A program made the translations under genes and the position numbers. 64,000 nt of DNA, from positions 62,001 through 126,000 of the forward strand of contig CAIWTU010000051.1 of NCBI GenBank assembly GCA_903915655.1, in the 5' to 3' direction. Position 1 is the stretch's first letter. The number at the start of each line of letters is the position of its first letter. A model generated the notes under the pieces. It was not told where the DNA came from and made no database searches. It saw only the letters and a program-made list of their open reading frames with translations. This document shows, piece after piece, positions 1-64,000 of this stretch. This DNA comes from an uncultured Geobacter sp. (GTDB lineage Bacteria > Desulfobacterota > Desulfuromonadia > Geobacterales > Geobacteraceae).

Positions 1-94
1 CGCTGCGGGTTTTCCTCGGCGCCGTTTTATTCTCTTCCTCTGCGATAACGTTAAGGAGATAGTGGCTCAGGATCAATAAAGAAGGAGGCGCAGA

Positions 95-2293
95 ATGACC
101 AAAAGGGATGACCGAACCGGACAGGGATCCGAACTCCGCCGGCGAGCCGAAGAGGTTGTACTGGAGAATGCTGCCCGGTCGCCGGGAAAGCAAGCACCCC
201 TTTTGCCCGAAGAGATGCGGGAGGCCCTCCACGATCTACAGGTCCATCAAATCGAACTGAAGATGCAGAATCTGGAACTGCTCCGAAGTCATGTAGAGCT
301 GGATGCCGCACGGGCGCGCTATTTTGATTTATACGACCTCGCCCCGGTCGGGTATCTCACCCTCAGCGAAGAGGGGGTGATACTGGAGGCAAACCATGCA
401 GCAGCTACTCTCTTGGGGGTGGCAAGGGGGACGCTGGTCTGGCAGCTGTTCAACCGGTTTGTTTTCAAAGAGGACCAGGACAGCTACTACCTGTACGGCA
501 AGCAGCACTTCAAGAGTGATACAGAGCTTCGGGAGGAGCCTGTAGAGGGGGGCGCCACGTTTCGCCAGAGCTCCGGCGGGGAGTCAGCTCAACTACCGGG
601 GTGCGAACTGCGGATGGTGAAAAAAGATGGTACGCCCTTCTGGGTGCATCTAGCGGCCACCGCTACGCAGGGCAAGGATGGGACGCCCGAGTACCGCGTT
701 GTGTTGACCGATATCAACAAGCGCAAGGAAGAGGATGTTGAGTCTCTGCGGGAAAACGAAGCCCGTTTCAACCAGCTGGCCGATCAGAGCGGCATCTTCA
801 TCTGGGAGGTGGATGCTAGGGGGCTCTTCACATATGTCAGCCCTACCTCCGAAGCCGTTCTGGGCTACCGCCCGGACGAACTGATAGGTCGCCCCTTCCA
901 CGACCTGCATCCCGAATCGGGACGAGAGGCGCTCAAACAAGCTGCTTTCTTTAACATCAAACTGGGCGAACCGTTTCAAAATTACAGAAACAGCGCAGTT
1001 TCCAAAGATGGCCGACTCGTATGGCTGTCCACCAATGGCCTTCCGCTCCTGGATGCTGACGGAACCGTGACAGGCTACAGAGGGAGCGACACAGACATAA
1101 CGGTACTTAAGCGGGCCGAGGAGGCTAAGGCCGCCCTCGAAGCGCAGTTACTGCAGGCACAGAAGATGGAATCGGTAGGCCATTTGGCTGGCGGGGTGGC
1201 CCACGACTTCAACAACATGCTTAGTGTAATCACAAATTACGCAGCGTTGGCCGTCATGAAGTTGGAAGTAGGCGATTCAGCGCCGTCTATCGTTAGCTGT
1301 CTTACGGAAATCCGCCAGGCGGCCGAGCACTCCGGTGACATCACACGGCAGCTGCTCGCCTTTGCCCGCAAGCAGATTGTCACCCCCGTACTGCTTGATC
1401 TGGGTGATGCTGTCGGGGGGATGCTCAAGATGCTGCAACGGCTCATCGGCGAGGAGATAGACATCAGCTGGCAGACGGAGGGGGGGCTCTGGACAGTCAA
1501 GGTTGATCCAGGCCAGATCGACCAGATCGTTGACAACCTCTGCGTCAACGCGCGGGACGCTATTTCCGTAGTCGGCAGGATTACTATAGAAACGGGGAAC
1601 ATTGTCCTGGAAGAGGTCTACTGTGCCGCTCACGTTGGGGCTGTTCCCGGGGAGTACGTGCGGCTCGCAGTGAGCGACACCGGCTGTGGCATGGAGAAAG
1701 AAATCCTGAGGCAAATCTTCGAACCGTTCTTCACGACCAAAGGTATCGGCAGGGGAACCGGCCTCGGTCTCGCCACGGTCTACGGCATCGTCAAACAGAA
1801 CAACGGCTTTTTAGAGGTCCGGAGCGAGCCGGGTCAGGGGACGACGTTCACTATCTATTTCCCCCGGCATGCGGTCGAAACCGGGGAAAAGCGGCATGAA
1901 GTTCGCGACTTGCCCGTACGTGGGCATGAAACCATCCTGTTGGTGGAGGACGAGCCGGCGATCCTGAAAAGCACTGCGATAATACTCGAAATGCAGGGGT
2001 ACAACGTACTGACGGCAAGCACCCCGGGCAATGCCATCCGGCTGGCCGAAGAGCAGAACGGCGCGATCCACCTGCTGCTAACCGATGTGGTCATGCCGGA
2101 GATGAACGGCCAGGAGCTGGCGCGAAAGCTGCTTGTCCTCTATCCGCACCTCAAACGAATCTTCATGTCAGGCTATTCAGGCGACATCATTGCCCTCCAC
2201 GGTGTGCTGATCGATAACGTTCATTTCATCGAGAAGCCGTTCTCACTTTCTGGCCTGATCACCAAGGTACGGGAGGCGCTGGAGAGCAATTAA
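95..2293 (+). CDS. PAS/PAC hybrid sensor histidine kinase with C-terminal receiver
   Basis: A 732-residue cytoplasmic hybrid kinase with no membrane segment. A charged N-terminal coil (about 1-70, containing [15 protein letters not shown]) is followed by a first PAS domain (about 75-210) and a second PAS/PAC domain (about 221-340). The HisKA helix carries the phospho-acceptor in GGVAHDFNN (His370). The HATPase domain has the N box ([10 protein letters not shown]) and the G boxes DTGCGM and [14 protein letters not shown] receiver domain ends the protein, with probable phospho-Asp664 in [12 protein letters not shown] and a conserved Lys in EKPFS. The start has a strong ribosome site (GAAGGAGG). 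Ligand and output are unknown. It is a clear paralogue of the kinase at 2976-4832, including the upstream leader, so the pair arose by duplication. Confidence 0.93.
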
Positions 2294-2486
2294 GTGAAGC
2301 AGACGGTCCACCTTTCTTCAGTAACAGCAAAATCCGGTATACTTTTTCAGCAAGTCATTTCGATTCAGATGAGGGTAAGCATGGCAAAAACGTCATCCGT
2401 TGGTGAAGAGATCGGGAAGGATATGATGTATGCACCGAACATACGTGCCAGATACTTCTGCCTGCGGGTGGAATAACTAATCATGA

Positions 2487-2828
2487 ATGAGCATGGCATG
2501 CGTGGCTTTATCATGCAGACGCAGAACGGTGATCGATGGGCAGATGAACCTTCTGGCCTATCTCAGGAAGGCAACAGGCTACCGTTTTGAACTCCAATTT
2601 GCCCGGAATGCCGAAAACGTTATCGACCTGCTCGGTACGAAGAAGTTAGATTTTGCGTTCTTAGGCGCCGTTCACTATCTGGATGCCCGGAAAAAGTATG
2701 GGGTGATTCCTCTTGTTCGTGGGCTGAACAGCGGAGGAAAGACCGAATACCGGTCGGCTATCGTAGTAAAAACCGGTAGCCTGCTCAAAGGAGTTAATGA
2801 ACTTCGCGGTAAAAGTGTATTGGAGTAA
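2487..2828 (+). pseudogene. Truncated PhnD-like periplasmic binding protein remnant
   Basis: The open frame encodes the middle of a phosphonate/phosphite-type (PhnD family) substrate-binding protein. Visible motifs are LLAYLRKATGYRF, KKLDFAFLGAVHYLDA and KTEYRSAIVVK, ending in ELRGKSV. Family members are about 300 residues with a signal peptide. Here only about 100 residues remain, there is no export signal, and the frame stops right after the LRGKSV segment, where normal proteins continue for another half. The 3-prime break coincides with a dispersed repeat at 2832-2860. Such binding proteins often sit beside PAS histidine kinases as their sensors, so this may once have served one of the two flanking kinases. 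It is probably non-functional. Confidence 0.72.
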
Positions 2829-2831
2829 AGT

Positions 2832-2860
2832 CCGTTCGCCCTGAGCTTGTCGAAGGGTGG
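2832..2860. repeat. Dispersed REP-like repeat at the broken end of the PhnD remnant
   Basis: The element reads CGCCCTGAGCTTGTCGAAGG, an imperfect palindrome. I recognise it as a short dispersed repeat of many bacterial genomes whose antisense translation gives the spurious peptide LRQAQGER. It begins three bases after the stop of the binding-protein remnant, so its arrival or recombination at it may have truncated that gene. One copy of this type is seen in the window; a different hairpin repeat occurs at 32935-32980. Confidence 0.6.
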
Positions 2861-2933
2861 TAAGGACTTTCGCTGGAGGCTTAGGGGTCACCCATTAAAA
2901 GGCTGCTGTTAATGGTAAAAATGTCAAGGGAAA

Positions 2934-2975
2934 GGAGATCTGGGATCAGGATCAATGGAGTAAAGGGGGGAGAGA
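2934..2975 (+). repeat. Duplicated kinase leader segment (second copy of 55-94)
   Basis: The sequence before the second kinase (AAGGAGAT, then TCAGGATCAAT, then a purine-rich ribosome site) parallels the sequence at 55-94 before the first kinase. The similarity stops just upstream in both copies. This places the left boundary of the ancestral duplication upstream of the coding start. Confidence 0.55.
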
Positions 2976-4832
2976 ATGACCAGCAAGGATGACCGTCACG
3001 AAAAGGGGGGCGAGCTCCATCGGCGGGCCGAAGAGGTCGTGCGGAGAAAAGCGGCCTGTGCGCCGGAAAACCTAGAGGCTCTCTCGCGCGAAGAGATGCT
3101 GCGGATGCTTCATGAACTGCAGATCCATCAAATTGAACTGGAGATAGAGAACGAGGAACTGCAGAGGGCGCAGGCGGAACTGGACGCCGAAGGCGCGAAG
3201 GTGTGCAGCGTCCTGCCGAGCGATGTCAGCGAGTGCCAGCGAACCCCCCAAGAGCTGATATCAGACCTTAAGGAGACAGAGGCGGCGTTGCGGGAGCATA
3301 AGGATTTGTTGCGAAGTATCATCGACAGCACCCCTTCAAATGTTTTTGCCTTTGATCTGCAACACCGGTTTACGCTGCTTAACGATGCGATGGCACAATT
3401 CTACGGGGTGACCAAAGAGGAACTGTTGGGCAAGACCCTGCACGATGTTTTCCCGAAGGATCTTGCCGATACCCTCTTGGAAAACAACAGTCGGATCATG
3501 GCAACTGGAGTGGCGACTACTGTTGAAGAGGTCGTGGTGAGCAAGGTAGCAAACGTCCCGCGCACCGTTATGACCTCGAAGTTTCCCCTGCGTAATATGC
3601 AAGGAGCGATCACCGGGCTCGGTGGTGTGGCTACCGATATCACCGACGGTAAGCGGGCCGAGGAGGAAAAGGGGAGACTGGAAGCCCAACTCCAACATGC
3701 CCAGAAAATGGAATCGGTGGGGCAGCTTGCGGGCGGGGTGGCCCATGAATTCAACAACATGCTGAGTGTAATCATCGGTTACGCGCAGGTGGCCATCATG
3801 AAACTGGAGGCAGGCGAACCTTCCCCGCCGGTCATCACTTGCCTTACGGAAATCCGCAAGGCGGCCGACCGCTCCGCCGACATCACGCGGCAGCTGCTCG
3901 CCTTCGCACGCAAGCAGGCTATTGCGCCGATAGCTGTGGAGCTGAACGAGACTCTGGTGGGAATGTTCAGGATGATTCAACAGCTCATCGGCGAGGAGAT
4001 CGACCTCTGCTGGCAGCCGGGGGCTAATCTCTGGCCGGTCAAGGTCGACCCGTCCCAGATCGACCAGATCCTGGCCAACCTCTGCCTCAACGCCCGGGAT
4101 GCTATCTCCGGTGTCGGCAGGATTATTATCAAGACTGGAAATATTACCCTTGACGAACGGTATTGCGCTACTCACGAGGGGTATCTGCCCGGTGACTACG
4201 TCCGGCTGGCCGTGAGCGATAACGGGTGCGGCATGGGGGAGGAGGTTCTGGGGCAGATCTTCGAACCGTTCTTTACAACCAAGGGGGTCGGCGAGGGGAC
4301 GGGACTCGGTCTGGCCACGGTCTACGGCATCGTCAGGCAGAACAACGGCTGCATCGAGGTAGAAAGCGAGCGGGGGAGGGGGACGACGGTCACGATCCAT
4401 CTCCCCCGATATCTGGTCGGAGGAGAGGAAAGGGAGAAGGATGGTCTCACAGAGTCCCTGCGTGGCCACGAAACGATCCTCCTGGTGGAGGACGAACCGT
4501 CGATCCTGGAGATTACCACAACGCTCCTTGAACTGCTCGGCTACACCGTGCTGGCGGCAGGCGCCCCGTCCAAGGCTATCCTTCTGGCCGAAGAGGCGGG
4601 GGGGAAGATCGATCTGCTGATGACCGATCTGATCATGCCGGGGATGAGCGGGGTGGAGTTGGCGGAAAAACTCCTCTCCCGCTATCCGCACCTCAAGCGA
4701 CTCTTCATGTCGGGCTACACGCCTAAAAGCCTCGCCGACCGGGGGGTGCTTGCCGAAGGGGTTCATTTCATCGAGAAGCCCTTCTCTATCTCTGACCTGG
4801 CATGCAAGGTCAGGGAGGTTCTGGAGAGCTAA
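2976..4832 (+). CDS. PAS hybrid sensor histidine kinase with C-terminal receiver (paralogue)
   Basis: A 618-residue soluble hybrid kinase. The N-terminal coil (about 1-70, [17 protein letters not shown]) matches the first kinase. After it comes one PAS domain (about 105-225, containing [16 protein letters not shown]), not two. The HisKA site is GGVAHEFNN (His257). The HATPase G boxes are DNGCGM and [13 protein letters not shown]. The receiver has probable phospho-Asp551 in [12 protein letters not shown] and EKPFS near the end. The first PAS domain of the neighbouring kinase is absent and the remaining sensory part diverges, so the pair probably senses different signals through a shared transmitter type. 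A strong purine-rich ribosome site precedes the ATG. Confidence 0.93.
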
Positions 4833-4861
4833 TAAGGGGGGCGACTCGGGCAAATCCTTCC

Positions 4862-4889
4862 TTGACACCAGGCTCTTTTTTGATGTAAC
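4862..4889 (+). promoter_or_regulatory. Putative sigma-70 promoter for the kdsB-pyrG-kdsA operon
   Basis: A perfect TTGACA is followed by a 16-bp spacer and TGTAAC, a fair -10. Transcription would begin near 4896, leaving about 47 bases of leader before the ATG at 4943. It is too close to the upstream in-frame ATG at 4907 for a normal leader, which supports the later start. Confidence 0.5.
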
Positions 4890-4942
4890 GTAGTCCGTCC
4901 CACCGCATGAAGGGACAGATTCCACGAGTAACGGCCCATTTT

Positions 4943-7377
<2,435 letters not shown>

Positions 7378-7427
7378 GGTACAGTGGATTTGCAGGCACT
7401 GTTCAACAATAGAGGAAAGAAAAAATC

Positions 7428-8246
7428 ATGGTAAAAGAGATATCCCTGGGAAGTGTCAGGGTCGGCGGAAACCGCCCACTTGCCCTTATCGCCGGTCCCT
7501 GTGCTATTGAGGATGAGTCGTCGACCCTGCGCTGTGCAGAACGCCTCATGACTATTTGCAATGCTCTTTCCATCCCATTCATTTTCAAGGCATCCTATGA
7601 CAAGGCAAACCGGACCTCGGTAACTTCTTTCCGGGGCCCCGGCCTGAAAGAGGGGCTCAGGATTCTTGCCAAGATTTCGGAATCCATGGGGTTGCCCATT
7701 CTTACGGATGTCCATTCTATTGAAGAGGTGCAGGAGGTTGCCGCAGTTGCAGATGTCCTGCAGATACCGGCATTTTTGTGTCGTCAGACAGATCTACTGG
7801 TGGCCGCATCGAGAACCGGAAAGGCGATTAATATCAAAAAAGGTCAGTTTATGGCCCCCTGGGATATGTCGAACGTGGTCGACAAGGTGCTGAGCACCGG
7901 TAACACCCAGGTAATGCTTACCGAGCGGGGTGCGACATTCGGCTACAACAATCTTGTTACCGACATGCGGAGTCTGCCGATAATGCGCCGGTTCGGCTAC
8001 CCGGTGATTTTTGACGCAACCCACAGCGTTCAGATTCCCGGTGGGATGGGTGGTTCATCCGGTGGGGAGCGAGAGTTTGTGGAGTATCTTGCAAGGGCTG
8101 CTGCTGCGACCGGGATTGACGGAATTTTCCTCGAAGTCCATGAAGATCCGGATAAGGCGCTATGTGACGGACCCAATTCCATTCGTCTTGATGAACTGCC
8201 GCAGATTCTCAAAAAACTCAAGGCGATTGATGCTATAGTGAAGTGA
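7428..8246 (+). CDS. kdsA: 3-deoxy-8-phosphooctulonate synthase (Kdo-8-P synthase)
   Basis: Condenses arabinose-5-phosphate and phosphoenolpyruvate to Kdo-8-phosphate. The protein is 272 residues with the N-terminal IAGPCAIED motif, SYDKANRTS, the DVHSIEEV loop and DATHSVQIPGG near the end. Cys25 of GPCAIE occupies the position that binds metal in class II enzymes (metal-independent members have Asn there), so this is probably the metal-dependent type. It sits 50 bp after pyrG and 41 bp before kdsD. Confidence 0.96.
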   Translation: MVKEISLGSVRVGGNRPLALIAGPCAIEDESSTLRCAERLMTICNALSIPFIFKASYDKANRTSVTSFRGPGLKEGLRILAKISESMGLPILTDVHSIEEVQEVAAVADVLQIPAFLCRQTDLLVAASRTGKAINIKKGQFMAPWDMSNVVDKVLSTGNTQVMLTERGATFGYNNLVTDMRSLPIMRRFGYPVIFDATHSVQIPGGMGGSSGGEREFVEYLARAAAATGIDGIFLEVHEDPDKALCDGPNSIRLDELPQILKKLKAIDAIVK

Positions 8247-8287
8247 CATCTTAGCCGTTGGACGTCACTCGTCACAAGGGGTAATAA

Positions 8288-9253
8288 TTGATACTTGCAG
8301 AAGCGAAAAGGGTTATACGTGTTGAGGCGGAGGCATTGATCGCCCTTGCCGACTCCCTGGATGGTGAGTTTGAAAAGGCTGTGAATCTCATAATTGCCGC
8401 GCCAGGTCGAGTCGTCGTTACAGGGATGGGAAAGTCAGGGATTATCTGCCAGAAAATAGCGTCAACAATGGCCTCAACCGGGACCCCGGCGTTTTTTCTC
8501 CATCCCGCTGAAGGGATTCATGGCGATCTCGGGATGATCATGAAGGGAGATCTGGTTATTGCAGTTTCTCACAGCGGTGAAACCGAAGAGGTTCTGCGGA
8601 TACTCCCGGTAATAAAACGTATCGGAGCGCATCTTGTCACCATGTCGGGTAACCGGAATTCCACTCTGGCCAAGGCTGGTGATGTTTTCCTGGATATAGC
8701 TATCAAGGAGGAGGCCTGCCCACTCGGGTTGGCGCCGACAGCTTCGACTACCGCCACCCTGGCCATGGGCGACGCCCTGGCGGTGGCGCTCCTTGTGGAA
8801 AGAGGGTTCAATGCCGAAGATTTTGCCCTGTTTCATCCCGGCGGTTCCCTCGGCAAAAGACTTTTGCTTAAAGTTGAAGACCTGATGCATAAGGGTTACG
8901 CCGTTCCCCTGGTGACCGTCGATACTTTGATGTCCGAAGCCCTCTTTGTCATTACAGAAAAACGTATGGGTGTTACAGGTGTGACGGAAGGGGGGGGTTC
9001 TCTGGTCGGAATCATAACCGACGGAGATTTACGCCGGGCACTGGAAAAAGGAATCAATATCATGGAGAAGAGCGCAGGTGAACTGATGACGCGAAATCCC
9101 AAGCGGATAAGAGGCTCTGAACTCGCTGCCAGGGCGCTTCACACCATGGAGGAGCATTCCATTACTTCGCTGTTTGTCTTCAGTGATGAGAATGAAGATG
9201 AGCCAACAGGAATTATCCATCTTCACGACCTGCTGAAGGCCGGGTTGGCGTGA
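8288..9253 (+). CDS. kdsD: Arabinose-5-phosphate isomerase (KpsF/GutQ family)
   Basis: Interconverts ribulose-5-phosphate and arabinose-5-phosphate, the first step of Kdo synthesis. A SIS sugar-isomerase domain (about 30-170) contains GMGKSGIICQKIASTMASTG, HPAEGIHGDLGMI and SHSGETEE. Two CBS motifs follow (about 205-320). At 321 residues it has the usual length. The start is TTG; the frame offers no better-placed ATG before the conserved N-terminus. Its stop codon overlaps the first base of the next ATG, so it is translationally linked to kdsC. Confidence 0.93.
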   Translation: MILAEAKRVIRVEAEALIALADSLDGEFEKAVNLIIAAPGRVVVTGMGKSGIICQKIASTMASTGTPAFFLHPAEGIHGDLGMIMKGDLVIAVSHSGETEEVLRILPVIKRIGAHLVTMSGNRNSTLAKAGDVFLDIAIKEEACPLGLAPTASTTATLAMGDALAVALLVERGFNAEDFALFHPGGSLGKRLLLKVEDLMHKGYAVPLVTVDTLMSEALFVITEKRMGVTGVTEGGGSLVGIITDGDLRRALEKGINIMEKSAGELMTRNPKRIRGSELAARALHTMEEHSITSLFVFSDENEDEPTGIIHLHDLLKAGLA

Positions 9254-9768
9254 TGCTCGAGCAGATTGCGGGGATCAGGATGTTGCTGATGGACGTTGAC
9301 GGCGTTTTGACCGACGGCCGGATAATTTTCGACTCTAACGGAATCGAAAGCAAGTTTTTCAATGTAAAAGACGGCCAAGGTATAAAGATGGTGCAACGGT
9401 CCGGCATTGAGGTGGGGATAATTTCGGGCAGGGAGTCTCAGGTCGTCAGGAACAGGGCGGAAGAGCTGGGGATTTCCCGCGTTTATCTGAAAGTCTGCGA
9501 CAAGCTGGTGCCCTACAGGGAAATCCTCGCCGATACAGGTCTGCTCGACCGGCAGATCGCCTATATCGGGGATGACATTATCGATATCCCGATTCTCCGG
9601 AGGGTGGGGTTTGCTGCGGCTCCGGCCGATGCCGTTGCCGAGGTCCACCCCTTCGTTCATTATGTTGCCAAAAATGGCGGAGGGTGGGGCGCTGTGCGGG
9701 AGGTCTGTGATTTACTCCTCAAGGGGCAAAAGAAATGGGAAGCGATAACCGCCAGTTATCTTGCCTGA
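9253..9768 (+). CDS. kdsC: Kdo-8-phosphate phosphatase (HAD family, KdsC)
   Basis: Removes phosphate from Kdo-8-P to give Kdo. The protein is 171 residues, a small HAD phosphatase without a cap domain. Motif I is DVDGVLTDG (Asp14 nucleophile, Asp16), motif II is SGRES, the motif III lysine follows, and motif IV is YIGDDIIDIP. The C-terminal GGGWGAVREVCD signature is typical of KdsC. The ATG shares its A with the TGA of kdsD; a GTG one codon earlier is an alternative start. Confidence 0.93.
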   Translation: MLEQIAGIRMLLMDVDGVLTDGRIIFDSNGIESKFFNVKDGQGIKMVQRSGIEVGIISGRESQVVRNRAEELGISRVYLKVCDKLVPYREILADTGLLDRQIAYIGDDIIDIPILRRVGFAAAPADAVAEVHPFVHYVAKNGGGWGAVREVCDLLLKGQKKWEAITASYLA

Positions 9769-9852
9769 GCAGATCCTTTTATCTCTTTAAGACACCCTTT
9801 ATCCGGCCCGGAATTGAGCCGAAAGCTGGTTCCTAAAAGATACCTGGAAATA

Positions 9853-9882
9853 TTGTCGCAGAAGGCAATGACTTGTTACAAT
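9853..9882 (+). promoter_or_regulatory. Putative sigma-70 promoter for lptC-lptA-lptB
   Basis: TTGTCG, an 18-bp spacer and TACAAT. Transcription would begin near 9889, about 70 bases before the lptC ATG at 9959. It lies in the 190-bp gap after kdsC, the largest gap in this operon, so it could drive the lpt-rpoN part separately. Confidence 0.4.
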
Positions 9883-9958
9883 CTCCGTGCCAACTCTCTC
9901 GCATCCAGCCAGAATCTGCTTTACACCCATTTTTTATGATGATATACTTTTCCCAGTT

Positions 9959-10531
9959 ATGCTGAAGCCCAATAAAATCAAGCAGCTTCTTGCTCTATGC
10001 ATTCTCCTGGCAGGGACCTGGGTGACGGTCGTCATAGTGCTGAAAACCAACCAGCAAAAGGGCCCTGTTGAATTACTTAACCAACTTCCGAAAAATATAG
10101 ACGTTTCTCTGCAGAAGATACATTACTCGGAGGTAAGGGGTGGAGAAAAGCGCTGGGAGCTCCGTGCGGATAAGGTCGATTACGATCAAAACCGTGAATA
10201 CACACACTTCAAAAAAATTGACATGATAATTTTTGCCAAGGGGAAAGGGGGGATGATTTCCCTGACCGCCGATATGGCCACCTACCACAATAAATCCGGG
10301 GATGTTGAGCTGTTGGGCAATGTCAAGGCGGTGAATGATTCCGGCATGAAATTTACTACCGGTTACCTCAATTATGTTTCATCCCGTTCTCTGGTCAAAA
10401 CCAGCGATCGTGTGACTTTTTCCGATGGAAGGCTTGCTGTAGAGGGGACCGGTCTGGAGTTGATGCTCAAGACAAAAAGCGTGCGGGTATTGAATAATGT
10501 TACGGCAAATATCAGAACCAGGGCGAAGTAA
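9959..10531 (+). CDS. lptC: LPS export ABC transporter periplasmic protein LptC
   Basis: A single-span inner-membrane protein that hands LPS from the LptBFG ABC transporter to LptA. From the ATG at 9959 the protein is 190 residues, the usual size. It has a membrane anchor at about 8-28 (LLALCILLAGTWVTVVIVL) and then a periplasmic beta-jellyroll of the OstA/LptC type. The frame opens earlier at a GTG (9887), but that would add an atypical 24 residues before the anchor. lptA follows 1 bp after its stop. Sequence conservation in LptC is low, so the call also rests on position. Confidence 0.88.
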   Translation: MLKPNKIKQLLALCILLAGTWVTVVIVLKTNQQKGPVELLNQLPKNIDVSLQKIHYSEVRGGEKRWELRADKVDYDQNREYTHFKKIDMIIFAKGKGGMISLTADMATYHNKSGDVELLGNVKAVNDSGMKFTTGYLNYVSSRSLVKTSDRVTFSDGRLAVEGTGLELMLKTKSVRVLNNVTANIRTRAK

Positions 10532-10532
10532 T

Positions 10533-11033
10533 ATGCGCATTGTTACAATAATAATTTTTTTGTCTCTTGCAATATTCAGTTCCAGCAGTTATTCCGCCGG
10601 TGAGGGCGATTCCGGTCAGCCGATAACTATCAAGTCAAACGAGCTTATTACCGATGGTAAAGGGAAGACAGCCACCTTTGTCGGTAAGGTAGTGGCGAAA
10701 CAGAATGACATGACGATTTATGCCGATAAACTGGTTGTGTATAGTGCCGAACAGGGTGGAGACGTGGAGAAGGTTGAGGCCTTCGGTAACGTCCGCATCG
10801 TTCAGCAGAACCGACTCGGAACTTCAGGGCGAGCCGTCTACAGTAACAAGGAAGGAAAGATTTCCCTTTATGACAATCCAAGGGTGAATCAGGGTAAGGA
10901 TGTTATTTCGGGTAAGGTGATCACCTATTTTATTGCAGAGGAGAAAAGTGTCGTTACCGGAGGTCCGGATTCCCGGGTTAATGCAGTGATTTATCCGAAG
11001 ACGAAGGGGAAAGATGGCGACAGAAGTCCGTAA
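10533..11033 (+). CDS. lptA: LPS transport periplasmic protein LptA
   Basis: Forms the periplasmic bridge carrying LPS to the outer membrane. The protein is 166 residues with a signal peptide of about 22 residues ([17 protein letters not shown]). An OstA-type beta-jellyroll follows, with the characteristic [19 protein letters not shown] opening and GNVRIVQQ. The chosen ATG begins exactly at the signal peptide; an in-frame earlier start would lie inside lptC. The 3-prime end overlaps lptB by 20 bp. Confidence 0.92.
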
Positions 11034-11754
11034 GAGAACCCTCAGGACCTTGGGGCTGAAGAAAAAATATCAGAACCGTTATGTGGTCAATGGTGTGGAT
11101 CTCGAAGTTTCGGCCGGCGAGGTGGTTGGCCTTCTCGGGCCGAATGGGGCGGGGAAAACTACCACTTTTTATATGGTTGTCGGTCTTTGCCGCCCTGATG
11201 CCGGTACGGTCGTTCTCGATACCGAGGAGATAACCGGTCTTCCGATGCACATTCGTGCCCGCAAAGGGATAAGCTATCTGCCACAGGAGCCTTCCGTCTT
11301 TCGGAAGCTTACTGTAAAGGAAAACCTCCTTGCCGTACTTGAGGCCCTCGGGTTTCCGGCTAAAAAGCGGCTGGATATAATGGAGAAGCTTCTCAGCGAT
11401 TTTAAAATCACCCATATTGCACAGACTAAAGGCTACGCTCTTTCCGGTGGGGAGCGGCGCAGGGTGGAGATAGCACGGGCGTTAGCTACCGGCCCCGATT
11501 TTATTCTGCTGGATGAACCTTTCGCGGGGATAGACCCGATCGCGGTGCTGGATCTGCAAAACATCATAAATGAGCTGAAGGCAATAGGGATTGGCATACT
11601 TATCTCGGATCATAATGTTCGTGAAACGCTCAGGGTTTGCGATAAAGCGTATATTCTGAATGACGGGCAGGTTCTGGAATTTGGCGACCCGATGCATATC
11701 GCCGCCAGCAGAAAAGCCCGGGAGATTTACCTGGGAGAACGGTTCAGCCTTTAA
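11014..11754 (+). CDS. lptB: LPS export ABC transporter ATP-binding protein LptB
   Basis: ATPase that powers LPS extraction from the inner membrane together with LptFG, which are not in this window. At 246 residues it is usual length. Walker A is GPNGAGKTT (about 42-50), the signature is [15 protein letters not shown], Walker B is [13 protein letters not shown], and the H-loop is SDHNVRETL, all typical of LptB. The start overlaps lptA by 20 bp. rpoN follows after 50 bp, the same lptB-rpoN adjacency as in many proteobacteria. Confidence 0.96.
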
Positions 11755-11804
11755 GGCAGGGCCGGCATATCAATCAACATGAGGAAAGTATAAGGTGTTA
11801 GCCC

Positions 11805-13256
11805 ATGGCCATTGAAATGCGCCAGCAGATGAAACTTACCCAGCAACTGGTAATGACCCCCCAGCTGCAGCAGGCTATAAAGCTGTTGCAACTTTCCCGG
11901 TTGGAACTGCAGGATATAGTCCGGCAGGAGATGGAAGAAAATCCGGTGCTCGAAGAATTTCCCGAAATCGAGGAGACAAAGGAACCGGATCAGCTGGAAC
12001 TGGTCGAAAAAGAAGAGCTCACGCAGGCCGAGAACACAGAGTTCAATGAAGTGACGGCCGGAACTGAAACCCTCCAGGATATGGACTGGTCAAGTTACCT
12101 CGATGGCTATAATTACAGCTCCGGTGAACAGTGCTATGATGACGATGACGACCGTCCCTCCTACGAAAATATTCTGACAAAAAAGTCGACGCTATTTGAT
12201 CATCTGATGTGGCAGCTGAAAATGGGGAAATTTACCGATGCCGAGATGGATGTTGGTGTCGAGATAATCGGGAATATTGACGATGACGGATATTTCCGCT
12301 CATCACTGGCTGAATTGGCTCAGGTCTGCAAGGTTGATGAGTCTTTTGTCGAAGAGGTGCTGAAAAAGGTTCAGGAATACGATCCGATGGGGATCTCTGC
12401 CAGAAACCTGCAGGAGTGCCTTCTTATTCAGGTTCGTCAACTGGGGATGAAGGATACTGTTGTAGAGTCGATCCTCATGGATCATCTGAAAGATCTTGAA
12501 ACCCGGAAATACAAACAGATAGCAAAAGCACTCGGAATAGATATGGATGAAGTTCTCGCGGCGGCAAAACTGATCGCCGGACTGGATCCTAAACCGGGGA
12601 GGCAGTACGGCCAGGATGACGTGCAGTATATCTCTGCAGATATATTTATCTACAAAGTCGGGGATGAATTTGTAGTCGTGCTGAATGATGAAGGTCTGCC
12701 GAATATCAAGATTAACCCATACTACACTGGTGAAGGTCGGGCTGCATCTTCATCTGATCCGAGGGCGGAAGAATATATTAACGATAAAATGCGCTCTGCC
12801 CTCTGGTTGATCAAGAGTATTCATCAGCGCCAGAGAACAATTTACAAGGTATCCAAAAGCATTGTGAAATTTCAGCGCAGTTTTCTGGAGCACGGGATTG
12901 CGTATCTCAAGCCCCTTGTTCTCCGTGACGTGGCCGAGGATATCGGTATGCATGAATCTACCATAAGTCGTGTTACTACCAACAAATACATGCAGACACC
13001 GCAAGGGCTTCTGGAATTGAAGTATTTTTTCAATAGCGGCATATCGACGATAGAAGGTGATCCCATTGCCTCTGAGAGTGTAAAGGATAAGATAAGAGTG
13101 CTCCTCGGCAGCGAAGATCTGAGGAAACCTTACAGCGACCAGCGAATAGCCGAGATCCTCTCCTCGGACAATATTACCATCGCCAGGCGGACCGTTACAA
13201 AGTATCGCGAGATGTTGAGAATCGGCTCTTCATCAGAACGAAAAAGGCTTTATTAG
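11805..13256 (+). CDS. rpoN: RNA polymerase sigma-54 factor
   Basis: Directs RNA polymerase to -24/-12 promoters, used with enhancer-binding activators. The protein is 483 residues. The Gln-rich region I is MRQQMKLTQQLVMTPQLQQA, followed by a strongly acidic linker (about 45-120). The core-binding and DNA-binding regions come next, and the RpoN box ARRTVTKYRE is near the C-terminus. A sigma-54 promoter is visible elsewhere in the window at 51041-51056, ahead of the glnK-amtB genes. Downstream order rpoN-hpf matches other proteobacteria. Confidence 0.98.
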   Translation: MAIEMRQQMKLTQQLVMTPQLQQAIKLLQLSRLELQDIVRQEMEENPVLEEFPEIEETKEPDQLELVEKEELTQAENTEFNEVTAGTETLQDMDWSSYLDGYNYSSGEQCYDDDDDRPSYENILTKKSTLFDHLMWQLKMGKFTDAEMDVGVEIIGNIDDDGYFRSSLAELAQVCKVDESFVEEVLKKVQEYDPMGISARNLQECLLIQVRQLGMKDTVVESILMDHLKDLETRKYKQIAKALGIDMDEVLAAAKLIAGLDPKPGRQYGQDDVQYISADIFIYKVGDEFVVVLNDEGLPNIKINPYYTGEGRAASSSDPRAEEYINDKMRSALWLIKSIHQRQRTIYKVSKSIVKFQRSFLEHGIAYLKPLVLRDVAEDIGMHESTISRVTTNKYMQTPQGLLELKYFFNSGISTIEGDPIASESVKDKIRVLLGSEDLRKPYSDQRIAEILSSDNITIARRTVTKYREMLRIGSSSERKRLY

Positions 13257-13432
13257 CAGGAAGAGATTATTTCTTCCCCTTTTGGCTGGGAAATAAGTTC
13301 GTTAATTCCGTTATCCGGTCTATCTGGATCAGGGAAAAGATAAAGGCGGCTCTCCACGAGAGCGACACCCTGGCACGGAAAGGGTCAGGTGGATTACAAC
13401 AAAGGTCTAAATAAGCGAAAAAGGAGATAACT
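13257..13432 (+). promoter_or_regulatory. Leader region of hpf with several small hairpins
   Basis: A weak GGAAGA/TCTTCC hairpin (13259-13277) followed by CCTTTT may be a leaky terminator for rpoN. Further on are GCTCTC-CAC-GAGAGC (13349-13363) and ACCCT/AGGGT (13367-13385). The strong ribosome site AAAAGGAGATA precedes the hpf ATG. A TGGCAC occurs at 13371 but has no GC at the -12 position, so it is not a sigma-54 promoter. Confidence 0.35.
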
Positions 13433-13975
13433 ATGCAAATTACGACAACATTCAGGCATATGGACACAAGCGATGCCTTGAAAAGTTATGCAGAAGAAAA
13501 GCTGTCGAGGGTTCAGAAATATATTGATGAGCCCATCACTGTGCAAGTCGTCTTGACGGTTGAAAAGATCCGTCATATTGCAGAAATCACCATTACTGCC
13601 AAAGGCATTACGATCAAGGCCTCTGAAGAAACCAATGACATGTATGCAGCTGTTGATGCCGTCCTGGATAAGATCGAAAGGCAGTTGCGCCGCTACAAGG
13701 AGAAGATCAAGGCTCACAAGCCGTCAGGTTCAACTTCCGAGCGTAAGATCAGCAAGAGTATCGTTGAGGCCGAGAGCCTCGGACAAAAAGAACCGGTAAT
13801 AGTAAAAACAAAAACTTTTTCCATAAAGCCGATGTCTGTTGACGAGGCTGTCATGCAGATGGATCTCATGCATAAGGATTTTCTAGTTTTTACCGATTCG
13901 GTTACAGAGGGGATAAGCGTAATTTATAGACGCAAAGATGGCAATTACGGACTTATAGAACCCCATACTCTTTGA
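13433..13975 (+). CDS. hpf: Long-form ribosome hibernation promoting factor
   Basis: Binds the small ribosomal subunit and dimerises 70S ribosomes into inactive 100S particles in slow growth. At 180 residues it is the long form. The N-terminal S30AE/YfiA domain (about 1-100, MQITTTFRHMDTSDALKSY) is joined by a basic linker to the C-terminal dimerisation domain (about 125-180), with KPMSVDEAVMQMDLM and GNYGLIEP. Long-form HPF beside rpoN is common outside the enterics. Confidence 0.95.
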   Translation: MQITTTFRHMDTSDALKSYAEEKLSRVQKYIDEPITVQVVLTVEKIRHIAEITITAKGITIKASEETNDMYAAVDAVLDKIERQLRRYKEKIKAHKPSGSTSERKISKSIVEAESLGQKEPVIVKTKTFSIKPMSVDEAVMQMDLMHKDFLVFTDSVTEGISVIYRRKDGNYGLIEPHTL

Positions 13976-14021
13976 CCTATGCACTACTTATCAATATCAT
14001 GCGGGAACAGGGTAATCGCTT

Positions 14022-14981
14022 TTGAATAATACCAGTCTTTTCATTGGTGACCTTCTCAACGACGTGGAGTATGGCCTGAACCTTACCCTGTCAGCCGGAA
14101 GCATCGGTCTTGTAAACAGGGTCTTTAGCCCCCGGATCCAGAAACCGGGTCTGGCGCTTACAGGATATACCAAGCACCTGCACCCCGACAGGGTGCAGGT
14201 GCTTGGTAATACCGAAATTTCATACCTGCGTCAGCTTTCAAGGGATGCTGCCGAAGTATCCCTTGGCAAAATGTGCTCTTTCCCTATTTCCTGCTTTATA
14301 GTAACCACAGGATTAGAGCCACCCGAACTGCTCAAAGAGTTAACCGAAAAAGCAGGAATCCCCCTGCTGGTCACCCCCCATCTGTCCGTCGTATTTATCT
14401 CGCTGCTGTCAAAATTTCTTGAAGAGAGGCTTCTTCCTACAACGTACGTCCATGGCGTGCTAGTGGACATCCTTGGAGTTGGAGTATTATTGCTCGGCAA
14501 GAGCGGCATCGGAAAAAGTGAATGCGCCCTTGACCTGGTTATTCACGGGCACAGGCTTGTTGCTGACGATTCCGTCTATATCAAAAAGAAAATGCCGTCG
14601 GCTCTGGTCGGCCGTGCAGCGGAGTCATTGCGTTATCACATGGAGATACGCGGGCTTGGAGTCATAAATATTAAAGATCTTTTCGGAGTTTCATCGATCA
14701 GAGAGAAGAAAATCATCGATATGGTCCTGGAACTCGTCGAGTGGGATCCTTTGCAGGAATACGACCGGCTCGGAATTGATGATATCGTTTATACCATTCT
14801 CGGGGTCGACCTTCACTATCTGAAAATACCTGTTCGCCCCGGTCGGGACCTTACCTCAATAATCGAAGTTGCCGCCAGGAATTTCATACTCAAGGGGATG
14901 GGATATCACCCTGCCCGCGAGTTCCATGAAAAACTGCTGGCGCGTCTCGAAGTTCGCCCTCTGGGCGACGAAGTGGAATGA
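14022..14981 (+). CDS. hprK: HPr kinase/phosphorylase
   Basis: Phosphorylates and dephosphorylates Ser46 of HPr in response to energy state. The protein is 319 residues. An N-terminal regulatory domain (about 1-135) precedes the kinase domain with Walker A GKSGIGKS (159-166), the VADDSV segment and the family signature MEIRGLGVINIKDLFG. The start is TTG. Its HPr target, encoded at 16534, keeps Ser46, so the pair is functionally matched. The coding sequence contains an 18-bp perfect inverted repeat at 14168-14208 without disturbing the conserved protein (TKHLHPDRVQVLGNTE). Confidence 0.95.
   Translation: MNNTSLFIGDLLNDVEYGLNLTLSAGSIGLVNRVFSPRIQKPGLALTGYTKHLHPDRVQVLGNTEISYLRQLSRDAAEVSLGKMCSFPISCFIVTTGLEPPELLKELTEKAGIPLLVTPHLSVVFISLLSKFLEERLLPTTYVHGVLVDILGVGVLLLGKSGIGKSECALDLVIHGHRLVADDSVYIKKKMPSALVGRAAESLRYHMEIRGLGVINIKDLFGVSSIREKKIIDMVLELVEWDPLQEYDRLGIDDIVYTILGVDLHYLKIPVRPGRDLTSIIEVAARNFILKGMGYHPAREFHEKLLARLEVRPLGDEVE
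14168..14208. repeat. Perfect 18-bp inverted repeat inside hprK
   Basis: Two 18-base arms (TACCAAGCACCTGCACCC and its exact complement) are separated by the loop CGACA. The stem encodes ordinary conserved HprK residues. No T-run follows, so it is not a standard terminator. The RNA would form a very stable hairpin about 150 bases into the hprK message. Confidence 0.95.
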
Positions 14982-14985
14982 ATCC

Positions 14986-15843
14986 ATGCGCATTTTGATC
15001 ATATCCGGTCTTTCAGGATCGGGAAAGTCGACTGCGGTCCGCGTGCTTGAAGATGAAGGTTTCTTTTGCATAGACAATCTTCCAGCTTCCCTCTTCCCAA
15101 CTTTCATTGAACTTGTGGAGAATTCCAGGGAGAGCGTAAGAGACGTGGTGTTGGTAATGGACATACGTGAACTTGGTTCGCTGAGGGGATATGAAAGTGT
15201 TTTACAAGAGATAAGCGAAGCTGGACACAAAGTTGAGATAATTTTTTTCGATGCATCGGATGAGGTCCTCATTCGCCGTTATTCCGAGACAAGGAGACGC
15301 CATCCCGTACTGGAGGGGGGTTCTCTGCCCGATGGTATTCGCTTTGAACGGGCAAAACTGGCGGGCTTGCGAAGCATGGCCACCACAGTCATAGATACTT
15401 CAGAGCTCAACGTTCACCAACTCAAAGAAATAGTCATAGCGACCGTAAGGGGTACTGCCGGCGCCCGGGAAATGATGGTGCATCTGCAGTCATTTGGCTA
15501 TCGCTATGGAATCCCCCTGGAGTCGGATATCGTCATGGATGTCCGCTTCCTCCCTAATCCCCATTTTATTCCTGAATTGAGGGAGTTTTCTGGACTTGAC
15601 CCGATGGTTCGCGGTTACGTTCTCGGCAAGACGGAAACAAAGGGTTTTATCGAAAGGTTTAAAAATTTGATGGATTACCTCCTCCCGGGCTACAACAGGG
15701 AAGGTAAATCATATTTGACTATTTCTATTGGCTGTACCGGAGGTAAACATCGTTCCGTGGTTATCGCCGAAGAGATGCTTAATTATTTCAGGGATAAGCA
15801 TATAAATTTGAAGGTTACCCATCGGGACATCGGGAAGGGATAA
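14986..15843 (+). CDS. rapZ: RapZ/YvcJ-family nucleotide-binding protein
   Basis: In enterics RapZ is an RNA-binding adaptor controlling glmS through small RNAs; in Gram-positives YvcJ is a GTPase of less clear role. The protein is 285 residues. It has Walker A GLSGSGKST (about 8-16), DNLPASLFP, the FLPNPHF motif and the C-terminal GCTGGKHRSV motif typical of the family. The ATG lies 4 bp after the hprK stop. GlmZ-like RNAs are not expected in this lineage, so the target is unknown. Confidence 0.93.
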   Translation: MRILIISGLSGSGKSTAVRVLEDEGFFCIDNLPASLFPTFIELVENSRESVRDVVLVMDIRELGSLRGYESVLQEISEAGHKVEIIFFDASDEVLIRRYSETRRRHPVLEGGSLPDGIRFERAKLAGLRSMATTVIDTSELNVHQLKEIVIATVRGTAGAREMMVHLQSFGYRYGIPLESDIVMDVRFLPNPHFIPELREFSGLDPMVRGYVLGKTETKGFIERFKNLMDYLLPGYNREGKSYLTISIGCTGGKHRSVVIAEEMLNYFRDKHINLKVTHRDIGKG

Positions 15844-15846
15844 ACT

Positions 15847-16239
15847 ATGATCGGGTTGGTATTGGTTGCACATGCAGGGTTGGCCTGTGAGTTTCTGGCC
15901 GCTGCTGAAATGATAGTCGGGAAGATGGAACTTGTCGAAGCCGTGGGGATAAGCCCGAATGATACGGTTGAACAAATACGTGAGAATGTGACCGCAGCGA
16001 TAAAAAGGGTTTCTGCCGACGGAGTTATTATAATGACTGATATGTTTGGCGGTACTCCTTCAAATATGTCTCTCTCTTTTCTGAAAGAAAATGTGGTGGA
16101 GGTCCTGACCGGGGTCAACCTGCCGATGTTGTTGAAGTTCTCTGCAGAGAGGGGAAAGGCTGGTGTTGCCGATCTGGCCAGAGTTTTGAAAGGGTGCGGC
16201 CAGGAAAGTATATCCGTTGCCGGAGATTTTCTCAAATAG
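15847..16239 (+). CDS. PTS EIIA component, mannose/fructose family
   Basis: A 130-residue EIIA-Man fold protein that would accept phosphate from HPr on His9 (VAHAGLA). DMFGGTPSN, a family hallmark, is present. No EIIB, EIIC or EIID gene is present nearby, so it probably serves as a regulatory phospho-acceptor rather than for sugar uptake. It begins 3 bp after rapZ, so it is part of the same transcript. Confidence 0.92.
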   Translation: MIGLVLVAHAGLACEFLAAAEMIVGKMELVEAVGISPNDTVEQIRENVTAAIKRVSADGVIIMTDMFGGTPSNMSLSFLKENVVEVLTGVNLPMLLKFSAERGKAGVADLARVLKGCGQESISVAGDFLK

Positions 16240-16533
16240 TTTCCAATCCGGAAACCATACTCTCGTTTCTTGAAGGTTCCTTCCCTTCTTCCCCTTCTCG
16301 ATGAAATCCCGTCTCCTGACCCCGATGAAAGGGGCGATTGCGTGAACGAGGTCGTTTCCTGCAATAAATCGTGGGGAATAGAGTTCGAGCTTACAAACTT
16401 CGGGTTTGTAAAGGGTAGCGGGACTCCGGATACGATACGATATTCCGACACGGTAGAATGGTTTCTCATCTTAAGTTTTTTAATGATCTGAGAAGGTTCC
16501 CTATACAACCGGAACCTTTGGAGTCGAAAGCGT
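16240..16533 (+). other. Non-coding stretch with two strong hairpins between EIIA and HPr genes
   Basis: No convincing gene: the only open frame (16270-16491) has no family resemblance or ribosome site. Two inverted repeats stand out. TTACAAAC-TTCGG-GTTTGTAA (16391-16411) has an 8-bp stem with a UUCG-type loop. AAGGTTCC/GGAACCTT (16493-16518, 10-base loop) sits directly before the HPr ribosome site. Neither has a terminator T-run. Confidence 0.5.
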
Positions 16534-16800
16534 ATGCTTGAACAGCAATTTATCATAGTCAACAAACTGGGCCTTCATGCAAGGGCCTCGGCCCTCCTAG
16601 TCAAGACAGCAAGCCGGTTTAAATCCGATATCCGGATAGACCGGGATTCTATCGAAGTTAATGGAAAAAGCATTATGGGGATCATGATGCTGGCTGCCGC
16701 AAAGGGAAGTTCAATAAAGATGAAAATCGATGGTGGTGATGAAGTCGAAGCCATGCAGGTTCTTGGGGAGCTTATAAGGGATGGTTTTGGAGAAGATTAA
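16534..16800 (+). CDS. ptsH: Phosphocarrier protein HPr
   Basis: An 88-residue HPr with both regulatory sites: His15 in LGLHARAS, phosphorylated by enzyme I, and Ser46 in NGKSIMG, phosphorylated by HprK. The family length is about 85-90. It overlaps ptsI by 20 bp. A hairpin (16493-16518) immediately upstream of the ribosome site (TTTGGAG) could influence its translation. Confidence 0.96.
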   Translation: MLEQQFIIVNKLGLHARASALLVKTASRFKSDIRIDRDSIEVNGKSIMGIMMLAAAKGSSIKMKIDGGDEVEAMQVLGELIRDGFGED

Positions 16801-18544
16801 CAACAGGTTGTTCAAAGGGATTGGGGCGTCTCCCGGAATAGTTATTGGTAAGGCCAGAATTGCAGACAGAAGCCGTGTTGCAATTATTGAGGTCCTGATA
16901 ACCGACACGGAGGTCCCTGCTGAGATTGATCGGTTCAATAAATCCCTGCAAGAGGCTAAAGATGAGCTGAAGGCATTTAAAGAACAGATCGCCTCAACCA
17001 AAGGGCTTGAGCATCTCTACGTTATAGATACTCATCTTCTTATCCTCGAAGACAGCATGCTTACCTCTGAGACGGTACAGTTTATCCAGAGCGAAAAAAT
17101 TAATGCCGAAGCAGCACTCAAGCGCACGCTGAAAAAATTTATAAAGGTTTTCTCCGGTATTGAAGATGAGTACCTGCGGGAGCGGAGCACGGATGTCGAG
17201 ACCGTGATCGAGCGGGTTTTGCGAAACATGGTGGGGAAGCGCCATGACCTGATATCCGAAGCTGAGGGTCGGGTTATTATCGTCGCCCATGATCTGTCAC
17301 CGGCGGATATCCTCCAGATAGACAAGGAAAAGGTAATCGGGTTTATCACTGATTTGGGTGGGAGAACTTCACACACCGCCATACTCTCCCGCTCTCTCGA
17401 GATACCTGCGGTTATTGGTCTGGAAAGGATTACCTCAGAAGTCTCCGATGGAGACCCTCTGATTCTGGATGGAAAAGCTGGGCTCGTTATTATTAACCCG
17501 GATGAGGAAACCTTCCGTGATTATCTGCAGAAAAAACAGTACTATGAATACCGGGAGAGGGAGCTATTAAAGCTCAGGGACCTGCCGGCGGAAACCATGG
17601 ACGGTTACCGGATCAAGCTGAAGGGAAATGTCGAGTTTTCTGAAGAAATTTCTTCCATAAAAAAGCATGGTGGTGAGGGAGTAGGCCTATACCGCACTGA
17701 AATGCTTTTCTTGAACCGTATGTCGTTGCCCGGCGAGGAAGAACAGTTCCTGGCCTATTCGGCCGCAGTGAGGCAGATGCTGCCGTATCCGGTAACCATC
17801 CGTACGCTTGATGTAGGTGGGGACAAGTTTGTGCCTGACCTGAATCTGGATGATGAACTGAATCCCGCACTCGGTTTGCGTGCCATCCGCTTGTCCCTGC
17901 GCCAGCCTGACCTGTTCAAAACACAACTTCGCGCTATTCTGCGTGCAAGCGCACTGGGAAAGGTTAAAATTTTTTTTCCGATGATTTCTGGCGTCACAGA
18001 GATTAGAGAAGCAAAGGTTTTCCTGGAAGAAGCAAAAAGGGAATTGCAGCAGGCATCTCTCCCCTTTGACGAAGAAATAGAGATCGGTATCATGATAGAA
18101 ACCCCCTCGGCCGTGCTGATCGCTGACTTACTGGCACGGGAGGTCGATTTTTTCAGCGTTGGCACCAACGACCTGATTCAGTACTCGCTTGCCATCGACC
18201 GGACCAACGAACATCTTTCGGGCCTCTATGAACCGCTTCATCCGGCTGTACTCAGGTCACTCAAGATGGTTGCGGACGCTGCCCATGCCGCAGGCATAAA
18301 TGTCTGCATTTGCGGGGAGATGGCCAGCGAACCGACCTATCTGCCAATACTGTTGGGACTTGGCTATGAGGAACTTTCCATGAACGCGGTATCTATCCCC
18401 GAAGTAAAAAAAGTCCTTCGGCGCTGCTCTAAAAGTGAAGCGGAAAAACTTGCCGCACAGCTGTTGAACTTTGCTACCGCCGCCGAAGTTGAGTCATATC
18501 TTCAGGGACAGATTACCGCCCGATATTCAGACAGCATCGATTAA
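16781..18544 (+). CDS. ptsI: Phosphoenolpyruvate-protein phosphotransferase (PTS enzyme I)
   Basis: Transfers phosphate from PEP to HPr. The protein is 587 residues. The N-terminal HPr-binding and phosphohistidine domain has the active His198 in GGRTSHTAILSR. The C-terminal PEP-binding barrel contains GVGLYRTEMLF, TLDVGGDK, the NPALGLRAIR motif and the active cysteine region INVCICGEMAS. The start overlaps ptsH, implying coupled translation. With no sugar permease in view, the phosphorelay EI-HPr-EIIA is probably a metabolic sensor. Confidence 0.97.
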   Translation: MVLEKINNRLFKGIGASPGIVIGKARIADRSRVAIIEVLITDTEVPAEIDRFNKSLQEAKDELKAFKEQIASTKGLEHLYVIDTHLLILEDSMLTSETVQFIQSEKINAEAALKRTLKKFIKVFSGIEDEYLRERSTDVETVIERVLRNMVGKRHDLISEAEGRVIIVAHDLSPADILQIDKEKVIGFITDLGGRTSHTAILSRSLEIPAVIGLERITSEVSDGDPLILDGKAGLVIINPDEETFRDYLQKKQYYEYRERELLKLRDLPAETMDGYRIKLKGNVEFSEEISSIKKHGGEGVGLYRTEMLFLNRMSLPGEEEQFLAYSAAVRQMLPYPVTIRTLDVGGDKFVPDLNLDDELNPALGLRAIRLSLRQPDLFKTQLRAILRASALGKVKIFFPMISGVTEIREAKVFLEEAKRELQQASLPFDEEIEIGIMIETPSAVLIADLLAREVDFFSVGTNDLIQYSLAIDRTNEHLSGLYEPLHPAVLRSLKMVADAAHAAGINVCICGEMASEPTYLPILLGLGYEELSMNAVSIPEVKKVLRRCSKSEAEKLAAQLLNFATAAEVESYLQGQITARYSDSID

Positions 18545-18578
18545 TGGGTTGATTCCCATTCTTTTCCCCTTTTCTTTC
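18543..18578 (+). terminator. Terminator after ptsI
   Basis: AATGGG/CCCATT stem with a TTGATT loop overlaps the ptsI stop and is followed by a pyrimidine run (CTTTTCCCCTTTTC). The stem is short. It ends just where the metK promoter begins. Confidence 0.5.
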
Positions 18579-18607
18579 TTGACAAACAAGCCTGCAGGCC
18601 TTAGAAT
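18579..18607 (+). promoter_or_regulatory. Sigma-70 promoter for metK
   Basis: TTGACA, a 17-bp spacer and TAGAAT: near-consensus. Transcription would start near 18614, giving a leader of about 50 bases, too short for a SAM riboswitch; none is visible. Confidence 0.72.
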
Positions 18608-18663
18608 TTTCCATTCACTGGACGTTTCAGTATATATACCATTAAAAGAAGGAGCCAACGGAT

Positions 18664-19833
18664 ATGGGCATGTCGAATTATATTTTTACCTCTGAATCGG
18701 TTTCTGAAGGACATCCGGACAAGGTTGCCGATCAGATATCGGATGCCATCCTTGATGCGATTCTTGCGCAGGACTCTAAGGCCCGCGTTGCCTGTGAAAC
18801 CCTCGTAACAACCGGCATCGTCTTTATTGCCGGTGAAATTACCACTACGGCAACCGTAGATTATCCGAAAGTTGCGCGCGAGACCATAAAGGCGATCGGC
18901 TATAATGATTCGGCTATGGGCTTTGACTGGGAGACCTGCTCGGTCCTTACCTCTATAGACAAGCAGTCGCCCGATATTTCCCAGGGTGTTACCGAGGGAG
19001 AGGGGATGTTCAAGGACCAGGGCGCCGGGGACCAGGGGTTGATGTTTGGCTATGCCTGCAACGAAACCGAGGAATTGATGCCGATGCCGATAATGCTGGC
19101 CCACAAGCTCACAATGAAGCTTGCCGAGGTGCGGAAGAACGGGATACTCGACTTTCTTCGTCCGGATGCCAAGTCCCAGGTCTCAATCAGTTATTGTGAT
19201 AATAAACCGGTGCATATCGATACCGTTGTTGTTTCCTCCCAGCATACCCCTGAGGTCTCGTACGAGGCGATAAAGGAAGGGATTCTTGAAGAAGTTATAA
19301 AAAAGGTGGTCCCTGCCGAACTGATGGACGCCACTACACGTTTTCTCATAAATCCGACCGGCCGCTTTGTTATTGGCGGACCAATGGGTGACTGCGGGTT
19401 GACCGGTCGAAAAATCATCGTCGATACCTATGGTGGCCAGGGTTCGCATGGCGGCGGGGCATTTTCCGGCAAGGATCCGTCAAAAGTCGACCGTTCCGCT
19501 TCCTATATGGGGCGTTATGTGGCAAAAAATCTCGTTGCTGCAGGGTTGTGCGACAGGTGTGAGGTGCAGGTTGCCTATGCAATCGGAGTCGCCGAACCGG
19601 TTTCGGTTATGGTGAATACTTTTCGGACTGGCAAGATTCCTACCGAAAGAATAGCCGCAATTGTCAAGGAGACTTTTGACTTGCGTCCCCGCGCAATTAT
19701 CGAGCAACTTGACCTCCTTCGTCCGATCTACCTGAAAACGGCATCTTATGGGCACTTCGGCCGTAACCTTCCCGAATTCACCTGGGAGAGGACCGACAAA
19801 ATCGATATCCTGCGAGAGAAGGCGGGACTCTAA
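18664..19833 (+). CDS. metK: S-adenosylmethionine synthase
   Basis: Makes SAM from methionine and ATP. The protein is 389 residues with [20 protein letters not shown] at the N-terminus, the [15 protein letters not shown] motif and [17 protein letters not shown]. Typical length. The ribosome site AAGAAGGAG precedes the ATG. It has its own promoter and terminator, so it is monocistronic. SAM made here feeds the radical SAM enzymes and methyltransferase in the window, and ahcY, 3 kb away, recycles the product. Confidence 0.98.
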
Positions 19834-19852
19834 CAAGCAGTCAAGGATACGG

Positions 19853-19888
19853 AAAAAGAGCCGACAGGAATTCCTGGCGGCTCTTTTT
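19853..19888. terminator. Bidirectional terminator between metK and the two-component operon
   Basis: AAAAAGAGCCG pairs with CGGCTCTTTTT around an inner palindrome CAGGAATTCCTG, with A-run and T-run on opposite sides. It can end metK on the plus strand and the convergent response-regulator transcript on the minus strand. Confidence 0.88.
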
Positions 19889-19921
19889 GTTCTTTGAGTG
19901 CGGTGGTCTGAACCCCGGCCT

Positions 19922-20629
19922 TTAACTCCCCTTTCTGTTGAAGCGGTAGCCGACCCCGCGTATTGTCCGAAAGTATACCGGTTTTGCCGGGTCTGGCTCA
20001 AAATATTTTCTCAAACGAACGATAAAATTATCCAAAGTCCTTGTTTCCGCCTCGGAAGAATAACCCCATACAGCTTCCAGCAACGCTTTGCGCTGGACAA
20101 TTTTCCCTTCGTTCTGGAAAAAAAGGGCGAGCATCTTTACCTCCAGTTCGGTAAGGTCGATTTCACCTTGGGCTGTTCGGGCGTTATAGGAGAGGAGAAA
20201 AATTTCATTTTCCCCGAACGTGTATCCCTCTTCCACAGGTTCCGGTTGATACCACGAAGAGCGGCGCAGCATACCCTTGACCCGTAAAAGGAATTCATTG
20301 AGATTAAACGGTTTGGTCAGGTAGTCGTCTGCACCGCTGGCCAGGCCGGTGATCTTGTCCCCTTCTTCTGCCCTTGCGGAAAGGATCAGTATGGGAACCC
20401 TTGTTTCCATGGCACGGATTTTACTGCAGACCGTAAATCCGTCGATTCCGGGGAGCATTACGTCCAGGATTATAAGGGAGAATCGATCGAGAGTCAGCCT
20501 GCTCAAGGCATCTTCTCCGGTTTCTACATGACTGACCCGGTACCCTTCCTGCTCTAGATTAAAACAGATACCCCTGGCCAGATGGATTTCATCCTCTACC
20601 AGAAGGATATGCAACTTTTCCTGGTTCAT
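19922..20629 (-). CDS. OmpR/PhoB-family response regulator
   Basis: A 235-residue DNA-binding response regulator. The receiver domain (about 1-120) has the acidic pair in LLVEDE, phospho-Asp in IILDVMLPGIDG and the Lys in LTKPFNLNEF. A winged-helix domain (about 135-232) contains LTELEVKMLALF and the C-terminal RTIRGVGYRFN. It is downstream of its kinase partner on the minus strand with a 37-bp gap. Target genes are not evident. It converges on metK across a shared terminator. Confidence 0.94.
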   Translation of the reverse strand: MNQEKLHILLVEDEIHLARGICFNLEQEGYRVSHVETGEDALSRLTLDRFSLIILDVMLPGIDGFTVCSKIRAMETRVPILILSARAEEGDKITGLASGADDYLTKPFNLNEFLLRVKGMLRRSSWYQPEPVEEGYTFGENEIFLLSYNARTAQGEIDLTELEVKMLALFFQNEGKIVQRKALLEAVWGYSSEAETRTLDNFIVRLRKYFEPDPAKPVYFRTIRGVGYRFNRKGS

Positions 20630-20666
20630 TGACTATGACCCTCCCGGGGATTGCCATGGCAGGAGA

Positions 20667-21605
20667 TTATCTCGCCAGTGGGAGAGAGATAAGGAAACAG
20701 CATCCCCTGCCGATCCCCTCGCTGCTCACGCGTATCCGGCCACCATGTTCGTTGATAATGGATCTGATTATGTAGAGTCCGAGGCCGGAACCGCGAATAC
20801 TCTCTCCGGTGCGCCTGACCCTGTAAAACATACGGAAGATTTTATCCATATCTTTTTTCTCGAGACCGTTTCCTTTATCCTGAAAAGAAAGTTGGCAATA
20901 TTTGCCGACTTTCTTCAGACAGACTGTAATTTCAGGCGCAGACGGGCTGTAAAGAACCGCATTTTCGAAAAGGTTTCGCATCACGGTTTCCATTTCTTCC
21001 TCGTTCAGATCAACCCTCAGCCCCTGCTCAGCTTCGATGGTTATGGTTCCTCCTTCCGGGAGCAGGTTACGCTTCCGCTCCATCTTTTCCGAAAGAAAAG
21101 CCGAAAAATCGATGACCTGACGGTGTGTTTCACGGCGACGGTGCTCAAGTTTTGCTACCATAAGCAGATTACTGATAAGACTGTTCAGGCGATCGACATC
21201 GGAAAGCATTGTATCGATGAACCTTTCCAGCTTGTCAGGGGGGAGTCTGCGCAGCTGGATGGTTTCCAGGTGGAGTTGGATCGAGGCCAAGGGTGACTTC
21301 AGTTCGTGGGTGACCTGTGAAATGGAATTTTTCTGTTGCTTGTATAGTTTGGCCTGCCGCTTCCAGTAGAGAAAAATGATATAGACACCGACCAGTATCA
21401 TCAGCAACAGGAAGAGACCTTCAACAAGGACAAGCCAGTCCAGACTGCGCCCCACTATTCCGGGTTTGTACCGCTCAGCCAGTTCACGGAACTCCCTGTG
21501 ACGTCCAACAAACCAGTAAATCCAGAAGTATACCACGAGCGCCCAAACGAGCTGAATGCCGATAAATGCGAAGAGAGGGCTGAATATCCTGTTGATCCAT
21601 TTCAT
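20667..21605 (-). CDS. Membrane sensor histidine kinase
   Basis: A 312-residue kinase partnered with the adjacent OmpR-type regulator. Two membrane helices (about 8-30 and 55-80) bracket a short periplasmic loop, so it may sense within the membrane. HisKA carries VTHELKSPLASIQ. The HATPase has NAVLYSPSA, DKGNGLEKKD and GSGLGLYIIRS. I chose the ATG at 21605 (MKWINRIF), preceded by GGTGGTG. An in-frame ATG at 21632, with GAGGAG 13 bases upstream, would add nine residues and is also possible. Confidence 0.92.
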   Translation of the reverse strand: MKWINRIFSPLFAFIGIQLVWALVVYFWIYWFVGRHREFRELAERYKPGIVGRSLDWLVLVEGLFLLLMILVGVYIIFLYWKRQAKLYKQQKNSISQVTHELKSPLASIQLHLETIQLRRLPPDKLERFIDTMLSDVDRLNSLISNLLMVAKLEHRRRETHRQVIDFSAFLSEKMERKRNLLPEGGTITIEAEQGLRVDLNEEEMETVMRNLFENAVLYSPSAPEITVCLKKVGKYCQLSFQDKGNGLEKKDMDKIFRMFYRVRRTGESIRGSGLGLYIIRSIINEHGGRIRVSSEGIGRGCCFLISLPLAR

Positions 21606-21793
21606 CTTGACACCACCCTGAAAAGTACGCATGGCTTATAATACACTCCTCTCTGGAAAGAAGAGGGTTTTTCTTCAAAATCGTAGAACTGATCCTGCCT
21701 GATTTTACATTACTATTACACAACTAAAACTATTTTTCCAGTAAACTCAAATCAAATAGATTTCTAGTCGATATTGTTTGCACAAGGAGCCTT

Positions 21794-22885
21794 ATGCGTC
21801 CGGTCAAGTCTTTGAAAATAGGTGGTTATGAAGTACGTTATCCCGTCATTCAGGGTGGTATGGGGGCACGGATCTCTGCCGGTTCACTTGCCGGACATGT
21901 TGCGAAGTGTGGCGGAATAGGACTTATTGCCGCTGCGGGGATTGGGATGAACAGCCCCTTTTTCACCGGCAAAAATTATTTCGAGGCCGATTCCTCGGCG
22001 CTCAAGGCCGAGCTTGAAAAAGCCTATCAGATTGCTCCGGAGGGTGTAATTGGTGTAAACGTAATGGTAGCTCTCTCCGATTATGAGGATTTGGTGAAGG
22101 CTTCGATTGAAGCTGGCGCCAAGCTGATTGTCTGTGGCGCAGGCCTTCCTCTCACCCTGCCGGGACTGACAAGAGATGCTCCAGAAGTGGCGCTTGTACC
22201 GATTGTATCTTCTGTGAGGGCAGCCCAGCTGATTGCGAAAAAATGGGACAAGACGTACAATCGACTCCCCGATGCGGTGATCGTTGAGGATCCGGACAGT
22301 GCCGGGGGGCACCTCGGAGAAAAACTGGAGAATATTGGTAATGGAGACTATGATCAATATGCGACGGTTCGAGGGGTGAAGGAGTTTTTTTTAAGCGAAT
22401 ATGACCTGCACATTCCCGTAATTGCTGCGGGGGGGATATGGGACAGGAAGGATCTCATGCATGCATTAGCCGCAGGGGCTGATGCCGTGCAGATGGCCAG
22501 TCGATTTGTTGCGACAGTCGAATGTGATGCCGCTGAAAACTTCAAGCAGGCCTATATAGATTGCAAGAAGGAGGATATCGGCCTCATCATGAGCCCTGCC
22601 GGATTACCGGGTCGGGCTATTATCAAGAATAAACGGCAGCTATTTCTATACGATGAGATAAATCGAACCGTCTGCGCCACAGCGTGTCTGAAAAAATGCA
22701 CCTACAAGGAATCACGGGGACGTTTCTGCATAGTCAAGGCTCTCGACAGGGCTCAGAGGGGTGATGTGGAAACAGGTATTGTTTTTTGCGGGACTAACGC
22801 CTACAAGGCGGAGAGGATTGTTACGGTGCAGGAGATCTTTGCCGAGCTTTTTGCGCAGGAAGCGGTTGTTGAGGAAGCGGCATAA
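21794..22885 (+). CDS. Nitronate monooxygenase / NAD(P)H-flavin oxidoreductase family protein
   Basis: A 363-residue FMN-barrel protein of the 2-nitropropane dioxygenase/FabK family. It has the N-terminal PVIQGGMGARISAG, the GGIGLIAAAGIGM loop, PVIAAGGIWDRKD and the FMN-phosphate motif GADAVQMASRFVAT. The C-terminal region has a cysteine cluster (CATACLKKCTY, then RFC) not needed in classical nitronate monooxygenases, which may bind metal or an Fe-S centre. Substrate cannot be read from sequence; nitronate oxidation, enoyl-ACP reduction or another flavin reaction are all possible. The ribosome site AAGGAG is good. Confidence 0.8.
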   Translation: MRPVKSLKIGGYEVRYPVIQGGMGARISAGSLAGHVAKCGGIGLIAAAGIGMNSPFFTGKNYFEADSSALKAELEKAYQIAPEGVIGVNVMVALSDYEDLVKASIEAGAKLIVCGAGLPLTLPGLTRDAPEVALVPIVSSVRAAQLIAKKWDKTYNRLPDAVIVEDPDSAGGHLGEKLENIGNGDYDQYATVRGVKEFFLSEYDLHIPVIAAGGIWDRKDLMHALAAGADAVQMASRFVATVECDAAENFKQAYIDCKKEDIGLIMSPAGLPGRAIIKNKRQLFLYDEINRTVCATACLKKCTYKESRGRFCIVKALDRAQRGDVETGIVFCGTNAYKAERIVTVQEIFAELFAQEAVVEEAA

Positions 22886-22907
22886 GCGCGCATAAGCGCT
22901 CTTTCCC

Positions 22908-22936
22908 TTTACCTGACAGATATAAGCTGCTATAAA
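22908..22936 (+). promoter_or_regulatory. Possible ahcY promoter
   Basis: TTTACC, a 17-bp spacer and TATAAA. The -10 is good, the -35 poor. It lies in the only gap (90 bp) before ahcY. No SAH riboswitch-like sequence is visible. Confidence 0.3.
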
Positions 22937-22975
22937 GGTACATTTATTTTACATGACAGATTCCGGAGGTTTTAG

Positions 22976-24301
22976 ATGAGTATTAAAGATGTTGCAAAGG
23001 TAAAGGCCGAGGTTTTTTCAGATTACAAGATCAAAGATATCTCTCTCGCTTCATGGGGGCGAAAGGAAATTGAAATAGCGGAAAAGGAGATGCCTGGACT
23101 CATGGCTTTGCGCGAGGAGTTTGCTGCTGCGAAACCGCTGAAAGGCGCCAGGATTGCCGGCTGTCTGCACATGACCATCCAGACAGCTGTCCTTATGGAG
23201 ACCCTGATCGAGCTTGGTGCGGACCTTCGCTGGTCCTCATGCAACATCTTTTCTACCCAGGACCATGCCGCTTCGGCCATGGCTGAGGCAGGTATCCCGA
23301 TATTCGCCTGGAAAGGTGAGACCGAGGAAGAATATGAATGGTGTGTCGAACAGACCCTGCAGTGGCCTGACGGCAGTCACCTCAACATGATTCTTGACGA
23401 CGGCGGTGACTTGACGGCAATCCTTCATAACCGTTATCCTGAAATCTTGAAAGGGGTGCGGGGGATCACCGAAGAAACCACCACAGGGGTGCACCGGCTT
23501 TATGAAATGATGAAAAAGGGGACACTGACGGTACCTGCCTTTAATGTCAATGACTCGGTAACAAAATCAAAATTCGACAACCTCTACGGTTGTCGCGAGT
23601 CTCTTCTGGACGGGATCAAGCGGGCCACCGATGTCATGATAGCCGGTAAGGTCGCCGTGGTCTGCGGATATGGTGATGTCGGCAAGGGGAGCGCCCACTC
23701 TTTGCGGGCTCAGGGCGCTCGCGTGATTATTACCGAAATAGACCCTATAATTGCTCTGCAGGCTGCGATGGAAGGGTTTCAGGTGATGGCTATGGAAGAG
23801 GCCGCGTCGATCGGCGATATCTTCGTTACCGCAACCGGCTGCTGGAAGGTCATAACGCGCGCGGATATGGAAAAAATGAAAGATCAGGCCATTGTCTGCA
23901 ATATAGGCCATTTTGACAGCGAAATTGATGTCGCTGGTATCCGTGACCTTCCCTGGATCAATGTCAAACCTCAGGTCGATGAGGTGGTCTTTCCGGACGG
24001 GAAGAAGTTGATACTCCTGGCTGAAGGTCGACTGGTGAACCTCGGGTGTGCGACTGGTCATCCGAGTTTCGTCATGTCAAATTCATTTACCAATCAGGTT
24101 ATGGCCCAGCTTGAGCTCTGGCAGCACAGCGAAAAATATGAGAACAGGGTCTATATGCTCCCCAAGATACTTGATGAGAAGGTAGCGCGGCTCCATCTCG
24201 GCAAGCTTGGAGTCAAGCTGACAAAGCTTACCAGTGAGCAGGCCGATTACCTCGGTATTCCCGTAGATGGACCGTACAAGCCGGATTTCTACCGGTACTA
24301 A
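22976..24301 (+). CDS. ahcY: S-adenosylhomocysteine hydrolase
   Basis: Splits SAH to adenosine and homocysteine, relieving product inhibition of methyltransferases and recycling the methionine skeleton. The protein is 441 residues. Visible motifs are the substrate-domain sequence [34 protein letters not shown] around the catalytic Lys/Asp/Asn, the NAD-binding loop [14 protein letters not shown] and the C-terminal KPDFYRY, which completes the neighbouring subunit's NAD site. The ribosome site is CGGAGG. A strong terminator follows. Confidence 0.98.
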
Positions 24302-24333
24302 ATCGCCGCTTCGAATATCCCCAGCTCTGCAGT

Positions 24334-24376
24334 GAGGAAAGGGTGCCTATTGTCAGGCACCCTTTCCTCTTTTTTG
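24334..24376 (+). terminator. Strong intrinsic terminator after ahcY
   Basis: A 15-bp perfect stem (GAGGAAAGGGTGCCT and complement) with a 6-base loop, followed by TTTTTT. Confidence 0.95.
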
Positions 24377-24592
24377 CCCCCTCAAACTTCACTCCTTGAC
24401 TTGACCAGATAGTAGGTTTACCCTTTAGCCATCATGATCAAAGTCAATATCTTAAAGATCCCTTTGACCGAATCATAATCTGCCAAGCGATAGTCAATGG
24501 CTTGGTCATTCTCACTCCCGATAGTCATATTTTGAAAGACCCGATAAGGACGGAATGGTAGTGGGAGAGAGGGGGGGCTGCAGGATGTCAGG

Positions 24593-24898
24593 TTATGACC
24601 TTGGCCATTTGTAGAGATCATCATGATCAAGGATACGGAGGAGCAGGATTTCGGCTGACCAATCAGGATTACCAGCAGGGGAATAACAACCTGGGTCAAG
24701 AGATAGCCGGTAGCGTCCGTCAACCCGTGCGGACCATGCAGAGGAATCGTTGATGATCCGTTCCAGATGGAGTCCGGGATAGAGTGGGTCAGCTTCCAGC
24801 AAGGCGAGAGCCTTGGCAATCTTTTTTAGCAACACTTTATTGGAGCCGAACTGCTCTAGCTCCTTGATAAAGAGTTTAGTCGCTGTCAGTTGCGGCAT
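24593..24898 (-). CDS. RelE/ParE-like toxin of a type II toxin-antitoxin pair
   Basis: A 101-residue protein with the compact RelE/ParE layout: an N-terminal helical pair (FIKELEQFGSNKVLLKKIAKALALLEADP), then beta strands with WSARVDGRYRLSLD and a C-terminal ILLLRILDHDDLYKWP. The DGRYRL segment and the final strand with an acidic-His turn resemble cytoplasmic mRNA-interferase-like toxins. It overlaps the upstream AbrB-type gene by 23 bp. An insert (CYSPAGNPDWSAE) between strands is slightly unusual. Activity, target and whether it remains toxic are unknown. Confidence 0.75.
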   Translation of the reverse strand: MPQLTATKLFIKELEQFGSNKVLLKKIAKALALLEADPLYPGLHLERIINDSSAWSARVDGRYRLSLDPGCYSPAGNPDWSAEILLLRILDHDDLYKWPRS

Positions 24899-25139
24899 CG
24901 GTCATCTCCTTCCGCAACCAGTCTGGCAATTGCTCGACACCGCTCTGCCGAGCTTCACCAAGTTTGGCTAACCCGTTATCTGACAGACGTACTGTAGGGT
25001 ATACCGCAACGGGAGAAAGCGAAAGATTGCCGCCGTCAAGGATAGTCAAGTCAAGAAAAGTGCCAGGTTTAAGCCCGAGATCTTTGCGCACGGCAGAAGG
25101 GAGGCTGATGCTTCCGCGTTTGTCAATGCTTACCAACAT
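24876..25139 (-). CDS. AbrB/SpoVT-family antitoxin
   Basis: An 87-residue protein beginning with a swapped-hairpin AbrB DNA-binding domain (VSIDKRGSISLPSAVRKDLGLKPGTFLDL, about 3-45). A flexible C-terminal tail (DWLRKEMTDAATDSD) probably wraps the toxin. The ATG at 25139 has a good ribosome site (TGGAGG); an upstream in-frame start would add residues not seen in the family. It is the first gene of the pair and likely represses the shared promoter. Confidence 0.8.
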   Translation of the reverse strand: MLVSIDKRGSISLPSAVRKDLGLKPGTFLDLTILDGGNLSLSPVAVYPTVRLSDNGLAKLGEARQSGVEQLPDWLRKEMTDAATDSD

Positions 25140-25174
25140 GGTGAACCTCCAAATGAGCAATAAAGTCGGATTAC

Positions 25175-25203
25175 ACAATATACGCTTTGCAGTAATATGT
25201 CAA
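25175..25203 (-). promoter_or_regulatory. Promoter of the toxin-antitoxin operon
   Basis: On the minus strand: TTGACA, a 17-bp spacer, TATTGT. A second TTGACA lies 12 bp upstream, making a repeated TTGACA that could also be operator sequence. Transcription would start near 25168, about 30 bases before the antitoxin ATG. Confidence 0.5.
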
Positions 25204-25363
25204 ATTGTCAATTATGCATGGTATTAAAGTTTAGTGGCGACCTACTTCAATTGGTTGCCTCGCTCCCACGCCAGAGCCTTGGTCAACTGAATTGTTGAGC
25301 TGATCAAAAAGGAAGGGACGTCGGCTTGAAATCACGCAGAGACTGGAAGAGGAGGAAGAGAGA

Positions 25364-27184
25364 ATGAAGAGGCTTTGGGCAAGCATACGGATGATACGGT
25401 TTATCATTTTGGCAGCAGTTGCTCTGGCGATGCCACAGTTTTCGGCGCACGGGGAAGGTCCGACCAAGTTAGGAGCAGAGGCACTCGTCCTCGTCGAAGT
25501 TAAAGGCCCGATTCAAACTATTGGGTTGCCCATCTACGCCCACCTCGGCGATGGGGTCGGTAAGGAGTATGCTCTTGTTATAGCCCCTCTCAGTCAAATT
25601 GCCGGTACCGCTCTTTCCTATCAGATCCTCGATGACCCGGCTTTCCCCGGCAGGTATTATCTCGCCCGTGAACGACGAAAAGGGGCGCGCCAGGCAGCCG
25701 CCGGACTTTTCACCATACTCTACGATGACGGACGGCGTATTCTTGTGAAAGGTGGCCCCGAGGTCGCCGATAGGTTGTCCGAATTGGGCTTCGATATCAA
25801 TGCGATTCCTCAAAAGCCGATGATTTTACGCACCCCGTTCGATATCAATATAATCCCTGCGGAACCATCTGTTTCCGGCACCCCGCAGTCGTATGTCGCT
25901 TCGGCAGTTGCCCTCACCCGCAACCCCCGCGTCGCTGCAATGATCGATCAGGTGCAGCAGAGCGCTCTTTACGATGAAACTGGCAATCTATCCGGAGAAA
26001 ACGCAGTCTACATCTTTGGAAATCCTTATACCATTATCACACGACATACGACTTCCGGCACCCCGATACAGAACGCCACCCAATATGTTTACGAGCGCAT
26101 CGTGGCCATGGGTCTCAACGTCTCTTTCCATGACTGGTCGATTTCTCCCTACTCCAACCGGAACGTCGTTGGCACTAAAACAGGGAGATCCAAACCAACG
26201 GAAATCGTCCTCGTCACCGCCCATCTCGATGATATGCCAAAAACCGCTCCTGCCCCAGGAGCCGATGATAATGCCTCGGGCAGTGCCGCGCTCCTTACGG
26301 CTGCAAGGATCATGGCTTCGGGGAGCTTCGAACGGACCATCAGGTTTGTCTTCTTTACCGGTGAAGAACAGGGTTTGTATGGCAGTCAGGCATACTCTGA
26401 TGCGGTTTTCCAGGCAGGAGAAAACATAGTGGCCGTATATAACATGGATATGATTTCCTGGGATGCCAAAAATGGCCCGACGTTGCGGCTCCACACTCGT
26501 ACATCTTCCAATCCTGGTTACAATGCGGACATGGCCATCGCCGTTACTTTTTCGGATGTGGTCGCCACCTACGCCCTGTCGTCCGGCCTTACGCCTATCA
26601 TTACCTCTGACGGAGAAAGCGCTTCCGATCACTCATCTTTCTGGTATAACGGGTATGCAGCAATACTGGCTATTGAGGACGACTACGACGATTTCAACCC
26701 GTACTACCACACCTCCGATGACATTCGGCAGCGCCTAAACATGACCTATTTCACAAATTTTACCAAAGCATCTGTCGGCACCGTCGCGCATCTTGCCCTC
26801 CCCATGGATGCGCCCTCTTCAAGTGGCGGATGTTTCATTGCAACGGCAGCATTTGGCTCGCCAATGGCCGGAGAGGTGAAAATTCTACGGCAGTTCAGAG
26901 ACAGCTATCTGCTGACCAATAATTTTGGGCGGCAGTTTGTTGCATGGTATTACCGCAATGGTCCTGCTGCCGCAAGCTACATTGAGGCCAAACCGTTTGC
27001 AAAGGCGGCAGTACAGGCGGCGCTATATCCTTTGATCGGCTTTTCCTTACTATTGCTTTCCGGCTATCTGCCTGCCGTGATAATTGGACTTTTTCTCTCT
27101 GCGCTTCTTTTCTTTCGAAGGAGGCTTGAGGGTGTTACCGGGGTTGAGGCCGAGGGGAGCTCTTTGCAGTCGAAAGCACCTTAA
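25364..27184 (+). CDS. Exported M28-family zinc peptidase with CFI-box-like C-terminal tail
   Basis: A 606-residue exported protein. A signal peptide (about 1-30) precedes a poorly conserved region to about 240. The M28 aminopeptidase core carries candidate metal ligands in order: His287 (TAHLDD), Asp in GADDNASG, the Glu pair near 334 (TGEEQGLYGS), Asp in NMDM and His in SDHSSF. After a serine/glycine linker comes GGCFIATAAFGSPMAGE (about 487-503), the hallmark of CFI-box C-terminal domains, then a long hydrophobic segment (about 555-590) and an Arg-rich end. The tail suggests membrane anchoring or sorting. The N-terminal region may be a prodomain. Its stop overlaps the convergent phosphatase stop by 4 bp. 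Confidence 0.85.
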   Translation: MKRLWASIRMIRFIILAAVALAMPQFSAHGEGPTKLGAEALVLVEVKGPIQTIGLPIYAHLGDGVGKEYALVIAPLSQIAGTALSYQILDDPAFPGRYYLARERRKGARQAAAGLFTILYDDGRRILVKGGPEVADRLSELGFDINAIPQKPMILRTPFDINIIPAEPSVSGTPQSYVASAVALTRNPRVAAMIDQVQQSALYDETGNLSGENAVYIFGNPYTIITRHTTSGTPIQNATQYVYERIVAMGLNVSFHDWSISPYSNRNVVGTKTGRSKPTEIVLVTAHLDDMPKTAPAPGADDNASGSAALLTAARIMASGSFERTIRFVFFTGEEQGLYGSQAYSDAVFQAGENIVAVYNMDMISWDAKNGPTLRLHTRTSSNPGYNADMAIAVTFSDVVATYALSSGLTPIITSDGESASDHSSFWYNGYAAILAIEDDYDDFNPYYHTSDDIRQRLNMTYFTNFTKASVGTVAHLALPMDAPSSSGGCFIATAAFGSPMAGEVKILRQFRDSYLLTNNFGRQFVAWYYRNGPAAASYIEAKPFAKAAVQAALYPLIGFSLLLLSGYLPAVIIGLFLSALLFFRRRLEGVTGVEAEGSSLQSKAP

Positions 27185-28581
27185 AATGGGTGACCCCCTG
27201 GTTTAATGGTTTTACTCGCCGCCTTAGATGCAGGCGTTACGAGGCAGTCCTGGCGTAGATGGGCAGTAATGAAGGTCTTGAACTGGTCATAGGGGCAATC
27301 GTAGCGTCCGCTGCACGCGGGGATCGCCAAGGGGATCCGTTGAGGAGGGGTATTTAGGGTTAGAGTCGTGCGGTAACGCATCTGGTCCAGCGTCGCGATC
27401 AGATAGAAGAGCCTCACCACGAGCTCTCCTCTCGGCTTTACCCTGTGGAGCTCGAAGACGAGTGCGCCGGCCGGGCCCGGGTCATTCTGCTGGAAACCCT
27501 CTGCCTTCCAGGTCACGCCGCCTAAAAATGCGGCGATGGCCAGCAGGTTCTCATCGTGAGCGACAAACAGCGTGAACTTGCTCTCCACGGGCGCAAGCAT
27601 ATCCGGATTCTTCACACCGCTCAGCCTCTGATCCATCGTGCCGACCAGCTGATGCATCAGGTTCGTTGAGCCTGCCTGTGCGAAGGAGGGGAGGCTGCAG
27701 GACAGTTGCATGTTCATTACATGTAGCTTCGTCATATCGTACAGTCCACCCGGCGGAATTGCCCCCCACCCCACGCACTGCGCCCCAGTGATCGTTGCGC
27801 ACTCCTTGTCGGGCATCCCCTGGGCGTATTCGAGCTCGAACGTCTCCGTTACCGTATCGGCGACGTTGAACAGGGTTCCGCTCGCGAACGCAACAGGTCC
27901 AGTCGCTGTTATTTCTGTAGGAAGGTCCATTATTGAAAACTGGGTGACCGCCTGAAGCATCTGCAGCTGGGCGGAGTAAGCAGCGATGAACGAAACTGCA
28001 CTCCCTCCTGTCTTGGCGTTAAACGCGGCCAGGTCCGACTCCCTGTCGATTTGGCACACCCCGGCTGAGACGGTGTCGATGTAGGGGTCGGGGGCCTGTA
28101 GATTGATGGAATGAGCCACCTGTATCCCACAGCCGGGCGTTCTCTCGGAAAAGAACATGCCTTCCCGGTAACCCTCCGCAGTGTGAAGCGTCCGCTCGAA
28201 GACATCCGCATAAACGAACACCGTCCCTGCCGCAGGACAGGACCCTCTCTGAGGCAGAAGCCCCTGGTCGGCGTAGAAATCGCGATACCACGACCCGAGC
28301 CGCGCAACATTCTGCTGGCCAACTATGGAAAGATTTCCAGGGAGATCCGGGTCATTCGCGGAGGGTGGCCAAATCGGAAAACCCTCTGACCGCTCGGTAT
28401 ACTGGTTCAAGCTCTCGACAGAAGAGGTTGGAGAACGAATCCCGTGCCGGCTGATTACGACTACGGAGAGCAGCTCGGTCTCGGCACTATCTTGAGTGGA
28501 TGATGAACTACAGCCTGATAGGATCATGAGAGAAGAGCAAAAAGCAATCAGATATAATTGATGGACGGAAAAACGTTTCAT
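27181..28581 (-). CDS. Histidine-acid-phosphatase-family lipoprotein
   Basis: A 466-residue predicted lipoprotein: the signal ends in the lipobox LSGC (Cys24). The branch-2 histidine phosphatase motif RHGIRSP (45-51) contains the nucleophilic His46. The distal acid motif is AHDEN (near residue 341). Relatives include glucose-1-phosphatase and periplasmic phytase (AppA), which free phosphate from sugar phosphates or phytate in the periplasm. Several cysteines could form disulfides. The ribosome site is AAAGGA. Substrate cannot be told from sequence. Confidence 0.85.
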   Translation of the reverse strand: MKRFSVHQLYLIAFCSSLMILSGCSSSSTQDSAETELLSVVVISRHGIRSPTSSVESLNQYTERSEGFPIWPPSANDPDLPGNLSIVGQQNVARLGSWYRDFYADQGLLPQRGSCPAAGTVFVYADVFERTLHTAEGYREGMFFSERTPGCGIQVAHSINLQAPDPYIDTVSAGVCQIDRESDLAAFNAKTGGSAVSFIAAYSAQLQMLQAVTQFSIMDLPTEITATGPVAFASGTLFNVADTVTETFELEYAQGMPDKECATITGAQCVGWGAIPPGGLYDMTKLHVMNMQLSCSLPSFAQAGSTNLMHQLVGTMDQRLSGVKNPDMLAPVESKFTLFVAHDENLLAIAAFLGGVTWKAEGFQQNDPGPAGALVFELHRVKPRGELVVRLFYLIATLDQMRYRTTLTLNTPPQRIPLAIPACSGRYDCPYDQFKTFITAHLRQDCLVTPASKAASKTIKPGGHPF

Positions 28582-28718
28582 GGCTATCCTTTCAAGCTTC
28601 CCTTAAAGGACTGTAAAGATTGGTTTATATCTGTTACTCTTTTGTAAGCGTTCCTTCTCAGGTACTTATTAGCTTTGTTTCTTAGCTCCTCAAAAACCTT
28701 GAAAACCGTTCAAAATGG

Positions 28719-29717
28719 TCAGGAGAAGTTCCACCAGAACATTTCCCATATATCTTTCCAGCTTTTCCCTATCTCACTGACGACGGTCGGTTCGAAACCG
28801 CAGTGCATCATACACTGCGCGCAGCGCTCATCTTTGCCGACCCCATATCTGTTCCATTCGGTCTTTTCCATCATTTCCCGATAGGAAGAATAATGGCTAT
28901 CGGTGATAAGATAACAGGGGGCCTTCCAACCCTGCGGGTTGCGGGTAGGATTACCCCAGGGGGTGCACTCCAGATGTTTTTCACCCATAAGAAAACGTAG
29001 ATACATGGGGGTAGAAAAGAACCGGTGCCTTTGGCTCATTTTGTAAACTTCCCTGAATTTACTTTCGATATCTCTCCGCTCCATGAAGAGTTTTTCGCCG
29101 ACTGCCTCATAGCCGAAGCCTGGCGCTACCAGAAAACCGTCGACCCCGATTGCTGCAAGGGATGTAAAAAGCGAGTCTATCTCCGAGAGATCGGTCTCCT
29201 TGAAAATGGTAGTATTGGTACAGAGTCTGAACCCGAGCTTTTTGGCTTTTTTTATCCCTTCTATGGCAGCATTGAACGCACCTTTACACTCCAGTATCCG
29301 GTCATGGGTCTCTTCCTGTCCATCCATATGGACGTTCAATGTGAAATTTGGGTGTGGTCTCATCTCTTTAAGAGCATTTTCAAGCAACAGTCCATTGGTG
29401 CAGAGGTAAACATGCCTGCCCCGTTGCAAGATGCCTTCAATAAGCTCATAAATGTGCGGATAGAGGAATGGCTCTCCGCCGGTAATCGTTACAACCGGCG
29501 CCGGACAGTCATCTACCGACCTGAGGCATTCTTCGAGAGGCATCATCTGCTCGATTGTGTCGGAATATTCGCGGATTCTTCCACAACCGGAGCAGGTGAG
29601 ATTACAGAGATGGGTCGGCTCAAGCATCAACACGAGCGGAAATTTATCGATTTTAGTCAGCTTGTTTTTGAGGATATAGGTAGCGAGATCTATGTTTAAT
29701 TTAAGTGGAAAACGCAT
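28719..29717 (-). CDS. hpnH: Hopanoid biosynthesis radical SAM protein HpnH
   Basis: HpnH joins the adenosyl group of SAM to diploptene to form adenosylhopane, the first step toward extended hopanoids. The protein is 332 residues. The radical SAM cluster is Cys38, Cys42 and Cys45 in HLCNLTCSGCGRI, followed by the GGEPFLYPHI motif. The C-terminal half has further cysteines (CTPWG, CYLIT, CAQCMMHCGFEP) characteristic of HpnH. It lies 138 bp downstream of dxs on the same strand, in a cluster with shc and hpnA, which supports the assignment. Confidence 0.93.
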   Translation of the reverse strand: MRFPLKLNIDLATYILKNKLTKIDKFPLVLMLEPTHLCNLTCSGCGRIREYSDTIEQMMPLEECLRSVDDCPAPVVTITGGEPFLYPHIYELIEGILQRGRHVYLCTNGLLLENALKEMRPHPNFTLNVHMDGQEETHDRILECKGAFNAAIEGIKKAKKLGFRLCTNTTIFKETDLSEIDSLFTSLAAIGVDGFLVAPGFGYEAVGEKLFMERRDIESKFREVYKMSQRHRFFSTPMYLRFLMGEKHLECTPWGNPTRNPQGWKAPCYLITDSHYSSYREMMEKTEWNRYGVGKDERCAQCMMHCGFEPTVVSEIGKSWKDIWEMFWWNFS

Positions 29718-29855
29718 TACGGCTGATTCCTTTCAAAGTATCTGTTCATATCCAGCAGTAAGGGCCGAATCTTGCGTCGGCCCGGAATTGTGGCTCTTTT
29801 TATTCATTTGTCTTGGTGGTTGAGGTTGTTGCCGAAGGCTTTCTGTCCCGAAAAT

Positions 29856-31769
29856 TTACTTTATCAGGGCTGCAATAGAAGCAACTTTTCGTTCGCCGGA
29901 AAAAAAAGCCTCTGCCGCAGCGGCAATCCCCGCCCCGTCCAGACCGAGATCCTTCCGCAATTGCCCCTGGCTGCCATGTTCTATGTAATGGTCAGGAATT
30001 CCTAATCTTTTCACCCTTATTCCGGTGAGTCCTTCCATCTCCAGAAGTTCAAGCAGTGCACTGCCAAACCCCCCCTGGAGAACATTTTCCTCAACGGTAA
30101 GGAGGTTGCCGGTCCGTAACGCCGCGCAAATTATCATATCGCGGTCGAGCGGCTTGACAAAGCGCGCATTGATGACCGTTGCGCGGATTCCCTTACTGCG
30201 CAGCAGTTTTGCTCCCTCCAGAGCTGGATATACGGTGGCGCCGATGGCAACAATGGTGAGATCTTCCCCTTCTTCGAGCAACTCTCCTTTGCCGATTTCC
30301 AGGGTAAGGAGCGATGGATCCATTGTGACGCCATATCCTCGACCCCGCGGATAGCGTAATGCAATCGGTCGGTTGGAGTAGAGGGCCGTTTTTACCATGT
30401 GCTGCAGTTCATTTTCATCCTTCGGCGCCATTATCGTCATATCAGGAAGGTGACGCAGGAAGGAGAGATCAAATACACCGTGATGTGTAGGACCGTCGTC
30501 ACCTACCAGACCCGCCCTGTCCAGCGCCAGGGTTACCGGTAATTTCTGAAGACAGATGTCGTGAAAAACCTGGTCATAGGCACGCTGAGCAAAAGTGGAG
30601 TAGATGGCTGCTACCGGTCTGAAGCCGGAAACGGCCAGTCCTGCCGCAAAAGTCAGGGCATGCTGCTCTGCTATCCCCACATCAAAGAAACGGTCGGGGA
30701 ATGCCCTGGCAAAAGGGGCCAAGCCGGTACCGTCAGGCATGGCAGCCGTTATCGCAACGATTTTCGGGTCGGTTTCGGCCAGTTTCAGCATTGTTTCACC
30801 GAAGACAGCAGTATATGACTTGGCGCCCCCCTTGACTGGGAGAACTTTCCCGGTCTTGACATCAAAAGGGCCTATTCCATGGAAAGCTGCAGGATTTGTT
30901 TCCGCAGGGGGGTAACCATTCCCTTTTTTTGTTATGACGTGAATCAGCACCGGGCCTTCGATCTTGCGGCTGTTGAGGAATACCTCGACTAACTGGTTGA
31001 GGTCGTGACCCTGGATTGGGCCGATATATTCAAAGCCGAGGGCTTCAAACAGTATCCCGGGAGTAAGAAATCCCTTGAGGGAATTTTCAGCCCGCCTGGC
31101 GAAATGAAGGATATTGTTGCCGATTGCAGGGATGCTTTTTAATAATTTCTGCATCTCTTTTTTAAGCTCCCGGAAATAGCTCCCGGTAAGTTTACGCGAG
31201 ATAAAAGCGGAAAATGCCCCGACGTTCTGTGAAATAGACATGTCATTATCGTTCAGAACGACAATAAAATTTTTCCGCAGGTGCCCTGCCTGGTTCAGTG
31301 CCTCGAATGCAATCCCTCCGGTCAAGGCGCCGTCGCCGATAACGGCTATAACCTTGCTCTCGTTGGCCTTTAAGTGGGCTGCCGCAGCCATTCCGAGCCC
31401 GGCTGAGATAGAGGTCGACGCATGACCTGTGCCGAAGGCGTCATGTGGTGATTCAGATCTTTTCGGAAAGCCGCTCAATCCGTGGTATTGCCGCTGGGTG
31501 GGGAAAGCGTCGCGTCTACCCGTAAGGATCTTGTGAGTATATGCCTGGTGCCCCACATCCCAGATAATCTTGTCAAACGGAGAGTTGAAGCAATAGTGGA
31601 GGGCGAGGGTGAGTTCTACGCAGCCGAGGTTCGAGGCAAGATGACCCCCGGTCTTTGCAACGGTTTCTATGAGAAACTCTCGAATTTCAGCGGCAAGAAG
31701 GAGAAGATCACCTTCGCTCAGCTTTTTCAGATCGCCGGGGGAGTTTATTGTGTGGAGAAACTGAGACAT
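29856..31769 (-). CDS. dxs: 1-deoxy-D-xylulose-5-phosphate synthase
   Basis: First enzyme of the MEP isoprenoid pathway: pyruvate plus glyceraldehyde-3-phosphate to DXP, thiamine-diphosphate dependent. The protein is 637 residues. It has [38 protein letters not shown] and the thiamine-diphosphate motif [15 protein letters not shown]. The transketolase-like C-terminal half has [22 protein letters not shown] and RYPRG. It begins 16 bp after hpnA on the minus strand, so precursor supply is transcriptionally tied to hopanoid synthesis. Confidence 0.97.
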
Positions 31770-31785
31770 GTTAACTCCTGAAAGT

Positions 31786-32784
31786 CTAAAACTTTAATCG
31801 AGCATATCCTTCGGAGCGAAACCAGTCAACAGCTTTCTGCAGGGAATCCTTAACCGGTTGGCGGGGGAGGCCCAACTCTCTGACTGCTTTTGACGGATCA
31901 AAAAACATGAATTTGGCGGCCATCTGGACGCCGGCCAGCGGTATGAGGGGTTCTTTCCCGGTGATCCTGGAGATGGCCTCATTTATGTAGGCGGCAACCA
32001 GAATCGGTCCGTAGGGGAGCCTGATCTTTGGCGCAGGGATACCGGAAATTTCTTCCAAAAGGCCAAAAATCTGCCGTAGGGTAAGGTTTTCGTTGCCGAG
32101 GATATATTTCTCTCCGACTTTTCCCCTCGTGGCGGCGAGGAGATGTCCCTTGGCGCAGTCTTCCACATCGATTATATTCAGGCCGGTGTCGAGATATGCA
32201 GGCATTTTCCGATTCAGGAAATCGACTATTATTTTGCCTGTAGGGGTAGGTTTTATGTCGAGAGGGCCAATTGGAGTGGAGGGATTGACGATGACCAGCG
32301 GTAAACCCCGCAGTACAAAAGCGTCTGCTTCCCGTTCCGCGAGAAACTTGCTCTTTTTATAATGTCCGACCATATCGGCAAAGGAGACGGAGGCCATTTC
32401 ATTTCCCGGGGTACCATCGCCGGGGTTGCCGAGTGTACCGACGCTGCTGGTATATACCGCCTTTTCGACACCCTCTCTTAAAGCGGCTCCAAGAACGTTG
32501 CGGGTTCCATGCACATTGATGTCATACATGGTTGCCGGGTCTTTCGTCCAGAGGCGGTAATCGGCGGCTGCGTGGAAAAGGGTGTCACACCCTTTAAGCC
32601 CCCTTTTCAGTGACAGGTTGTCACGCAGGTCGCCTTCACATGCTTCTATATCGAGTTTCGACAGATTTCTCCGGTCGGAATTCGGCCTGACCAGGGCCTT
32701 GACCTCGCAGCCTTGACGCAGCAGTTCTCTGATCAGACTTGCGCCGATGAATCCGGTCGCCCCGGTAACGAAAACTTTCTTCAT
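31786..32784 (-). CDS. hpnA: Hopanoid-associated NAD-dependent sugar epimerase HpnA
   Basis: A 332-residue extended short-chain dehydrogenase/reductase. The NAD loop is [11 protein letters not shown] (about 7-17). YTSSVGTLG and the catalytic YKKSK follow (about 110 and 140). The family is linked to hopanoid clusters, but its exact reaction is not established. It lies between shc and dxs, 214 bp after the shc stop and 16 bp before dxs. A generic sugar-nucleotide epimerase or reductase is the alternative reading. Confidence 0.88.
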
Positions 32785-32934
32785 TCTTGTAATGTGTCCC
32801 CTGTTTTTAAGGATATATAAAAGCGCCGCTCCTTGATCTCAAAAAGGGAGAAAACAGAGTGACGAGCGGCCTACGCACTCCAGTTTGGCTCTGCTTTGTC
32901 GGAAAGTAAATTCAGGGATAGCCAAAAAAAAGAG

Positions 32935-32980
32935 CTTCGATCCCGCTCGGCGTGCATATGTTCCCCGAGCGGAGTCGAAG
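32935..32980. repeat. REP-like imperfect inverted repeat between shc and hpnA
   Basis: Two 16-base arms (CTTCGATCCCGCTCGG and CCGAGCGGAGTCGAAG, 14 of 16 complementary) flank a 14-base loop. The right arm is a sequence I know as a widespread dispersed repeat. It sits in the 214-bp gap downstream of shc and could reduce read-through into hpnA-dxs. Confidence 0.65.
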
Positions 32981-32998
32981 GGAGCAGAAAAGAGAGAG

Positions 32999-35071
32999 TC
33001 AATGGCTACAGTCGCCAAACAAAATATCTGTTCGGAGATTATCTCCGGCAAGGCTGCGGAATTTACCCAGAGCCATAAGAGGGAAGCAGTTGCGGTAAAT
33101 ATGGTACTTGATCATGAAATATTTGGGGAAACCGGTGCCGGTAAATTGATCTTCGTCCCAGGTTCCGTCAGCTTTCTGGGTTTTTAAAAGATACTGGAGA
33201 CCTCGCTGTACCGATACCGAATGTGTCTCTTTTGTGACCATGAGGGCAAGGAGCGCCCAGGCGGTTTGCGAAGGGGTACTTTCCCCGATCCCTGCCAGTG
33301 AGCGATCGTTATAGGATGCGCAACTTTCTCCCCATCCCCCGTCAGCGTTCTGTTTCAATTTAAGCCAGAGCGCCGCCTTCTGGATGTAAGGCTGTGAAAG
33401 GTCTTCACCGATTGCAGCCAGCCCACTGACTACCGACCAGGTGCCGTATATATAATTTACACCCCATCGACCCCACCAGGGACCTTCCGGTTCCTGGTGC
33501 TTTTTTATGTAGTCGAGGGCCAGCCCTGCAGCCAGATGGTCCTTTGGATAGTCAAATGTCCCCATCAATTCCAGCATCCTTCCCGTGAGGTCTGCGGTAG
33601 GGGGGTCGATCAGTGCTTCCAGGTCGGCGAAGGGGATTTTATTGAGGATGTGTTTGGTGTTGTCCTTGTCGAACGCTCCCCAGCCGCCGTTCTTGCTCTG
33701 CATGCCGAGGCACCAGTTTATCCCGCGCCGAATGGCATGTTCCTTTTCGGCACGGTCTTTAACCTGCACGTCTTTAATGGCCATCATTACAATTCCGGAG
33801 TCGTCCACATCAGGATACCAGTCATTGAGGAATTCAAAGGCCCATCCTCCCGGTTCCAGGTCGGGGCTCTTGACCTTCCAGTCGCCAGGTTTCCGCACTT
33901 CTTTATCGAGCAGCCATTGGGCGGCCTTTACCAGCGCAGGATGGTCGTTCGGGACATCGGAATCGATCAGGGCTTTCAGCGCCAGGGCGGTGTCCCAGAT
34001 CGGCGAGACACATGACTGAAGCACAAGGCTGTTTTCATCCTCGATACAGAAATTGGCCAGTGCATCCAGCCCGCTGACGACTGCAGGATGATCATTGGCG
34101 TAACCGAGGCAGTGCAGGGCAAGGACCGAATTGAGCATGGCCGGCTGAATTCCTCCCCAGTCGCCAGTCGGCTCTTGATGGTCTAGAACCCATTTCTCAG
34201 CCACGCAGAGGGCTTTCTTCATGAAAGGTCTGATCGGGTTGCTTTCATAAATTTTGAGCAGATGATCGACGCCTATAAAGAAATTTTTCCAGGTAAGGAT
34301 TCCCTCTTCTTTGTTGAATGTATAGTCTATCGGGCGGGGTGGACGAACGTAAAGTTCCTGTACCCTTGCCCATGGCGGCAGTTTGCGCACCGGTCTTTCC
34401 GCCATTATGATTGAGAGGGGTATAATCGTCGCCCTGGACCAGCTGGAAAATTCATACATGTTGAAGTAGGCCCAGTTTGGAAGGAGAGACAGTTCTATCG
34501 GCATGGACGGGACACCGAACCAGGCGAACTCGCCGAACAGGGCGAGGAAAATTTTTGTAAAAACCCGGCACTTGATGATCCCGCCGTTATCCAGGATAAA
34601 CGAGCGCGCCTTTACCATAGCCGGGTGATTGACCTCGTAACCGGATAGCTTCAGAGCGAAGTACGCTTCTACCGTGGTTGAAAGGTCGCCGGGGCCGCCG
34701 TAGTAAATCGTCCAGTATCCCTCGTTCGTCTGCTTGTCAAGAAGGTAATTGGCCATCTTTCTTTCCCGAACCTTGTCGACCATTCCGAGAAAGTGGAAAA
34801 GCATGACATATTCGGCAGTGATTGTTGCATTCGACTCCAGCTCGGCCCACCAGTAACCATCAGGAAGCTGCTCTCTGAAGAAAAATTCACAACTCCGCTG
34901 TATGGCGACATCAAGAGGGGTGTTCTGCTCTACATTTCTTTTTTTCCATATGGAGGAAGGGAGATGGTGAATTTTTGCGCCAGGTTTTGTCGAGGATGCT
35001 TCAAGATCTTCTCTCGGGGGGGTGTTCAGCGATGTCAATGCGCCGGAAATGTGATGCTTAAAGGATTTCAT
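32999..35071 (-). CDS. shc: Squalene-hopene cyclase
   Basis: Cyclises squalene to hopene, the committed step of hopanoid synthesis, at the membrane surface. From the ATG at 35071 (ribosome site CCAGGAG) the protein is 690 residues; an in-frame start 45 bases upstream lacks such a site. The catalytic acid motif DVDD (near residue 420) is intact. Several QW-type repeats are visible (GYWTIYYGGPGDLS, PTGDWGGIQP, KNGGWGAFD, ADGGWGESC, ADGTWDEDQ). Head-to-head with hpnN, it shares a 408-bp control region. Confidence 0.97.
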   Translation of the reverse strand: MKSFKHHISGALTSLNTPPREDLEASSTKPGAKIHHLPSSIWKKRNVEQNTPLDVAIQRSCEFFFREQLPDGYWWAELESNATITAEYVMLFHFLGMVDKVRERKMANYLLDKQTNEGYWTIYYGGPGDLSTTVEAYFALKLSGYEVNHPAMVKARSFILDNGGIIKCRVFTKIFLALFGEFAWFGVPSMPIELSLLPNWAYFNMYEFSSWSRATIIPLSIIMAERPVRKLPPWARVQELYVRPPRPIDYTFNKEEGILTWKNFFIGVDHLLKIYESNPIRPFMKKALCVAEKWVLDHQEPTGDWGGIQPAMLNSVLALHCLGYANDHPAVVSGLDALANFCIEDENSLVLQSCVSPIWDTALALKALIDSDVPNDHPALVKAAQWLLDKEVRKPGDWKVKSPDLEPGGWAFEFLNDWYPDVDDSGIVMMAIKDVQVKDRAEKEHAIRRGINWCLGMQSKNGGWGAFDKDNTKHILNKIPFADLEALIDPPTADLTGRMLELMGTFDYPKDHLAAGLALDYIKKHQEPEGPWWGRWGVNYIYGTWSVVSGLAAIGEDLSQPYIQKAALWLKLKQNADGGWGESCASYNDRSLAGIGESTPSQTAWALLALMVTKETHSVSVQRGLQYLLKTQKADGTWDEDQFTGTGFPKYFMIKYHIYRNCFPLMALGKFRSLAGDNLRTDILFGDCSH

Positions 35072-35479
35072 TGGGTAGTGCTCCTGGTCTGATCCATTTA
35101 GATGACAGCTTTGCAAAAGATCCGATTGCAGAGTCGAGGTTCAGTTTGTTCCGTTCAATCGCCAAGGATTGCATTTTTTCCCATCCCTGGCCTCAAACTC
35201 AACATGGTTTTCTCAGACTTGCATCTGGTACTTTTGACTTGGCTGTCCCTCTTCTGACTTGGTCGCTCTTAAGGCGCAAGCTTAATCTGCCCATGTCATG
35301 GATAACGAGGGAGGATAAACAATGTGTAACTACCATATTTTTACAAAAAGGTACACTATTTTTAACAGTTGAGACTATTATGTTACAATTTCGGCAAATC
35401 ACGGCTGTGTAAGCCGGTTGATTTCATGTTGCAGCTATGTTACCCTCAGAGATCTGATCTGCAGGGGGGAAGCAACCAT
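35072..35479. promoter_or_regulatory. Divergent control region of shc and hpnN
   Basis: A 408-bp gene-free stretch. A direct repeat, TTTTGACTTGG and TTCTGACTTGG (around 35234-35262), could be a regulator site. TTAACA, a 16-bp spacer and TACAAT (35362-35389) forms a plausible plus-strand promoter about 90 bases before hpnN. I see no clear consensus promoter for shc and no riboswitch. Confidence 0.4.
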
Positions 35480-38182
35480 ATGATTAATGAAAAAATAAAT
35501 GCCGGATTTTTTGGCTTTATAGCCCGGAACGCGCGTTCCATTCTTGCCATAGCACTGGTCCTGTCACTTGTTTCTATCTATTATACAAAGAACAATATGA
35601 CGTTTCTCACCGGCAGAGACGATCTTATGCCGAAGAATACCCAGTTTCAGAGGGATTATAACGAGTACCGGCAGGAATTCGGTGACATGGAGGAAATAGT
35701 AGTAGTAATCGAATCTGCTGATCAGGAAAAAGCAGCACGTTTTGGTGAACTTCTCTATCAGAAGCTGAACAAAGATAATAGAACCTTCCGGGAAGTCTTT
35801 TATCCCTATAATCTGCCATTTTTCAAGAATAACGGTTTTCTTTTCATGCCATTGGCAGAACTGAAGGCCCTGCATGAAAATATTGTCAAGGCCAGTCCAG
35901 TTTTGCAGCCCCTGTCGGCCTCTCCATCGATCCGGACCCTTTTTTCTTCATTGACCGAACAGATAGACTCTTTCCTGGCGTCTGGCGGCGGCACTCCCAA
36001 TGGCAGTGAAAAGCTGGCGAGTCTTACTTTCATGCTCGATAAGCTAGGGAGGGGTTTCGAGGGATTTGGCAAAAAAGGTCAAGCCCCTTTCTCCCTTGAA
36101 GAATTCCTTATGGGTAAAGGGAAGAACGGAGAGGAATCATCCTTTGCCAGGGCTGGCAGAACACAGATCTTGACGGTGCTGCCTGCAAAGGATTCCTCCA
36201 GTTTCGTCCCGGCGGAAAAGGCCATCAAGCTGTTGCGCTTACATATCAAGCAACTCCAGGGGATGAAAGGTTTCAAAGATCTAAAGGTCGGGCTTACCGG
36301 AACACCGGTTCTGGAGTATGAGGAGATGGATACGAGTCAGCGTGATATCGCCATTGCCACTATCATTTCCCTGCTCCTTACGGTTATCCTGCTTCTGTTT
36401 GCCTTCAGGGGGGTAGGGAATGTTTTTGCCGCAATGCTCTCGCTCCTTATTGCCCTGGCGCTTTCTTTCGGGCTGGCGACGTTACTTGTAGGCCACCTGA
36501 ATATACTTTCCATGGTATTTGCCATTATGCTTGTCGGTATCGGAATTGAATACGGGATCCAGGTGGTGCTCAGGTATCAGGAGGAAATTGGCAAGGGGAG
36601 TACGGAATTCGATGCCATAAGGGCCGGTCTTGAGAAAAATGTCTGGGCTATTACCATGGCAGCAGCAACCGTCGCCTCTGCCTTTCTGACCTTCGTCCTT
36701 ACCGATTTCAAAGGGATAGCCGAACTCGGCATTATTGCTAGCTTGGGCATCGCGATCTGTGTCGTCGTTACATTTACGGTCCTCCCTGCGATCCTGGTCG
36801 TCATGTCGAAATACAGGAAGCCGGGGAAATGCGTATCGTCGGCCCCGGTGAAAAATCCGGAGCCTGCTCTGCTGGTTCGTATCCTTTTCGGCTACCCGAA
36901 GATTGTAATTGCCATTACTCTGGTCCTTTGCATAGCTTCGATCTACCCCCTGCTCCACGTAAGGTTTGATTATAACCTCTTGAATCTCCAGGCAAAAGGG
37001 CTGGAATCGGTAAGCTATGCCCACAAGTTGATGAAAAGCTCGGAGAACTCCGTCTACTTTGCCGTGGTCACCGCCTCTTCGGCTTCAGAGGCAGCCGCAA
37101 AAAGCAAGAAGCTGGAGGCGCTTCCGAGCGTTGACCACGTAGTCACCCTGAGCTCCTTTGTTCCCGAAGATCAGAAGCAGAAACTGGCGATAATAGCTTC
37201 CCTGCGAAGAATTTTTGCGGAGATCAAACCGGCTGAATACGAGGAAGAGCTGCGGGTTATGGAACTCCCGACGGTCTTTGAAAACTTCCGAAATGCTACG
37301 GAGAGACTGAAAGTCTACCTGGAGAAGGAAAAAAAACCGGAAGCGGTTGAGGTAAAGAAATTTCTGAATACCCTCGACCGCTTTTTCACCGGCCTCGAAA
37401 AGGAGAAAGATAACGGCGCATTGCTCATGCTGAAGGATTTCCAGGGGGGGATGCTGGCCGGTCTGCCGGAAAAGATCGGCTTTCTGAAGGCAAGTCTCAA
37501 CCCTACGCTGGTCACCATGGCCGACATCCCGCAGGAACTGAGGTCGCGCTTCGTCGGCAGGTCTGGCAAATATCTCCTGCAGGTGGCGCCAAGGAAGGAA
37601 ATCTTTGAACGGGAACCTCTCGAGGCCTTTCTCGTTGATGTCCGCAAGGTGGATCCCCATGCGACTGGCGAACCGGTTATGGTTTACGAGTCGATGACCA
37701 TTATGCGTGATGCTTACCGGGGTGCATTCCTCTACGCCTTTATTGCCATTTCGGTAATTCTGCTGATTACTTTCAGAAGTTTCAAGGCGGCGGCTATCGG
37801 GCTGATCCCGCTCGTTGTCGGGGTCCTGTTTATGGTAAGCGGCATGTGGCTGACCGGTATAGACTTCAATTCCGCCAATATCATAGTAATGCCGCTGATA
37901 TTGGGAATTGCTGTTGATTCTGGTATTTACATTATTAACCGCTTCCGCCGGGAAGGTGAAACAAGCGTGGAAGTGGTATCTCGCAGCGCCGGCAGGGGTG
38001 TGATCTACAATACCTTCATGATCATGGCCAGTTTCGGGGCGCTTATGGTGGCCCATCACAGGGGGCTCTTTTCCATCGGTGCGATAATGTCAATGGGGAT
38101 GGCAGCCTGTCAGGTCGCATTTATTCTGGTCCTTCCTGCCGTTTTGACACTGTGCGCCGGCAAGTATAAAAGGGAACCGTAG
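35480..38182 (+). CDS. hpnN: Hopanoid-associated RND transporter HpnN
   Basis: A 900-residue RND-superfamily membrane protein of the MMPL/HpnN type, which moves hopanoids to the outer membrane. The N-terminal helix (about 12-30) precedes a large periplasmic domain (about 35-270). Five to six helices follow from about 285 (IIVLLLTVILLLFAF-like segments, LNILSMVFAIMLVGIGIEYG). A second half repeats the layout with NSANIIVMPLILGIAVDSG near 800. The ATG at 35480 is preceded by AGGGGGGAAG; the frame opens 111 bases earlier without a ribosome site. Divergence from shc fits the role. Confidence 0.92.
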   Translation: MINEKINAGFFGFIARNARSILAIALVLSLVSIYYTKNNMTFLTGRDDLMPKNTQFQRDYNEYRQEFGDMEEIVVVIESADQEKAARFGELLYQKLNKDNRTFREVFYPYNLPFFKNNGFLFMPLAELKALHENIVKASPVLQPLSASPSIRTLFSSLTEQIDSFLASGGGTPNGSEKLASLTFMLDKLGRGFEGFGKKGQAPFSLEEFLMGKGKNGEESSFARAGRTQILTVLPAKDSSSFVPAEKAIKLLRLHIKQLQGMKGFKDLKVGLTGTPVLEYEEMDTSQRDIAIATIISLLLTVILLLFAFRGVGNVFAAMLSLLIALALSFGLATLLVGHLNILSMVFAIMLVGIGIEYGIQVVLRYQEEIGKGSTEFDAIRAGLEKNVWAITMAAATVASAFLTFVLTDFKGIAELGIIASLGIAICVVVTFTVLPAILVVMSKYRKPGKCVSSAPVKNPEPALLVRILFGYPKIVIAITLVLCIASIYPLLHVRFDYNLLNLQAKGLESVSYAHKLMKSSENSVYFAVVTASSASEAAAKSKKLEALPSVDHVVTLSSFVPEDQKQKLAIIASLRRIFAEIKPAEYEEELRVMELPTVFENFRNATERLKVYLEKEKKPEAVEVKKFLNTLDRFFTGLEKEKDNGALLMLKDFQGGMLAGLPEKIGFLKASLNPTLVTMADIPQELRSRFVGRSGKYLLQVAPRKEIFEREPLEAFLVDVRKVDPHATGEPVMVYESMTIMRDAYRGAFLYAFIAISVILLITFRSFKAAAIGLIPLVVGVLFMVSGMWLTGIDFNSANIIVMPLILGIAVDSGIYIINRFRREGETSVEVVSRSAGRGVIYNTFMIMASFGALMVAHHRGLFSIGAIMSMGMAACQVAFILVLPAVLTLCAGKYKREP

Positions 38183-38187
38183 TTTAT

Positions 38188-38784
38188 ATGGTTGAACTCT
38201 CCGTAAAAGGGCCCTTGGAACTCTTGCGTGGTCCGGTTGCCTTATCCCATCTCTTTCTGCGTGAGAGGGTGAAGCCTGGTGACCGTGTAATCGATGCCAC
38301 CTGTGGCAACGGTGGGGATACCCTGATTATGGCAGAACTGGTAGGGAAGCTGGGCAAGGTCTGGTCCTTTGACATAGAGAACGAGGCGCTTTCCCGGGCG
38401 AGTACCCGGCTGATTGCTGCCGGTTACAGCTCGTGGGTGGAGTTTGTGGCTGCCGGACATGAAAGGCTTGCCGGTTATGTCTCAGAGTCTGTGCGTGCGG
38501 TGGTTTTTAATCTTGGCTACCTGCCTGGGAGCAGCAAGGAAAACGCTACTCGACCGGAAACCACCCTTGCCGCACTTGAGCAGGCCTCCCGGCTCCTGAT
38601 CAGAGGTGGTATAATTCTGGTGGTTGTCTATACAGGACATCCGGGCGGAGCGGAAGAAGGGCGCGTGGTGGAAGAGTGGGCAACCGGGTGTCCGCAAAAT
38701 GACTTTAATGTCTGGTGCAGCAGGATGCTCAACCGCCAGAAAAATCCGCCTTATCTTTTACTGATAGAAAAAATGAATGCCTGA
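38188..38784 (+). CDS. mnmM: MnmM/YtqB-family SAM-dependent methyltransferase
   Basis: A 198-residue class I methyltransferase resembling B. subtilis YtqB (MnmM), which methylates the aminomethyl group of wobble 2-thiouridine in tRNA. SAM-binding motif I is DATCGNGGDT (about 32-41). The family marks FNLGYLPGS, VVVYTGHPGG and the C-terminal RQKNPPYLLLIEK match closely. It starts 5 bp after hpnN, inside a hopanoid transcript, though a tRNA-modification role has no obvious link to hopanoids. A lipid-directed activity cannot be excluded. Confidence 0.78.
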   Translation: MVELSVKGPLELLRGPVALSHLFLRERVKPGDRVIDATCGNGGDTLIMAELVGKLGKVWSFDIENEALSRASTRLIAAGYSSWVEFVAAGHERLAGYVSESVRAVVFNLGYLPGSSKENATRPETTLAALEQASRLLIRGGIILVVVYTGHPGGAEEGRVVEEWATGCPQNDFNVWCSRMLNRQKNPPYLLLIEKMNA

Positions 38785-38807
38785 TATCAACTTCGGGAGA
38801 AGTTTCT

Positions 38808-40007
38808 ATGCTCTATAATCTTCTGCCATTTTTAATTATTTCACCACCGCTTTTCTACGGCCTCTTTTCCCTCTATTGCGCCCGGGATTTTTTTTCCCGC
38901 TCCCACCGGGTTGACCGCTCATCTCCACCTGTTACGATACTCAAGCCGGTCAAGGGGCTCGACCCTGAAAGCTTTGCCAATTTTGCTTCTTTCTGCCGGC
39001 AGGATTACCCCCGGTTTCAGATAGTTTTTGTGGCAGCTTCTCCTAACGACCCGGTAATCAAGGTTATACGGGATCTCATTACCCAATATCCGGACGTTGA
39101 TATGGAACTTGTAATAGATGACCGGATATATGGCGCCAACTACAAGGTCTGCAATCTGATCAATGCATATCACAGGGCAAAATATGACATTCTGATCGTT
39201 TGTGACTGCGATATTCTGGTTGACCCCCTTTACCTGCGGCAGGTCATTGCCCCCTTCGCCGATCCGGCAGTCGGTCTTGTGACCTCGCTGTATCGCAGTA
39301 CGAAAGTTCGAGGGTTCGCCACCGCCCTGGAAGCGATGGGGTTCAGCTCGGAGATGGTTCCGAATGTCATGGTCGCCATGAAGCTGGAGGGCCTTTCATT
39401 CGCAATGGGAGCCACGATGGCGTTGCGCCGGGAGGCGTTGTTGAAAATCGGTGGATTCCATGCCCTGGTCGACTATCTTGCCGATGATTACCAGCTTGGC
39501 CAGATGGTCCGTCGCGCCGGTTATAAACTGCGCCTCTCCCGGCATTATGTGGAAAGCGTAATGAAACGGGAAAGTCTGAAAGAAATAGTTTCCCGCCAGT
39601 TGCGATGGGCAAGAACCATGCGGGCCAGTCGTCCGGCCGGGTTTTTTGCGTCCGGAATCACCCAGACCGTTCCACTGGCGCTATTTGCCCTGATTGCTTC
39701 CGGTCCTTCGGCGGCCGGCGGGTGGGCCGTTCTGCTCCTTACTTCCGTCCGGATCGTATCTGCCGTCACATTCAGCAGGTTCTATGTCAGGGATGCCATC
39801 CTCCCCCGTTTTCTCTGGCTCCTCCCTCTCAGGGATATCCTGTCGAGTATGACATGGGCACTCTCGTTCCTTGGCAATCGTGTCGTCTGGCGCGGCGCTC
39901 TCTTCCGCATCCTGCCCGGGGGCAAAATAATTGAGGTAAAGAAGAAACTGCCGGAGTCTAATCCTGGAACCCGTAGTTTTCATCCGGGGTTTACGGATGG
40001 AAACTGA
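38808..40007 (+). CDS. hpnI: Hopanoid-associated family 2 glycosyltransferase HpnI
   Basis: A 399-residue membrane glycosyltransferase of the ceramide-glucosyltransferase type. An N-terminal helix (about 5-25) is followed by the GT2 domain: VTILKPVKGLDPE, the DDRIYGANYKV segment, CDCDILV (metal-binding DxD) and RRQLRWARTMR-like acceptor motif (SRQLRWARTMR). Three C-terminal helices follow. HpnI adds N-acetylglucosamine to bacteriohopanetetrol in studied bacteria. The ATG at 38808 has GGGAGAAG upstream and begins at the membrane helix. A hairpin (39975-40005) overlaps the stop region. Confidence 0.87.
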   Translation: MLYNLLPFLIISPPLFYGLFSLYCARDFFSRSHRVDRSSPPVTILKPVKGLDPESFANFASFCRQDYPRFQIVFVAASPNDPVIKVIRDLITQYPDVDMELVIDDRIYGANYKVCNLINAYHRAKYDILIVCDCDILVDPLYLRQVIAPFADPAVGLVTSLYRSTKVRGFATALEAMGFSSEMVPNVMVAMKLEGLSFAMGATMALRREALLKIGGFHALVDYLADDYQLGQMVRRAGYKLRLSRHYVESVMKRESLKEIVSRQLRWARTMRASRPAGFFASGITQTVPLALFALIASGPSAAGGWAVLLLTSVRIVSAVTFSRFYVRDAILPRFLWLLPLRDILSSMTWALSFLGNRVVWRGALFRILPGGKIIEVKKKLPESNPGTRSFHPGFTDGN

Positions 40008-40085
40008 TTAATCCATGCCGGGTCTCCTTTACTTTGCTTTATAGATCTAATATACTTTTTTTACTGAAACCTTTCCGGGGCGCCA

Positions 40086-40856
40086 ATGCTTTTTTTCATA
40101 GAAAAACTGGGTGGTCTGAGCCTTGCTCTTCTCCAGGAAATGGGGAGGATGATGAACTTTATCCTCTACTCTTTCTACACCATAGTCCGTGCGCCGGGGA
40201 AACCCTTTGCACTATTCAAGCAGCTCCATTTCATTGGAGCAAAGTCCTTTTTTGTCATCTTCCTCACCGCTGCATTCACCGGCATGGTGCTTGGTCTGCA
40301 GGGCTATTACACCCTGTTGAAATTCGGTTCCGAGGGAATGCTCGGCTCAGTGGTTGCCTTGTCACTCATCCGGGAGCTTGGGCCGGTACTCTCCGCACTG
40401 ATGGTAACCGGGAGGGCCGGGAGCGCCATAACCGCCGAGATCGGGATTATGAGAATAACCGAGCAGATAGATGCCCTCGAGTCCATGGCGCTGGAACCCT
40501 TCAAGTATCTCATGTCTCCGAGGATTTTATCCGCGCTCATTGCCTTGCCGCTATTATGCTCGATTTTTGATCTGGTGGGTATATTCGGGGGGTATGTTAT
40601 CGGGGTAAAGCTTCTCGGTGTCAACCCCGGCGCCTATTTCCATGAAATGCAGAAAAGCGTTGAATGGAAGGATATCTGGATCGGCTTCGTCAAATCAATA
40701 TCCTTCGGATTGATTATTTCCTGGATATGCTGCTATAAGGGGTATTATACAGGGCATGGGGCGGAGGGGGTTTCCAAAGCTACGACCTCTGCGGTGGTAA
40801 TGTCTTCGGTGCTGATACTGATATGGGATTATTTTCTGACTTCGGTGCTTTTATAA
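40086..40856 (+). CDS. mlaE: MlaE-family lipid ABC transporter permease
   Basis: A 256-residue membrane permease of the MlaE/YrbE family, with five to six helices and the conserved block LIRELGPVLSALMVTGRAGSAITAEIG split across residues 97-120. GVNPGAYF and the C-terminal TTSAVVMSSVLILIWDYFLT are typical. It forms the inner-membrane core that moves lipids between inner and outer membranes with MlaF, MlaD and MlaC, all encoded next. It follows hpnI by 78 bp. Confidence 0.94.
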   Translation: MLFFIEKLGGLSLALLQEMGRMMNFILYSFYTIVRAPGKPFALFKQLHFIGAKSFFVIFLTAAFTGMVLGLQGYYTLLKFGSEGMLGSVVALSLIRELGPVLSALMVTGRAGSAITAEIGIMRITEQIDALESMALEPFKYLMSPRILSALIALPLLCSIFDLVGIFGGYVIGVKLLGVNPGAYFHEMQKSVEWKDIWIGFVKSISFGLIISWICCYKGYYTGHGAEGVSKATTSAVVMSSVLILIWDYFLTSVLL

Positions 40857-40965
40857 TCCATTTATTATTGCTTCCATGCCAAATCGGCCAAAAAACCAAG
40901 GCCAAAAAGTCTACGTAACCGAAAGATGTTGCTGGACGGCTGGCTGTGAGGATTTGAACGGGATA

Positions 40966-41712
40966 ATGATCAGACTTGTCAAGCTGAATAAGGCTTTTGG
41001 AAGCCAGAAGGTTATCAACAACCTGGACCTCGATATCCCCACCGGGGCTATAACCGCAATTATCGGTCCTAGCGGGGAGGGAAAAAGTGTTCTCATAAAG
41101 CTTATGATCGGGCTCTTGAAGCCCGACAGCGGTCAGATCCTGGTCGATGGGGAAGACATTACCGTAATGCGTCGAGATCAGTTGAACAGGCTTCGGGAAA
41201 AGTTCGGCATGCTTTTTCAGAACTCCGCACTGTTTGATTCCATGACGGTATACGAAAATGTTTCGTTTCCCCTTGAGGAAAAGACCCGGCTTTCCAGTAA
41301 CGAGATTCGGGAGAGGGTGCATGAGGCGCTGGAACATGTGGGGTTGAAAGGGGTGGATGACAAATTCCCGGATCAACTCTCCGGTGGAATGAAAAAAAGG
41401 GTGGCACTGGCAAGGGCTCTTCTTCTCAACCCCGAGATCATCCTTTTTGACGAACCGACCACCGGGCTTGATCCGATAATCAGCAGGGCGATCAACGGGC
41501 TGATCCGGAAGACACACGAGCGGTTTGGTTTCACTGCAGTGATAGTTACCCACGAAGTCCCGGAGATATTCGAGTTATGTGATTATGCGGCGATGCTCTA
41601 TAAGGGTAAAATTCTGATGTCCGGGACTCCGGGGGAGTTTCTTAATTCCAAAGACCCTTTGATAGGGCAGTTTGTCAAGGGTGAGCTGGATGGACCTCTG
41701 CAGTTCAGTTGA
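40966..41712 (+). CDS. mlaF: MlaF-family lipid transporter ATPase
   Basis: A 248-residue ABC ATPase. Walker A is GPSGEGKS, the signature is LSGGMKKRVALARALL, Walker B is IILFDEPTTGLDP, and the H-loop is VTHEVPE. GEGKS in place of GSGKS is a common MlaF variant. The frame opens 90 bases upstream at 40876, but the ATG at 40966 begins at the usual N-terminus (MIRLVKLNKAFG). No MlaB (STAS) gene is seen, as is usual outside enterics. Confidence 0.94.
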   Translation: MIRLVKLNKAFGSQKVINNLDLDIPTGAITAIIGPSGEGKSVLIKLMIGLLKPDSGQILVDGEDITVMRRDQLNRLREKFGMLFQNSALFDSMTVYENVSFPLEEKTRLSSNEIRERVHEALEHVGLKGVDDKFPDQLSGGMKKRVALARALLLNPEIILFDEPTTGLDPIISRAINGLIRKTHERFGFTAVIVTHEVPEIFELCDYAAMLYKGKILMSGTPGEFLNSKDPLIGQFVKGELDGPLQFS

Positions 41713-41826
41713 TGCCGGTTGCTCTTCCGGTTGCTCCAGACCGACTTGTTGCTGGTGAGACAGGTCGAAGACCGGCTGGGGGACAATCTTGAGAAAAGAG
41801 TTATGATCAGTTGAAAAGGGTATAAC

Positions 41827-42276
41827 ATGAAAAAAGCAAGCGTCGAGGCGGTCGTAGGTGTTTTTATGCTCGTAGGCATACTCTCTCTTGCCTACCTTTC
41901 CATAAGGCTGGGGAAGCTGGAACTCATGGGAGGGGATTTCTATGATCTCAGCGCCACGTTCAATTCGGTCTCCGGTCTGAAGTCGGGGGCTTCGGTCGAG
42001 ATTGCCGGAGTTGAAATCGGCAGGGTTGACCGGATTGAGCTGGATCCGTCCAGGGGATATATGGCTAGGGTACTTTTGCGGGTGCGAACCGGTGCAAAAT
42101 TAACTGACGACTCGATAGCCTCGGTTCGCACCAGAGGAATAATCGGCGACAAGTACATTTTGATAAAGCCTGGCGGTTCGGATAAAATCCTGTTAGGCGG
42201 CGGGAAGATACGCGAGACGGAGTCTGCGGTAGATCTTGAACAGCTTATAAGCGAATATATCCATGGTAAAATCTGA
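41827..42276 (+). CDS. mlaD: MlaD-family MCE lipid-binding protein
   Basis: A 149-residue protein with a single N-terminal helix (about 8-25) and one MCE domain (about 37-120: YDLSATFNSVSGLKSGASVEIAGVEIG, split here for description, then TRGIIGDKYILIKPGG). It forms a hexameric ring over the permease in the periplasm. Typical short MlaD length. Confidence 0.94.
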   Translation: MKKASVEAVVGVFMLVGILSLAYLSIRLGKLELMGGDFYDLSATFNSVSGLKSGASVEIAGVEIGRVDRIELDPSRGYMARVLLRVRTGAKLTDDSIASVRTRGIIGDKYILIKPGGSDKILLGGGKIRETESAVDLEQLISEYIHGKI

Positions 42277-42290
42277 AACGAGGTAGAGCT

Positions 42291-42905
42291 ATGAAGCTAA
42301 TTTTTACAGTAATATCGATCTGTTGCATCTTTTACCTAACTGCCCTTGCGTGGCCTGGTAAAGTGACGGCCGGTGAAGTTGCCGTTGAAGTGAAAAAGAC
42401 CGTGGACGCGGTGGTTGTAATAGTAACCGACAATGATTTGAAAAAGAAGCAGAACGGGCAGAAAAGGCGTGCTGCACTGAAGCAGGCAATAGGGAGGATT
42501 TTCGATTACACAGAGATGGCCAGGCGTTCCATGGGGGCCCACTGGAAAGAGTTAACCCTGGTGCAGCAGAAGGAATTTACGGATCTCTTTGCATCGCTCC
42601 TGGAAAATACCTATGGGGGTAAGATAGAATCCTATAACAATGAGAAAGTTTTGTACGGGAAGGAATCGGTGGAGGGGACCCATGCCGAACTTGAGTCACG
42701 CGTGATCACGGCCAGGGGAAATGACTACACCCTTGGTTACCGGCTTCTCAGAAAAGAGGGGCGCTGGATGGTGTATGATGTTTATATTGAAGGGGTAAGT
42801 TTGATTTCGAACTATCGGACCCAGTTCAACAAGATTTTCAATGAGCGGGGGTACAGCGAACTGGTCAAGAAGTTGCGGGCAAAAAGTGCCGAGCAGGCCG
42901 AGTAG
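42291..42905 (+). CDS. mlaC: MlaC-family periplasmic lipid shuttle
   Basis: A 204-residue exported protein: signal peptide about 1-27, then a Tol-tolerance/Ttg2D (MlaC) domain with IFDYTEMARRSMGAHWKEL, QKEFTDLFASLLENTY and GRWMVYDVYIEGVSLISNYR. It carries lipids across the periplasm between MlaD and the outer membrane. It starts 14 bp after mlaD and is the last gene of this transcript; no clear terminator was seen in the 289-bp gap that follows, which I could not otherwise interpret. Confidence 0.93.
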   Translation: MKLIFTVISICCIFYLTALAWPGKVTAGEVAVEVKKTVDAVVVIVTDNDLKKKQNGQKRRAALKQAIGRIFDYTEMARRSMGAHWKELTLVQQKEFTDLFASLLENTYGGKIESYNNEKVLYGKESVEGTHAELESRVITARGNDYTLGYRLLRKEGRWMVYDVYIEGVSLISNYRTQFNKIFNERGYSELVKKLRAKSAEQAE

Positions 42906-43194
42906 TACTCAAGGCCCCACAATTGAGCATAATCTATCAAGGTGGGGGGGATGAAAACAGGATGCAAGGGGGTTACAACCTGCTTCAGGAAAATTGTCGT
43001 TTCGGGCAATAGTATACAATGTAATATCTTTGTAATGCGATTTTCACTTCATAAAACGATTCAGCTCCTCGTCTGGTTTGGTGGTTTTCCCTCCGGTAAT
43101 CCAAATTTTTTATTTTCAATCGCTGTTTAACAGGGTATAGTGGGCTCGCCGTGGGATAGGTCATCTCCCCGCGAGTTTCCGTAACAGGGCTTTT

Positions 43195-43572
43195 ATGATT
43201 ATCGGCACCGGACTTGACATAGTTGATATCTCCCGTTTCGATCGTTTCCTCCAGGAAGGGAACGATGCAATCTTTCGACGTTTGTTCACCAATGCCGAAC
43301 ATGAATATTGCAGCGGGAAAAAAAGGAGCTCCCAGCATTTTGCGTTGCGTTTTGCCGCCAAGGAAGCTTTTTTGAAGGCTTGCGGCCTTGGCCTGCGACA
43401 AGGCATTTCCTGGCAGGATATTGAGGTGGTCAATGACCGGTACGGCAAACCGGAACTTCGCCTGTCCGGTGAGGCCGGCAGAATTTCCCGTGAAATCGGG
43501 ATGAAAAACAGCTTTACCGCCCTTTCTCATGATGGCGCCTATGCGGTAGCCATGGTGGTACTGGAGAAGTAA
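43195..43572 (+). CDS. acpS: Holo-acyl-carrier-protein synthase
   Basis: Attaches 4-phosphopantetheine from CoA to acyl carrier protein. The protein is 125 residues with the metal-binding [13 protein letters not shown] (Asp near residue 7), [15 protein letters not shown] and [13 protein letters not shown]. Typical length. Its stop overlaps the start of nnrDE by one base. The neighbour pdxJ, found next to acpS in many bacteria, is not present in the 289 bp upstream. Confidence 0.95.
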
Positions 43573-45119
43573 TGAAGGTCGTTACAGCCGAAGCTATGAG
43601 GGATGCCGAGAGGTTGACCATTGAAAAGTTCGGGATTTCCGGCCTGACCCTGATGGAGGCCGCCGGTAAAAGCTGTTCGGACCTTATTCTTGCCGATTTC
43701 GGTCAGGGGAAAAAAGCCAGTGTGGCCGTTATCGCAGGTAAAGGGAACAACGGCGGCGACGGGTATGTCATAGCCCGCTCTCTCCAGCAGCATGGATGGG
43801 AGGTAAAGACCTACATTGTCGCCAGACGCACCGACATTGCCGGGGATGCGGCTGTAAACCTTGCTCTTCTGGATGAATCGTCCCTCTTTTTCTGTCCGGA
43901 ACCGGGTGAGTTGAGCTGTTATGCGAACGAATTGGCCGGCGCCGATCTCATTGTCGATGCCCTCTTCGGTACCGGTCTAAATACCTCTGTCCGCGCTGTT
44001 CACGCCGAGGCGATCGAACTTATCAATTCATCGGGGAGACCGGTTGTTGCCGTAGATATACCTTCCGGCCTGGATGCCACTTCCGGCAGGGTGCTAGGGG
44101 TGGCGGTAAAAGCTTCGTTGACGGTAGCTTTCGCTTTTGCCAAGGTAGGCCATCTCCTCTACCCTGGGGCGGAATATTGCGGCTGTTTGAAAATTGCAGA
44201 GATAGGGTTTCCTAACGAGGTTCTCTCCGGTACGGTCGGGTACGAATTTCTGGATTCCGAGACGATAGGACCGCTCCTCAGGAAAAGGGAGCGGGGCGCT
44301 CACAAGGGTGATTATGGACACTGTCTGATTCTTGCCGGATCGACAGGAAAGAGCGGCTCCGCGGTCCTGGCCGCGAACAGCGCCGTCCGGACCGGTTCCG
44401 GGCTCGTTACTCTGGCCGTTCCCGGCGCTCTTAACGGGATAGTCGAAATCAAGACGACAGAGGCCATGACGCTGCCACTGGATGATGAGGGAAGAGGGTT
44501 TGTCGACGAGCGCGTTTTTGCCGAAATACTAAAGGCCTCCGTCGGAAAAAGCGTTCTTGCCCTTGGCCCTGGCGTTTCCTGGAGACCGGGGACGGCATCG
44601 TTGATTCGCAGGCTGGTTAGCGAAATCGCCTTGCCGATGGTTATTGACGCCGACGGCCTGAATGCCCTCTCCGAGGACGTTTCGGTGCTCTTGCGGAAGA
44701 AGTCTGACTCAGTTATCTTGACCCCGCACCCCGGTGAGATGTCCCGTCTCTCTGGTCTTTCCATCGCTGAAATTGAAAGGGACCGGATCGCCATAGCTCG
44801 GGATTTCGCGCAGAAATATCATGTCTACCTGGTGCTCAAAGGGGCAAGAACCATTATCTCTACACCCGAAGGGGGTGTTGCGATTAACGGTAGTGGTAAC
44901 CCCGGAATGGCTTCCGGAGGTATGGGAGATGTCTTGACTGGAATCGTTGCCTCTCTGGTGGGGCAAGGTTATTCTGCCGACAAAGCCTGTAAAATAGGGG
45001 TTTTTCTGCATGGGAAAGCTGCCGATCTGGTGGCTGCCGACAGTGGAGAAATCGGCATTACGGCAAGTGATGTGCAGGAACGGCTGCCCTTTGCCATGAA
45101 GAAACTGATGGAAATATAG
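43572..45119 (+). CDS. nnrDE: Bifunctional NAD(P)H-hydrate epimerase/dehydratase
   Basis: Repairs damaged NADH and NADPH hydrates. The protein is 515 residues. The N-terminal epimerase domain (YjeF_N, about 1-215) has GKGNNGGDGYVIAR and DALFGTGL; the ADP-dependent dehydratase domain (about 225-510) has LILAGSTGKSGSA, LTPHPGEMSRL and GMASGGMGDVLTG. Domain order matches E. coli YjeF. It lies in the acpS-nnrDE-CBS-tsaE string, with the next gene 9 bp away. Confidence 0.95.
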   Translation: MKVVTAEAMRDAERLTIEKFGISGLTLMEAAGKSCSDLILADFGQGKKASVAVIAGKGNNGGDGYVIARSLQQHGWEVKTYIVARRTDIAGDAAVNLALLDESSLFFCPEPGELSCYANELAGADLIVDALFGTGLNTSVRAVHAEAIELINSSGRPVVAVDIPSGLDATSGRVLGVAVKASLTVAFAFAKVGHLLYPGAEYCGCLKIAEIGFPNEVLSGTVGYEFLDSETIGPLLRKRERGAHKGDYGHCLILAGSTGKSGSAVLAANSAVRTGSGLVTLAVPGALNGIVEIKTTEAMTLPLDDEGRGFVDERVFAEILKASVGKSVLALGPGVSWRPGTASLIRRLVSEIALPMVIDADGLNALSEDVSVLLRKKSDSVILTPHPGEMSRLSGLSIAEIERDRIAIARDFAQKYHVYLVLKGARTIISTPEGGVAINGSGNPGMASGGMGDVLTGIVASLVGQGYSADKACKIGVFLHGKAADLVAADSGEIGITASDVQERLPFAMKKLMEI

Positions 45120-45128
45120 GAGGCTGAC

Positions 45129-45578
45129 ATGCTGACCGCCAGCGAAATAATGACTAGGGAAGTTGTGACTGTAAAGAAGGAGACCACTATTCGGGAACTG
45201 GCTGAACTGTTTACCGTTCACCGGATAGGAAGTATCCCGGTAGTGGATGATAAAGGCGCATTGATAGGGGTAGTATCGGAATCGGATCTTGTCGAGCAGG
45301 ACAAAAATTTTCATATACCGACGGTGATTTCACTTTTTGACTGGGTCATTTACCTGGAGAGTGAGAAGAAATTTGAAAAAGAGCTGAAAAAAATGACCGC
45401 CCAGACCGTTGGTGACATCTACAACGAAGAGGTCGATACGCTTGCCCCAGACAGCCCGATAAGCGACATTGCGGATCTGATGAGCAGCAGAAAAATCAAC
45501 TCCGTACCGGTGGTTGACGGTGGACGGATTGTCGGAGTTGTTTCCCGTATCGACCTTATCAGAACCATGATCAGGTAG
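45129..45578 (+). CDS. CBS-domain pair protein
   Basis: A 149-residue soluble protein made almost wholly of two CBS motifs (about 5-60 and 95-148; MTREVVTV, HRIGSIPVVDD, KINSVPVVDGG and GVVSRIDLIR). Such modules bind adenine nucleotides and report energy state. No catalytic domain is present. Its partner is unknown; its fixed place between nnrDE and tsaE suggests a housekeeping regulatory role. Confidence 0.9.
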   Translation: MLTASEIMTREVVTVKKETTIRELAELFTVHRIGSIPVVDDKGALIGVVSESDLVEQDKNFHIPTVISLFDWVIYLESEKKFEKELKKMTAQTVGDIYNEEVDTLAPDSPISDIADLMSSRKINSVPVVDGGRIVGVVSRIDLIRTMIR

Positions 45579-45585
45579 CCGCAGA

Positions 45586-46068
45586 ATGTACTATGCCGCT
45601 ACTCATGATGAAACGGAAACGATAGTCCTCGGTGAAAAAGTCGGCAAGATGTTGCGTCCCGGTGATTTTGTGGCTCTCTATGGAGATCTCGGTTCAGGTA
45701 AAACCCGGTTTGCCCAGGGGGTTGCCCTCGGGATGGGGGTTGGGACCTCTACCCGAGTGACCAGCCCTACATACACTATCATGAATGAATATTCAGGCGC
45801 TTTTCCTCTCTATCATTTTGATTTGTACCGGTTGGGTGGAGATTCCGATGTTACGGAGCTCGGTTTTGAGGAATATTTTTCCGGTCAGGGGATTTGTCTT
45901 GTGGAATGGGCGGAACGGCTGGTTAGCGAACTTCCCGACGAATTCCTGAAAATTTCCTTCTGCCATGAGGGGGGAGAAGGGCGTACTATTTTGTTTGAAG
46001 GTTTTGGAGACCGCTATCTGGAACTGCTGAGGATGCTTTTCCGGGGGGGGGTAGGATCGTTTGATTGA
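45586..46068 (+). CDS. tsaE: tRNA threonylcarbamoyladenosine biosynthesis ATPase TsaE
   Basis: ATPase subunit needed for the t6A modification of tRNAs that read ANN codons. The protein is 160 residues with Walker A GDLGSGKTRFAQG, SPTYTIMNEY, PLYHFDLYRL and CLVEWAERL, in the expected order. It starts 7 bp after the CBS gene. Partners TsaB, TsaC and TsaD are not in this window. Confidence 0.95.
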   Translation: MYYAATHDETETIVLGEKVGKMLRPGDFVALYGDLGSGKTRFAQGVALGMGVGTSTRVTSPTYTIMNEYSGAFPLYHFDLYRLGGDSDVTELGFEEYFSGQGICLVEWAERLVSELPDEFLKISFCHEGGEGRTILFEGFGDRYLELLRMLFRGGVGSFD

Positions 46069-46160
46069 TTTGAGACGCTAGCCTGAACTTTTTACCGGCA
46101 ATCTTTTCTCTTGAAGATTTGCCCTGTTTTCATAATCTGCTGATGATGAGGAGAATCTCC

Positions 46161-47393
46161 ATGGCTCTGGTAGTGCAAAAGTACGGTGGTACCTCGGTGG
46201 GCGACATTGAACGCATTCGAAATGTGGCCGAGCGGGTCGCCAAAACCTATGACGCCGGCAATGATCTCGTAGTGGTGGTTTCCGCCATGTCCGGGGAAAC
46301 AAACAGGCTGGTTGCGCTTGCCAACCAGGTGAGCGAGTTTCCTGACAGCCGCGAATATGATGTTCTCGTCGCGACTGGAGAGCAGGTTACCGTTGCACTG
46401 CTTGCGATGTGCTTGAAATCTATGGGGTATAAGGCCAGATCGTACCTCGGATCACAGGTTCCGATTGTTACCGACAGTTCTTTCGGCAAGGCGCGCATTA
46501 AAAGGATCAGTGACAAAAAAATACATGCCGATCTGAAGGCTGGCACTATCATCGTTGTAGCCGGTTTCCAGGGTGTCGACCAGGATGCCAACCTGACGAC
46601 ACTCGGCCGGGGCGGCTCCGATACATCCGCCGTTGCGCTTGCCGCTGCTTTAAAGGCTGATCTCTGTGAGATATTTACCGATGTCGACGGTGTTTATACC
46701 ACGGACCCGAACATCTGTAATGATGCCAGAAAGATTGAGAAAATCTCTTATGATGAAATGCTCGAACTTGCCAGCCTGGGGGCAAAGGTCCTTCAGATTC
46801 GTTCCGTGCAGTTTGCAAAGAAATACAATGTAACCGTGCATGTCCGTTCGAGTTTTAATGACACTGCGGGAACTTTGGTTACCAAGGAGGATAAAAATAT
46901 GGAGTCGATTCTCGTTTCGGGGATTACTTATGCAAAGGATGAAACAAAGATTGCCGTGATGAGGGTCCCGGATAAACCCGGTATTGCCGCCCGTCTCCTT
47001 TCTCCCCTGGCTGATGCCAATATATCAGTGGATATGATAGTGCAGAATGTGAGTGAGGATGGCCACACCGATTTTACCTTTACGGTAACCAAGTCCGATT
47101 TCAAAAAAGCGCTTCTCATCACAAAGGAGGCCGCAAGGGAAATAGATGCTAAAGATGTTCTGACCGATGAAAGCATTGCAAAAGTTTCAATCGTCGGATT
47201 AGGGATGAGAAACCATGCGGGGGTGGCGACAAGGATGTTTGAGACGCTTGCCAAAGAGGGGATCAACATCCAGATGATTTCAACCTCCGAAATCAAGATA
47301 TCGGTCATTCTGGATGCCAAGTATTCCGAGCTGGCGGTCAGGGTGCTTCACGATGCCTTCGGCCTTGCCGGTAAAGATGTACGGCCGGAATAA
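46161..47393 (+). CDS. lysC: Aspartate kinase
   Basis: First step of lysine, threonine, methionine and diaminopimelate synthesis. From the ATG at 46161 (ribosome site GAGGAG) the protein is 410 residues. The N-terminal kinase has [28 protein letters not shown] and [13 protein letters not shown]. Two C-terminal ACT domains follow (about 265-400, [20 protein letters not shown] and [16 protein letters not shown], the latter given in part), indicating feedback control by amino acids. An upstream TTG in the same frame is not preferred. Confidence 0.97.
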
Positions 47394-47440
47394 CCCCGCA
47401 GGGGAGGCAGGAGAACAATGAACTCTGAGAAGGTACACTT

Positions 47441-49027
47441 ATGCGCCTGATTAAACTCTATGACACGACCTTGCGTGATGGCACCCAGGCGGAAGACATC
47501 TCGTTTCTTCTGGAAGACAAGCTCCGTATCGCTCGAAAACTCGATGAAGCTGGAATCCACTATATTGAAGGTGGCTGGCCGGGGAGCAACCCTAAAGATG
47601 TGGCGTTTTTCAGGGAAATAAAAAAGGGAAAACTCATTCAGGCTAAAATTGCGGCATTTGGGTCGACCCGCCGGGCGAAAACAACACCCGAAAAAGACCT
47701 GAATATCCGGACCCTGCTGCAGGCGGAAACCGATGCCGTAACCATTTTCGGGAAGACCTGGGATTTCCAGGTCCGTGAGGCGCTCCGTATTTCCCTCGAA
47801 GAGAATCTGGACCTGATTTTTGATTCACTGGAATACCTCAAATCGCGCACGCCCGAGCTGTTTTATGATGCCGAGCACTTTTTTGACGGTTATAAGGCTA
47901 ATCCCGAATATGCCATAAAGACTCTCCTCGCGGCAGAGGCTGCCAGGGTCGATTGCATCGTGCTGTGCGACACCAATGGCGGTACCATGCCTTTTGAGCT
48001 GGAACAGATCATACTGGATGTGCAGAAGCAGATAAGTACTCCGCTGGGCATCCATACCCATAACGATTCCGAGTGTGCTACGGCAAATTCCCTGCATGCT
48101 GTTAATATGGGGGTGGTCCAAGTCCAGGGGACAATCAACGGCTTCGGCGAGCGTTGCGGGAACGCCAACCTCTGTTCGATCATTCCCGCCTTGAAGTTGA
48201 AAATGAAGGTCGATTGTATTTCAGATAGCCAGTTGAAAAAGTTGACTGACCTCTCCCGCTTTGTTTACGAACTCGCTAATCTGGCGCCGAACAAGCACCA
48301 GTCATATGTAGGGAATTCTGCCTTTGCCCACAAGGGGGGCGTACATGTCAGCGCTATTCAACGGCACCCCGAAACATATGAGCATATCCGTCCGGAACTG
48401 GTCGGTAATGCCACCCGGATACTCATTTCAGACCTCTCCGGACGTGCAAATATTCTCGCTAAAGCAGAGGAGTTCAAGATAAACCTGGACAGCAAGGATC
48501 CGGTAACCATTGAAATACTTGACAATATAAAGGAAATGGAAAACCGCGGCTACCAGTTCGAAGGGGCGGAGGCCTCTTTTGAACTCCTTATGAAACGGGC
48601 ACTTGGAACCCATAAAAAATTCTTTTCGATTATCGGCTTCCGTGTTATTGACGAGATAAGGCAGGAGGGTCAGAAGCCCCTCTCGGAAGCAACGATAATG
48701 GTAAAGGTCAGTGGTAAGATCGAGCATACCGCGGCGGAAGGAAGCGGACCGGTCAATGCTCTTGACAATGCGTTACGGAAGGCCCTCGAAAAGTTTTATC
48801 CAAAGTTGAAAGAAGTCAGATTGATCGATTACAAGGTTCGAGTTCTTGCAAGTGGTCAGGGCACTGCCTCGGTAACCAGGGTTTTGATCGAGTCGGGAGA
48901 CAAGGAACACCGTTGGGGGACAGTCGGGGTATCCGAAAATATAATTGATGCTTCTTATCATGCCCTTATTGACAGTATCGAATACAAACTGCATAAGGAT
49001 GAAGAGGCGGAATTGGCCCGGAAATGA
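47441..49027 (+). CDS. cimA: (R)-citramalate synthase
   Basis: Condenses pyruvate and acetyl-CoA to citramalate, the threonine-independent route to isoleucine used by Geobacter. The protein is 528 residues. The DRE-TIM barrel begins [17 protein letters not shown] and contains HTHNDSECA and [14 protein letters not shown]-terminal LeuA-type regulatory domain (about 400-520) is present. The motifs separate it from leucine-pathway LeuA (shorter GTQ-type loop) and from NifV. It overlaps the ComEA-like gene by 4 bp (ATGA). Confidence 0.93.
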
Positions 49028-49590
49028 GGGAGCGTCTGCGACGTCTGGTACTCTGGGCGATGATGCTTGCATTAGCGGTACTGCTATACATAAGAAGCCA
49101 CGGGACTGAGCATAAAGCTGGTCCGGTGGCTTTTTTGCGTGATCACCCTGTTGGGATAAAAGTGAAAATTACCGGAAATGTTCTGTTCCCGGGTATTTAT
49201 CTGCTCCCTGAAGAGTCTGCTCTCGAGACCGTCATAAAAATGGCGGTACCTTCGGGAGAGCAGAAGAGGGTGAGAGGTCTTTCGCAGGGTCAGGAATTAA
49301 TGAGCGGAGATGTTCTGGAAATGCTCCGTGATTCTGGTCAACGTATTGATGTTACAGTCAAGAAGATGCCGGTCAACGAAAAGATCATACTAGGTATTCC
49401 TCTGGATATTAACCGGATGGATGCTGAGGATTGGGACTCCTTGCCCGGAATTGGCCCTGTAATGGCTTTGCGGATTTTGAGCGACCGTCAAATAAATGGC
49501 GATTACAGGTCTGTTTCAGATCTTCAAAGGGTTCCTGGCACGGGGAAAAATAAAATCAAGCAATTGGAAAAATTTTTTAATAAAAGATAA
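49024..49590 (+). CDS. ComEA-like helix-hairpin-helix membrane protein
   Basis: A 188-residue protein: membrane anchor (about 8-23), an SLBB-like beta domain (about 45-100, [18 protein letters not shown]) and a C-terminal double helix-hairpin-helix DNA-binding domain (about 125-187, [19 protein letters not shown] and [15 protein letters not shown]). This is the ComEA layout, the periplasmic DNA receptor of natural transformation. It is coupled to cimA by a 4-bp overlap. No ComEC channel gene lies in the window, so a general DNA-binding envelope role is possible. Confidence 0.85.
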
Positions 49591-49731
49591 CTATAATGAA
49601 TTGTTAAATTTATCAGCTCTGGATCCGGGCATGGAGTGCCGTGCTGGCAAACTCTCTACTCTCTTGGCATGCATGATGTATGGTAGTCAACACTATCATG
49701 GTTATTTCGCTGATGCTCGGGGGGAAATGTT

Positions 49732-49887
49732 ATGAAATGTCCAAAATGCAGAGGCCGAATGTTTTCTGAGAAGTACTACGATTTTGTCCGGTCGTTTTAT
49801 GCATGGAAATGCACATGCTGTGGTGAGGTTCTCGATCCAACGATCTTGGCAAACAGGGCAAGAAACTGCAACGTTTATCTGGGCTGA
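49732..49887 (+). CDS. Small zinc-ribbon protein (51 residues)
   Basis: A short gene reading MKCPKCRGRM at the start and WKCTCCGEVLDPTIL after 24 residues. Two CxxC pairs spaced as in a zinc ribbon (Cys3, Cys6, Cys27, Cys30; Cys29 is extra) are followed by a basic tail. The ATG follows GGGGGAAA at a reasonable distance. A hairpin terminator lies about 57 bp downstream. Function is unknown; similar tiny zinc ribbons often act as nucleic-acid or protein adaptors. Confidence 0.75.
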   Translation: MKCPKCRGRMFSEKYYDFVRSFYAWKCTCCGEVLDPTILANRARNCNVYLG

Positions 49888-49943
49888 AATTTATCTTTCA
49901 GGTTCCTGCCGGGAAAGTGTCGTACAAGCTTCCCGGACGGTAG

Positions 49944-49975
49944 AGCGCGGAAAGTGCTATCCGCGCTTCTTCCTG
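49944..49975 (+). terminator. Terminator after the zinc-ribbon gene
   Basis: AGCGCGGA/TCCGCGCT stem with an 8-base loop, followed by TCTTCCTGTTCT. GC-rich 8-bp stem; the tail is pyrimidine-rich rather than a pure T-run. Confidence 0.55.
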
Positions 49976-50000
49976 TTCTGATTATCCACAATCTCATCTC

Positions 50001-50070
50001 CTTGTCTTGTCTTGTCTTGTCTTGTCTTGTCTTGTCTTGTCTTGTCTTGTCTTGTCTTGTCTTGTCTTGT
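50001..50070. repeat. Perfect tandem repeat, 14 copies of CTTGT
   Basis: Seventy bases consisting of 14 uninterrupted CTTGT units, ending in CTGATC. The unit is 5 bp, so copy-number change would alter spacing or any frame through it. It lies between the zinc-ribbon terminator and the nifB/nifV remnant. Open frames across it on both strands only translate the repeat and are not genes. Confidence 0.98.
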
Positions 50071-50261
50071 CTGATCATTCACTACATTCTATTTTCTCCC
50101 CTTATCACGCTTCCGTATGAGAATACGCATTTCGGGTCTGATATTGATATGGTCCACTGTTCGACGGAGATAGTTCGAGCAACCGGCCGGTCAGTTCTGA
50201 AATTTCGTGCACGTTTAATGCGTTACAGATCTGAAAAATAAAATAATTCCCGGCGGCAATG

Positions 50262-50292
50262 AAGCCCGATAGAGAATCCTCTGCCGGGCTTT
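50262..50292 (+). terminator. Hairpin terminator upstream of the nif remnant
   Basis: AAGCCCG/CGGGCTT with an inner AGAG/CTCT pairing, then TCTCTATTA. No gene remains between the microsatellite and this hairpin, so it may be an orphan terminator or leader attenuator of the former nif transcript. Confidence 0.5.
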
Positions 50293-50340
50293 CTCTATTA
50301 ACCGAACAGGACGGCTGGCCGGTGACGTGGAAAGGAGAAA

Positions 50341-50832
50341 ATTATTGCAACATCATGCAAGGAGAAAAAGATAGAGGGGGATCCCTGTTTTGGAGGGGAT
50401 CATCACAAAAACGGCCGTATGCACCTGCCGGTTGCCCCTCGGTGCAATATCAAGTGCGGTCCCCAGAGGTTTTGCAAAATTTCGCGCTTTGTCGGCAAGG
50501 CCTCACGCTGGCCGGTGCCGAGTTGGAAGGCGGTGGTTGGAGAAAAGGTCTTTTCACACGAGTCGGGCCTGCATACCGATGGCGTCATCAAAAACCCGCT
50601 TAACTATGGAGGCTTTGATCCCGCCGAAGTAGGGCTCAGCCGTCATCTGGTGCTTGGCAAGCATTCCGGGACCAGTGGGCTTCTGGAGCGTTTTAGTCGG
50701 ATCGGGATAACAATCTCCAGGGAAGATGCTTCATCTCTGATGGAGCAGGTAAGGTCTGCAGTTCAAAGGGTAAAAAGACCGTTGAACGATAATGAACTGC
50801 GCAGGCTGCACGAATCGGTTCTCTATCATTAA
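50341..50832 (+). pseudogene. Chimeric nifB-5-prime / nifV-3-prime remnant
   Basis: The frame first reads DPCFGGDHHKNGR then MHLPVAPRCNIKC, the N-terminal radical SAM signature of the FeMo-cofactor enzyme NifB. At about 50455-50465 it switches abruptly to the C-terminal third of homocitrate synthase NifV: SRFVGKASRWPVPSWKAVVG, KVFSHESGLHTDGVIKNP, LVLGKHSG and a normal C-terminus. Radical SAM cysteines 2 and 3 and the whole NifV barrel are missing, so neither activity survives. In the NifB frame no standard start exists between the TGA at 50323 and the ATG at 50419; an extra base in the five-G run (50376-50380) would explain this if the original start was the ATG at 50355. The joint is in frame, as left by an internal deletion. 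Confidence 0.82.
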
Positions 50833-50940
50833 TTGTTCCCCGCAGAGTCTCAGGGGGGATTTGCAGATTGGGGGGGTGCGTTTGATCCGGTTTTGTTTCT
50901 GAATAATATTTAGCGTCAGCTGCATAAATAATGTGCAATA

Positions 50941-50979
50941 AATGGGGCCCAGGATTTGACTGGGCCCCATTTTCATTTT
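50941..50979. terminator. Strong hairpin terminator after the nif remnant
   Basis: AATGGGGCCCAG pairs perfectly with CTGGGCCCCATT around a 7-base loop, followed by TTCATTTT. It isolates the remnant from the sigma-54 promoter downstream. Confidence 0.9.
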
Positions 50980-51040
50980 GTTTTTGACTACCCTTACTGT
51001 AACAGATTGAAAACATTATGAAATTTGTTTTGTAAAACGC

Positions 51041-51056
51041 TGGCACAACTTATGCT
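51041..51056 (+). promoter_or_regulatory. Sigma-54 (-24/-12) promoter for the porin-like/glnK/amtB genes
   Basis: TGGCAC, then a 5-base spacer, then ATGCT: GG at -24 and GC at -12 are exactly 10 bases apart as RpoN requires. Only the first T of the -12 TTGC is replaced. Predicted start near 51067. The downstream nitrogen genes are classic RpoN targets, and rpoN itself is in the window at 11805. Confidence 0.82.
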
Positions 51057-51207
51057 AAGAGAGTAGACAGATAGCGTATCCCGTTTATCGGGGTTAGATT
51101 TTTAATGATTGAAAGGGGGGTGCCGGTTTTTGGTTGGATAGGATGATGGAACCATATTTACTTCGGTTGATGTCTGGTTTTAACATTAAATTACTAAGGA
51201 GTCCACA

Positions 51208-52008
51208 ATGAAAAAGATTACAAAGATTCTTATGCTGGCAATTTCGCTTCTGGTTGTAACCTCAGGGGCTGCCCTGGCAACCCCCTCAACACAGATCTGG
51301 ATCCCATCAACGGATATTCAGGCCTACAAGACGGTCCATCTCGGAATCGACAACTATTTTCGTGCCGCTTCTAATCCGAATAGTGTCACTGGCAGGGACG
51401 CAAACGTAATGGATATCGGTCTGACCGTGGGGGTACTTCCCTTTGAAAAGCTCCAGATGGAAATCGGCTTCGACTTTCTGTCAATGGCCGGGAATCCTAA
51501 CGACAATCATCCCTGGAGCGCCAATGTTAAACTCGGAACCCCTGAAGATTCCCTGTTCAAGTTTTCTCCTGCCATCGCCGTCGGTATGTATAACATCGGG
51601 CCGTCACAATTGGATGATAACGCGCCATTAGTAGTGTCGGGACAGAATATTGTCTACGGGCTTGTTGCCAGGACCCTCCCGGCCATCGGCGCAGTTCCAT
51701 CTCTGGGAAGACTTTCCGCAGGTTACTATCGCGGTGGAGCACGGGCCTTGTGCGATCCGAATGGAGGAACTAACGCCAACAATGGAGTCCTCCTCTCCTG
51801 GGACAGGACCATGAGCGAGATTTCAGACAAACTCTGGCTGGCGGTCGACTACATGGGTGGTAACAACGTCGATGGTGCGGTAAGCTTCGGCGCCTCCTGG
51901 GCGTTCTCAAAAAATGTATCGGTCATCTTTGGCTATGGCATATACAAGGAAATTGCACTCGCTGGAAAAAATACATTTACCACACAGCTGGACATCAATT
52001 TCCCCTGA
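51208..52008 (+). CDS. Putative outer-membrane beta-barrel protein in the ammonium locus
   Basis: A 266-residue exported protein: signal peptide about 1-25 (LAISLLVVTSGAALA), then amphipathic alternating segments (VMDIGLTVGVLPFEKLQMEIG, split), KLWLAVDYMGG, AVSFGASWAFSKNVSVIFGYG and a final strand ending in TTQLDINFP. The aromatic-rich, strand-like character suggests a beta-barrel. I do not recognise a named family. It is first in the sigma-54-controlled unit and lies 79 bp before glnK, so a role in nitrogen-limited growth, such as an outer-membrane channel or sensor, is an inference from position. Confidence 0.72.
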   Translation: MKKITKILMLAISLLVVTSGAALATPSTQIWIPSTDIQAYKTVHLGIDNYFRAASNPNSVTGRDANVMDIGLTVGVLPFEKLQMEIGFDFLSMAGNPNDNHPWSANVKLGTPEDSLFKFSPAIAVGMYNIGPSQLDDNAPLVVSGQNIVYGLVARTLPAIGAVPSLGRLSAGYYRGGARALCDPNGGTNANNGVLLSWDRTMSEISDKLWLAVDYMGGNNVDGAVSFGASWAFSKNVSVIFGYGIYKEIALAGKNTFTTQLDINFP

Positions 52009-52084
52009 TAGTTAAAGCGCCAGCTGTAGCAGTCTGTTCAAAGGAAATATAAATCAAAGGCGATCAGAGAGAAAATGGAGGTAA

Positions 52085-52426
<342 letters not shown>

Positions 52427-52471
52427 AAATTTACTTTAACGGACAGATATATATAAACAGTGGAGGTATTT

Positions 52472-53830
52472 ATGAAAATCAAAGGTTTGTTGACAACTCT
52501 TTTGGCTGGAACGGCAGCCGTTCTGATGCCGCTTGTGGCGCTTGCAGGAGAAGTGGCAAAGGTCGCAGCACCCCCTGCCAACCCGGCAGCGATACTCAAT
52601 ACCGGTGATACCGCATGGATGCTCATTTCTTCGGCGATGGTACTCCTCATGACCCCAGGTCTGGCCTTCTTCTACGGTGGTATGGTTCGCTCGAAGAACG
52701 TACTTTCGACCATTATGCATTCGTTTGTGGTGATGGGAATTGTGGGAATCCAGTTTGTGGTTATAGGCTATAGTCTCTCTTTCGGACCAGGCAATGATTT
52801 CATTGGCGGTCTTGGGAAGGTGATGCTGAACGGGATAACCCCTGAAACCCTGTTCCAGTATATTCCCACCTCAGCCAATGCGATTCCGGAGTATGTTTTT
52901 GTAATGTTCCAGATGATGTTCGCGATAATCACCATCGGTCTGGTTTCCGGAGCGATTGCCGAGCGGATGAAGTTTTCAGCATGGTGTCTCTTCGCTATTC
53001 TCTGGACAACCCTGGTATACGATCCGATCGCGCACTGGGTATGGGGCGGTGGCTGGCTTATGCAGATGGAAAAGTATGCTGGGCTCCCTAACGCCTTGGA
53101 TTTTGCCGGCGGAACAGTTGTCCACCTTTCTTCCGGTATCTCTGCCCTGGCGCTGATCCTTTTCCTTGGCAAGCGTCACGGCTTTCCCCATGAGCGGATG
53201 GCACCCCATTCCTTGCCCCTTACTCTGCTTGGTGTAGGTCTACTCTGGTTTGGCTGGTACGGTTTCAATGCCGGAAGCGCAGTTGCCTCGAATGGTCTTG
53301 CCGCTCTCGCCTTCACAAATACCACGGTAGCACCCGCTGCCGCCGGTCTTTCCTGGATGTTTGCCGAGTGGATTCATTCCGGCAAGCCAAGCGCCCTAGG
53401 TTTCGGTTCCGGCGTTGTCGCGGGGTTGGTTGGTATTACTCCTGCTGCAGGTTTTGTGACCCCGGGGTGGGGCATCGTCATCGGTCTGGCTGTCGGAGTT
53501 GTCTGTTATGGAGCAGTTCTAGTCAAGGCCAAGCTGAAATATGACGATTCCCTTGATGCATTCGGCGTTCACGGGGTCGGAGGAACTTTCGGCGCAATCG
53601 CTACCGGTGTCTTTGCCACGGTAGGCGCTACCGGCCTGATTATGGGTAATGTCAAGCAACTCCTCACCCAGTTGCTGGCGGTGGGCGCTTCGGCTGCTTA
53701 CGCCTTTATCGTGACCTGTATCCTCGCTTTCATCATCGATAAGACCATCGGCCTCAGGGTTGAAAAAGAAGACGAGATTGTCGGTCTTGACCAGACTCAG
53801 CACTCCGAATCGGGATATAATCTGTTCTGA
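52472..53830 (+). CDS. amtB: Ammonium transporter AmtB
   Basis: A 452-residue ammonium channel with an N-terminal signal-like helix (about 1-23) and 11 membrane helices. AWMLISSAMVLLMTPGLAFFYGGMVR (split) and the pore histidines in GGTVVHLSSG and FGVHGVGGT are present. The ATG at 52472 sits after TGGAGG; an in-frame GTG 12 bases earlier overlaps that ribosome site and is rejected. It is regulated by GlnK from the same transcript. A hairpin follows 55 bp downstream. Confidence 0.97.
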   Translation: MKIKGLLTTLLAGTAAVLMPLVALAGEVAKVAAPPANPAAILNTGDTAWMLISSAMVLLMTPGLAFFYGGMVRSKNVLSTIMHSFVVMGIVGIQFVVIGYSLSFGPGNDFIGGLGKVMLNGITPETLFQYIPTSANAIPEYVFVMFQMMFAIITIGLVSGAIAERMKFSAWCLFAILWTTLVYDPIAHWVWGGGWLMQMEKYAGLPNALDFAGGTVVHLSSGISALALILFLGKRHGFPHERMAPHSLPLTLLGVGLLWFGWYGFNAGSAVASNGLAALAFTNTTVAPAAAGLSWMFAEWIHSGKPSALGFGSGVVAGLVGITPAAGFVTPGWGIVIGLAVGVVCYGAVLVKAKLKYDDSLDAFGVHGVGGTFGAIATGVFATVGATGLIMGNVKQLLTQLLAVGASAAYAFIVTCILAFIIDKTIGLRVEKEDEIVGLDQTQHSESGYNLF

Positions 53831-53885
53831 TCAATATCGCGGCATAAGGTCTTCAATAATTGGAAAGACTGGAACTGTTCTGTCC

Positions 53886-53914
53886 AGAAAGCCGCCTGTT
53901 TCAGGCGGCTTTCT
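53886..53914 (+). terminator. Terminator after amtB
   Basis: AGAAAGCCGCCTG pairs with CAGGCGGCTTTCT around a TTT loop, a 13-bp perfect stem. The T-run is brief (TTTCT), but stem stability and position make termination likely. Confidence 0.8.
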
Positions 53915-53940
53915 CAGTCTGTAACTGTGAAAAACGCCGC

Positions 53941-54156
53941 CTTGGCCCCGGAATTCCTGATGCTGTTATGGAAAGGATTTACGAACCATTTTTCAGCACC
54001 AAGCAGCCTGGAGAGGGTACCGGCCTCGGCCTCTTTATTACCATCAAAATTATGGAGGCGCTGGGTGGGCGTATGGAAGTTGAAAGTATCGAAGGAGAAG
54101 GCACCTCTTTTACCCTGCTGTTGCCGATAAAACCTGCTGAGCCGCTCGAAATATAA
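53941..54156 (+). pseudogene. C-terminal stub of a histidine kinase
   Basis: The frame encodes only the last 70 or so residues of a histidine kinase ATPase domain: GPGIPDAVMERIYEPFFSTK, then [20 protein letters not shown] and a normal end. HisKA, N box and sensor are missing, and the amtB terminator lies immediately upstream. It is a remnant, probably of a kinase gene once downstream of amtB. Confidence 0.8.
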
Positions 54157-54195
54157 CCGTCCGGAATTTAAGAAGGATGTAATATCCCCGCAAGG

Positions 54196-54224
54196 TTGCC
54201 AGCGGATCTTCTTTTTGTTACTAT
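54196..54224 (+). promoter_or_regulatory. Sigma-70 promoter for suhB
   Basis: TTGCCA, a 17-bp spacer and TACTAT. Predicted start near 54231, about 75 bases before the suhB ATG. Confidence 0.5.
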
Positions 54225-54306
54225 TAACAAGGATGTCGGATTTTAATTGTGCTGCAATCGGCTACCTTCCTCAGTTTTGGGCGGCGGCTGCGGTAAAAGG
54301 CCTTTT

Positions 54307-55122
54307 ATGAATAATGATTTTGATCTGTACAACTGTCTTGATATTGCGATAAGCGCGGCCAAGGCTGCCGGATCTATACAGCGTGACAGGCTCTGCTCTG
54401 AACTTGCAATTGAATTCAAGGGGGATAAAAATCTCGTTACCGAAGTGGATCGGATATGTGAAGAATTGATTGTCGCTGCTGTTCGCCGGGAATATCCGCA
54501 ATGCGACATACTTGCTGAGGAAAAATCGTATACCTCTTTTTCATCACCCTTAAAGTGGATTATAGACCCGCTGGACGGGACCACCAACTATGCCCATGGT
54601 TTCCCCTGGTTTTGCGTCTCCATTGCCCTTGAGATCGAGGGAGACGTCAAGTTGGGTGTTATCTACCATCCGATGATGAATGAGCTTTTTACCGCAGTAA
54701 AGGGAGAAGGTTCTTTCCTGAACGGAAGGGGGTTGCATGTCTCCAGCCGTCATCCACTCGGAAGTTCTCTTCTGGCCACCGGATTTCCATATGACAAAAC
54801 CCGAGACAACGAAAACAATTTTGCCAATTTTGTAAATTTTCAGCTCTTGGCACGGGCCGTTCGCCGGGCCGGTGCGGCTGCCCTCGACCTGGCGTACGTC
54901 GCGGCGGGCAGACTGGACGGCTACTGGGAGTGCAAAATCAAGCCGTGGGACATAGCGGCGGGGAAATTACTGGTGGCGGAAGCAGGGGGAAGGGTTACCG
55001 GTTATTCGGGAGAACCCACTTCCCTTTATGACCACCGGATCTTGGCCAGCAATGGTCTTATCCATGAAGAGATGGTGGAGTTGCTCTCGCCACCCGGCCT
55101 TCAGAGAGCTCCACTGTTTTGA
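54307..55122 (+). CDS. suhB: Inositol-1-monophosphatase family protein
   Basis: A 271-residue Mg-dependent phosphatase. The metal motif IIDPLDGTTNYAHG (about 83-96), LAEEKSY (first metal Glu) and the C-terminal CKIKPWDIAAGKLLVAEAGG are intact. Substrates in the family include inositol phosphates, and SuhB also binds RNA polymerase/NusA during rRNA transcription in enterics. The ATG at 54307 follows a weak ribosome site. The last 65 bp overlap the end of the convergent radical SAM gene. Confidence 0.92.
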   Translation: MNNDFDLYNCLDIAISAAKAAGSIQRDRLCSELAIEFKGDKNLVTEVDRICEELIVAAVRREYPQCDILAEEKSYTSFSSPLKWIIDPLDGTTNYAHGFPWFCVSIALEIEGDVKLGVIYHPMMNELFTAVKGEGSFLNGRGLHVSSRHPLGSSLLATGFPYDKTRDNENNFANFVNFQLLARAVRRAGAAALDLAYVAAGRLDGYWECKIKPWDIAAGKLLVAEAGGRVTGYSGEPTSLYDHRILASNGLIHEEMVELLSPPGLQRAPLF

Positions 55123-56824
55123 CACGTAGCCCCAGACCGGGACCGGAGATATATACGAAGAGAATTTCTGCCTCCCCTTTTCCCCATGGAGAGGAGCTGT
55201 AGTCGTTTTTGAACTGCTGCAGGTAAGTTCTAGTTTTACAACCTTTTTTGATGTCAAGGGTCTTGACGATATCGGTTGTTTCGCCCCTTCCCTTTGTCGC
55301 TTGAGGGCTTTCCCTGTCCGGTCCCCAAAATATGGCGAGCGCTCCCGAAGCGGGATATTCGCTCAGGCAGAAGTCATAGAAAAGGACATCCGTAATCGAT
55401 TCCTCTGCCTCCCCCTCAAAATAACTGGTTATAAATTGCCGGAAAAAGCCGAACAGTCCAGGTTGTGACAGGTCGCCGGATATCTTGTTAATTTGTGTGA
55501 AGTGAGCCAGTGCATCGAAAAAGTACGCCAGCTCGACCCGTTCTGCGACGGCTTGCATGGTTGTGCGGAATTTACCGCTGTTGTAGAAGAGGTCAAGCAG
55601 TCTGGAGATCTTTTCAACGCGGGTTATTTCGCGGTAGGAGAGCCATGGGGTTTTGAGGATCTTGTATGGCGGGTAATCGGAAAATTGATATCCTTCCTCC
55701 AGCGCTATCGACTCCATTGGCGAGCCCTTCAGAACCTTGAGTGGTTCCACCTGTATATGCTGGGGGAGTACGGCAAAAAGGCGCTGGAGAGAGTGAAGAA
55801 AGCCGGTAAAATCCTCGTGGGGCAGCCCGGCCACCAGGTCCAAATGGATGACTATTCCGGTTCTTTCCCGCAAAAATTCCACGTTGGCAAACAGTTTTAC
55901 AAGGTTTGTTTCTCTCCCCACCCTGACCAGGGTCTCTCCTTCTCCAGACTGTACCCCGATCTCGAAACGAAAAAGTCCGGGGGGGACCTTTTGCAGCAGG
56001 GTGATATTTTCACTGGTCAGCAGGTCGGCGGCAATTTCAAAATGAAAACGGCTGTTACGGTTCTGCTGCAGGATAAAGCCCCATATTTCGTTTGCCCGTT
56101 TAGCATCGTAATTGAAGGTCCGGTCGACCAGCTTTACGGTTAACGCATTATTTTCCATGAGGTATGAGAGGTCCCGCACTATTCGCTCCATGGAGAACGA
56201 ACGTACCCCAGTTTCTATCGAAGAGATGCAGAAGGCGCAGGAAAAGGGGCATCCCCTGGATGTTTCGAGGTAGATCAGAGGTTTTTCCATCTTCACGAGC
56301 CCGGCGCTGAAGGGGGAGGGAATGTCGTCAAGAGCGGCGATAGAACCGGCGTCAGAAGTTACGATGATATCGTCCCCGCTGCGGAAGGCGATCCCGGAAG
56401 AGAAGGTGCGCAGGGGGGCTTTGTCCATGCCGGACTGTTGCAGCTTCTCGACAAGTTTGCGAAAAGTCTCTTCCCCCTCTCCCATAATAATGCAATCGAT
56501 CGCGCGGTTTTTCTGGAGAACTTCAGCAGAATTGAAGGAGACTTCCGGCCCCCCCAAAAGCAGAAAAGTCTCCGGGCAGACCTTTTTCAGATCCGATGCC
56601 AGCCTCAGCGTCTGGTTAATGTTCCAGATGTAGCAGGAAAAGGCCACGATATCGGCTGCTTCGGAGACAATCCTGCTTAAAGAGAGATCGTGCTGCTCGT
56701 TAATGGTAAGCTCGAGAATAGTGATATCTACCCCAGGGATCCCTTCGCATGCGACGGCCAGGCAGGGCAACGCCAGGGAGGAATGGGCGTACTTGGCATG
56801 CAGTGTTGTCAGAAGCAGTTTCAT
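55058..56824 (-). CDS. B12-binding radical SAM protein (DUF4080-type)
   Basis: From the ATG at 56824 the protein is 588 residues, starting MKLLLTTLHAKYAHSSLALP as family members do. The cobalamin-binding-like domain (about 1-140) has IVAFSCYIWN and FLLLGGPEVSF. The radical SAM barrel (about 180-400) has the cluster motif RGCPFSCAFC near 190. A DUF4080-like C-terminal domain (about 400-500) follows, then a variable tail. The frame opens 58 codons earlier without support. Substrate unknown. It overlaps the convergent suhB by 65 bp, so its C-terminus is encoded opposite the end of SuhB. Confidence 0.88.
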   Translation of the reverse strand: MKLLLTTLHAKYAHSSLALPCLAVACEGIPGVDITILELTINEQHDLSLSRIVSEAADIVAFSCYIWNINQTLRLASDLKKVCPETFLLLGGPEVSFNSAEVLQKNRAIDCIIMGEGEETFRKLVEKLQQSGMDKAPLRTFSSGIAFRSGDDIIVTSDAGSIAALDDIPSPFSAGLVKMEKPLIYLETSRGCPFSCAFCISSIETGVRSFSMERIVRDLSYLMENNALTVKLVDRTFNYDAKRANEIWGFILQQNRNSRFHFEIAADLLTSENITLLQKVPPGLFRFEIGVQSGEGETLVRVGRETNLVKLFANVEFLRERTGIVIHLDLVAGLPHEDFTGFLHSLQRLFAVLPQHIQVEPLKVLKGSPMESIALEEGYQFSDYPPYKILKTPWLSYREITRVEKISRLLDLFYNSGKFRTTMQAVAERVELAYFFDALAHFTQINKISGDLSQPGLFGFFRQFITSYFEGEAEESITDVLFYDFCLSEYPASGALAIFWGPDRESPQATKGRGETTDIVKTLDIKKGCKTRTYLQQFKNDYSSSPWGKGEAEILFVYISGPGLGLRVKTVELSEGRVARATPPSLHG

Positions 56825-57210
56825 GGGATTATTGTAGCGGATACTCTTTTTCATTGCCAGAGAAAGATGCCAAGGAGCAATTTTCAACCTGGCCCGGCCA
56901 TTCTTTCTGCCTACTTGTGCGGCGTACCGATGTCCGCCTCGGAGCAACCCCTTGATTCCCTTGCCGGTAGCAAAAATTCCCGCTTTCCGAATCGGCAACC
57001 GATAGCTTCTGATCCAGAGTTTCCGGATGGAAGCCAGGTAATATAAATGTTTGTCTGTTTTCCATGGACACTCTTAACTCTGCGAGTTATAAGTATCAAG
57101 TTTGATATTCTATTCAAAATCAAGAAAACAAATCCAGAATTTATTACTTTGAGGCTCTTGCAAAAAGATTGTCATCCCCTAGCCTCTTTCAAAAGGATAT
57201 TAACAGAATA
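56825..57210. other. Divergent intergenic region between two radical SAM genes
   Basis: A 386-bp stretch with no supported gene; the open frames are short and unlike known proteins. A small hairpin TAACTC-TGC-GAGTTA lies near 57075-57090, and the sequence turns AT-rich from about 57090 to 57210, as expected of a promoter region for the plus-strand gene. Confidence 0.5.
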
Positions 57211-58545
57211 ATGAAACGAAGAAAAATGCCTAAACTGGTGTATGCCGACGCAAAGGGAAACATTTACGATCACCCGGAACTTTTCATGGCCGGGATGAAC
57301 GGTACTGAAGCGGTAGTGCCGGAAGATGTAGAACTGATTCCCTTGCCGCCTGACAGCAGGCTTTTTACCATTCCGGATACTCCGCCGCTTGCCTGGGATT
57401 GCAGGCTGCGCAGCTTTACCCCGGTTGCCTTCACCCGTGGCGGAGGGCGACAGGTAAAGGTACAGGCGGTTTCGGCATTCATGGCGCCCGGTTATGTCCG
57501 GACCCTGCTGCCGGCCTGTGACTACAGCCGTAAAAAGGTGCACCTTCCCCTCTGGTCCTACACCGCCGTCGGCTGGGATGAGGAAGAGGAGCGTTTTGTC
57601 GTGGCTGCAAACCGTGTGGATACCAACGAAAACTGGAACCCGACCAACTACGATGACCGCCTGCTTGATCCGTTGGTCCGCAAGCTGCTGCGGGAGATGC
57701 CCGATAACCGCCTTCTGGAGCAACTCGCCCGATGTGCCCTCGATTACCACTGTTTCGCTGCCAAAAACCTCTTTTACCGTCGATGGGAGGCGCCGTTGCC
57801 GACCTCACCGGTCTGCAATTCCCGCTGTCTTGGCTGCATCAGCCTGCAGCCTTCGGAATGTTGTCCGGCAAATCACGAGCGGATACTGTTCGTCCCGACC
57901 CCCGAGGAGATTGTCGAACTGGCGCTGCCGCACCTGCTGCATGCGCCGGAACCGATCGTCTCCTACGGTCAGGGATGCGAGGGGGACCCGATCCTCCAGG
58001 CGGATACAATTGCCGAAGCCACAAGGAAACTGCGCAAGGCTACCTCTGTCGGCACTGTCAATTTCAACAGCAACGGTTCCCTTCCAGACAAGGTCAGGAT
58101 GCTCTGCGATACGGGTATCGATTCCATGCGCTTCTCTCTGAATTCGGTACGGGAGGAATTCTATAACCGTTACTACCGACCGGTAGGATACAGCTTTGCC
58201 GACGTGAAGGAATCGGTGGGGGTAGCGAGGGAAAAGGGGCTGTTCACCATGATAAACTATCTGGTCTCCCCTGGTCTTAACGATCATCCGGATGAAGTGG
58301 CAGCCCTGCTCGAGTTTATTGCCGCTACCGGGGTTGACATGATCCAGATGCGCAACCTGTCGATCGATCCCGATTATTATAATGAGCAACTTCGGGTCAA
58401 GGGGAAAGGGATCGGCATGTACCGGATGATGGAAGTGGTGAAGAAGGCCTTTCCCCGGATTCAGTACGGCTATTTCAACCGTACCAGGGAGAATTTTTAT
58501 CCCGAGGGGTTGGAAACTGCCTGGCCGATCAAGATGACGCCTTGA
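57211..58545 (+). CDS. Radical SAM protein with long N-terminal domain
   Basis: A protein of 444 residues from the ATG at 57211; TTG at 57169 and ATG at 57226 (MPKLVYADAKG) are other in-frame starts. The first 195 residues form a domain I do not recognise, with DHPELFMAGMNG and an aromatic-rich section. The radical SAM motif is CNSRCLGC (Cys202, Cys206, Cys209), followed by extra cysteines in ECCPANHERI, then YGQGCEGDPIL and LRFSLNSVREEFYNRYYRP-type barrel motifs (MRFSLNSVR). Substrate unknown; the extra cysteines may bind a second cluster. Confidence 0.87.
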   Translation: MKRRKMPKLVYADAKGNIYDHPELFMAGMNGTEAVVPEDVELIPLPPDSRLFTIPDTPPLAWDCRLRSFTPVAFTRGGGRQVKVQAVSAFMAPGYVRTLLPACDYSRKKVHLPLWSYTAVGWDEEEERFVVAANRVDTNENWNPTNYDDRLLDPLVRKLLREMPDNRLLEQLARCALDYHCFAAKNLFYRRWEAPLPTSPVCNSRCLGCISLQPSECCPANHERILFVPTPEEIVELALPHLLHAPEPIVSYGQGCEGDPILQADTIAEATRKLRKATSVGTVNFNSNGSLPDKVRMLCDTGIDSMRFSLNSVREEFYNRYYRPVGYSFADVKESVGVAREKGLFTMINYLVSPGLNDHPDEVAALLEFIAATGVDMIQMRNLSIDPDYYNEQLRVKGKGIGMYRMMEVVKKAFPRIQYGYFNRTRENFYPEGLETAWPIKMTP

Positions 58546-58625
58546 TAATGCAGGCCGTTTTACCGAAAATTAAGCCATTGTAAAGTCTATAAAAACCATT
58601 TACCTGAACGAAAGGAGTTGAAAGG

Positions 58626-59678
58626 ATGATTAATGGAAAGGTTGCCACCATGTTTTTAGTTTTATCCTCTCTGATCTCCCTCTGTTCAGGATGCACTGAC
58701 AGCGCCCATTCCGCTCCTTCCGTAAAAGAGCCAGTGATATTCATTAGCGGCGGAACCATTGATGACCATGTGGCGTCAATACTGTTGTTCACCATGGGCA
58801 ACATCGATTACCGGGGGAACATTACTACAAACTCCGACTGTATTTATAGTTACGCTATGCAGAACCAGTGGAAGGTGCAGTCATACATTAACAGAACATC
58901 TAGCCCTATAACCTTGAGCGAGGCGAGGGGTTGGAACCCCTTTCCGATGAATTATCGCAAAGATTCCATCAAAGTTTACAACTCCGCCATCCTGCGAGGA
59001 TATTCTGACAATCCGCAGTGGCCCTCCTCCTACATCTCCGGTGAAAGTTTTCTGAAAGAGCAGCTTACCCGGGCGATTGCCGAAAACAACCCTGTTACTC
59101 TGCTGATAACCGATCCGTTCACCCCGTTAAGCACCGTACTCAAAGAGAACAGAAGGCTTGAAAGAGGGATAAAAAGGGTGATTTGGATGGGGGGAGCGAT
59201 AGATGTTCCGGGTAATCTTGATCCAAATACCATCCCCCCTGAACTGGCCAACCCCAAGGCAGAGTGGAACGCCTACTGGGACCCCTACGCAGTGGATTGG
59301 ATCTTCAAGAATACCTCGTTTCCGCTGATCCTGTTTCCGCTTGATGTCACAGATCAGGCCAAGCTGACAACGGAGTTCATGGCAGCGCTCAAGGCTCAGG
59401 GGCCCGCATTCCGTTACTCGAACCTGGTACTGGGGCTGTACAGTCTTGTCGAGGGGCAGCCATATTTTGAGATGTGGAACTCTCTCACCTCGGTCTATCT
59501 CGCCCGCCCGGACATCTTTGACCCCCCGGTTTTGATGCGGCTTGCCATAGAAACGGAAGGGTACATGCAGGGTTCGATTACCCGGAATGCAAATGGCAGG
59601 GAGGCGAGTGTCATACTGAACATCAAGGATAAAAATGCATTCTATGACTATGTTATTGCACAGCTTCGACGCAATTGA
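58626..59678 (+). CDS. Exported nucleoside-hydrolase-like protein with degenerate active site
   Basis: A 350-residue exported protein; the signal ends in a lipobox-like LCSGC (Cys23). The fold marks of inosine-uridine nucleoside hydrolases are present: VIWMGGAIDVPGN and EWNAYWDPYAVDWIF in the middle. The N-terminal metal motif, normally DTDPGIDDA, reads ISGGTIDDH here, so the DxD pair is gone and only the DD remains. The distal HDP-type metal site is replaced by WNSLTSVYL. Calcium binding and the catalytic Asp are probably lost; it may bind nucleosides or ribosyl compounds, or do other chemistry. The ribosome site is AAAGGAG. Confidence 0.75.
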   Translation: MINGKVATMFLVLSSLISLCSGCTDSAHSAPSVKEPVIFISGGTIDDHVASILLFTMGNIDYRGNITTNSDCIYSYAMQNQWKVQSYINRTSSPITLSEARGWNPFPMNYRKDSIKVYNSAILRGYSDNPQWPSSYISGESFLKEQLTRAIAENNPVTLLITDPFTPLSTVLKENRRLERGIKRVIWMGGAIDVPGNLDPNTIPPELANPKAEWNAYWDPYAVDWIFKNTSFPLILFPLDVTDQAKLTTEFMAALKAQGPAFRYSNLVLGLYSLVEGQPYFEMWNSLTSVYLARPDIFDPPVLMRLAIETEGYMQGSITRNANGREASVILNIKDKNAFYDYVIAQLRRN

Positions 59679-60015
59679 GTCAAGTGTGGGAGATAGGTCT
59701 CAGAGTTACAGATTTGACAAAACCAGATAAACAAACCTAAGCATTTCGTAAACGGTCGACTACCGGATTTTGCCGGAGGGGTATCGGCGCGTCCTTGTCA
59801 GGACGCAGCACGATCCATCGAAGCCCGGCTATCCCCCCCGGCCACCTGCCCCTCTGTCCGGCTAATCTCAGACCGAATCGGCGCTACGGGGCGTACCAGT
59901 TGACAACTATGCCGAAATAAATGGGCTGATGACGAATATCCTTGACTACCTTGTCCTCGATGGGGAAGTCTGAGCCAGCTCAGAGTTGTCATACGGGACG
60001 AGGTCACCCCAGTAG
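59679..60015. other. Gene-free stretch between convergent genes
   Basis: A 337-bp region with no supported gene. A GCGTCCT-TGTC-AGGACGC hairpin (59789-59806) is the one clear structure and lacks a T-run. The remainder looks unlike its neighbours and may be decayed mobile DNA, but I recognise no element. Confidence 0.45.
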
Positions 60016-61962
60016 TTATCTCTCCTTCACGATCAAGGTGGTTGACGTTGTGCGGAAATAGTCTGACAAGTCGGTGTGAATGTACGGTTTCAGAGGAAAT
60101 TTTGCCGGAAGCGGCGGCACGATGTCGCAGGCGACCAGTTCGATTGTTCCGTCGTGAATAGCCTCCAAGGGAACAAATATATTCGCCGGCGGAGTTCCCC
60201 GGTAGTCGAATTTTGCACACGGTTTGAGATTGCCATGTTGATCCTTGAAATGTATCAATATCGATTCGGCAGGGGAGTTGCCAGAATTCTCGGAGATGAA
60301 ACCAAGATTTTTAATGCTGATTTGACCACCCTCCTTCCCGATCCTGACATTGGATGTATCGAACATGAACCTGGCGTTCCGATGATCAAATCCAAGATTG
60401 GACGGGATGGCCTCGGAATATTGAATCTCTCCAGCTGGATCTATCCATCTGTGCACGCCTGACCCGGCAACCCAATTACCGGTGATTGAAAATTTCGGAT
60501 AGACGACATAGGGGAAGAGATATGGACTGCGGTTGAACTGGTTGACAGCCCCCTGGATGTATGAGCCTCCGAAACGCCCGGTGAAAAGCAGAAAATCAAA
60601 CTCATCTCCCCCCTTGATTCCGTTGACATTGGGGAGCACTTTCACCTTTCCCAGATCAGAATCGCATGACTTATCTCCGTACCAGAATCCACCTCCGGAG
60701 TGCATATCGGCGTCTATGCTCGTCCCGCAAGTCGCCTCTCTCTTGTCGGTTGTGAAAAACGAGGCGTGTGAACCGTTGGCTACGTAGACGACGGGGTGTG
60801 ATGTCGGTGTGCCATACGGGGCGTGCTTCCTCACGTTCTCCCATGGCTCGGCCGTGCCTTTGAGATGCTTGGCGTAAGAGGCGCACAATGGTTCGAGTCC
60901 ATTTTTGCCCGGAATGAGCGCGATGGAGATATTTTCGACCTCACCTTCATGGTAGTTCCCTGCATTCCAGATCCAGCTTACCCCTTTGGGGTTGACTTTG
61001 AGGAGGGCCAGGTGATTGACGTAATAGGGGAGCCAGTATTGCAGGATGACGGCGTCACGATAGCTTTTCCCTCCCCAAAGGAGAGGGGTTTTGACGGCAC
61101 GGCCATAAATGGCGTTGGGGTACTTGTCGACGATAGACCGCCAGAGACTGGTAGCGCTGTCGAAAGGTTGGGGTAAATCGATGAAGTAGTCGTCCTTGCG
61201 GCCGTTAAACAGTGACATGTTCTCGGGCGTGGGCGTTACGGACATCAGCGTGTCTTCCCAGAGGTCGCCTTTAATCATGGCTCGTTCTGTAGTAGTGATG
61301 TCCGGCGCGCCGCCAATGATTTTCGCTATGTCCTTGGGCCCGGGATCAACAAACCTGATGCCTGTGTTGGGGTTTGTTACGATATCCGTCTTCAGAATAG
61401 GGGAATATTTATTAAGCAACCCCTCTGCGTTCAGCCCTCCGGTATTGAGGCCTGTAAGAGCCCTGTCGTTGACGAGGTCGGTATCCTTAAGAAAGAAGGT
61501 GTCGGCTTCATCGACAAGCAGTTTCCTACCGTCCGCTTCTTTTCGAACGAGGAGGAGTGAGACTTCGGCAAACAGCGGTTGCTCGAAAACATATGGTATG
61601 GGACCTACCTTGAACGATTCATGCCGACCGGCTTTCAGCCTTCCTATCGGTGAACTGAAGCTGAGGTTTTCCAATGGTTCGTGAAAATCAATGACAATCT
61701 CGTAGTCCCCCTCGACAGTGTTAAAAATAACCATCTCCGCAGTGGCGCGTTTTTTTTCATCGAAGCTCCATTTAACGCTCCCAATGAAGCCTTCGCTGAC
61801 CGACCTGGCAATCTCTGCCGCATCGATCTCCTTCAAATCCCCGCTACGGTTACAGATTCTTTCCTTGGTATCCTTTAGCAGGATGGGGCGGATGATTCCA
61901 CATCCCGACAAAGTCAGGCAGCAAGCGACTACGATCAGGAGTTTATGACAGAGTGTATTCAT
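60016..61962 (-). CDS. Large lipoprotein with Vps62-like domain
   Basis: A 648-residue predicted lipoprotein (lipobox LSGC, Cys21). The N-terminal 300 residues are unrecognised. The central part (about 310-470) has the pattern of Vps62-like proteins: AVILQYWLPYYVN, NAGNYHEGEVENISIAL and PVVYVANGSHASFF, with conserved His/Glu and GSHA elements. A C-terminal beta-rich region (about 480-640) may be a further domain. Function of the bacterial Vps62-like family is unknown; secreted enzyme or membrane-associated binding protein are possible. It follows the ZinT-like gene by 12 bp on the minus strand. Confidence 0.68.
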   Translation of the reverse strand: MNTLCHKLLIVVACCLTLSGCGIIRPILLKDTKERICNRSGDLKEIDAAEIARSVSEGFIGSVKWSFDEKKRATAEMVIFNTVEGDYEIVIDFHEPLENLSFSSPIGRLKAGRHESFKVGPIPYVFEQPLFAEVSLLLVRKEADGRKLLVDEADTFFLKDTDLVNDRALTGLNTGGLNAEGLLNKYSPILKTDIVTNPNTGIRFVDPGPKDIAKIIGGAPDITTTERAMIKGDLWEDTLMSVTPTPENMSLFNGRKDDYFIDLPQPFDSATSLWRSIVDKYPNAIYGRAVKTPLLWGGKSYRDAVILQYWLPYYVNHLALLKVNPKGVSWIWNAGNYHEGEVENISIALIPGKNGLEPLCASYAKHLKGTAEPWENVRKHAPYGTPTSHPVVYVANGSHASFFTTDKREATCGTSIDADMHSGGGFWYGDKSCDSDLGKVKVLPNVNGIKGGDEFDFLLFTGRFGGSYIQGAVNQFNRSPYLFPYVVYPKFSITGNWVAGSGVHRWIDPAGEIQYSEAIPSNLGFDHRNARFMFDTSNVRIGKEGGQISIKNLGFISENSGNSPAESILIHFKDQHGNLKPCAKFDYRGTPPANIFVPLEAIHDGTIELVACDIVPPLPAKFPLKPYIHTDLSDYFRTTSTTLIVKER

Positions 61963-61974
61963 AGCGATGACAAA

Positions 61975-62637
61975 TTATTTCCTGGGTGGCAATAGAGAAA
62001 GCGCGCTTTCGATAAATTCGGCTGTATCGATGAGATCGACAATCTGTTCGGCGGGTAAATCGGCGGGAAACATCATCGATTGCCAGTACGCGTCAATATT
62101 GCCTGATTTGATCGATGCGAAACTACCGAATTGGCTCAGCAGAGTCCATTGCCCAAAAACACCATAAGGCTCTGAGCAGATCAGTATCGGATATTTGCTG
62201 TAACCTTCGGCCAGCTTGAATTGATGCCATTGAACTTCACGCCCCCCCAGCATCTTTTCCAGAAATCCTTCATAGGTGTACCTCGCCTTTCCAATGACCG
62301 TTGTGCCTTCTGCGGAGAGGAATGTGAAGATTCCCTTTTCAATTTTTACCCGCTGGATATCTGTGTGAACATTCGCTGAAAAGTATTCCCTGATTTCGTT
62401 CGCCGTATATACCTTTGAGATTGCCGCCGCTTTCTTGAAGAGACCCCTTTTTTCGATTGCGTCCATTTGTGCGGATACGGAAATCCATTCACCTTCCCAT
62501 TCGGCGGTTTTGTGTACGTTCAAACTACTGAGGTTTTTTGTCGAGGGGGGCGCTCCGGCAAAGGAAGGAAGGAAGGAACCAATGAAACAAAGGATGATCG
62601 TCAGGAATATTGTTGTTTTCTGCCTTGTTTTTTTCAT
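61975..62637 (-). CDS. ZinT-like (YodA-family) exported lipocalin-fold protein
   Basis: A 220-residue exported protein: signal peptide about 1-27. The mature part follows the ZinT layout: EWEGEWISVSAQMD, a helix with VYTANEIREYFSANVHTDI, IEKGIFTFLSAEG, ARYTYEGF and a C-terminal DAYWQSMMFPADLPAEQIVD. In ZinT the zinc is held by a His-x-His pair just before the final YW motif; here that segment reads SIKSGNIDAYW and has no histidine. Zinc binding at the usual site is therefore doubtful. The signal-peptide codons contain an AAGG tandem tract. First gene of a minus-strand pair. Confidence 0.72.
   Translation of the reverse strand: MKKTRQKTTIFLTIILCFIGSFLPSFAGAPPSTKNLSSLNVHKTAEWEGEWISVSAQMDAIEKRGLFKKAAAISKVYTANEIREYFSANVHTDIQRVKIEKGIFTFLSAEGTTVIGKARYTYEGFLEKMLGGREVQWHQFKLAEGYSKYPILICSEPYGVFGQWTLLSQFGSFASIKSGNIDAYWQSMMFPADLPAEQIVDLIDTAEFIESALSLLPPRK
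62561..62578. repeat. AAGG tetranucleotide tract in the signal-peptide codons
   Basis: AAGG repeated 4.5 times, inside codons about 20-26 of the ZinT-like gene (read as CCTT on its coding strand). Loss or gain of one unit would shift the reading frame within the signal peptide. Confidence 0.8.
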
Positions 62638-62969
62638 CTTTCACCAAAATTAAGGACGGTACCCCCCCCCTTATCCCTCTCTCGTCTGCGCTTCTGATTT
62701 GGAAATAAAGGGGTAATAATTTGCTTTTCCAGAGCCGCAACAATACCACCGGGTATGAGCTACTGTCAACGCAATTTGGGGATTTGGGGCTGTAAGCCCA
62801 AACCGCCTGATGCAAACTCAGTTTTATTGGAGAGTATCTCTGTATCGAAGCTTATTCTGATCGAAGCCAATTAGGGCCGGGCCTCCAAGTTGACAAATTT
62901 TCAAATTAATGTATCATCACGGCATTGCACGCAAACCACGAATACACCTGCCGGGCGGTCTCTTTTAAT
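62638..62969. promoter_or_regulatory. Divergent intergenic region with C9 tract and plus-strand promoter
   Basis: A 332-bp gene-free region. A run of nine C (62662-62670) lies 25 bp upstream of the minus-strand ZinT-like start. A weak TTGGG/CCCAA-type hairpin occurs near 62775-62800. TTGACA, a 16-bp spacer and TATCAT (62890-62917) is a good promoter for the plus-strand esterase gene, with a leader of about 46 bases. Confidence 0.6.
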
Positions 62970-64000
62970 ATGCGCAAGAATGTTTTTCGAATGATTATGA
63001 ACGGCCTCGTAGTTTCTCTGCTTTACCTGCCGGGTTGCACCACTTTGTCCTCTTCATCTCCGACTCGAGCTCAATTGAAGGTGACCTGCTCGGCGATAGC
63101 CGGTAGAACAATAGGTGACGTAACCGTCACCTCGACGACATGGTTCGACGAGTCCGCTACCACCCCTCCCTTCTGTAAAGTCAATGGAACCAGGGCTCCA
63201 TATCTGGATATTGAAGTAGATCTACCGAATAGCTGGTCCGGACGATTGTGGCAGCAAGGTGGAGGCGGCTTGGACGGAACAATCAGGTCTGCAATCAGAT
63301 TAGATTCGACTGGAGCTCTAACCGATCTGAACATAGCGTTGAAAACGGGGCGTTCGGTCTATGCAGCATCTAATGGCGGAAATCGCGCATCGGTAACGCG
63401 ACAGAGTCCGCCACCGCCTGAGGCAGCGCCACTTGTCTGGACAAATGGAACGCCGGATGGTGTTACATCGGCCAAAGACTACGCCTACGATGCTCTCAAT
63501 ACGACCCGTGAATTCGCTAAAGCCGTGGCAAAATCGTTCTATGGAAAGCTTCCTGATCATACCTACTTTAATGGTTGTTCCAACGGTGGCCGCAACGCCT
63601 ACGTTGCTGCGAGTCGCTCGCCCCAGGAATATGACGGCATTGTGTCGGGCTGCATGGGGATGGACCTTGCCGGACAGACTGCTGCATGGATGAATTTAGG
63701 CGCGCGTGCTGGCACCCCTTCCATGCCCTCCTCAGACCAGTGGAAAGCTGTTACCGCAGCTGCAGTCGTAGAGTGTGATGCGCTGGACGGCGTCAAAGAT
63801 GGAATTATTGCAAATCAATCGGCATGCGCGTTTGATCCTGCTACATTGCAGTGCGGAACGGGGATAAATTGCCTGACCGCAGCACAAGTTCTGACAGTAA
63901 AAGAGATTATGTCCGATGTTAAACTTGCGAATGGCACTACGGTTTATTCCGGCTTTACCTGGGCTGACTGGGGTTCTGCTATCGAAGGGTGGAGTATTCT
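62970..64000 (+). CDS. Tannase/feruloyl-esterase-family lipoprotein (3-prime end outside window)
   Basis: At least 343 residues, still open at the window edge. The N-terminal signal ends in the lipobox LPGC (Cys23). The alpha/beta-hydrolase core has the nucleophile elbow FNGCSNGGRNAY with Ser204; a Cys directly precedes the serine, as in family members where a neighbouring disulfide supports the catalytic triad. DGIVSGCMG and DALDGVKDGII, a calcium-lid-type motif, follow. Relatives hydrolyse gallate, ferulate or other aromatic esters. The catalytic Asp and His lie beyond the window. It has its own promoter at 62890-62917. Confidence 0.88.
   Translation, partial: MRKNVFRMIMNGLVVSLLYLPGCTTLSSSSPTRAQLKVTCSAIAGRTIGDVTVTSTTWFDESATTPPFCKVNGTRAPYLDIEVDLPNSWSGRLWQQGGGGLDGTIRSAIRLDSTGALTDLNIALKTGRSVYAASNGGNRASVTRQSPPPPEAAPLVWTNGTPDGVTSAKDYAYDALNTTREFAKAVAKSFYGKLPDHTYFNGCSNGGRNAYVAASRSPQEYDGIVSGCMGMDLAGQTAAWMNLGARAGTPSMPSSDQWKAVTAAAVVECDALDGVKDGIIANQSACAFDPATLQCGTGINCLTAAQVLTVKEIMSDVKLANGTTVYSGFTWADWGSAIEGWSI

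Follow-up and report, generated by a model that had tools for sequence, protein, structure and literature searches.

Systems built of many interacting parts, nitrogen fixation among them, are considered to resist piecemeal replacement. Where nif genes are controlled by GnfK and GnfR, this control acts through an antitermination mechanism. In xenologous gene displacement, a homologue acquired by horizontal transfer takes the place of a native gene or operon. GnfK/GnfR regulation of nif genes has been described for Geobacter sulfurreducens (GSU0941 and GSU2822; PMC7962754), and the accessible part of a report on Geobacterales nif clusters (Geomonas and Geobacter) indicates that cluster structure differs between as well as within genera (PMC10746287). 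A literature search for ANTAR control in Geobacter or for nif displacement with remnants yielded no papers.

The locus described here lies in a stretch of 64,000 nucleotides (the window) on contig C51 of an uncultured Geobacter genome. The assembly contains deletion scars of native nif genes together with an intact second nif set (hereafter, the island) on contigs C29 and C24, which overlap at their ends, and NifB, NifV and NifK of the island differ in ancestry from the native copies. As in xenologous displacement, the native genes are inactivated and discordant homologues are intact; unlike the usual cases, the regulon involved comprises several operons at different loci, the scars are still readable and losses are found on both sides. 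The kind of event is known, and it is the completeness of the visible remnants that is unusual. In common with the Geobacterales clusters, the genes concerned include draG, nifB, nifHDK, nifEN, nifX and draT, whereas that account, in its accessible part, describes no single genome with leftovers of a second, displaced set such as those seen here (PMC10746287). The G. sulfurreducens GnfK/GnfR system is resembled in that both the island and a decayed copy encode an ANTAR-domain response regulator, and in that the nifB leaders carry a conserved terminator-like hairpin. The names GnfR (for the ANTAR regulator) and GnfK (for the kinase following amtB) are putative. A further parallel is provided by Geobacter sp. 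AOG1, in which a nifV fragment (residues 1-55; L181 2855-3019) lies upstream of porin-glnK-amtB and an intact nifV lies elsewhere, as here; unlike here, its nifB is intact at its place beside draG. Displacement of nifV has probably occurred more than once in the family.

The chimeric frame and its parent operon

The open frame at 50344-50832 (forward strand, as are all window features below) encodes 162 residues free of stops, and fuses nifB codons 1 to about 39 to the 3' third of nifV. A homology search (NCBIfam) assigned its two halves to two separate families, with residues 7-39 matching NifB (TIGR01290 positions 6-39, E 2.5e-6) and residues 35-155 matching NifV (TIGR02660 positions 244-364, E 1.5e-38). 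Since the first match covers only positions 6-39 of the 441 in its profile, and the second covers positions 244-364 of 365 at 133 bits against a cut-off of 462.9, the frame is a member of neither family. In the Pfam search the sole match was HCS_D2, the post-barrel domain of NifV, with no match to Radical_SAM; the HMGL-like TIM barrel of NifV is entirely absent. The motif of the NifB remnant reads CNIKCGPQRFC, which retains CNIKC and lacks the last of the three cysteines in the CX3CX2C radical-SAM motif. Neither enzyme can work, because this cysteine and the whole NifV barrel are gone. Within the frame, the nifB remnant occupies 50344-50457, the deletion joint falls at 50458-50466 (its position being uncertain by a few bases) and the nifV remnant, reduced to the post-barrel domain, extends over 50467-50832. 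One joint in three would be in frame by chance, so that this property has no value as evidence.

The intact arrangement is found in the sister genome (G001), the sole other genome of the same genus that was compared. Its contig C157 carries, in order, cimA, a comEA-like gene and a draG-like gene (reverse), followed by nifB, a GNAT acetyltransferase gene, a class-I glutamine amidotransferase (GATase) gene, nifV, glnK, amtB, a histidine kinase gene and a suhB-like gene. Window positions 50254-50459 align to the leader and start of the sister nifB, and positions 50462-50803 to the 3' part of its nifV; between these two blocks 3,323 bases of the sister (about 3.3 kb) are absent, comprising the rest of nifB, the GNAT and GATase genes and the first two thirds of nifV. 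To judge from the alignment, two such matches, ordered as in the intact operon, are not attributable to chance. The intact segment is thus framed in the sister by the same neighbours, from cimA (intact in the window at 47441-49027, and the syntenic anchor) to glnK-amtB, as befits a pseudogene derived by deletion. The gene draG is also missing from the window, where the interval in which the sister carries it holds a perfect CTTGT array of 14.4 units (50001-50072).

The chimera, one of several native scars, is therefore a pseudogene that arose when part of the native draG|nifB-GNAT-GATase-nifV operon was deleted. An earlier reading made from the sequence alone (the sequence-only reading) had proposed a single frame that begins as NifB and ends as the C-terminal third of NifV, could yield neither working protein, and marks the deletion of a nifB-to-nifV segment beside glnK-amtB; the two profile matches, the missing cysteine and barrel, and the intact segment at the same place in the sister bear this out. 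No long microhomology is visible at the joint, and convincing microhomology or direct repeats are lacking there because no close pre-deletion sequence exists. Among the 48 family genomes searched, the fusion is unique to this genome, the nifB and nifV matches being separate in the others, and no fusion turned up in a scan of named GTDB genomes, although relatives of NifV did.

Decay at the native loci and on the island

As read from its sequence, the remnant is dead in three ways, namely through the coding deletion, the change of ATG to ATT and a broken -24 element. In the alignment with seven relatives, all of which have ATG, the window has ATT; likewise, the sigma-54 promoter of the former nifB (50207-50221) is degraded, reading GTGCACGTTTAATGC against TGGCACGNTTAATGC in the relatives, with the -24 element altered. 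Signals of both expression and translation are thereby lost. The former nifB leader contains an intrinsic-terminator-like hairpin (50256-50298), which is conserved in relatives and has an eroded T-run in the window. Two otherwise invariant residues are changed in the NifV part (R to W and E to G), which alone argue weakly for decay because the intact island NifV also has two such changes. Nonsynonymous divergence of the remnant does not exceed that of the intact sister gene; since it is not raised, the deletion is probably recent compared with the genus split, whereas no reliable dN/dS can be given because synonymous sites are saturated relative to the relatives. The fairly recent deletion suggested by the sequence-only reading fits this result, and the good preservation that it saw at both termini does not extend to the 5' end, with its altered start codon.

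A perfect TGGCAC-N5-ATGC site of the sigma-54 type (51041-51055) lies further downstream and belongs to porin-glnK-amtB, so that the chimera does stand beside glnK-amtB, as had been claimed, but not under that promoter. The porin-like gene (51208-52008), named by appearance and with no Pfam match, occurs upstream of glnK in most relatives examined and is absent from the sister and from G041. Both glnK (52088-52426) and amtB (52472-53830, counted from the ATG at 52472, with GTG at 52460 as a possible alternative start) are intact. The histidine kinase that follows (53860-54156) is truncated to 98 residues covering part of the ATPase domain only, against frames of 252-293 residues in relatives.

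Further scars occur on other contigs. The native structural cluster likewise reads as a deletion scar, at C122 14588-15635, where nifH (1-79, with an internal TGA), a nifX-like gene (65-97) and draT (53-290) are fused behind the native nifH leader; the draT part shares 81% identity with the sister sequence and 62% with that of the island, and is therefore native. A second gnfR-like copy (ANTAR response regulator; C45 43647-44147, L182 7648-8157) has a segment missing and an internal TAA. Decay is also present on the island itself, where shreds of a porin and of the amtB C-terminus are directly joined (C24 4190-4416) beside an intact histidine kinase with both HisKA and ATPase domains. The window thus keeps porin-glnK-amtB and only a fragment of the kinase, whereas the island keeps the kinase and only shreds of porin and amtB; the losses are complementary, since what is cut on one side is full on the other.

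The second nif set and its ancestry

Contig C29 carries intact nifB, GNAT and nifV genes, along with draG and an ANTAR-domain response regulator (GnfR-like), and contig C24 carries intact nifH, nifD, nifK and nifEN, all above NCBIfam cut-offs, together with a draT-like gene and putative modABC upstream of nifH. Both modABC and draT were recognised from sequence rather than by family search, draT being without an NCBIfam match. The NifB model extends into a C-terminal NifX-like region that is here a separate gene, so that NifB of C29 and NifB of the sister score just short of its cut-off. Overall, the island comprises gnfR, draG, nifB, GNAT, nifV, modABC, nifHDK, nifEN, a nifX-like gene, draT and a histidine kinase; a resolvase lies on C29, and no tRNA was found on the island contigs. 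The two contigs share an exact terminal overlap of 102 bp, and no other overlap appeared among the contig ends tested (part of all ends). When joined, they read draG|nifB-GNAT-nifV-96-114-repeat-modABC-nifHDK-EN, which is the order of genome G007 with modABC and the repeat added. The sequence-only reading had concluded that the genome lost its cofactor genes and kept the ammonium machinery; the assembly contradicts this with intact nifB, nifV, nifHDK and nifEN on an island whose ancestry differs. That reading was correct about the genes of the scar and mistaken about the genome.

For the NifV tree only the NifV part of the chimera was used, since aligning its NifB end as well places the full-length chimera on a long, uninformative branch. 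The remnant groups with the sister and neighbouring genomes (94/93), and NifV of C29 with G007/G009 (99/98); NifB of C29 also groups with G007/G009, and the compact nifB-GNAT-nifV order is common to these genomes and C29. NifK of C24 stands outside the G007/G009 group and is about equally distant from all genera (75-82% identity). Grouping with the sister is rejected by the AU test for C29 NifV (p 0.011), C29 NifB (p 0.0099) and C24 NifK (p 0.018), which indicates an ancestry different from that of the displaced copies, with the caveat that all three island proteins lie on long branches, which can mislead trees.

Intact homologues of the displaced genes are thus present in this assembly (nifB and nifV on C29, nifHDKEN on C24), their co-residence with the scars being argued rather than proven. 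As the assembly is fragmented (171 contigs, 1.66% estimated contamination), co-residence is argued from composition, from dispersed repeats in common and from a single contig overlap. The dispersed repeat that ends both C29 and C24 has a copy in the window (56881-57042), and many dispersed-repeat copies of the two contigs are also found on other contigs of this genome. Furthermore, a 3-kb stretch of C29 (a restriction-enzyme-like frame) is 86-91% identical to C15 (L003 15042-18111; L094 2582-6013). In composition, the distance of the two contigs from the median of the genome corresponds to the 63rd-92nd percentile; this falls within the genome's own range, the edge of which is reached or exceeded by most other genera.

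Probable replacement of the native set and competing explanations

These observations are best explained by a regulon-scale xenologous replacement, in which the native nif set was likely superseded by an island of different ancestry and native GlnK-AmtB was kept. The island would have arrived horizontally and made the native nif genes redundant; the native functions of nifHDK-EN-X-draT, nifB-to-nifV, gnfR and the kinase would then have been lost by deletion, and the porin-glnK-amtB of the island would have decayed. What remains would be a set of mixed origin, in which native GlnK and AmtB may work with the nitrogenase, cofactor and regulatory genes of the island. There is about an even chance of a more far-reaching history, in which one genome came to contain two complete nif regulons and reciprocal loss then reduced them to a mosaic; native GlnK-AmtB ammonium sensing would in that case work with a nitrogenase, cofactor pathway, DraT/DraG switch and GnfR-like regulator of foreign origin, and a readable scar would be left at each native locus.

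The main rival to replacement holds that C24 and C29 are contaminants from another organism, and that the genome truly lost nitrogen fixation and kept glnK-amtB. The fragmented assembly with its estimated contamination, the phylogenetic discordance of the island genes and the distance of both contigs from the median composition would suit it; nevertheless, it is unlikely, as these contigs share dispersed repeats with host contigs (the C15 stretch and the window copy included), their composition falls inside the genome's range, unlike that of most other genera, and the island supplies exactly the genes that the rest lacks, with its porin and amtB, which the rest has, decayed. Somewhat less probable still is an old within-lineage duplicate, of native rather than foreign origin, with one of the two sets pruned later. 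Sisterhood to G001 is rejected for NifB, NifV and NifK, and C29 NifB and NifV share both a grouping and a compact gene order with G007/G009; nevertheless, the island genes fit the nif architecture of the family, its NifK is about equally distant from all genera, and a duplicate that diverged very fast could still give the same tree result.

The chimera itself could be taken for an expressed, functional small protein, given its 162 open codons and its nonsynonymous divergence, which is not raised. The lack of a standard start codon, the broken promoter, the incomplete radical-SAM cluster motif, the missing NifV barrel and the occurrence of the fusion in one genome only make this highly improbable. 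Hardly any credence attaches to an artefact of assembly or binning either: although the assembly is a draft and C122 has a similar joint, the joint in the window lies inside a 142-kb contig, the remnant shows decay of its own in promoter, start codon and residues, and the halves, at 52-74% identity, are not fragments of the C29 genes.

Under replacement, displaced remnants that stand beside their substitutes would show the nitrogenase, cofactor synthesis, DraT/DraG and the ANTAR regulator to have been exchanged, and GlnK and AmtB to have been retained. The case also cautions against equating a nif scar with loss of nitrogen fixation.

The dispersed repeat family of 56881-57042 has many copies in this genome, and some copies at 82-91% identity occur in other genera. 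A nifH-like gene distinct from the Fe protein of the main set, scoring below the NifH cut-off (267 bits), lies next to an ABC-type ATPase match at C121 4804-5604.
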